From a virus, in the IMG/VR virus record IMGVR_UViG_3300047287_000218, positions 1 through 31,329 of that record: a DNA stretch of 31,329 bases; one strand, 5' to 3'. Shown one piece after another: positions 1 to 31,329 of the stretch (position 1 is its first letter; every line of letters starts with the position of its first letter). The notes below the pieces were generated by a model. That model did not search any database. It saw only the letters and a program-made list of their open reading frames with translations, and was not told where the DNA came from. Both the position numbers and the translations under genes were made by a program.

Positions 1-2497
1 CTTTAGCAGAAATATTTGACAAGCCATACAATGCTTGATCAACGTATGCTTTTGTTGCGGCATGTGCTGGTAAGTCTGGTGTTAGTACCGACAAATAACC
101 TGCCATTGTGTCGCCTGCTCTATTAACTGGAGTGTAGCCCAATGTTGTTGTAATGTCACTGGCTGTTAATGATACGTTGGTTGCGCTAGTAATACGGCCT
201 TTAGCGTCTACGACCAGTTGAGGGAATGTTACGCCACCACCATAAGTTCCGGCTGTTACACCTGTTGATGCCAATGTTAATGCCGCACTGGCATTACCAG
301 ATCCGTTAAAGTTTACTGTCCAGCTTGCATCACCTGTAGCTGTAATACTACGAGTTGTTTGTAAAGTACCGGCGGTACTTGCATTACCACTCAAGCTGGC
401 AGTAATTGTGCCTGCACTAAAGTTACCAGCCGCATCTCTATAAACTACAGTGCTTGGAGTATTGGCGTTTGTTGCATTGCTAGTGATAACACCAGTTAAT
501 GAATCATAACTTATTCCATTACCGCTTACGCTGATAGCATTACGAGCTCTTGCGTTTGTAAAGAATAGCTTACTTGAGCCCTCAACAATGCCGTCTGTAG
601 TAGGAGTTGTATAACTCATTACACCAGTTGTACTATTATACGACAAGTTACCACCGGCGCTAATGCTTGCTCTAGCACGAACTGTTGTAAAGTATAAGTT
701 GTTATAACCTTCTGTAATTTCGTCTGTTGTATCTTTGGTAGCAACTGCATCATCTACATATTGTTTTGTTGCCAATTGGTTTGGCATTGTAGGTGTACTA
801 GCACTAACTGTTCCATTAACTTGTAAAATATCGATGCCGTTATCAAAAGAATTAATTAATACTCGGCCAGCGCCGTTAACTTTAAGTCTATCATTGCCAG
901 CGGTTACAATACTAATTTCATTGCCGGCTGGGCTAAACAAACCAGCTGAAGTTGTTGTTCCAAAATATAAGCCAGGGTCTGTAACTGTACCAATGGCTAG
1001 ACCTATAGGACCGCTCATTGTATCGCCTGCTCTGTTAACCGGCGTATAGCCTAGATAGTTTTTAATATCTAAACTTGTTAATTGGCTACCTGCAAATGCG
1101 CGGCCTTTACTGTCAACGCTTAGTTTAGTGTAAGTGCCACTGGTAATACCAGTTGTGCTTAGTGTGCTGTTACCTGCGTTAGCTGGAATAATTACATCAC
1201 CTGCAACTGCTGGACGCAAAATTTCCCATGCGCCACCGTTATCTCTAGAAATGCTTAGTGTATCTGTAGCAATGTACAAACGTCCTACTACGCTAGCGGC
1301 CGGGCGGTTAGCTGTTAAGCCTGCAAGTATGCCTGGAACGTTTCCATAGTTAACAACTTGTGCTTGGTTAGTAACGTTGCTTAAACTTACATCAGTTGGT
1401 GTTAGTACCACATCACCGTAACGTCCAGCAACACTGGTGACAGGGAAAGCAATTGGATTATCTTGGGCAGTAATAATTCTACCTTTGGCATCTACAATAG
1501 CAGAGAAGGAACTTGTAGTGCTACCATATGTTCCTGCAGATACGCCTGTATTTGCTAAAGTAGTTGTAATGTTTGTTGTACCTGAACCGGTTACGTCACC
1601 GTTAATAGTAATTGACTCATTACCAGTTAAGAATACTTGACTACCTAATGCTGTAATGCGGCCTTTAGCATCGATTGTTAATCCGTTCCAAGTACCAGCA
1701 GTAACACCAGTATTAGCCAAAGTTAAAGTAATATCTGTTTTACCTGTACCAGTAGCATCGCCTGTAATGTTTAGTGTTTGGTTTTCTGTTAGGTAGTTAT
1801 TTTCTACTGCACCTACAACACGGCCATACTCGTCAATGGTAATACCGTTGTACGTACCTTGGAATACATCAACAAATGCTAAATCTAAGCCTAAGGCATT
1901 GGCAACAATTCTGCTGTCATTGCCCAGCTTTGCGCTTAATGTGTTACCTGAGAATTCAATACCAGGCCCTGCTACTAAACTACCTACACCTGTAAACTGT
2001 ACAAAGTCTAAGGCAGTAACATCTAGTACAACTGTTTCACGAGTTGTTAAGATCCAACCAGTACGTGCCCATTGGTCGCCTTCTGTAACCAAAGCATACA
2101 TACCGGATGTAATGTCTGCACTGGTGTTTGCATCGTCTGCTCTTGTTAAGGGAACGCCTTGTCCGTTGAATACATAGATACCGTTTTGTGGCTTGAAGAT
2201 TTGTCCTACAACGAAAATTCTATCGCCGTTTTGGAGTGGGTGGCCGTCGATTGTTGCCGGAGCAATAGCAATGTTAATGTTATCATGTGCTAAAACATGA
2301 CAGTTAGCTTTTACGTCTAAGCCTTGGGCTACGCTGTCAACATAGGCTTTGGTTACAGCATGATTTAAGTCTGTAGCGGGTTGTTGTAGCACTAAGTGGC
2401 CACGGATTACTTCTAAATCACCTGCTTCGTTTACTAGGATTTGATCCTGGTTATCGGTGTTTAAAATGTACTTACTTTGAGCTCTGGTTTTTAGCAT
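1..2497 (-). CDS. Tail-fibre protein, 3' end off window
   Basis: The frame is open from ATG at 2497 to the left edge (about 832 codons) with no stop, so the C-terminus is missing. The N-terminal part (about residues 45-170) has a TKAYVD motif followed by GLDVKA, then a GD-R-FVVGQ / NGIYVF segment. The same fibre module occurs in the gene at 11833-14571. The rest consists of low-complexity Thr/Gly/Asn/Val repeats such as LTGNQTLNITGDATGTG and IDAKGRITA, typical of beta-rich phage fibres. A second ATKAYVD motif lies at the very left end, so another module begins there. A late-promoter-like octamer sits 27 bases upstream of the start. The role in host adsorption is inferred from family style; the receptor is unknown and no T4 fibre gene name can be assigned. 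Confidence 0.85.
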   Translation of the reverse strand, partial: MLKTRAQSKYILNTDNQDQILVNEAGDLEVIRGHLVLQQPATDLNHAVTKAYVDSVAQGLDVKANCHVLAHDNINIAIAPATIDGHPLQNGDRIFVVGQIFKPQNGIYVFNGQGVPLTRADDANTSADITSGMYALVTEGDQWARTGWILTTRETVVLDVTALDFVQFTGVGSLVAGPGIEFSGNTLSAKLGNDSRIVANALGLDLAFVDVFQGTYNGITIDEYGRVVGAVENNYLTENQTLNITGDATGTGKTDITLTLANTGVTAGTWNGLTIDAKGRITALGSQVFLTGNESITINGDVTGSGTTNITTTLANTGVSAGTYGSTTSSFSAIVDAKGRIITAQDNPIAFPVTSVAGRYGDVVLTPTDVSLSNVTNQAQVVNYGNVPGILAGLTANRPAASVVGRLYIATDTLSISRDNGGAWEILRPAVAGDVIIPANAGNSTLSTTGITSGTYTKLSVDSKGRAFAGSQLTSLDIKNYLGYTPVNRAGDTMSGPIGLAIGTVTDPGLYFGTTTSAGLFSPAGNEISIVTAGNDRLKVNGAGRVLINSFDNGIDILQVNGTVSASTPTMPNQLATKQYVDDAVATKDTTDEITEGYNNLYFTTVRARASISAGGNLSYNSTTGVMSYTTPTTDGIVEGSSKLFFTNARARNAISVSGNGISYDSLTGVITSNATNANTPSTVVYRDAAGNFSAGTITASLSGNASTAGTLQTTRSITATGDASWTVNFNGSGNASAALTLASTGVTAGTYGGGVTFPQLVVDAKGRITSATNVSLTASDITTTLGYTPVNRAGDTMAGYLSVLTPDLPAHAATKAYVDQALYGLSNISAK

Positions 2498-2523
2498 TTG
2501 AATTCCAAACGGTTATATCCTAA

Positions 2524-2531
2524 TATTTATT
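2524..2531 (-). promoter_or_regulatory. Late-promoter-like octamer AATAAATA
   Basis: On the minus strand AATAAATA differs at one base from the T4 late promoter TATAAATA. It lies 27 bases before the fibre start at 2497 and directly after the terminator at 2533-2557. Its downstream flank (ATAAATATTAGGATATA) nearly matches that of the candidate at 10450-10457, which supports a real shared element. Confidence 0.5.
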
Positions 2532-2532
2532 C

Positions 2533-2557
2533 AAAAAAATAGCGGCCGAAGCCGCTA
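2533..2557 (-). terminator. Rho-independent terminator with TTCG tetraloop
   Basis: On the minus strand TAGCGGC-TTCG-GCCGCTA is followed by seven T residues: a perfect 7-bp GC-rich stem, a stable tetraloop and a U tract. It follows the glycosyltransferase-like gene that ends at 2576 and separates it from the fibre gene downstream. Confidence 0.9.
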
Positions 2558-2575
2558 TACTAAATTCTAAGCAAA

Positions 2576-3265
2576 TTATTCTAAATTAGGCTCTACTAAG
2601 TCTGTAGTGTAAGCAAAACTACCCACGTGTTGTAGCTTGGTGCTTAGTTCATTGTCTACATAAACTGTATACCCTGCGGCCTTTAAGGCTCTACAGTGAT
2701 ACATATCTTCGCCCATGTGGTCATCGCTTTTAGCTTGATATTCTAGCGCAAACCATGGCTTAGGCAATACTTTATACACATCTGTACGTTCTAGCATACA
2801 GCCCATGCCAATGCCTTCTACTTCAGTAAGTCCTTTGGCATTTTTATCGTGTACTAGATAACTACGCCAGTCTAAAATACGTTTGTATGCAACTGTTTTA
2901 AAGGGAGTTCTACGGGTAGCATAGTTACCTGCCACAACTGGCTTGTTATGTGCTAGTAGTCGTTCAACAGTATCTTTGGGGAATCCCATGTCACTGTCAA
3001 TCCACATAATGTGTGTAGCACCGACATCTAATGCTTGTTGAACAAGGGTTTCACGTTGATTTACAACCAGTGTACCCATGTTAAAATGTACACTGGTACG
3101 AATACCTTTTTGTGCGTTGTAGTTCATTAATTCTGCTAGGCCAAAAGCAAAAACGGTATGAACCATGTCACGTGATGGTACACAAATAGCCACGCTAGCG
3201 TTTTCTAAAGATTGCTCTTTGGTTGGCTGTAGTGGCTTTTGTAATGCGTTTTTAAGTAAACTCAT
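2576..3265 (-). CDS. GT-A-fold glycosyltransferase-like protein
   Basis: A 229-residue protein. After a short N-terminal segment it has a Rossmann-type strand (VAICVPSRD, about residues 24-33) and then WIDSDMGFP with a DSD at residues 90-92. This is the DxD metal/nucleotide-sugar signature of GT-A glycosyltransferases. GIGMGCMLERTDV and GEDMYHCRALKAAGY resemble the acceptor and catalytic segments of family-2-like enzymes. The ATG overlaps the stop of the upstream gene (ATGA), so the two are probably translationally coupled. Its place among fibre genes suggests it may decorate a virion protein or a host glycan; that is inference. The fold call is good, while donor and acceptor are unknown. Confidence 0.75.
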   Translation of the reverse strand: MSLLKNALQKPLQPTKEQSLENASVAICVPSRDMVHTVFAFGLAELMNYNAQKGIRTSVHFNMGTLVVNQRETLVQQALDVGATHIMWIDSDMGFPKDTVERLLAHNKPVVAGNYATRRTPFKTVAYKRILDWRSYLVHDKNAKGLTEVEGIGMGCMLERTDVYKVLPKPWFALEYQAKSDDHMGEDMYHCRALKAAGYTVYVDNELSTKLQHVGSFAYTTDLVEPNLE

Positions 3266-3774
3266 CCTTGGATATCGCTACCGGTACCAAGGCCTTCTGC
3301 TTCGCTACCAAACGCTTCTTGTTCGATACGTGCAGTGGTACTACGGATATATTCCATGATTCTGTTTGTAATGATTACGCTGTTTTTAAAGTCTTCGATT
3401 GGTAGCAATGCTAACTTGTCTAGTGTTTCAGGAGTCGGACGGTCTAGTGTTAGACTTTCGATGGCCGCAATCTTACCTAAGTAGGCCGCCCAATATTGTC
3501 CTTCTTCTGCTTCAAAGTTAGCCAGTGTTGCTTCGATTTGTTCTTCGGTAAAGCTATTTAGAACTGCATCAACTTGTGCTAGCTCTTTTGTATACCTATC
3601 GTGTTGTCTAAAGTCTTGTGCGCTTTCCTGCACGGCACGTTCTAACTGTTCTTTTTCAAGTAACAAGTCTCTAACGTAACGTGCTTCGGAATTTGCGCCG
3701 CCAGTTACAAAGTTATCAAATTCGTATTGGCTACGACCGATTGGCACAGCGGCCAATAATTTCTTAACATCCAT
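3262..3774 (-). CDS. Unknown protein, helical, fibre locus
   Basis: A 170-residue acidic protein of unrecognised family. The central part (about residues 35-100) is rich in Glu, Gln, Ala and Leu with heptad-like spacing, suggesting a coiled coil. There is no signal peptide or membrane segment. A strong Shine-Dalgarno (AGGAG) lies about eight bases upstream of the ATG. It overlaps the glycosyltransferase-like gene by four bases (ATGA), so the two are probably made together. Its location between fibre genes would suit a fibre-assembly or chaperone role, but nothing in the sequence proves one. Confidence 0.7.
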   Translation of the reverse strand: MDVKKLLAAVPIGRSQYEFDNFVTGGANSEARYVRDLLLEKEQLERAVQESAQDFRQHDRYTKELAQVDAVLNSFTEEQIEATLANFEAEEGQYWAAYLGKIAAIESLTLDRPTPETLDKLALLPIEDFKNSVIITNRIMEYIRSTTARIEQEAFGSEAEGLGTGSDIQG

Positions 3775-3798
3775 GTCTGTCTCCTAGTGTGTTTAAAT

Positions 3799-3993
3799 TT
3801 AGTATGTGCCTGGATAAGATTGGCCACCCATCTTAGAACTAAAGCCCCAGCTAGTAGATGTTGTGTCTGCACCTGGGTATGTTCTTTTAGCGCCTAAGCC
3901 GGCACGCAATGTGATAGTGCCCGAAAGGTTATATGCGTTTCGAGTCCTACCCATTGCGATTGTAGTGCCTGTTGCTGGTAATGTTCCTGCCAT
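3799..3993 (-). CDS. Small virion-type protein
   Basis: A 64-residue protein that begins MAGTLPATGTTIAMGRTR and continues with NLSGTITLRAGLG. This 'short leader, GTTI-M, LSGTI-L' pattern is one I associate with small structural proteins encoded beside phage fibre genes; the function is not established. It is glycine- and serine-rich with no catalytic motif. The gene lies between the stop of the S74 fibre (4010) and the coiled-coil gene (3774). Only a weak ribosome-binding site (GAGAA) is visible. It could be a short fibre tip or adaptor. The reading frame is convincing, the role is not. Confidence 0.6.
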   Translation of the reverse strand: MAGTLPATGTTIAMGRTRNAYNLSGTITLRAGLGAKRTYPGADTTSTSWGFSSKMGGQSYPGTY

Positions 3994-4009
3994 AGTTTAA
4001 ATTCTCGTG

Positions 4010-7000
4010 TTATTTAGTACTTAGCAATTGTTGAACCAGAGCTTTTAGCTCAGCGATTTCTTTTGCCTGTGCTTCAATTTTATCGTTCAAATCTTTAGTA
4101 GATTCAATTAATGCACCAACCATTGCGCCGTGATTAACGTGCAAGGTCTTCATTTCATCATTGGCTTCACCAACAACTTCTGGGAATACTTCTCTGATCT
4201 CTTGTGCAATTACACCAATTTGGCGCTTGCCGTCCTTATCAAAGTAAACACCACGTAATTTTACAACTTTGTCTAGTGCTTTGTCAATAGTTGCAATGTT
4301 TGTTTTCAAACGTGCATCTGAGTAAGCTGTAACTTCACCGGCAAATGTTGCGTTACCTGTGTTAGAGATAGATGCTTTGTTACCGTTGGTTACATCACGG
4401 AAGATCCAACCACGGTTAGCAGTGGCATCCATTGTAAAGTATGTTGCCCAATCTGCTGTTACGTTGCCGTGTGTACCCCATGTAGCAGTTTGTCCAAAGA
4501 ATATACCGTATGTTGGTTGACCTGCTACTGCACCGTTGTACAACGATAAACCGTAACCTGTGCTACCGCTTGTGTTATGTACACCTAAGTAGTTGCCGTT
4601 AACTGTACCGCTACTTGTGTTTGTAGCTGTTGTAGCAGTCGACGAGTTACCGGAGCAACTTGTAGAGCTACCGTTAATGTTCATTGTTTGGCCGCTGATT
4701 GCAGAAGCTACTGCGGCAGGAGTGTAACTGCGGATATAGTAATCACTAGAGTTAAAGCCTGCAAAGTAACTCATGCCAGATGCGTTACGTTCGCTACCGC
4801 CACCGCTGGTATAGAAGTAGTTGTTTTGAATGTAACCGTTGCTATCACGTTGTACGATTAAGTTTGCGCCGCCTGTTGTGTTTGGTGCGTAGCCGCCTAG
4901 TGTGGCCGCGTTACCTGTAATACTAATACCCCATGTACCGCTAGCACCAGTACCAGTTAGTGTTGGACTATAGCTGTTGTAGTTGGCCGCTGTTAGAACT
5001 TCATAGAAGCTGTTCCATGTGCTGTCAATACCGTTACGAATTCTTAGTCTTGGTGTACCAGAACCGTTGGTTGCTGTGCTACCAAATGCCAGCTGATACG
5101 ATGCATCGCCTGTACTTGCACTAGTACCTGTGTATGGTGCAAATGTCATTACACCACCGTAGTTACCGTTAGTACCGATTGCGCTGGCGTTAACAAAGTC
5201 AAAACGTACACTTTGGCCAAATGTTGTTGGCAATGTGCTGGCCAATGTTCTATCTCTATCGTAGCTAGGAACTGCTGTTGCACTAGCAACCGTGCCAGAC
5301 ACGCTGACTGTTACTGCGCCAGTCGAGCCGCTAACTGCAATGTTTGTACCTGCTACTAAACTAGTTACCCCAGAGTTTGTAATAGTTACTGCACCAGTTG
5401 CTCCGCTTACACTAATACCTGTACCTGCAACGTTGCTGGTTACACCATTGTTAGTTACAGTTGTACCGCTTACGCCAATACCAGTACCCGCAGTAACTAC
5501 AGTGATATCTGCGCTACCGTTAAAACTTACACCTTGAATATTACGTGCAGTTTGTAATGTAGTAGCTGTACCTGCGTTACCTGTTGTAGTTGTAGCAGTT
5601 GTAGCCGTAGTTGCGTTACCGCTTAAAGTCGCTGTAATTGTACCAGCAGAGAAGTTACCACTTGCATCACGAGCAACAATGGTACTTACTGTGTTTGCAC
5701 TTGTAGCGTTGCTTGTAATTGTTACACCGCCTGTTGCACCACTAATGCTTAAACCAGTTCCGCTTACTGCCGCACTTGTTACACCCGTGTTGGTAATTGT
5801 TACTGCACCTGTTGCACCGCTTACGCTAATACCTGTACCAGCAACGTTGCTAGTTACACCTGTGTTAGTAATAGAAACTGCGCCGGTTGCACTAGTGTTT
5901 GCACTTAAACCACTACTTGTTGTAAGAGAAGTAACACCTGCGTTGGTAACAGTTGTACCGCTAATACTAATACCAGTGCCAGCAGTATGAACTGTTATGT
6001 CAGCACTGCCGTTAAAACTTACGCCGTTGATTAAACGAGCTGTTGTTAATGTATCTGCTGTACCTGCTGTAGCAACGTTTAAGTTAGCTACGCGAGTAGT
6101 ACTAGATACTGTAAATGGTGCTGTACCAGTTGTGGCGGCCGCAATAAATGTTGCACCTTTATAATTTCCGTATGTTCCAGAGAATGTACCAGTAGTTTCT
6201 GTACCATCTACAAAGTATTCTAATGCTTGTGTTGTATTATCAAAAACCAAGGCCGCGTTTTTATCGCTGGTTTTATAGTAGTGGAAACGGAAACCAATAT
6301 CTTTACCGTTATCAGAAGTTAGTACGCCACCGTTAATATAGTTTAATTCAATCAACGAGTCAGTGTACGCGGCATTTGCGCTGTTAGCTGTAATTGTAGA
6401 TCCGTTAATGGTCAAGTTACCAGTAATTGTTAAATCACCTGGAAGTGTAACTGAGCTTGGAAGACTCAATGTTACGCCGCCTGTACTAGCACTGGCTGTA
6501 ATTTGGTTAGCTGTGCCAGCAATGCTGGTTACACCTGTATTGGTAACTGCTGTTCCGCTTACGCTAATACCTGTACCTGCTGTAACTACAGTAATGGCCG
6601 CACTGCCGTCAAAGTTTACACCTTGGATAGCACGTGGTGTTTGCAATGTAGTAGCTGTACTTGCGTTACCGGTTAATGCACCAGTGAACGATGTAGAAGT
6701 CACGCTGGTTAAGCCAGCTAGTGTTGTAGAGCTTGAACCTAAGCTAATTGCTGTTGTACCAACTGTTACCGAACTGTTAACCAATTTAGCGTTAGCAATT
6801 GAACCTGCTAGCATTGTGTTAGTAACTGTACCAGTGTCAGTTGTGTAAACTCCGTTTGTAACTGTACTTGCATTACCTGTTAATGCGCCAACAAAACTTG
6901 TCGATGTTACGCTAGTCAAACCAGCTAAAGTAGTTGAACTTGAACCCAGGCTGATTGCAGTTGTACCAACAGTGACACTACTGTTTGTTAATTTTGCGTT

Positions 7001-8179
7001 GGCGATAGATCCTGCCAACATTGTGTTGGTAACTGTACCACTATCACCAGTTGTAACAATCGTACCAGTTGTTGCTGGAATTGTTAATACTGTACCTGTG
7101 CCTACTGCCGCAACAGGAACCAATTGTACTGTGCCGCTTGTGCTACCTGGTAATGTGACTGAGCTAATACCAGTTAATGCCAAGTTTGCACTTGCACGGT
7201 TTAGTGCCACACTAGTTGTACCAATGTAATGAACATCGGCAGAGTTAGCAATACCTGTAATAGTACCAGAGCTACCGTTAACACTTAACACACCAGTGTT
7301 AGCGATTGTAACTGCTGTGCTACCGTTGTAGCTAGTACCGCTTAGGCCTGTACCAATAGTTAGTGCGGCCAAGTTGCTACCTAATTGAATTCCAGAGATT
7401 GTACTATTCGCTAACTTACTATTAGCAATGCTACCAGCCAACATAGTATTTGTAACTGTACCAGAATCGCCTGTTGTAACAATCGTACCAGTTGTTGCTG
7501 GAATTGTTAATACCGTACCTGTACCAACTGCCGCGGTTGGGATTAACTGAACTGTGCCGCTTGTGCTACCTGGTAATGTGACTGAGCTAATACCGGTTAA
7601 TGCCAAGTTTGCACTTGTTCTGTTTAGCGCAACAGATGTTGTACCAATGTAATGTGTATCAGCTTTTAACGCTACTGTGCTATCAATGCCTACAGTAATG
7701 GCCGCTGTTTCACTGCCGCTACCACTAACAGTAATACCAGATCCTGCTGTTACAGTAGCAACATAGTTGCCAGTTGTATCTGTACCTAATACTACTGTGT
7801 TTGCCCCAATGGTAGTTGATATAGTAGCGTTAGCAGATCCGTCAAAACTTACACTACCAGTTACGTCGCCTGTTAAAGCAATTGTTCTTGCAGTTGCTAG
7901 TTTATTTGCAATAGTGTACGAACCTGCAATGCCGTCTTCTGCGTCTGTTAAGAACGCGGCCGCGGCCAATACTGTAATATTCTTTTCAACAGCGTCTAAG
8001 CGGTCACTAATGTTGGACTTTTTACCAATGATAACAATGTCCGTAGTTGTAATAGAAGCATCGTCAGTATAAGTGTCATAGGCACCTGTTGTCCTATTCA
8101 ACTTGTAGTTATTGGTGCCGCTGGCTAAGTCAGCTCCAACACCTGCGTTTCTAATTTGATATTTTCTTGAGTTGCTCAT
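4010..8179 (-). CDS. Tail fibre with C-terminal S74 chaperone
   Basis: A 1389-residue fibre. The N-terminal 80 residues (through KSNISDRLDAVEKNITVLA) look like an attachment or coiled-coil segment. Residues up to about 1280 are tandem Thr/Ser/Gly/Val modules: two near-identical HYIGTTSVALNR / LTGISSVTLPGSTSG blocks and many TAGTGISVSG / VTNTGVTS units. The last 105 residues are a Peptidase_S74 intramolecular chaperone: AYSDARLKTNI (S1287, D1288), then IGVIAQEIREVFPEVV and a terminal coiled coil. In this family the domain trimerises the fibre and cleaves itself off at the Ser of the SD motif. A ribosome-binding site (AGGA) precedes the ATG, which lies 15 bases after the neighbouring fibre's stop. 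It is probably a host-recognition fibre. Confidence 0.9.
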   Translation of the reverse strand: MSNSRKYQIRNAGVGADLASGTNNYKLNRTTGAYDTYTDDASITTTDIVIIGKKSNISDRLDAVEKNITVLAAAAFLTDAEDGIAGSYTIANKLATARTIALTGDVTGSVSFDGSANATISTTIGANTVVLGTDTTGNYVATVTAGSGITVSGSGSETAAITVGIDSTVALKADTHYIGTTSVALNRTSANLALTGISSVTLPGSTSGTVQLIPTAAVGTGTVLTIPATTGTIVTTGDSGTVTNTMLAGSIANSKLANSTISGIQLGSNLAALTIGTGLSGTSYNGSTAVTIANTGVLSVNGSSGTITGIANSADVHYIGTTSVALNRASANLALTGISSVTLPGSTSGTVQLVPVAAVGTGTVLTIPATTGTIVTTGDSGTVTNTMLAGSIANAKLTNSSVTVGTTAISLGSSSTTLAGLTSVTSTSFVGALTGNASTVTNGVYTTDTGTVTNTMLAGSIANAKLVNSSVTVGTTAISLGSSSTTLAGLTSVTSTSFTGALTGNASTATTLQTPRAIQGVNFDGSAAITVVTAGTGISVSGTAVTNTGVTSIAGTANQITASASTGGVTLSLPSSVTLPGDLTITGNLTINGSTITANSANAAYTDSLIELNYINGGVLTSDNGKDIGFRFHYYKTSDKNAALVFDNTTQALEYFVDGTETTGTFSGTYGNYKGATFIAAATTGTAPFTVSSTTRVANLNVATAGTADTLTTARLINGVSFNGSADITVHTAGTGISISGTTVTNAGVTSLTTSSGLSANTSATGAVSITNTGVTSNVAGTGISVSGATGAVTITNTGVTSAAVSGTGLSISGATGGVTITSNATSANTVSTIVARDASGNFSAGTITATLSGNATTATTATTTTGNAGTATTLQTARNIQGVSFNGSADITVVTAGTGIGVSGTTVTNNGVTSNVAGTGISVSGATGAVTITNSGVTSLVAGTNIAVSGSTGAVTVSVSGTVASATAVPSYDRDRTLASTLPTTFGQSVRFDFVNASAIGTNGNYGGVMTFAPYTGTSASTGDASYQLAFGSTATNGSGTPRLRIRNGIDSTWNSFYEVLTAANYNSYSPTLTGTGASGTWGISITGNAATLGGYAPNTTGGANLIVQRDSNGYIQNNYFYTSGGGSERNASGMSYFAGFNSSDYYIRSYTPAAVASAISGQTMNINGSSTSCSGNSSTATTATNTSSGTVNGNYLGVHNTSGSTGYGLSLYNGAVAGQPTYGIFFGQTATWGTHGNVTADWATYFTMDATANRGWIFRDVTNGNKASISNTGNATFAGEVTAYSDARLKTNIATIDKALDKVVKLRGVYFDKDGKRQIGVIAQEIREVFPEVVGEANDEMKTLHVNHGAMVGALIESTKDLNDKIEAQAKEIAELKALVQQLLSTK
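7018..7658 (-). repeat. Near-identical ~210-bp direct repeat in fibre gene
   Basis: Two copies, about 7018-7235 and 7441-7658, are offset by 423 bases (141 codons). They share long identical runs around GTAACAATCGTACCAGTTG and CTACCTGGTAATGTGACTGA. They encode the TGDSGTVTNTMLAGSI / HYIGTTSVALNR blocks. A more diverged third copy lies in the next fibre gene near 10000-10200. Recent internal duplication or gene conversion is the likely cause. Confidence 0.85.
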
Positions 8180-8194
8180 CTGTTGTCCTAATTA

Positions 8195-10429
8195 TCATGG
8201 GATGAATGTAAATGTCGACATTTCTAGTTCGTCACCTACTTCTAACGTACCGCTTGCAAACGTAACTGTTCCGTTAGAGTTAACTGTATATTCACTTGCT
8301 CTCATCTTTAATCTGTTGTTAAAGATCATCACTGCGTCTGGATTTGCACCACCTGAACCGATTGTTCCTGCGTTTTGCTGGAAAGTATAAGTTAAAACAC
8401 TGGCATTAGTTACTGTAATAACATCACTATTAACAATTCCTAAGTGTACTTCTGTTATACTTGTAATACGTCCTTTGGCATCAACGTTAATATTTCCAAC
8501 GCTACGCTGATTTCCTGTACCATAAGTACCTGCTGTAACACCGCTGTTAGCTAGTGTCATATTAACAACTGTTGTTCCAGATCCAGTGGCATCACCGCTT
8601 AGATTAATTGTTTGGTTACCTGTTAAGTAACCAACATTACTAGCCGCTGTAACACGACCATTTATATCTACAGTTACGCTGTTATATGTACCTGCCGCAA
8701 CACCAGTGTTGGTTAATTCTAACGACAGCTTGTTTGTGTTGTCATAATAAATTGTGCTGATACCAACGTGTGTAGCATTAGTAATCATTGCACTAGCACT
8801 ATCTTGAACTGCTTCAGTCCAATCAGTAACTTGTGTGCTTGGGATAGCAATTGTTGTTGTGCTAGCCGCAGTTAATCTACCTTTGGCATCTACTGTAAAT
8901 GTGCCTACACCCGTTGCACTTCCATAGCTTCCAGCAGTTACACCTGTTGTAGATAGCGTAGAGCTTATTGTTGTATTGCCTGATCCGTCAAAAGACGCAG
9001 AACCTGTAGAATCACCTGACAAACCGATTGTTCTTGCTGTTGCCAACTTAGTTGCAGTACTTGCATTACCAGTTAATTCGCCTTCTACGTTGGCAACTAA
9101 TGTATCGGTTGTCCATGTTGTAAAGTCTATTGTTGTGCTTGGTTCTGTTGTAACACCGCTGAATAGTTTCCACTTGCCGTCGGTGGCATCGCGAACAATA
9201 CCAGTGTGTTGATATGTTCCATCGTTGAAATGTCCTACAATACCAATGTCAGCAGAATTACCGCTGTTGCCGGTAGCCAAATAAACCATTGGGTCACTTA
9301 GTGACAATGTAGTAGAGTTAACTGTAGTTGTTGTACCGTTAATAGTCAAGTTGCCGCCAACCGTTACGTTGCCGGTTGTTGTAACTGTGCCAAAAGTAAC
9401 ATCACTAGTCGTTGCCACAGCTTGGCCAATACTAAATGTAACGTTACCTGTTGCTCCGCTCACGCTCACACCTGTACCAGCTACAGCACTTAACACACCA
9501 GTGTTGGTTACTGTAATTGCCGCAGTTTCGCTACCGGAGCCTGTAATACTAATACCAGAGCCTGCTGTAGCTGTTGCAACATAATTACCAGTTGTATCTG
9601 TACCAAGTGCAACGCTGTCTGCTTGGATTGTTGCTGTGATTGTTGCGTTAGCACTACCATCGAATGACACACTACCTGCAACATCGCCAGACAATGCAAT
9701 TGTTCTTGCAGTTTGTAATGCCGTTGCTGTACTCGCGTTACCAGTTAACGCACCAATAAAACTTGTACTTGTTACTGATGTTAATCCGCCTAGTGTAGTT
9801 GAACTTGCGCCAAGAGCAATACTGGTTGTACCAACCGAAACTGCGCTATTGGCCAGTTTAGAATTGGCGATAGCCGCACTAGAGCTAATATCTGCGTTAA
9901 CAATACTGCTAGTTAAATTTAATTTACCATAAGCGATAGCCGCAGAACTATTAATATCAGCGTTAACAATCGTGTCGTTGGCAATCATTGTACTAGTAAC
10001 TGTGCCGCTATCTCCGGTTGTTACTACTGTACCTGTAGTTGCTGGTAATGTAATTGTAACTGCTGTGCCTGTAGCACTTGGAATTAGCAATACGCTACCG
10101 CTAGTACTACCTGGTAATGTTACTGAGCTAATGCCTGTTAAAGCTAAGTTTCCGCTTTGTCTATCCAAAGATACACTGGTTGTACCAATGTAATGAGTAT
10201 TATCTGTAAAAGCAATTGTTTTTCTAACGAATCCAGGAGTAAAGAATAAGTCGGTGCCGTCAAATTCCATTGCACCTTGATATGGTGTAGTTAATGTATC
10301 GCCATCTGCGAATAGCAAAGGTGCCGCGGTAGTTGTACCTGCGGGTAATGTAATCGTTCCAGTGAACGTTGCGCTACTTGGGGTGATAACGCCAGTTAAT
10401 AAACTTGCTTTTACTCTTGTTAGACTCAT
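8195..10429 (-). CDS. Tail-fibre protein (744 aa)
   Basis: A 744-residue fibre paralogue of the S74 fibre gene downstream of it. It shares the HYIGTTSVSLDR / LALTGISSVTLPGSTSG block (about residues 80-115) and the SSTTLGGLTSVTSTSF-IGALTGNAS unit. Its C-terminus differs: there is no S74 domain. Instead it ends with a segment of the form NPDAVMIFNNRLKMRASEYTVN followed by FASGTLEVGDELEM, a small beta domain that I associate with cyanophage-type fibres. The ribosome-binding site AGGATCC lies just upstream of the ATG, with a late-promoter-like octamer 21 bases further out. It likely forms part of the distal fibre or a separate short fibre. Confidence 0.88.
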   Translation of the reverse strand: MSLTRVKASLLTGVITPSSATFTGTITLPAGTTTAAPLLFADGDTLTTPYQGAMEFDGTDLFFTPGFVRKTIAFTDNTHYIGTTSVSLDRQSGNLALTGISSVTLPGSTSGSVLLIPSATGTAVTITLPATTGTVVTTGDSGTVTSTMIANDTIVNADINSSAAIAYGKLNLTSSIVNADISSSAAIANSKLANSAVSVGTTSIALGASSTTLGGLTSVTSTSFIGALTGNASTATALQTARTIALSGDVAGSVSFDGSANATITATIQADSVALGTDTTGNYVATATAGSGISITGSGSETAAITVTNTGVLSAVAGTGVSVSGATGNVTFSIGQAVATTSDVTFGTVTTTGNVTVGGNLTINGTTTTVNSTTLSLSDPMVYLATGNSGNSADIGIVGHFNDGTYQHTGIVRDATDGKWKLFSGVTTEPSTTIDFTTWTTDTLVANVEGELTGNASTATKLATARTIGLSGDSTGSASFDGSGNTTISSTLSTTGVTAGSYGSATGVGTFTVDAKGRLTAASTTTIAIPSTQVTDWTEAVQDSASAMITNATHVGISTIYYDNTNKLSLELTNTGVAAGTYNSVTVDINGRVTAASNVGYLTGNQTINLSGDATGSGTTVVNMTLANSGVTAGTYGTGNQRSVGNINVDAKGRITSITEVHLGIVNSDVITVTNASVLTYTFQQNAGTIGSGGANPDAVMIFNNRLKMRASEYTVNSNGTVTFASGTLEVGDELEMSTFTFIP

Positions 10430-10449
10430 GTTAGGATCCTATATCCAAA

Positions 10450-10457
10450 TATTTATC
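10450..10457 (-). promoter_or_regulatory. Late-promoter-like octamer GATAAATA
   Basis: On the minus strand GATAAATA has one mismatch to the T4 late consensus and lies 21 bases before the fibre ATG at 10429. The following bases (ATAAATATTTGGATATA) match the element at 2524-2531 at 16 of 17 positions. The same octamer precedes the tape-measure gene. Confidence 0.5.
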
Positions 10458-10478
10458 AAATACTTTACTGAAGTATTT
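10458..10478 (-). terminator. Possible weak terminator hairpin
   Basis: An 8-bp perfect inverted repeat AAATACTT / AAGTATTT with a five-base loop lies just after the stop of the 10490 gene. It is AT-only in the lower stem and lacks a real U tract, so termination would be inefficient. It abuts the promoter-like octamer. Confidence 0.35.
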
Positions 10479-10489
10479 TGAATCGAAAA

Positions 10490-11746
10490 TCATGCTACTG
10501 TTCCGCCGCTGAGATTCCATGCACCGTCGGTAAAAATGCCTGTTATAACAGTAGGTAGCGCGGCTGAGAAAGGAAAGTAAACTACATTATTGTTTATTGT
10601 TCCGGCCCCGTCATTTAGCAATCTAGCGTGTGCTATAGTGATGTAAACTGCGCTAGATTGGCCTAGGCTAGGAACCAAGTATATAATTTGGCCTTCCACC
10701 CCGTCTCCTAGCGTATATGCATAAGATCCTGTCCAACTTAGTTTATGAACTTGTTTGTTTAAGTCCAGTGGAGTATCTATACCGATACCATCGTTATTTT
10801 CTGCTACAGTGCTAGATGCTACAGTTGAAGTCGTAGCATCGATAGCACTGCTGGTTATTAATGTTAATTCTAACCAATCGCCTGCAGGAATAGTTTCAGT
10901 TAATGTTAATGTATAATCTAGTACAGAGTAAGCATTAGAGTGCTGATATACCCCGTCCCATACTAATTTACATAAGTCGCCTGTTTGCAACGAATAACCA
11001 ATGTTGAATACTGATGTGGCGCTAGTTGCTAGTAAAGAAATCTTCTTAACGTTTAATGTTGGGCTGTATGTTATGATTTCAATCAAGGAGCCGTTAGGTG
11101 GTGCTTCTGACAGAATAAGCTGGCTTTTCTTATCAATAGAAATAACTTCTACTAGTACATCTGACGGAATCGCTTCAGAAAAAGAAACAGTATCATCTGT
11201 TAATGTATACGATGTTGTATCCTCTTGGAAAATACCTGACAAGTATACTTCTATATAAGATGCATCAACAGGTGTTACACTTAACACAAAATCTGTTTGA
11301 ATACCGTTGCCTGTAAAAGAGTCTTTTACCCCTGTACCCGAACCTGCAATGAACGAATCTTTCTTTTGATATACCCCATCTACATACACATCTATATAGT
11401 CTGAACTCTTAGGAGCCACTTGTAAGATATAAGTTAAAGTACTGCCGTCTGATATTTCAGCTTGTCTATTAATTGTATATGCCGCTGTACCTGCACTGAT
11501 AACACCGGTTTGGCTTACTGTGATGGATGTTCCGTCTACTTTAACTCCGCCGAGTACGCTAGTAGTAGCTACTGGTAGACTGTATCCTGCGCTAACATCG
11601 ACGATAGTATCGTTGCCTGCATAAGAACGTTTTAGGTATAATTTGCCGTCGTAGGTGTTTATTGCAAGTTCACCTAGGTCTAAGTCCTGGACGGTTGGGA
11701 CGCGGCCCGGTACGGCTGAGCGTTTCAGCTTAATATTTGAAGCCAT
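10490..11746 (-). CDS. Tail-fibre protein with conserved N-terminal domain
   Basis: A 418-residue protein. The N-terminal 55 residues (IKLKRSAVPGRVPT, then LDLGELAINTYDGKLYLKR) match a conserved fibre N-terminal domain common in T4-like cyanophages and relatives. Two similar beta modules follow: DYIDVYVDGVYQKKDSF (about residue 115) and SYIEVYLSGIFQEDTTSY (about residue 160). The second is followed by SFSEAIPSDVLVEVI, and a related unit occurs near residue 260 (LVWDGVYQHSNAYSV). The C-terminus is a Gly/Val-rich beta segment. A ribosome-binding site (AAGGA) precedes the ATG, and a strong terminator separates it from the preceding fibre gene. It is a likely virion fibre, with no enzymatic motif. 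Confidence 0.88.
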   Translation of the reverse strand: MASNIKLKRSAVPGRVPTVQDLDLGELAINTYDGKLYLKRSYAGNDTIVDVSAGYSLPVATTSVLGGVKVDGTSITVSQTGVISAGTAAYTINRQAEISDGSTLTYILQVAPKSSDYIDVYVDGVYQKKDSFIAGSGTGVKDSFTGNGIQTDFVLSVTPVDASYIEVYLSGIFQEDTTSYTLTDDTVSFSEAIPSDVLVEVISIDKKSQLILSEAPPNGSLIEIITYSPTLNVKKISLLATSATSVFNIGYSLQTGDLCKLVWDGVYQHSNAYSVLDYTLTLTETIPAGDWLELTLITSSAIDATTSTVASSTVAENNDGIGIDTPLDLNKQVHKLSWTGSYAYTLGDGVEGQIIYLVPSLGQSSAVYITIAHARLLNDGAGTINNNVVYFPFSAALPTVITGIFTDGAWNLSGGTVA

Positions 11747-11770
11747 GTGGCAGTAATCCTTTTTCTATAT

Positions 11771-11807
11771 AGAAAAGCAAAACAGGATAGTATGTAACTA
11801 TCCTGTT
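11771..11807 (-). terminator. Rho-independent terminator
   Basis: A perfect 10-bp inverted repeat AACAGGATAG / CTATCCTGTT (11781-11807, seven-base loop) is followed on the minus strand by TTGCTTTTCT. It lies just after the stop of the 912-residue fibre gene at 11833. Confidence 0.8.
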
Positions 11808-11832
11808 TATGGTATATAACATACTCTGTTAT

Positions 11833-14571
11833 TTAGTATGTTCCGCCGTCGATTTCATTGCTGAAATACGGAGCACCGCTAGCATCTTGACGCAAGAAGC
11901 TACCTGCTACTGTAGCTACCGCAGTTACTTGCAATGCGCCAGTACCGTTTCCGTAGATTACACCGTTGCTAGTGAATGTAGTAGCACCAGTACCGCCTTG
12001 TGGGACTGCAACTGTTGTAAAGCCTGTTCCTAAAGCACCGCTAGTTAATGTACCAACTGTAACAATAGTGTTTTGACCAGCGTATGTACTTGCAATATCA
12101 ATGCTATCTGCGTTAACAGTAATACGGTTTGATGTACCAACAATATCTAGCACACCGCTTGTATATGTTAAACCAGCACCAGCTACTGTAGTTGCAAGAG
12201 CAACGTCATTAGCATTAACTGTGATACCTAGGCCTGCGCCTACGTCAATTTGGTTACCTGTTTTAGTTAAACCAGCGCCTGCAATTAACTGACCTGCACC
12301 GCTGAACTGTGCAAATGTTAGAGCTGTTGTACCTAATGTAACAGTACCATCGTTAGTTAGAACCCAACCGGAATCTGCGTTTGTTGTACCTTCTTCAACG
12401 AAAGTAAACATACCTGGGTTAACTTCGTTGCTTCCGTTACCTGCATCTGCGCTGTTATTAGCATCTAAAGCACGAGTCCAAGATCCACCGCTTACAACAA
12501 CGTAAATACCGTTTTGGCTACCTGTTGTTTGATCTTTAACAAGAACACGGTCGCCTGCCGCTAGTGCAACACCGTCGATTGTTTGAGTGTTGCTTAGTGT
12601 AATGTTAGCTGTTGTGGCGGCCCTTACGCTTTGCTTAACGTCTAAACCGTTACGGCTAGCATCAACGTATGCTTTTGTTGCCGCATCTTGTGGGTTAACC
12701 GGATCAGCCAAGCCAGTAATGTAGTTACTGCTCATTACAATGTTAGAGCTTACTGTTGTAACACCTGTTACTGCTAATGTGCCGCTTAATGTTGTGTTAC
12801 CAGTTACGCCCAATGTACCTGCAACGGTAGTATTACCACTAGCCGCAACTACTGTAAACTTGTTTGTGTTAACTGCAAAGTCGCCTGCTACACCTGCTGT
12901 ACCAGCAATAACGGTATTACCACTGCTGGCCGCTACTGTAAACTTGTTTGTGTTGATAGCAACATCGCCTGCAACGCCCAATGTGCCTGCAATAGATGTA
13001 TTGCCACTGGCCGCTGTAACTGTAAATTTGTTTGTGTTTACAGACAAGTCGCCGGTAATACCAACTGTTCCGCCAAATGTAGCGTTACCAGTATGACTGC
13101 TTGTACCAGTTACACTGAATGTGCCAGCAACCGCAGTATTACCGCTACTAGCCGCTACTGTAAACTTGTTTGTGTTTACGCTGAAATCGCCTACAACGTT
13201 AGCTGTACTGCTCAATGTTGTAGCACCAGTTACACCTAAGGTGCCGCCAATCGATACGTTACCAGTTAGAGTAGAAGCACCAGTTACTGCTACTGTGCCA
13301 GAAATAGTTGTATTACCGCTAGCACTGTCAACCAAGAACTTAGTTGTAGTACCGTCTGTGATACGGAAGTATTCTGTGGCCGCTGTAGTTGAACCGTTTA
13401 ATGTTACGTTTGCCGCAAATGTTGCGTCGCCGGTATAACTGCTTGTGCCCGTTACTGCTAATGTACCGCTTAGAGTTGTGTTACCAGTTACTGCTAGAGT
13501 AGAACTTAGTGTCGTTGCGCCTGTTACTGCTAATGTACCAGCAACTGCTGTGTTACCGCTAGTAGCGGCAACTGTAAATTTGTTTGTGTTAACCGCAAAG
13601 TCACCTGTTACACTAGCTGTTCCGCTTAGTGTTGCGTTACCAGTTACAGCGATAGTACCAGCAATAGTTGTATTACCAGATGCTGTATCTACTTGGAATT
13701 TTGTAACGCCTGTGGCATTGTTCAATGTTAAGTATTCTTGGCCAGCAGTATCGCTACCACTTAATGTTAAGCCGTTATTGAATGTAACGCTACCAATAGC
13801 TGTTTCTGTACCAGTTAGTACTAAGTTACCGCCAACATACAAGTTACCTGCAATGCCTGCGCCGCCTGCAACAACAAGGGCTCCAGTAGTTGTACTAGAA
13901 CTTGCTGTAGTTTGCAATAGGCTTAATTTTGTTGTGTTTAACTGTGCTACTTCAACTGCTGTAGTGTTATTACTTGCATAGAAGTGAATGATGTCATCGC
14001 TAGCACCTGGGCTACTTTCAGCAATAATATAAGTTAAGCCGTCAACACTACGTACACCGCCCAAGCTACTCCAGTTAGTACCGCTATAACCTTCAAATTG
14101 GCTAATAGTTGTGTTATAACGAATAGCGCCTGCTACTGACGGGCCTTGCTGTGCTGTTGTACCAGAAGGAATTACTAATCCGTTAGTTCCGCTGATTGTT
14201 ACATATCCTGAGCCGTTTGGTGTTAATGTAATACCGCCGTTAGTGTTTGTTGCACTGATAGTGTTACTACTACCAGTAGTTGTAATGTTACCAACGTTAA
14301 TAACATCAATCTTGTTATTGGAATCGGTAATAATAGCACTATCAGCTGTTAATGTACCATGTACATGGTCCATCATATCAGTGAAATACTTACCGCCGAT
14401 TACATAATGGTTAGCGGCGTTGCCTGAAGATTCAGTTCCAAAACCAATATAAAGCCTATCACCACCGTTGGCTTGCGTACCCGCTAGTGCCGAGTAGGCT
14501 AGTTCGCCTGCCAACAAACTTGCTGGATTGCCATTGGTAGACGAACGTTTAATTCTAATTGTTGATGCCAT
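11833..14571 (-). CDS. Tail-fibre protein with 28-residue repeats (912 aa)
   Basis: A 912-residue fibre. The N-terminus (MASTIRIKRSS, then LLAGELAYSALAG and GDRLYIGFG) is a variant of the fibre N-terminal domain in the next gene. The middle (about residues 270-640) is an array of units of the form GDFAVNTNKFTVAASSGNT plus VAGTLAVTG. Near residue 660 comes DAATKAYVDASRNGLDVK, then GDRVLVKDQ and NGIYVV, the same module as at the start of the left-edge fibre gene. The C-terminus ends with VAVPQGGTGATTF, GNGTGALQVTAVA and SNEIDGGTY. The start has a good ribosome-binding site (GGAG) and follows the previous stop by 14 bases. Confidence 0.9.
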   Translation of the reverse strand: MASTIRIKRSSTNGNPASLLAGELAYSALAGTQANGGDRLYIGFGTESSGNAANHYVIGGKYFTDMMDHVHGTLTADSAIITDSNNKIDVINVGNITTTGSSNTISATNTNGGITLTPNGSGYVTISGTNGLVIPSGTTAQQGPSVAGAIRYNTTISQFEGYSGTNWSSLGGVRSVDGLTYIIAESSPGASDDIIHFYASNNTTAVEVAQLNTTKLSLLQTTASSSTTTGALVVAGGAGIAGNLYVGGNLVLTGTETAIGSVTFNNGLTLSGSDTAGQEYLTLNNATGVTKFQVDTASGNTTIAGTIAVTGNATLSGTASVTGDFAVNTNKFTVAATSGNTAVAGTLAVTGATTLSSTLAVTGNTTLSGTLAVTGTSSYTGDATFAANVTLNGSTTAATEYFRITDGTTTKFLVDSASGNTTISGTVAVTGASTLTGNVSIGGTLGVTGATTLSSTANVVGDFSVNTNKFTVAASSGNTAVAGTFSVTGTSSHTGNATFGGTVGITGDLSVNTNKFTVTAASGNTSIAGTLGVAGDVAINTNKFTVAASSGNTVIAGTAGVAGDFAVNTNKFTVVAASGNTTVAGTLGVTGNTTLSGTLAVTGVTTVSSNIVMSSNYITGLADPVNPQDAATKAYVDASRNGLDVKQSVRAATTANITLSNTQTIDGVALAAGDRVLVKDQTTGSQNGIYVVVSGGSWTRALDANNSADAGNGSNEVNPGMFTFVEEGTTNADSGWVLTNDGTVTLGTTALTFAQFSGAGQLIAGAGLTKTGNQIDVGAGLGITVNANDVALATTVAGAGLTYTSGVLDIVGTSNRITVNADSIDIASTYAGQNTIVTVGTLTSGALGTGFTTVAVPQGGTGATTFTSNGVIYGNGTGALQVTAVATVAGSFLRQDASGAPYFSNEIDGGTY
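12851..13102 (-). repeat. Tandem 84-bp repeats in fibre gene
   Basis: The string ACTGTAAACTTGTTTGTGTT recurs at 12851, 12935 and, with one change, 13019, an exact 84-base (28-codon) period. Further copies sit near 13157 and 13568 at irregular spacing. The encoded unit centres on VNTNKFTV. In-frame repeat expansion is the simplest explanation. Confidence 0.85.
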
Positions 14572-14585
14572 TTATAATTTCTCCA

Positions 14586-15005
14586 TTAAAATTCGCCTGC
14601 ATCCATGACTTGTTGATACAGGTAATTTGAAACTAACCACTTGTCAATATCTGCCGCGTATATTAATACGTCACCCGATCTTAAACCATCTCCTGGTGTA
14701 GGATCTTGCACGTTAGATAATTGTTGTAACTTTAAATTAGCAACATAGCTGTTAACTTGTGCTATTGCAGAGTCTAAATCGTCTTTGATAGGGATCTGCT
14801 TGACTACTAATTGCCCTGAATCATTTAGGGCCGACATTTTAATGTGTCTATCAGTAGTATTGTACCAAACTCTTCCAGATACTGTGAGTGATGGGTCTGT
14901 GCTTACACGCTCAACATTTAAATTTTGAACCATTGTACTTTGAAAGTTCAAGGTGTCGTTAGATGTTGATAGTGCATTGTCTTGATGGTTGAGATTAATG
15001 GCCAT
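14586..15005 (-). CDS. Small fibre-associated structural protein
   Basis: A 139-residue protein and first gene of the fibre cluster. The N-terminus (MAINLNHQDNALSTSN) is followed by SGRVWYNTTDRHIKM and, near the C-terminus, LQQLSNVQDPTPGDGLRSGD then VLIYAADIDKWL. The 'LS-V-P-GD-L-Y---KW' pattern is one seen in phage fibre and neck proteins. A perfect late promoter lies 26 bases upstream of the start and a terminator separates it from gp23, so it probably opens a late fibre transcription unit. It has no membrane or enzymatic signature. It could link the fibres to the virion or be a short fibre itself. Confidence 0.75.
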   Translation of the reverse strand: MAINLNHQDNALSTSNDTLNFQSTMVQNLNVERVSTDPSLTVSGRVWYNTTDRHIKMSALNDSGQLVVKQIPIKDDLDSAIAQVNSYVANLKLQQLSNVQDPTPGDGLRSGDVLIYAADIDKWLVSNYLYQQVMDAGEF

Positions 15006-15030
15006 GTTTATTCAGTTACTAATATTGTTA

Positions 15031-15038
15031 TATTTATA
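15031..15038 (-). promoter_or_regulatory. T4-type late promoter TATAAATA
   Basis: A perfect match to the T4 late promoter octamer on the minus strand, embedded in GGTATAAATATAAC. It lies between the gp23 terminator and the ATG at 15005, where a late promoter for the fibre unit would be expected. Confidence 0.8.
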
Positions 15039-15081
15039 CCAAAAATGTTTTTTATTTTTGATACTTCCTGATTTAGTCAAC

Positions 15082-15107
15082 AAAAAAGCGCCTTGCGGCG
15101 CTTTTTT
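15082..15107 (-). terminator. Strong terminator after gp23
   Basis: AAAAAAGCGCC-TTGC-GGCGCTTTTTT forms a perfect 11-bp stem with a four-base loop and U tracts on either strand. It sits 25 bases past the major capsid stop. Confidence 0.95.
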
Positions 15108-15132
15108 GAACTTTGCTAAAGCAATCCTTGGA

Positions 15133-16302
15133 TTACTGGAAGCTGATGTTAGCCATTGCAATTTTTGCAACGTAGTCAGCGGCGTTACCAAGAGAGCTTG
15201 CAGTGTTTGTAAGCTCAACATAGCCATAACGTGTCATGAACGAAACAACTGGTTCGAATGTTGTTGGGTCAAGAACAACACCAGAGCTCATCAATGGGAT
15301 GTATGGGCAGTAGAAAGCGGCCGCATCCATCTCGTTAGGACCTTTGTAACCAACTAGAACTGGGCTAGTTTCGTTAGCATAGCTGTTTACGTATACACGC
15401 ATAGAGCTGTTTAGTGTACCAACGAACTTAGTGTTTGTTGGAGCTTCGAATGTACCTTCAGTTGTACGTGCGAATGCAGATGTTGTAGCACTTTGTAGTA
15501 CTGTCAATGCTGTTGGGCTAACAACAACATAGTTACCTGCGCCACGACGTGTACGCTGAGCGATCAAGTTAGCGGCGTTGTTGATAAGAATAGCAAGAAC
15601 GGCATGACGATCACCAACGTATGTAGGTGTACCAGTGAAAGCACCAGTGTTGTTCATGTCGAATGTGCTAACTGCTGTACCAGCTAGGCTCAATAAAGAA
15701 CCGATAACTTCTTGGTCGATTTCAGCAGTGATTTCTTGTGCAAGAGCGGCCATGATTTCAGCCTCAACGTCCAAACCGTGCATGGCTTGTGCGTCTTGAG
15801 CGGCTTCAAATGTCCAACGTGCAGACAACTTACGTGTCTTAGCTTCAACAGTTTGCTTCAATACTTGAATGCTTAACTTGTTACCAGCTTCGGCTTCTAG
15901 TGCGCTTGTTGCGGCGGCTTTACCTGTGCTTGCGCCAGAGTAAGCTTCAGCAATCTTGAATGGGCTTAGTGCTTCTTCACCAGCAGTTGCGCCGTTAGCT
16001 GTTTGAGCATAACGTACACGCAATGTGTGGATTTGACCAACTGGGCCAGTCATTGGCTGAACACCAACGATTTCGTTAGCGATAACAGTTGGCATAACAC
16101 GACGGATAACTGGCAGAATTACTTTGTTTAAAACTGCAACGTTACCGCTTGATGTAGCACCAGCTGAAACAGATTCGCTCAAATACTTACGTGTATTTTC
16201 TAATGTTGTTTCCATTACGGCCTTCTTGTTGCCGTCGAGTCCTTCTAGCAGAGCTTCTTTAGTAGCTGACCAGTTTTGTGACTCAAAAAGTTGACTTGAC
16301 AT
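15133..16302 (-). CDS. 23: Major capsid protein gp23
   Basis: The main shell subunit. The 389-residue sequence carries the diagnostic T4-family stretch LPVIRRVMP (63-71), ANEIVGVQPMTGPVGQ (75-90) and LRVRYAQTANG. Later come AQEITAEIDQEVIG and FVGTLNSSMRVYVN, typical of the capsid fold. It is far shorter than T4 gp23 (521 residues), so much of the insertion domain and part of the propeptide are missing. A gp21-type cleavage site (L-x-E) at L41-S-E43 would fit the T4 spacing to the RRxxP motif; E20 (LLE) is a second option. A strong ribosome-binding site (AAGGAGA) precedes the ATG. It is the last gene of the 20-21-22-23 head block and is followed by a strong terminator. Confidence 0.96.
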   Translation of the reverse strand: MSSQLFESQNWSATKEALLEGLDGNKKAVMETTLENTRKYLSESVSAGATSSGNVAVLNKVILPVIRRVMPTVIANEIVGVQPMTGPVGQIHTLRVRYAQTANGATAGEEALSPFKIAEAYSGASTGKAAATSALEAEAGNKLSIQVLKQTVEAKTRKLSARWTFEAAQDAQAMHGLDVEAEIMAALAQEITAEIDQEVIGSLLSLAGTAVSTFDMNNTGAFTGTPTYVGDRHAVLAILINNAANLIAQRTRRGAGNYVVVSPTALTVLQSATTSAFARTTEGTFEAPTNTKFVGTLNSSMRVYVNSYANETSPVLVGYKGPNEMDAAAFYCPYIPLMSSGVVLDPTTFEPVVSFMTRYGYVELTNTASSLGNAADYVAKIAMANISFQ

Positions 16303-16319
16303 TTAATGTCTCCTTACTT

Positions 16320-17420
16320 TTATAATCCTGCAAGTTTGCGTAGTGCAACAATCTCAGCTTTACCTGTAGACTGATCTGCGCTCACAGACTTGTTACCAGT
16401 AAACACAGTACTCTGTGCTTTGGCGCTCTCAACTAGCGTGGATTTAGCTGTCTTGCTAACTGCTTCGTTAAGAACTGCTGGTAGATATTTTTCAAAAGAT
16501 TCCTTAAGATTTGTTGTCTTTACTGTTTGCAGTAAGTCTTCCATAATCTCACGTTTCTCTTTGGACAATGGAGCTACCAGCTCCTGCATTACACGGGTAC
16601 GCTTTGCAACGTCTTCTGCGACGGTAGCTTTACGTACAGCTTCTGCAATCATATTGTCTTTTTGTGCTAGTTGTTGAGCTGTCTCATCCAACTTAGCTTG
16701 AAGTTCGGCAACTTGTTTGCCCATCTTCTTAACTTCAGTTCCATCTGCAAAGTGGCTTGCCATGAATTCTGCGGCGAATGTTTCCATGATCTTACGACCA
16801 AACGCATTTTCACGAGCAACCTTGATGTCTTCTTTAAGCTGAGTTAGCTCAGTCTTCATAGCACTAGAAATAATGCCTTCAACTTTGCTAGCGGCTTCTT
16901 TAACAAACTTAGCCTTTGCATCTGCAATAATCTTTTTACCCTCTTGAACCATACGAACACGAGCTGTGCGTAATGCTTGCTCATCTTCATGTAATTCATT
17001 AAGTTCACCGGTTAGACGCTGTAACACAAATTCTTCTAACTTAGCAAAGTTAGTTTCATGTGCTTGGCGGTCTTTTCTCAATTCGCCGATTTCACGTGCA
17101 AGAGCTTCCATAACGAACTTGTTTAATAGTTCGCTGTGTTCAGCAACTTTCTTTTTGTAAGCTACACGAGCTTCAACTAGAGCGTCTTTATCTTGCTTGA
17201 ATTCTACGATTTCTTGCTCAATTGCTTCTTCAATCATTTGATTCATTGATTCAACAATTAGGCCCTTATCGTGCTCATAACGCTGAGCAAATTCTTCGCG
17301 AAGGTTGGCTGTCATTTCTGCTTTAGCTTCATTTACTTTCTGTTCGAAAGCCTCAGCTAATTTAGACTTAACATCTTCTGAGAGTACCTCTGAACCGAGT
17401 AGTTCCGAAAAAACTGTCAT
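16320..17420 (-). CDS. 22: Prohead core scaffold gp22
   Basis: A 366-residue, almost wholly helical, Glu/Lys/Ala-rich protein with long coiled-coil stretches from about residue 15 to 270. In T4-like phages gp22 forms the internal scaffold around which gp23 assembles and is later destroyed by gp21. Segments such as LNKFVMEALAREIGELRKDR and AFGRKIMETFAAEFMASHF are typical of this family. The ribosome-binding site AAGGAGAAGG precedes the ATG. It lies 12 bases after gp21 and 17 before gp23, in the T4 order. Confidence 0.93.
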   Translation of the reverse strand: MTVFSELLGSEVLSEDVKSKLAEAFEQKVNEAKAEMTANLREEFAQRYEHDKGLIVESMNQMIEEAIEQEIVEFKQDKDALVEARVAYKKKVAEHSELLNKFVMEALAREIGELRKDRQAHETNFAKLEEFVLQRLTGELNELHEDEQALRTARVRMVQEGKKIIADAKAKFVKEAASKVEGIISSAMKTELTQLKEDIKVARENAFGRKIMETFAAEFMASHFADGTEVKKMGKQVAELQAKLDETAQQLAQKDNMIAEAVRKATVAEDVAKRTRVMQELVAPLSKEKREIMEDLLQTVKTTNLKESFEKYLPAVLNEAVSKTAKSTLVESAKAQSTVFTGNKSVSADQSTGKAEIVALRKLAGL

Positions 17421-17432
17421 TATACCTTCTCC

Positions 17433-18074
17433 TTAGACTTTAAGGTTTTGGATAAACTTCAGAACCTCTTCCTGGAGGTATTTCTGTGCTTTAGAGTCAT
17501 ACTTAACGGCTTCTGCAACTTCCATGATTTGTCTCTGACGAGAACTCATCATAACACGTTCGTAGATAGCCTTAGGGTACGCCTCTGGCGCACTAGGGTT
17601 CGCAACAATATCAACCGTAACGATTTCAAAGTCTTTGACTTCGCCGCTTTCGTTAACATTACCTGAACCTCTAGAACTTACACCCAATTTTACACCGCTT
17701 TCTAACAATGTTTTCACAATGTTGCCCATTGGTGTTGGTAGGATCTTTAGCTTGCCCAAACCATTACCGCCATCCATATAGATGTCAGTAATCATGTGGC
17801 TTACACGATCCAAATTCACTTGTAAATCATCTGGGTGATCTGCCTCACCCAATACACTATATCCCGAATTAATGCGTTCTTTTATACTCTTAACGGCACG
17901 ACCAATTTCGTTTACAGGGTAAACTCGTTGGTTTTGGTTTTTAACGCCGCCTTGTATAAAAATACCACTCATAAACAAGTCCTTAGACTTGCCGTCTTGG
18001 CCTTCACGGCTTTCCACGACAAGCTGGGCTTGATCGAAAGTCAGTGCTTCTTTAAGTGGTACGTATTTCATCAT
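17433..18074 (-). CDS. 21: Prohead core protease gp21
   Basis: A 213-residue serine protease of the T4 prohead protease family (S77). The candidate catalytic His is H80 in GEADHPDD and the candidate Ser lies in GVSSRG (S133/S134). The conserved NQNQRVYP segment is also present. It acts inside the prohead, cleaving scaffold, core and capsid N-termini before DNA packaging. The start codon overlaps by one base the stop of the upstream acidic core gene (TAATG), giving coupling, with AGGA six bases upstream. A second ATG follows at once, so M1 or M2 could be used. Length is as expected for the family. Confidence 0.95.
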   Translation of the reverse strand: MMKYVPLKEALTFDQAQLVVESREGQDGKSKDLFMSGIFIQGGVKNQNQRVYPVNEIGRAVKSIKERINSGYSVLGEADHPDDLQVNLDRVSHMITDIYMDGGNGLGKLKILPTPMGNIVKTLLESGVKLGVSSRGSGNVNESGEVKDFEIVTVDIVANPSAPEAYPKAIYERVMMSSRQRQIMEVAEAVKYDSKAQKYLQEEVLKFIQNLKV

Positions 18075-18925
18075 TAACGTCCTGCAACTGGAGAGCGTGT
18101 GTTACCAGCGGCTTCAGCTTTAGCTGGCTTGGCAACTGCACTTAAACTAGGAGCTTTCTTGTTACCAGTAGTGTTTACATTACCAGCATTGTCTTCCTTA
18201 GTAGATGGGTTTAGCAAACCACCTTGTGTTCCGCCTTTGTTGCTTTCACTTCCGCCTAGTTTGAATGGCTTAGCGGCCATACCTTTTGCACCACTGTTAG
18301 CGGCTACTGGGCTCTTAGTGTTATTACCGTTGTCGCCACCTGCTGGCTTTGCAACTGCAATAAGGTCAGCACTTTCGTCTAGTTCGTCAGCATCTTCAAA
18401 TTGGAAACTTTCTTCTGTTTCTTCTTCGTCGCCGAATTCGTCGCCCATGTCGTCTCCGCCCATGTCGTCGCCTAGATCGTCGCCTGTACCGTTTTCATCT
18501 TTTAATTGAGCAAACAAGCTCTTTAGCTCGTCTAGCGCATCTTCAACGTCCATAACTGCGTCGTCGATTTGACCTTCAGTGTCGCCACCGTCGTCTTCAC
18601 CGAATTCGTCACCCATGTCGTCGCCCATGTCGTCAGCACTGTCGTCGCCGAATTCTAGTTCGTCTTCGTCTTCTTCGCTGAACATTTCTTCGCTAGCGAT
18701 GTCTTCTTTAGCGGCACTAATGTCGCTACCGAAGTCGTCTTGCATGTCGCCGTCTAATTCTTCAGTTTCTAAAACTTCTTCCTCAGACACGTCATCGCTC
18801 TCAATTAAGCCTTCATAAATGCTACGACCTTTCTCTACGAAGAAAGAGTGTAGTAAATCTTGAGCTTTGTCTTCTTCCTTATTCAGGATGTGCTCTAGCA
18901 CTTGTTCTAATATCTTTTTTGACAT
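18074..18925 (-). CDS. Acidic prohead core protein (gp67-like)
   Basis: A 283-residue, strongly acidic protein at the T4 gene 67/68 position between portal and protease. The N-terminal 40 residues form a helical segment (ILEQVLEHILNKEEDKAQDL, then FFVEKGRSIYEGLIE), resembling the start of T4 gp67-type core proteins. Residues about 45-190 are dominated by Asp, Glu and Gly with repeats of the form DDMGDEFG. The C-terminal 90 residues switch to a basic, Asn/Gly/Lys/Ala-rich tail with KSPVA and RSPVAGR. A longer frame begins at a TTG at 18946, but AAAGGAGA at 18932-18939 correctly spaces the ATG at 18925. It is probably an internal core protein cleaved by gp21. Confidence 0.75.
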   Translation of the reverse strand: MSKKILEQVLEHILNKEEDKAQDLLHSFFVEKGRSIYEGLIESDDVSEEEVLETEELDGDMQDDFGSDISAAKEDIASEEMFSEEDEDELEFGDDSADDMGDDMGDEFGEDDGGDTEGQIDDAVMDVEDALDELKSLFAQLKDENGTGDDLGDDMGGDDMGDEFGDEEETEESFQFEDADELDESADLIAVAKPAGGDNGNNTKSPVAANSGAKGMAAKPFKLGGSESNKGGTQGGLLNPSTKEDNAGNVNTTGNKKAPSLSAVAKPAKAEAAGNTRSPVAGR

Positions 18926-18931
18926 TCCTAT

Positions 18932-18939
18932 ATCTCCTT
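18932..18939 (-). promoter_or_regulatory. Ribosome-binding site fixing the 18925 start
   Basis: AAAGGAGA on the minus strand lies six bases before the ATG at 18925 and falls inside the longer TTG-initiated frame. It therefore argues for the shorter protein. Confidence 0.8.
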
Positions 18940-18968
18940 TGGCCAAAGATAGTTTATTATCGTAATAT

Positions 18969-18976
18969 TATTTAAA
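18969..18976 (-). promoter_or_regulatory. Possible late promoter TTTAAATA
   Basis: One mismatch to the T4 late octamer on the minus strand, 43 bases upstream of the acidic core gene and downstream of the hairpin at 18990-19060. The sequence around it is AT-rich, so chance is a real possibility. Confidence 0.35.
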
Positions 18977-18989
18977 TCAGGGGAGTAAA

Positions 18990-19060
18990 ATACCCTTAGA
19001 AAAGGCCTAAAAAACGTAGTTTTTTGATTTTAGGCCTCGGCATAAGTATGCCTAGGGTAT
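18990..19060 (-). terminator. Branched inverted repeats / terminator between core genes
   Basis: Three nested inverted repeats fill this gap. The outer stem is ATACCCT (18990-18996) with AGGGTAT (19054-19060). The first inner stem is AGGCCTAAAA (19003-19012) with TTTTAGGCCT (19028-19037). A second inner hairpin is GGCAT-AAGT-ATGCC (19039-19052). Together they can fold as a three-way junction. On the minus strand the main stem is followed by TTTTCT, so it can also act as a rho-independent terminator after the small basic core gene. Confidence 0.65.
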
Positions 19061-19287
19061 TATTGTGCGGCCGCTCTAGCGTAAATTACGCCTAGTTTTT
19101 GCGCTTTTTTGTTGACTTCTGCTTTACGTAGCTCTTTCATCTTACGCAATTTGTTCAAGTGCATAAGTGTTAAACGACTTCTACGAGTGTCGGTTTTACG
19201 TAATTGATCCAATTGACCTTTAAAAATGTCATTAGGAGTTTGTTCTTTTTGTTCTTCTGCGCTTTCACGCAACTCTAAAAATTTCAT
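19060..19287 (-). CDS. Small basic prohead core-like protein
   Basis: A 75-residue, Lys/Arg-rich protein that starts MKFLELRESAEEQKEQ and has a central basic helix LTLMHLNKLRKMKELRK. It lies in the T4 gene 67/68 interval directly downstream of the portal gene. Small basic proteins of this kind at this locus are often annotated as prohead core (gp68-like) in T4 relatives; I cannot confirm homology. The ATG overlaps the portal stop (ATGA), with a good ribosome-binding site (AGAAGGAG) inside the portal gene. It may pair electrostatically with the acidic core protein encoded next. The stop lies inside the branched terminator. Confidence 0.7.
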   Translation of the reverse strand: MKFLELRESAEEQKEQTPNDIFKGQLDQLRKTDTRRSRLTLMHLNKLRKMKELRKAEVNKKAQKLGVIYARAAAQ

Positions 19288-20978
19288 TGTGGAGCTCCTT
19301 CTGGGGGTGCTTCGCCCGCCGCTTCGCCGCCCTCTGGGGGTGCTTCTTCGGCACCGCCTTCAGCTGGAGGTTGTACACCAACTGCGCCAAGCTCGTTAGT
19401 GCCAATGCCGCCGGCTGTGCCTGCGCTCATCATATCGTCTGCGCCCACACCTGCATCTTCGTGCTTGTCTGGGTTTTCTTCTAACCATAGTTCTTCGTTT
19501 TCTACAATCTCGTCTTCTTCTAAGCCCAAGTATTTCTGTAGAACAAAGCGTCTGCTCAAGAATGGAACTTCTGCTAGCTGTGTAAACACACTGGCGCGGC
19601 TGGCATTTAGTTCTGTTTCTCTGTATGCGGCAAAGTTTTGTGGTGGTAGGAAACGTAAATCAAACGTACTAGCATCAATCTCAATGCCTTTAAACTTTAA
19701 AAATAGCTTGAATTCTTCGTCAAAACGTGGAGCAATCAAGCCTTGAATACGTTGGCAATACTTGTTAAAACGGAATTCTTGAATAAAAGCTGTTCCTACT
19801 TTGCCGTCTTGATATGCCGCTGTACCGTCATCTGGACCAGTTGGCAAGTAGCTACTAGGAATACGCAAAGCTCGCATCATCTTGTTAGTAAAGAACTTTA
19901 AGTCATCAATCTGACCCAAGTTTTCACCGCCCGGTAGCGTTTCAACTTTACTTCCACGTCCGTCTGCTGTTGTAGCAAAGAAGTAGTCTTCCATCATGCT
20001 TAATGGATTATAGCCTGCATCCATAACTGTTTGTCCGCCGCCGTTACGGCTTGGGATTCTGCGTTGGTGAATTTCGTTTTTAACACGTTCAACAAATGCC
20101 ATGGCCATGTGTGCTGGCATATTACCTGTGTCAATATAAAATACACGACGTTCAGGCGCACGTTGTACGCGGTAGATAATAATAGCGTCTTCTAGCAATT
20201 CTTTTTGCTTGTAAATCTTAAAGATACTGTCTAGAATACTTGTTCCAAAAGGCCAGTTGTTGTCCATACCTTCTGTCATTGACAAATGTACAACGTGGTC
20301 ACTGTCAATACCAAATTCTTCAATTTGTCCTTGGTTGCTTTTGCTACCATAGTTCATTGCCTGGCCTGGCTGAATGTTGCCTAAACGGCTCATTGCACTC
20401 ATGGCCATAAACTGTGTATCATGCTTGATAACATCTGTAGCTGTTTTGTCCATCATGTCTAAAGACAAGTTTTTAACAACATACTGCTCTGGTTTTTTGC
20501 CTTTGGTTTGATTAATAATAATCTTAGTTAGTGCTGTAGGGTCTAACCAAATCCATTCAAACGTTTCTGGATCACGAATAAAAAAGTTGTCGCCATACTT
20601 TAGTACACTACGCACTGCTCTAAATAGTCGCTTGTCCCATTCATTGATGCGGCACCATTGTTGCAAGGCCTTACGTAATACTTTTACTTCACTGTCAGTA
20701 GGTGTATCGTTAAAATGAACGTCAAATGGTACGTTTGTTTTTGCATCGAACTGTGTGCAAAACTCAGCAATAGTGTCTAATGCCGCGTTAATTTCACTGT
20801 CAGCATCCATTTGGTCGTATTGCATATAACGGTCAACACGGTTTGGTGTACCTGTGTACACTTCATTTAGATAGCTAGAAAACTTGCTAGTTGTCACGCT
20901 TCTGGAATTGGTGCTTTGAGGCTGATTCCCAGGGTTAAATGACGATTTTTGAACGTTAAAGTATTTTTTCCAAGACAT
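19284..20978 (-). CDS. 20: Portal vertex protein gp20
   Basis: A 564-residue portal subunit (T4 gp20 is 524). Recognisable segments include the N-terminal RYMQYDQMDADSEINAALDT, NVPFDVHF, and RVQRAPERRVFYIDTGNMP. These are followed by RIPSRNGGGQTVMD, MMEDYFFATTADGRGSKVET and LRIPSSYLPTGPDD. These are hallmark portal-family motifs. It forms the dodecameric DNA channel at the head vertex and nucleates the core. The C-terminal 60 residues are a Pro/Glu/Gly/Ala-rich acidic tail with EAPPEGG-type repeats, longer than expected. Its start lies 14 bases after the tape-measure stop; no clear Shine-Dalgarno is visible. Confidence 0.96.
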   Translation of the reverse strand: MSWKKYFNVQKSSFNPGNQPQSTNSRSVTTSKFSSYLNEVYTGTPNRVDRYMQYDQMDADSEINAALDTIAEFCTQFDAKTNVPFDVHFNDTPTDSEVKVLRKALQQWCRINEWDKRLFRAVRSVLKYGDNFFIRDPETFEWIWLDPTALTKIIINQTKGKKPEQYVVKNLSLDMMDKTATDVIKHDTQFMAMSAMSRLGNIQPGQAMNYGSKSNQGQIEEFGIDSDHVVHLSMTEGMDNNWPFGTSILDSIFKIYKQKELLEDAIIIYRVQRAPERRVFYIDTGNMPAHMAMAFVERVKNEIHQRRIPSRNGGGQTVMDAGYNPLSMMEDYFFATTADGRGSKVETLPGGENLGQIDDLKFFTNKMMRALRIPSSYLPTGPDDGTAAYQDGKVGTAFIQEFRFNKYCQRIQGLIAPRFDEEFKLFLKFKGIEIDASTFDLRFLPPQNFAAYRETELNASRASVFTQLAEVPFLSRRFVLQKYLGLEEDEIVENEELWLEENPDKHEDAGVGADDMMSAGTAGGIGTNELGAVGVQPPAEGGAEEAPPEGGEAAGEAPPEGAPQ

Positions 20979-20992
20979 AGTTGTATATTTAG

Positions 20993-23128
20993 TTAAGCGT
21001 AAGCCCCTGCCTGTTCAACAGCTTTACCAGTTCTTTCGGTGTTATCAGCAATCATTTTTTGCTGTCTTACACTAGACTTGGTAGCGTCTGCCATTTCTTG
21101 CATTAGTTGAGTTTGTTCTTTTTGTACATCGGCCATGTTACCATATGAATATGATTCACGTTTAACTGTGGCCGCTACCACTGGGCTACTTGCGTCACTG
21201 ACTTCACTGCCCATGATTGGGTTTCCCATGGCATCTGTTTTCATCTGTCCAGGAGCATTAGTTTCTTCTTTGCTAACGCCTAGTACTTTACGTCCTAGCC
21301 AAGAACTCTTTAACCAATCATAAAGCATAGTAAACGGCTTCATGGCCATTTCACCGATAGTCATCAGCAACTTAAATGGAGCTGTCATAACGTCCCATAC
21401 TGCATTGCCTATTGCTTTAAACACGTTAACAACTACGTCTAATATGTCGGATGCAGTATCCCATATGGAATCACCTATGCCTATTAGGGTTTCACTAAAG
21501 AAAGTCATTACAGATGTTAATTTTTCAAACGTCCATACGACTGCGGTACGCAATGCATGTATTACTGGGTTTAACATTGCAAATGCTTTGCCTACTAGCC
21601 ACATTGCTGGCTTTAGTACAGCCATGATAAAGTCAACAAATCCGCCTAGCATACTAACTGTAAAATCTAATGCGTCTGCTAAGCCGTCGATCATTTCCGT
21701 TGGAATTAAGTCAATGAATCCAAACAGTTTGCTACTTAATTTTTCAAAGGTAGCACCCATCTTTTCGCTGATGCTTTTTAATTTTTCTTCTGCACGGCCT
21801 TTGGCTTTAATTGCTTCAAGTTCTTCGGTACTCATTTCTGTGTACTTTTTAGCATTGTTATACATTTCTAACAATCGCTTGGCACTTGCATCGCCTTGCT
21901 GTGCCAACAACTGCAATGTAGGAATATTAGGTCCCATGCTGTTAACCATGGCTTGTGCGCTAGCGCCAAATTCTCCTGCGCTAACTGTGTTATCTTTTAA
22001 TTTCTTCTGGAAGTTATCAAGTACTTGAATATCCGCAAACGGCGCTATTTCCTGGCCTAGCTTAGTGTTAATAATACTTAGGCCTGCACTTTGTGCTTCA
22101 GCTACTTGATTAAACAACTCTTTACCTAGCTGTCCAAATACCGCTTCAAATCCGCTGGCTCCACGTGCCAATGCTACAACTGCTTCTTCTGTACTACGTC
22201 CAAATTGCTTTAAGCCGTTGATAATAACTGGACTCTTTAACAAGTCGCCTAGGCTCTTTTTCATTGCGTTCATATCTGCGCCAGTGGCTATACTAACATT
22301 ACGCAATGTTTCTAAACTCTTACCATAGGCTTTGGCCGCACCGCTTACGGCATCTGCACCTTTGGCTCCTGTGGCCGCAAATACGTTAATAAAGTCTGCA
22401 CTGCCTTTGGCTAGGTCAGCCGCACTCATACCAAAGGTGCCGTAAGTATCTCTAACTTGCGTTTGCAAGTCACCAAACGCACGGGCCGCATCCATACCAT
22501 TTGAGCCTAATGCTCTATATGCTTGTCCTGTTTCTTTTAATGCACCATAAAAACTCTTTAATGCCAATCCCGAGTTAGCCGCAATTTCTGCACTTTCGCC
22601 TAATTTGCTACTATAACCCAAGCCAGCATTGACCATGTCTTCCATGCTGTCCAAGTATTCTTTAGTTTTGTTGGCCAGCATCATTAGGCCTTGGCCTGCA
22701 ACTTGTAATGCAAGTCCCCATGGACCGCCCATATACTGTCCAAGTGCAGACATGCCGCTACTCATTGTACCCATGGCCTCTGCTACACCAGCACTACTTT
22801 TAGAAATTTGGAATAACTTTTTAGAACCTTCAAATGCCGCAGTGCCAAACATACCTATAGTACTGCTATGGCGCATGGCATTTGTGCCCATGTCACCAAA
22901 GTTCTTTTTAAGTGACTTGGCTGTTTCGCCCAAGTCTTCTAGTTGCTCAACTGGATTTGTTGAGCCGGGGGCAGATGCACCGCCGCCCGCTTTGCCTGAG
23001 CTTGCCCCAGTCGCGCCGGCACTACTACCGCCAAACTTGTCTAGCAGTTTAAGTAGCGTTTCTTCTGTTGCCCATTGGGGACGACTCGACCCGTCTGGTA
23101 AGTTAATATCCTGTGGTGGTTTAGCCAT
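20993..23128 (-). CDS. Tape-measure-like tail protein
   Basis: A 711-residue protein with tape-measure architecture. It has a Gly/Ser/Ala-rich N-terminal linker (about 30-60), then a long helical Ala-rich region with small hydrophobic patches (MSSGMSALGQYMGGPWGLAL). The region of about 480-590 is strongly hydrophobic (MLGGFVDFIMAVLKPAMWLV, TFFSETLIGIGDSIWDTASD), as in tape measures that contact the host membrane. A helical C-terminus follows. In tailed phages this protein sets tail length and is threaded through the tube. Here it is transcribed into gp20, with a late-promoter-like octamer 33 bases upstream, and sits opposite the gp26-like gene. It would correspond functionally to T4 gp29, but direct homology is not visible by eye. 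Confidence 0.75.
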   Translation of the reverse strand: MAKPPQDINLPDGSSRPQWATEETLLKLLDKFGGSSAGATGASSGKAGGGASAPGSTNPVEQLEDLGETAKSLKKNFGDMGTNAMRHSSTIGMFGTAAFEGSKKLFQISKSSAGVAEAMGTMSSGMSALGQYMGGPWGLALQVAGQGLMMLANKTKEYLDSMEDMVNAGLGYSSKLGESAEIAANSGLALKSFYGALKETGQAYRALGSNGMDAARAFGDLQTQVRDTYGTFGMSAADLAKGSADFINVFAATGAKGADAVSGAAKAYGKSLETLRNVSIATGADMNAMKKSLGDLLKSPVIINGLKQFGRSTEEAVVALARGASGFEAVFGQLGKELFNQVAEAQSAGLSIINTKLGQEIAPFADIQVLDNFQKKLKDNTVSAGEFGASAQAMVNSMGPNIPTLQLLAQQGDASAKRLLEMYNNAKKYTEMSTEELEAIKAKGRAEEKLKSISEKMGATFEKLSSKLFGFIDLIPTEMIDGLADALDFTVSMLGGFVDFIMAVLKPAMWLVGKAFAMLNPVIHALRTAVVWTFEKLTSVMTFFSETLIGIGDSIWDTASDILDVVVNVFKAIGNAVWDVMTAPFKLLMTIGEMAMKPFTMLYDWLKSSWLGRKVLGVSKEETNAPGQMKTDAMGNPIMGSEVSDASSPVVAATVKRESYSYGNMADVQKEQTQLMQEMADATKSSVRQQKMIADNTERTGKAVEQAGAYA

Positions 23129-23138
23129 TATCTACGTA

Positions 23139-23146
23139 TATAAATA
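23139..23146 (+). promoter_or_regulatory. T4-type late promoter TATAAATA (rightward)
   Basis: A perfect octamer on the plus strand, 35 bases upstream of the gp26-like ATG at 23181. It faces a leftward promoter-like octamer at 23161-23168. Confidence 0.8.
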
Positions 23147-23160
23147 CTCCAGTACACTAT

Positions 23161-23168
23161 TATTTATC
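23161..23168 (-). promoter_or_regulatory. Late-promoter-like octamer GATAAATA (leftward)
   Basis: On the minus strand GATAAATA, with one mismatch to consensus, lies 33 bases upstream of the tape-measure ATG at 23128. The same variant precedes the fibre gene at 10429. Confidence 0.55.
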
Positions 23169-23180
23169 GGAGTAAAAACC

Positions 23181-24026
23181 ATGGAAAACACACGCATGAA
23201 CCCACTGATTCAGTATAACAGAAGGCCTGCCAGATACGTTAAATTGCCAAGTATGGGAAAATGCTATCTCAAAGGTATTGATTTAACAGACACAAACGAA
23301 GTAGCCATTTATCCAATGACTGCCAAAGACGAATTATTATTGAAAAGCCCGGATGCTTTGCTCAACGGCGAATCAATCAAACAAGTCTTTAAAACCTGTG
23401 TGCCTGGTATTGTAGATCCAAATGAAATCCCTATCATTGATATGGATGCTATCATGGTAGGTATTCGCATGGCCACATATGGCGACCATATGGAACTTGA
23501 CTTTACTCATGATTGCGAACCTGATGCAGTAACACAAGTTAACGTTAACTTGGGTAACATATTAGACTCTACAACATTCTATGGCGGCGATGTGGAAGTT
23601 GTATTGCCAGGAAGTGGCATGAGAGTGTTTGTTAAGCCCTATACTTTAGTAGAACAAAACAAAGTTAATATTGCTGGCTTTGAAGAAATGGCCAAGAGCC
23701 AACAAGTAGAAGCAGAAGTTAAAGAGCAATTGCAAAAGCTAAAAATGGCTGGCAAGAGCTTTACACGTTTGTTGGATGCTACTTTAGACTTGATTACAGC
23801 CAGCATTGACAAAGTAATTACCCCTGACAATCAAGAGTTTACAGACAAGAAAATTATCAGGGAATGGGTAACATCTATTAGCAAGCCTGAGTTCGACTTA
23901 ATCGACAGAGCACTCAAGAGCATTACAGATGTTGGAGTTAACAGTAAAATTGTAGTTAAGTGCGCCAAATGCGGACAAGACTATAACGCCGAACTAACAT
24001 TCAACCCTAGCGATTTTTTCGGTTAA
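23181..24026 (+). CDS. 26: gp26-like baseplate hub/tail assembly protein
   Basis: A 281-residue protein of the T4 gp26-type family (Pfam T4 baseplate family, from memory). The motif series LPSMGKCYLKGIDL, VAIYPMTAKDELLLKSPDAL, LNGESIKQVFKTCVPGI and DMDAIMVGIRMATYGDHMEL is diagnostic. The C-terminus has CAKCG, then LTFNPSDFF, a likely zinc-binding end; the equivalent upstream pair is degenerate (THDC). A longer open frame extends upstream, but GGAG at 23169-23172 and the late promoter at 23139 fix the ATG at 23181. In T4, gp26 is needed for hub assembly. The stop is preceded by a slippery heptamer, and a -1 shift would join it to the following small frame, giving about 358 residues. Confidence 0.88.
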   Translation: MENTRMNPLIQYNRRPARYVKLPSMGKCYLKGIDLTDTNEVAIYPMTAKDELLLKSPDALLNGESIKQVFKTCVPGIVDPNEIPIIDMDAIMVGIRMATYGDHMELDFTHDCEPDAVTQVNVNLGNILDSTTFYGGDVEVVLPGSGMRVFVKPYTLVEQNKVNIAGFEEMAKSQQVEAEVKEQLQKLKMAGKSFTRLLDATLDLITASIDKVITPDNQEFTDKKIIREWVTSISKPEFDLIDRALKSITDVGVNSKIVVKCAKCGQDYNAELTFNPSDFFG

Positions 24027-24051
24027 GGCTTTCTCAATTACTGAAAGAGCC
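24014..24051 (+). promoter_or_regulatory. Candidate programmed -1 frameshift site
   Basis: T TTT TTC (24014-24020) lies exactly in the zero frame as codons GAT TTT TTC, two codons before the gp26-like stop. A six-base spacer is followed by a stem: GGC+TTTC (24027-24033) with GAAA+GCC (24043-24051, two-base bulge), loop nine bases. After a -1 shift the frame (CGG TTA AGG CTT ...) has no stop and runs into the downstream small gene. Heptamer, spacer length, structure and frame all fit a canonical signal. Confidence 0.75.
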
Positions 24052-24061
24052 CGCTAAACTA

Positions 24062-24256
24062 ATGCAATTCGTTAGCTCTTTCGAAAAAGACCAGAAGGCC
24101 ATACAAAAAGATTTAATGCTATTAGCCATATACAGCGGAATGCCTTACAGCGAAATCTATAACTTATGTCCAGAAGAACGCAATGCTCTTTCCGAAGCAC
24201 TACAATATAAAGCTGAACAAGAAGAAAGAGCTATGAAAGAATCTACAAGAAGATAA
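24062..24256 (+). CDS. Small helical protein, likely frameshift extension of gp26-like
   Basis: From the ATG this is 64 residues, helical and charged, with FEKDQKAIQKDLMLLAIYSG and LCPEERNALSEALQYKAEQE. The same frame is open back to the slippery site at 24020, adding 14 residues (RLRLSQLLKEPAKL) that also look like coding sequence. No convincing ribosome-binding site precedes the ATG. It holds the place of T4 gene 51 relative to gene 26, but it is much shorter than T4 gp51 and I do not claim homology. I infer it is made mainly as the C-terminal extension of the gp26-like protein, as in tail-assembly chaperone pairs beside tape-measure genes. It ends just before a hairpin terminator. Confidence 0.7.
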   Translation: MQFVSSFEKDQKAIQKDLMLLAIYSGMPYSEIYNLCPEERNALSEALQYKAEQEERAMKESTRR

Positions 24257-24257
24257 T

Positions 24258-24280
24258 GGCTGTGTAAACACAGCCTATTC
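24258..24280 (+). terminator. Terminator after the gp26-like unit
   Basis: GGCTGTG-TAAA-CACAGCC, a perfect 7-bp stem, lies two bases past the stop at 24256 and is followed by the T-rich TATTCTTC. The tail is imperfect, so some read-through is likely. Confidence 0.65.
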
Positions 24281-24355
24281 TTCACTTTACTTCGTAAAGC
24301 TCGAATAATTTATTGTTTAATTATTGTTGAACTATTAAGTATTATCCTGAGTTCA

Positions 24356-24444
24356 GTCACACTTAGCCTTAAGCAAAGGCCAAGTATGTTTTGACATTAT
24401 CCTTCATCCATATGTCACACTCTAATTAAGCAACTTGTTTTGAC
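24356..24444 (+). repeat. Degenerate tandem repeat in gene-free region
   Basis: Three words recur in the same order. GTCACACT is at 24356 and 24414, TTAAGCAA at 24369 and 24426, and TGTTTTGAC at 24387 and 24436. The unit is about 50-58 bases with variable spacers. The arrangement suggests protein-binding sites or a duplicated structural element rather than chance. Confidence 0.65.
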
Positions 24445-24527
24445 CAAGCAAGGGCGGTTCTGCTGTACCCTTTTACGCTAGACTTTAACGCAACCACATA
24501 ACACTATTAGAGCAGTTTATGCGGCAT

Positions 24528-24564
24528 GTGAGTTGTAATTGTCAACAGAGCTCACTCTTTTTAG
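24528..24564 (+). terminator. Possible second rightward terminator
   Basis: GTGAG (24528-24532) pairs with CTCAC (24551-24555), with a short inner TGT/ACA helix, followed on the plus strand by TCTTTTTAG. The loop is larger than ideal. Confidence 0.45.
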
Positions 24565-24732
24565 CTTTACGTATACTAAACCCAGTTCTTTTCAAGCAAT
24601 TGAACTTCGTCCTGTTAAGGATAGTGGAGTTAGTCTTTGCTACGGCGCAAAATTTCCATCCCTGTGCTCACGCTTGGCCAGGTGCAGGATCCCTTAATAT
24701 GCGGCCGGGACTGGGCCTATCCGTAGTTTTTA

Positions 24733-25161
24733 TTAGAGTTTGTTTATAATGTGGGAGCCGTGGACGCGAACTTGAATGTGCCCGTTGTAATAATCTGCTG
24801 ATTCCAGTACCCTGTGTGTGAACTGTTCTCTAGCTTCTATATATGAGCATTGTGCCTTAGATGTGCAGTAAAATAAGATTTCTCTAGTAAAATTATCTTT
24901 GCCTAGGGTTTCTACGTCTTTGTTGAGTTGGTCGTTTGAGCCATAATATTCGCGCCAATCGCTGTCGATTTTGCTACGAATTTTCTTTTTCTTTTTGTTG
25001 CCGTTTTTGAGTTTGACTGTTTTATAAGTTGTTTTCGAGAATTTTGCCAATTTTTTGCCAATATATTTGCGGCCTGTGGCATTATTTGTAATAATGTACA
25101 CAAACCCAATACAATCTTCCGGAAGTGTTTCCACTTCAATCCCTTGATACAGCCAAGTCAT
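24733..25161 (-). CDS. GIY-YIG family endonuclease
   Basis: A 142-residue protein with a GIY-YIG nuclease core: VYI (21-23) and YIG (33-35) in GFVYIITNNATGRKYIGKK. These are followed by a Lys-rich loop (about 47-62), SDWREYYGSN (Arg near residue 70) and CSYIEAREQF with the candidate metal-binding Glu. Proteins of this layout are free-standing, Seg-like nucleases common in T4-type phages. Homing at the neighbouring region is possible but not shown. It lies 14 bases after the unknown gene and is the last gene of the leftward auxiliary operon. The ribosome-binding site is weak. The domain call is firm; whether it homes, repairs or degrades host DNA is open. Confidence 0.85.
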   Translation of the reverse strand: MTWLYQGIEVETLPEDCIGFVYIITNNATGRKYIGKKLAKFSKTTYKTVKLKNGNKKKKKIRSKIDSDWREYYGSNDQLNKDVETLGKDNFTREILFYCTSKAQCSYIEAREQFTHRVLESADYYNGHIQVRVHGSHIINKL

Positions 25162-25175
25162 AGCTTACTATATAG

Positions 25176-25826
25176 TCAAGGTAGTTGATTTTGACCACTT
25201 TCTAGGTTTTCTAAATTTACGCCTTGAATAATTGGGGAAGTTGCTAATTTTATACTATTGGGACTGATTAATGTTGCCACGGTTTCTTCGTAATGTTGGT
25301 TAACTTGTTCTAATGTTTGTGCTTTTTTGATTTTATCTGTAAATGTATATCTTAAAGATTCTAATTGAAAAACTGCTAATTCGTATTCTTCTCGTTTAAA
25401 TTTTAAAAGTTTGTCTGCTTGATCCGCAGTACAGCCATGTGTATGCATTATAACATCTATCCATCGCTGACGATTATATTCACTCTGATCCATGTACATC
25501 TGGTGATTAGAGTAATTGTATTTTTCATACTGATAATCACAGGCAGAACTAATCCAATTTACAGCCATGCATTTGGCTCTGGAAAACTGAACTTGCTTGA
25601 ATGTAGCAGGGTTAGTGGACTTTTTATAAAAAGTTTTGTTTTTAATATTATAGTGTAGTTGATAGGACAAGTAAAGTTTCCACAGGTTTAATTCTGTCGA
25701 CCCGCTGTACATGAAAAAATTTAAATTAATTTCCAAGGAAGGCGGTTGTGTATCTAAGAAATAACTTAGCCACACTACTTGTTCGGAAACTTGATCAACT
25801 AATATTTTAACTCTGTTTAGTGCCAT
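25176..25826 (-). CDS. Unknown protein in auxiliary operon
   Basis: A 216-residue protein not recognised. The N-terminal half is rich in aromatic and hydrophobic residues (VVWLSYFLDTQPPSLEINLN, FKQVQFSRAKCMAVNWISSA). The middle has many Tyr/Asn/Gln, and the C-terminal half is helical (ADQADKLLKFKREEYELAVF). There is no membrane segment or known catalytic motif. The start lies inside the PP-loop gene upstream, overlapping it by 20 bases in a different frame, which implies translational coupling. Its conserved position in an enzyme operon suggests a partner subunit or a substrate-binding protein, but this is inference only. Confidence 0.65.
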   Translation of the reverse strand: MALNRVKILVDQVSEQVVWLSYFLDTQPPSLEINLNFFMYSGSTELNLWKLYLSYQLHYNIKNKTFYKKSTNPATFKQVQFSRAKCMAVNWISSACDYQYEKYNYSNHQMYMDQSEYNRQRWIDVIMHTHGCTADQADKLLKFKREEYELAVFQLESLRYTFTDKIKKAQTLEQVNQHYEETVATLISPNSIKLATSPIIQGVNLENLESGQNQLP

Positions 25827-26880
25827 TTATAACTTCTCTGCGTTTGCTAAACTTTAACATATCATTTTCGTAATAGATTTGTGTTTTAAAAACATGGCGT
25901 AGACTCATACGTTGACTGAATATTTTTTGTTTATTCAAATAGTATTCGTCGCCTGTGCTATTAACAATATACCTTTTAAACCATAGCTTATTATCAATGT
26001 AAGTATGATACTCAGGGTTAGTACTCATGTATTCGAAACTAAACGTCATTAGAGCATCATCGTAAAAAAATCGAAACACTTTGTTTTGACTAGCCAGCTC
26101 AGACAAATCTTCAGTAGTACTCCAATACCACGGCCTTATTAAGTCGTCTTGATGATCTAGTGCATTAGCCCACCACCAAGTCATTTGATTAATAGACTTA
26201 ATTTCAAACGGCGCATTTTTTACAATTGTAAACATTAGGTCTTGATAAAACGCATTGTCTGTAAGTCCAGCTACCCTTGGCAATACATGTTTCCAAGGTA
26301 ACATTAAATCTAAGTCGCCTGGCTTACCGTCAGTAAATCTTAATACGTCACTAGAGCCTATAACATGATCGCCCATGTCTCCGGTTACTAACATAACATC
26401 AGGATCTTGCATTAGTCGTAGATAATCTAATGTAATAATAGGTATAGATGGTAGTATATCTCTATAAAACTGTTCAGGATACTCGTCTATACTGATACTG
26501 GTCAGTGCAACTTTAAATTTGCCTTGCTCGACTTTTTCTTTAAACTTAGGATGCTTTTGTAAAGATACTAGTATGCAAGAACTATCGATACCGCCACTCC
26601 AAGTCAGCACAATAGTCTTATCGCCAGCAGTTGTGAATACCCTGTCAGCTACTTGATCTAAAATGCTATAAAGTCTACATTCCCAATCATTGGTTAGATT
26701 GGTTAAGTTGTATACAGGATCTTTTACTATACTGTATGTAGGAAGTTCTAATTTATTTTCCAATACATTAAATCGATCTACTGGAAATTCAAACCATCCG
26801 GCAACACTTTTAAATCCTTGTCTATAAGGCATAGACTCGTAGTCTAATTCGTTCCAATTAGCCCATACATATTTTCTCAT
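25807..26880 (-). CDS. PP-loop (asparagine-synthase-like) ATP pyrophosphatase
   Basis: A 357-residue protein with a PP-loop SGGIDSS at residues 95-101 preceded by strand IVLTW, the ATP-pyrophosphatase signature of asparagine synthase and related adenylating enzymes. A later LVTGDMGDHVIGSSD (about 163) resembles the GDE/GGxD segment after the PP-loop in asparagine-synthase domains. No N-terminal glutaminase is present (no Cys2), so the amine donor or partner must differ. A frame from TTG at 26886 exists, but the ATG at 26880 is preferred. That ATG follows the upstream stop by two bases, with AGG just before it. Such enzymes form amide, thio or similar bonds through an acyl- or nucleotidyl-adenylate. 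Substrate unknown. Confidence 0.8.
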   Translation of the reverse strand: MRKYVWANWNELDYESMPYRQGFKSVAGWFEFPVDRFNVLENKLELPTYSIVKDPVYNLTNLTNDWECRLYSILDQVADRVFTTAGDKTIVLTWSGGIDSSCILVSLQKHPKFKEKVEQGKFKVALTSISIDEYPEQFYRDILPSIPIITLDYLRLMQDPDVMLVTGDMGDHVIGSSDVLRFTDGKPGDLDLMLPWKHVLPRVAGLTDNAFYQDLMFTIVKNAPFEIKSINQMTWWWANALDHQDDLIRPWYWSTTEDLSELASQNKVFRFFYDDALMTFSFEYMSTNPEYHTYIDNKLWFKRYIVNSTGDEYYLNKQKIFSQRMSLRHVFKTQIYYENDMLKFSKRREVINGTKQS

Positions 26881-26882
26881 AA

Positions 26883-27968
26883 TCAACCTGTAGTCACGCC
26901 TCTAACAATTCTAGTAGCTAATAAATTATGAGTATGCGGTGTAGTTACGTATTCGATTAGATCAGCAATAGGTGTAGTAATTACTTGTCCGTCTGAAATG
27001 CCATCAGCGGCATCGATAAGATACTTTTGATACAACACTTCTTTGCCCGAATTAAAATTCTTGCCTTGTAGTTGCTCGAATCCTGTATACTTTCTAGCAG
27101 GAACCATTTCAGGCCATTCACGCTGTGTCATTAAAGGCTTGAACAGCATGTGGAAACAGCGCCACCACATTCTAGCATGAGGATGCCATCTACAAAAAAC
27201 TTCGTAAACTGTATCTTGTGCATTAAGGAAATCTGTAACCACAGGGTCAGTTAAGTATGCCGCAATAATTTCCGGAGTGTAAAGATAAAATTTACTAGTG
27301 CCTTCATAGCCCATGGCCATCATATGTTGCATAATGGGCAACGGGGTTTGCCACCACACGGGTCTAACCATGTCGTCTAAATTGGGAATAGTAGGTAACT
27401 GCTCTGCAACATCTGGAGTTACATAAGTCTTATAAGGAGCAAACACAATGTCGCCACCGCCCATGATATAACAGTAGTCCTGTCCTACAAAGTCCATAGT
27501 GGCGCATTGTAGTATAGTATGAACACCCGTTAATCCGTACTTGGCCGCATACTCTTTGCCCTTAGTGGCATAATATTCGTCTATGTTAATTTCAAAGTCG
27601 ATCCACTCGATTCCATATTTTTCGCAGAATACATAAGCAGTTTTAATATCATGCCCGTTGACTAACTTTTCTTCGCTGTCATACATTTTGACAATAACAA
27701 CTTTAAAAGGAATGCCTGCTTCTCTAAAACTCAAGCAGACCATTTGACTATCACTGCCTCCGCTAAGTCCTACAATAATAGGCTTAGTAGCTTTTGCGGC
27801 AATTTTCCTAGCAACGTCTATACATTCTTCCCTGAAGCGCATTACAGGACGAGTAGTATACCCTAGTTGAATTTTGTATTGCTTTTCAGGATCAGGACGA
27901 TTGTACCATTCATCGCCAAATCCCCATTTGAAATGATTGTTTTCTGTATATTCAAATTTTAAGTCCAT
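26883..27968 (-). CDS. PP-loop ATP-pyrophosphatase-like enzyme
   Basis: A 361-residue protein with GLSGGSDSQMV (PP-loop at residues 69-74) after strand PIIV. It then has a Rossmann-like pattern, KVVIVKMYDSEEKLVNGHD, DIKTAYVFCEKYGIEWIDFE and YCYIMGGGDIVFAP. The C-terminal half is Trp/His/Met-rich with no known motif. It is the N-type ATP pyrophosphatase (asparagine-synthase/adenylyl) superfamily, but not clearly QueC, PAPS reductase or ThiI. It overlaps the papain-fold-like gene by 17 bases and abuts the second PP-loop gene. Two different PP-loop enzymes in tandem suggest two activation steps or a heterodimer. The start ATG at 27968 lies within the upstream gene. Confidence 0.78.
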   Translation of the reverse strand: MDLKFEYTENNHFKWGFGDEWYNRPDPEKQYKIQLGYTTRPVMRFREECIDVARKIAAKATKPIIVGLSGGSDSQMVCLSFREAGIPFKVVIVKMYDSEEKLVNGHDIKTAYVFCEKYGIEWIDFEINIDEYYATKGKEYAAKYGLTGVHTILQCATMDFVGQDYCYIMGGGDIVFAPYKTYVTPDVAEQLPTIPNLDDMVRPVWWQTPLPIMQHMMAMGYEGTSKFYLYTPEIIAAYLTDPVVTDFLNAQDTVYEVFCRWHPHARMWWRCFHMLFKPLMTQREWPEMVPARKYTGFEQLQGKNFNSGKEVLYQKYLIDAADGISDGQVITTPIADLIEYVTTPHTHNLLATRIVRGVTTG

Positions 27969-28476
27969 GATTTTTCCAAGTCTGTCTGCTTCTGTGTCCT
28001 ATTGCTGGCCATGGCTGTTTGATATCCAAGTTTAATTTATGCAATAGGTATGATGTAAATGTGTTACAGTTATTTTTTAACAAATCAAAAGTAGTAACCT
28101 TATAAGGATATTCTTCGCAAGCATCGACAATGTCGTTATAGTCCAATGTATTAGTGCAGTATCCTTTTATAACTGGGTCAGCACCAAACCATCGTGCATT
28201 TGCTGGCCTATTACTAATATAGGGAGCATGAAGCTGATATTCTTCTCTGCCGCCATATATAACTTTCCCTGACTGTACTTCTAATGTTTCTCTGTCAGTG
28301 TACTCTACTACTAATTGTTGTTTATGCTTGTCCGACCACCATGTAAGGTAACTGTGTCTGCCCAATAGATAACCTTTTAAATGCCACGCCCTGGCATGTA
28401 CATAGTATATTTTATCTCTTTCAAACTGTAAGTCAATAGGACTTTGATCGCAAAGTCGCCAATCCTTAAAAATCAT
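27952..28476 (-). CDS. Possible papain-fold (PPPDE/DUF-like) hydrolase
   Basis: A 174-residue protein. Near the C-terminus, FDLLKNNCNTFTSYLLHKL (Cys137) closely follows the 'Y-LL--NCN-F--LL--L' pattern of permuted papain-like (PPPDE-type) thiol hydrolases. A candidate catalytic His precedes it, as in those permuted enzymes: H41 in GRHSYLTWW, or H27/H32. If right, it would be a cysteine peptidase, deamidase or amidase. It overlaps the dioxygenase gene upstream by four bases (ATGA) and the PP-loop gene downstream by 17 bases, so it belongs to the pathway. The family assignment rests on one motif and is tentative. Confidence 0.6.
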   Translation of the reverse strand: MIFKDWRLCDQSPIDLQFERDKIYYVHARAWHLKGYLLGRHSYLTWWSDKHKQQLVVEYTDRETLEVQSGKVIYGGREEYQLHAPYISNRPANARWFGADPVIKGYCTNTLDYNDIVDACEEYPYKVTTFDLLKNNCNTFTSYLLHKLNLDIKQPWPAIGHRSRQTWKNHGLKI

Positions 28477-29312
28477 GCAGGCACCTTTTCAAAATCTTTA
28501 TAAGGGCTAGCAGGACTTTGTTCCATCTCGTAGTAATTAATATGTTGGCGATCGTAAGCGGCACGCCAATTCTTTACATCCGTGTCCCAATTACCAGTAG
28601 GTGCAGGATCATGTAACATGTAGTTGTAATGATCTTCTCCGGCAACCATTACAGTTGATTCTGGGCTAATAGCTAATATAGGTTTACATTCTGTACTGGC
28701 AAGAATCATTCCCATGGCCACTCTATCGGTGTTGGCTTGATTTGGGCCGCTACCATGAATGATATAAGGACTGTGTAATAGTACACTACCAGCTGGTACT
28801 GTGGTCTTAATACGTTCCTTAGGTAATTCTTCGTCAACTGTTTGTCCTCGCATTAGCAAGTTAGTTGATGTTTTAACATCCTTGTGCTTACGCTGAAATA
28901 CTCTATGACTGCCTTGTACATATTCAAGACTACCATGCTCAGGTACTACATCGTCAAAAGCAAACCACGCAGTTACAGCCAAATGCTTTTTGTCAAAGTT
29001 CCAGTAAGTAGCGTCTTGATGGAAACTAACGTCTTTGCCATCGCCTGGTTTCTTAAGCCAAAACAATGTGTCCCAACAATGAATGTTAGGACCAATTAAT
29101 TCAGTTAGTGCTTCTATTAATCGAGGATTGCGACTAATCTTGTCAACAAAAGGAAATAGTACATTACTCTTGCAACGATAGTCGCTGTTCATTAGCTGAA
29201 GTTTTTCTTCAGCTTCTAATACTTGCTGTTTAAGTTCTAATGCCTCAGCCTTGCTCATTAGCTGGATAGGACCTACCCAACCATTTTGTTCAAATTGTTC
29301 TTTTAATGTCAT
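28473..29312 (-). CDS. PhyH-type Fe(II)/2-oxoglutarate dioxygenase
   Basis: A 279-residue protein with the phytanoyl-CoA dioxygenase (PhyH) layout. The metal motif is H98-x-D100 in SFHQDATYW, with the distal His at H186 in HSPYIIHGSGPN. R197 (TDRVAMG) is the expected 2-oxoglutarate carboxylate ligand. GSLEYVQGSHR is the typical following strand pair. All key residues are present, so it should be an active hydroxylase or halogenase-like oxygenase; D100 favours hydroxylation over halogenation. It overlaps the GNAT gene and the papain-fold-like gene by four bases each. The substrate could be an amino acid, peptide, sugar or nucleobase; the sequence does not say. Confidence 0.9.
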   Translation of the reverse strand: MTLKEQFEQNGWVGPIQLMSKAEALELKQQVLEAEEKLQLMNSDYRCKSNVLFPFVDKISRNPRLIEALTELIGPNIHCWDTLFWLKKPGDGKDVSFHQDATYWNFDKKHLAVTAWFAFDDVVPEHGSLEYVQGSHRVFQRKHKDVKTSTNLLMRGQTVDEELPKERIKTTVPAGSVLLHSPYIIHGSGPNQANTDRVAMGMILASTECKPILAISPESTVMVAGEDHYNYMLHDPAPTGNWDTDVKNWRAAYDRQHINYYEMEQSPASPYKDFEKVPA

Positions 29313-29773
29313 ACTATTGTCTTTTCCATTCTGTAAAAGTCCGGCTTCATACCTACAGCTTCACAGCTGGCATAGCGAACTTTATTATCTACATGAACGT
29401 GACTAGCTATTCTTTTTGACCCAGCATTTTTTACAATCTGTTCAAAATGTCTATGCATAATCATATATAGACCTCTTCGACGGAATCCGTCCTCAACACA
29501 ACTAAACACAATCCAAGCAGTTTTGTAAGCATCGTCTAAAATATCATAAACAATGTGTCCTGCTACTTCGTCGTTGACTTCTATATAAACTGCTTTGCTT
29601 TTGTTTGTGCCAAATAAGAAAGGATTCGAATGTCCGTTGTCAATTAAATCTGCATAATTACGCAGAAAAAACGGTAACACAGGGCTACCGCCTATTTGCT
29701 GTGCTAGCTTGACACTTACTTCGACTCCGGTTTTATCTTTTTCTTTTGTAATTAATATATCTGCATTGGCCAT
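29309..29773 (-). CDS. GNAT-family N-acetyltransferase
   Basis: A 154-residue protein with the GNAT core: strand VAGHIVYDIL (70-79), strand AWIVFSCV (86-93), and motif A EDGFRRRGLYMIMHRHF (94-110) with the R-R-x-G-x acetyl-CoA pyrophosphate loop. It ends with SHVHVDNKVRYASCEAVGMK, the typical beta-6/beta-7 region. It transfers an acetyl (or other acyl) group to an amine. It is the first gene of the auxiliary operon proper; its ATG follows the gp46-like stop by one base and its stop overlaps the PhyH start by four. Acceptor unknown. Confidence 0.87.
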   Translation of the reverse strand: MANADILITKEKDKTGVEVSVKLAQQIGGSPVLPFFLRNYADLIDNGHSNPFLFGTNKSKAVYIEVNDEVAGHIVYDILDDAYKTAWIVFSCVEDGFRRRGLYMIMHRHFEQIVKNAGSKRIASHVHVDNKVRYASCEAVGMKPDFYRMEKTIV

Positions 29774-29774
29774 T

Positions 29775-31329
29775 TTATACCTCTATCATGTCTACATCTA
29801 GTCCAAACGTGGTAAACCCGTTTTCTTTTGTAACTTGTAGAATCGTATTTACACGACTTACCAGTTCGTCTCTGTGCGAAATTAAGAAGATATTTTTGCT
29901 TTGTTCGCGGGCCATTTTCTTAAGAATACCCAGTGCGCTGTCTACCCCGTTGGGATCCATGCCGCTGTCAATCATTTCGTCAATGAACAAAATATTAATA
30001 GGTGTATTGAGACTTTCGTAAACATCACGAAAACTCCAGCTCAAGCCTAGAATCAAACGATTACGTTCGCCACGACTTAGGTTGTCAAAGTCAAACTCTT
30101 GTCCCAGCTGACTGATAGTAACGCTCAAATCGCTTTGGAACTTTACTTCGTGCGGCAAGGCCAACTTTTCCAAGTAGTATTCAAGTCTGTGATTTAAGTA
30201 GCTCAAGTTCTGTTCAATAATCTTACGTCGAATGAAGCTGTCTTTGTTAGTCAACAATTTAAGCAAGAACTCTTGATGCTCGATTAAACGTGTAAGTTCG
30301 TTAACTCTAGTCCAGTCTAGCTCTGACAATGCTGTGGCCTTAAGATGATTAATTTGTTCGTCATAAGGATCGGACTCTAGCAACTTGTTTTCTAGTTGAT
30401 TGTATGTGTTGTCTAATGTAGTCTTGTGATTGATAGCATCGTCCAAGCTGGCATATTTTAGCACAGGGCAAGCACCCAAGTCGCCTAACGCTAGGATAGC
30501 ATCACTGGCTTCTTTTTCTAATACGTGCTCTTTGTCTAAGTCCGTTTGAATTAGCGCCACTGCATCTTTAATTTCACTGAGCATGGCTTCTTGTTTGCTA
30601 TCGTGAATGTCCTGCCCGCAAGCATGACACTTGTGGTCCTCAGCTTTGAGTAGTGCATTTGTTAATTCAGTAAGCTGAATATTCAAACGTTTTATTGCAC
30701 TTTGGTGTGTGCTCAGGTCTTTGTTGAAACGCTTTAGTCGTCCTTCTTTTTCACGCCATGCTGTTATTAATTGATGATTAGCTAGCTCTGCGTTAATGTC
30801 AATGCTTTCTAATTCTTCAATTACACGTTGCAACATAACAATGTCCTCGTCGTGCTTTTTAAGCCACACGCCGCTACGACGTTCTAAGTCTTCGATAGAA
30901 GTCTTAATCTTGTTATTACTTTCTTGCTGTGCTTTAATACGGAATTCTTCTTCTTTAAGACTATCCCTGCTACCCTTAGTAAGCTCTTTAAGTATGTCGG
31001 CTTTTTCGCTTAGTAATGTAATGCCCAACAACTGCTCAATAATAGCACGTTGGTCATTGCTTTTCATACTAAGAAAAGGCTCTGTGAATGTATTAAGGGC
31101 TAAGATGTGCTTAAACATATCGTAACTCATGCCCAGCACTTGCTCGATATGTTCCTGTGTTAGTCTGTTTTCGCCCTGACCTTCGTCGCTGGCGTTGCCA
31201 GTAATCTCGCTTTCGTTGACAATGAATTTGAAAATGTTAGGCTTACGACCTCTTTCGATTCTGTACGTTGATCCGTTCTTTTCGAAGTCGATAGTAACCA
31301 GCATGTTTTTGGCATTGGTTTTGTTAACA
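29775..31329 (-). CDS. 46: gp46-like recombination nuclease subunit, 5' end off window
   Basis: About 518 residues are visible. The frame is open past the ATG at 31304 to the right edge, and the upstream residues (VNKTNAKN) match the T4 gp46 context, so 31304 is internal and the N-terminal Walker A lies outside. GRKPNIFKFIVN and GMSYDMFKHILAL fit gp46/SbcC/Rad50. Long coiled coils flank a zinc-hook CxxC at C226/C229 (CHACGQ, numbered from 31304). The C-terminal ATPase half has LSRGERNRL (signature) and ILFIDEMIDSGMD (Walker B). With gp47 it resects DNA ends for phage recombination and host DNA breakdown. The next gene starts one base after its stop. Confidence 0.93.
   Translation of the reverse strand, partial: VNKTNAKNMLVTIDFEKNGSTYRIERGRKPNIFKFIVNESEITGNASDEGQGENRLTQEHIEQVLGMSYDMFKHILALNTFTEPFLSMKSNDQRAIIEQLLGITLLSEKADILKELTKGSRDSLKEEEFRIKAQQESNNKIKTSIEDLERRSGVWLKKHDEDIVMLQRVIEELESIDINAELANHQLITAWREKEGRLKRFNKDLSTHQSAIKRLNIQLTELTNALLKAEDHKCHACGQDIHDSKQEAMLSEIKDAVALIQTDLDKEHVLEKEASDAILALGDLGACPVLKYASLDDAINHKTTLDNTYNQLENKLLESDPYDEQINHLKATALSELDWTRVNELTRLIEHQEFLLKLLTNKDSFIRRKIIEQNLSYLNHRLEYYLEKLALPHEVKFQSDLSVTISQLGQEFDFDNLSRGERNRLILGLSWSFRDVYESLNTPINILFIDEMIDSGMDPNGVDSALGILKKMAREQSKNIFLISHRDELVSRVNTILQVTKENGFTTFGLDVDMIEV

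Follow-up and report, generated by a model that had tools for sequence, protein, structure and literature searches.

A putative single-gene tail assembly chaperone related to T4 gp26 and gp51, with a conserved site for a probable -1 frameshift, in jumbo and T4-like phages

Whether a gene resembling gp26 of phage T4 specifies a single protein or, by way of a -1 ribosomal frameshift, two proteins sharing their N-terminal part, is the question raised by a 31,329-nucleotide stretch of viral DNA (IMG/VR record IMGVR_UViG_3300047287_000218), referred to as a whole as the window. Its plus strand carries an open reading frame (23181–24026, ATG at 23181) for a 281-aa protein, a presumed short tail assembly chaperone, which matches PF12322 (T4_baseplate; E 4e-18, 66 bits versus a cut-off of 24.5) and PHROG 150 (E 1e-20), and whose 3' end is read directly from the sequence as AGC GAT TTT TTC GGT TAA. 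Because the frame ends in this way, the heptamer T TTT TTC (24014–24020, plus strand) stands in the 0-frame in the register of a tandem -1 slip (X XXY YYZ); as a preliminary description of this DNA had claimed, it lies two codons before the stop of the short product (TAA, 24024–24026). The -1 frame is closed on its upstream side by a TAG at 24008–24010, is open from 24011 and reaches a stop at 24254–24256, so delimiting an extension (24011–24256, plus strand) that would form the C-terminal part of a long chaperone; the codons read after the slip begin at 24020 (CGG TTA AGG...) and predict the junction ...DFF-RLRLS.... The predicted lengths, 281 aa without the shift and 358 aa with it, are those proposed earlier (281 and about 358), and the other details of that proposal, namely 14 open -1 codons leading into a small gene devoid of a ribosome-binding site, also hold: the first ATG of this follower is at 24062, exactly 14 -1 codons after 24020, and no Shine-Dalgarno sequence is found there. 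Canonical heptamers occur in frame 20 times among the 23 genes of the window (9107 codons), two of them being of the T6 type; that of the gp26-like gene is the sole case, among these 23 genes, in which the -1 frame runs more than 30 nt past the gene stop.

Relatives of the gp26-like protein are detected by tblastn in the jumbo phages RaK2, 121Q, GAP32, CBB, Munch, PA5oct, Atu_ph07, Phosso, XacN1 and others, with 25–33% identity and alignment over 98–99% of their length. Single queries and sub-alignments served for the comparison, the divergence within the alignment of all gp26 homologues (A1) being too great for a scan with a degenerate pattern. Among the first 20 loci examined, XacN1 and RAS14 have T TTT TTT at the homologous position and all others T TTT TTC; in all 20 the -1 frame enters a follower, the distance to the 0-frame stop being 6 to 36 nt. 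The heptamer pattern is shared by 15 additional jumbo loci, and the site is also present in S-PM2, phiM12, phiW-14, KVP40, HTVC008M and a 595-kb uncultured phage, in which the stop lies 66 nt further on. When lineages are defined as representatives with less than 60% gp26 identity (RaK2-like jumbo phages, PA5oct, Atu_ph07/Phosso, XacN1, cyanophages, HTVC008M, KVP40, phiM12, phiW-14 and the 595-kb phage being included), T TTT TT[C/T] with an open -1 extension is found at the homologous position in 25 lineages out of 25. The contrary picture envisaged in the preliminary description, i.e., homologues with a normal start and ribosome-binding site for the small gene and no conserved slippery site, is thus not the one observed, given that neither the start codon nor the ribosome-binding site is conserved. 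A scan of viral contigs with S-PM2 gp26, complemented by the loci from a PA5oct query, yielded 58 distinct junctions, nearly all of cyanophage type; every one of them has TTTTTTC, an open -1 frame and an equal distance to the stop. In gp26 of Salmonella phage ViI (L037, around 2265) there is neither a canonical heptamer nor an annotated follower at the -1 extension, which matches a gp51-type profile with 16 bits. At shorter evolutionary distance, positions 24012–24061 of the window are unchanged in two of three near relatives and differ at one position in the third, as opposed to 8–22% of sites differing in gp26; such near-invariance would fit dual coding, although in two of these relatives the follower itself shows little variation too.

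The nature of the extension becomes apparent from the comparison with T4, where gp26 and gp51 each match PF12322 end to end: gp26 is the short protein, while gp51 consists of the gp26 domain plus a C-terminal extension, covers PHROG 150 almost to its C-terminus and also matches PHROG 634. An HMM built from the -1 extensions of T4-like phages matches the C-terminus of gp51 in T4 and in six of seven relatives (16–29 bits; T4 gp51 itself 20 bits, iE 4e-6, the best shuffled control reaching about 6 bits). T4 gp26 is not matched by this HMM, nor is the seventh gp51 relative, L150, read as only 120 aa because its frame is interrupted. When the extensions of all 25 lineages, jumbo phages included, are combined in one HMM, full-length gp51 proteins are matched with 12–20 bits; lineage-rich HMMs are needed, probabilities being low when hhalign compares alignment A1 or A2 with an individual sequence of T4 gp51 or gp26. 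The S-PM2 extension matches PHROG 634 (E 4.5e-27) and positions 240–281 of PHROG 150, and in GenBank it is named gp51, the KVP40 record noting a resemblance to the C-terminal 40 residues of gp51. As for the jumbo phages, the PHROG 150 matches of their fusions end near the slip site; therefore the link between their extension and gp51 runs via the extensions of cyanophages and T4-like phages, and the jumbo extension taken by itself appears only weakly tied to gp51. On the strength of the profile matches and of the GenBank labels, the short form corresponds to gp26 and the long form to gp51. Gene content differs from that of T4, whose two PF12322 genes lie on opposite strands and lack the slippery site: a single PF12322 gene per record is found in the 13 jumbo-phage records with the site in the phage collection, in each of S-PM2, KVP40, HTVC008M, phiM12, phiW-14 and ViI, and in the 31-kb record of the window, which is a fragment. 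S-PM2 and KVP40 share heptamer and extension with the window, their small gene being annotated as gp51 or gp51-like, but are annotated as having two genes, and their extension (about 55–60 residues) is shorter than in jumbo phages.

Contrary to what is seen for the heptamer, the structure of the RNA downstream varies. The six-base spacer proposed for the window is indeed present (GGTTAA), while the seven-pair stem that was to follow it is replaced, in RNA folding, by a possible stimulatory hairpin (24027–24051, plus strand) of 6 + 3 pairs around a 1x1 mismatch, weak and unremarkable in stability (z -1.4), not conserved across lineages, and displaced by a different structure when a longer segment is folded. 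Strong hairpins are predicted 3' of the site in S-PM2 (z -5.5), XacN1 (-5.1) and PA5oct (-3.5), RNA folding found none after the site in Munch and Hallingskeid, and in cyanophages the stem after the site contains a C-G pair compensated to U-A in four of 14 sequences. Since the stems vary among lineages, it is the heptamer that represents the conserved element.

The same pattern could be thought to arise without any slippage of the ribosome. Where an AT-rich gene has a conserved pair of Phe codons, TTTTTT may result from mere codon bias, the follower being unrelated; indeed, FF is conserved as protein and several genomes favour TTT. Such a coincidence is hardly credible: even when conditioned on the two Phe and the preceding residue, and with codon usage taken from each locus itself, the joint probability of T TTT TT[C/T] across the 25 lineages, treated as independent, is 10^-13.2; TTT accounts for just 21–30% of Phe codons in XacN1, RAS14, phiM12 and phiW-14, yet the T-run is kept, and an unrelated follower would not share homology with the gp51 C-terminus. 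A slip of the polymerase, rather than of the ribosome, has the advantage of leading to the same outcome at the protein level, a base being added or dropped on the run of T (T6 to T8 at the site) to give a mixed mRNA population encoding the long form. A run of six is short for slippage of bacterial polymerases, and the X XXY YYZ register is kept in every lineage, as required by re-pairing of tRNAs but not by transcriptional slippage, which we regard as very improbable.

A somewhat better case, still an improbable one, can be made for ribosomes that complete the translation of gp26 and reinitiate in the -1 frame, on its stop or close by, the follower being then a separate small protein; annotators do call small genes of their own at this position. 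In about half of the 25 lineages, an ATG, GTG or TTG that could serve for such coupling lies in the -1 frame no more than 15 nt from the stop, several with TAATG or ATGA overlaps; but the start is not conserved, the first ATG past the stop being at 35 nt in the window, 68 in RaK2 and 131 in the L025 phage, the PA5oct extension has no ATG at all, and a ribosome-binding motif at the first ATG is seen in one lineage out of 25. A protein with its own start would, moreover, lose the conserved FFR..L residues, and the invariant in-frame heptamer would be left unexplained. In some phages a certain amount of free follower may come from reinitiation, which cannot, however, be the mechanism common to all lineages.

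Conservation of the site, homology of the extension to gp51 and the presence of a single gene in the 13 jumbo records together argue that the locus is very probably a single-gene tail assembly chaperone of the G/GT type, belonging to the T4 gp26/gp51 family and expressed via -1 frameshifting. That gp26 and its follower act as a chaperone pair, as suggested in the preliminary description, gains support from their homology to T4 gp26 and gp51, both of which a review of T4 describes as hub assembly chaperones, gp51 being required yet absent from the particle (PMC3004832). As modelled by AlphaFold (mean pLDDT 81), the window gp26 matches T4-type baseplate hub proteins in a viral structure library, and in a second-look list of PDB entries it aligns with the HK97 tail assembly chaperone 2ob9 (Z 6.4, 91/107 residues), tied with unrelated helical proteins, so that the match can be no more than suggestive of a chaperone fold. 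Foldseek returned no PDB match for this model at E<=0.001, and a profile search of PDB sequences gave nothing relevant.

The lambda G/GT system and the frameshifted chaperones of Xu, Hendrix and Duda 2004 (PMC5009743) resemble the present locus in having the heptamer near the end of the short ORF, a long form produced by a -1 shift, and a gene adjoining the probable tape measure gene; they differ from it in that no sequence similarity has been demonstrated, the heptamer is here T TTT TTC, and the probable tape measure gene is here divergent and not downstream. The neighbour in question encodes 711 aa on the minus strand (20993–23128), between gp26 and the portal gene gp20, and is probably the tape measure protein, as judged from moderate evidence: the tape-measure matches of its family are weak (PHROG 7025 for the window, E 3e-4; PHROG 3336 for XaC1), and the RaK2/121Q homologue is filed by PHROGs under head and packaging. 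Its length fits that of the tail loosely (722 aa and 123 nm in CBB; 798 aa and 136–140 nm in PA5oct/MIJ3), and the CBB homologue, CBB_251, is recorded in virions with 29 peptides. As regards the absence from the mature virion expected of a G/GT-type chaperone, CBB_250 is named in the text of the CBB paper and not in the passages covered from its virion protein table, but its product is entered in GenBank as 'structural protein'. Atu_ph07 gp701, annotated as 'tape measure', has only 205 aa and was not taken as support. In S-PM2 (L153:3857-6501), a very large protein directly follows the gp26/gp51 pair; its PHROG matches are of endolysin/peptidase type, and it also matches a tape measure weakly.

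Immediately 3' of the chaperone extension, an unannotated gap is conserved in RaK2-like jumbo phages (GAP32, L008:4660-5340; L009-L012, L015, L019, L024), with 70–93% nucleotide identity to GAP32 over 537–808 nt in pairwise BLAST; its consensus fold comprises 102 pairs, 35 of them compensated (alifold z -7.8 versus column shuffles), the energy being lower on the strand opposite gp26 (-80 versus -70). Rfam yielded no match to the gap at the gathering threshold in L008, L011 and L019, and it is a candidate for a new structured RNA of about 500 nt. The same relative position, here the gap beyond the follower, is occupied in the window by a Polynucleobacter-1 RNA (RF01718, 90.6 bits; 24575–24716, minus strand), found also in L001 and L003. 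Elsewhere in the window (24733–31304 and 4010–8179), Pfam matches comprise a SegE-type GIY-YIG endonuclease, an NAD synthase-like protein, a PhyH dioxygenase, a GNAT acetyltransferase, an SMC-like ATPase fragment and a tail fibre with a Peptidase_S74 chaperone.

The preliminary description was aware of no account of such frameshifting in gp26 relatives, but it has probably been described. Vladimirov, Gautam and Davidson 2022 (Virology 566:9) identified T4-like tail assembly chaperone genes, as cited in passages of PMC10885494 and PMC12846349; the PRFect paper cites it for T4-like phages in which a short and a long chaperone gene take the place of frameshifting, while the phage Adele paper (PMC12846349), where it cites the same work, credits it with poly-T slippery sites in T4-like TAC-N genes. 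The latter paper also describes a TAC locus in Vandenendeviridae/Andersonviridae with a GTTTTT motif, compared here by its description. Novelty is therefore limited, T4-like chaperones having been identified and poly-T slippery sites mentioned, at least as these citing passages have it. As regards jumbo phages, frameshifting is unmentioned in the CBB, phAPEC6, MIJ3, Atu_ph07 and Munch papers, and no report of a tail assembly chaperone with a programmed ribosomal frameshift was found in the literature on these phages, so that the jumbo-phage instance appears to be unremarked in searchable papers.

From these comparisons we infer the occurrence of slippage, its rate and the binding partners of the two products. 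Most ribosomes would terminate at 24026, releasing the 281-aa short form equivalent to gp26; a minority would slip by -1 on T TTT TTC, through a tandem slip of the two Phe codons onto UUU UUU, to produce the long form of 358 aa, equivalent to gp51, whose helical extension would comprise 78 residues. If lambda G/GT is taken as the model, the shared N-terminal domain would coat the tape measure protein, probably the 711-aa neighbour, the rare extension would recruit tail tube or initiator subunits, and neither form would stay in the virion.

It is somewhat more likely than not that -1 frameshifting is the original and almost universal route to the gp26/gp51 pair in T4-like and jumbo phages, up to the 595-kb phage, and that the two genes of T4 are a derived duplication in which the slippery site was lost. 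The proposed mechanism would account for the small orphan gene that annotations of many jumbo and cyanophage genomes list on its own or overlook; 'baseplate hub' labels would be replaced by that of tail assembly chaperone, and the T TTT TTC near the 3' end of gp26 would provide a usable annotation rule. The kinship of T4 gp26 and gp51 would, in turn, receive a testable account, in which a single frameshifting gene made both proteins before a separate gene arose for each.
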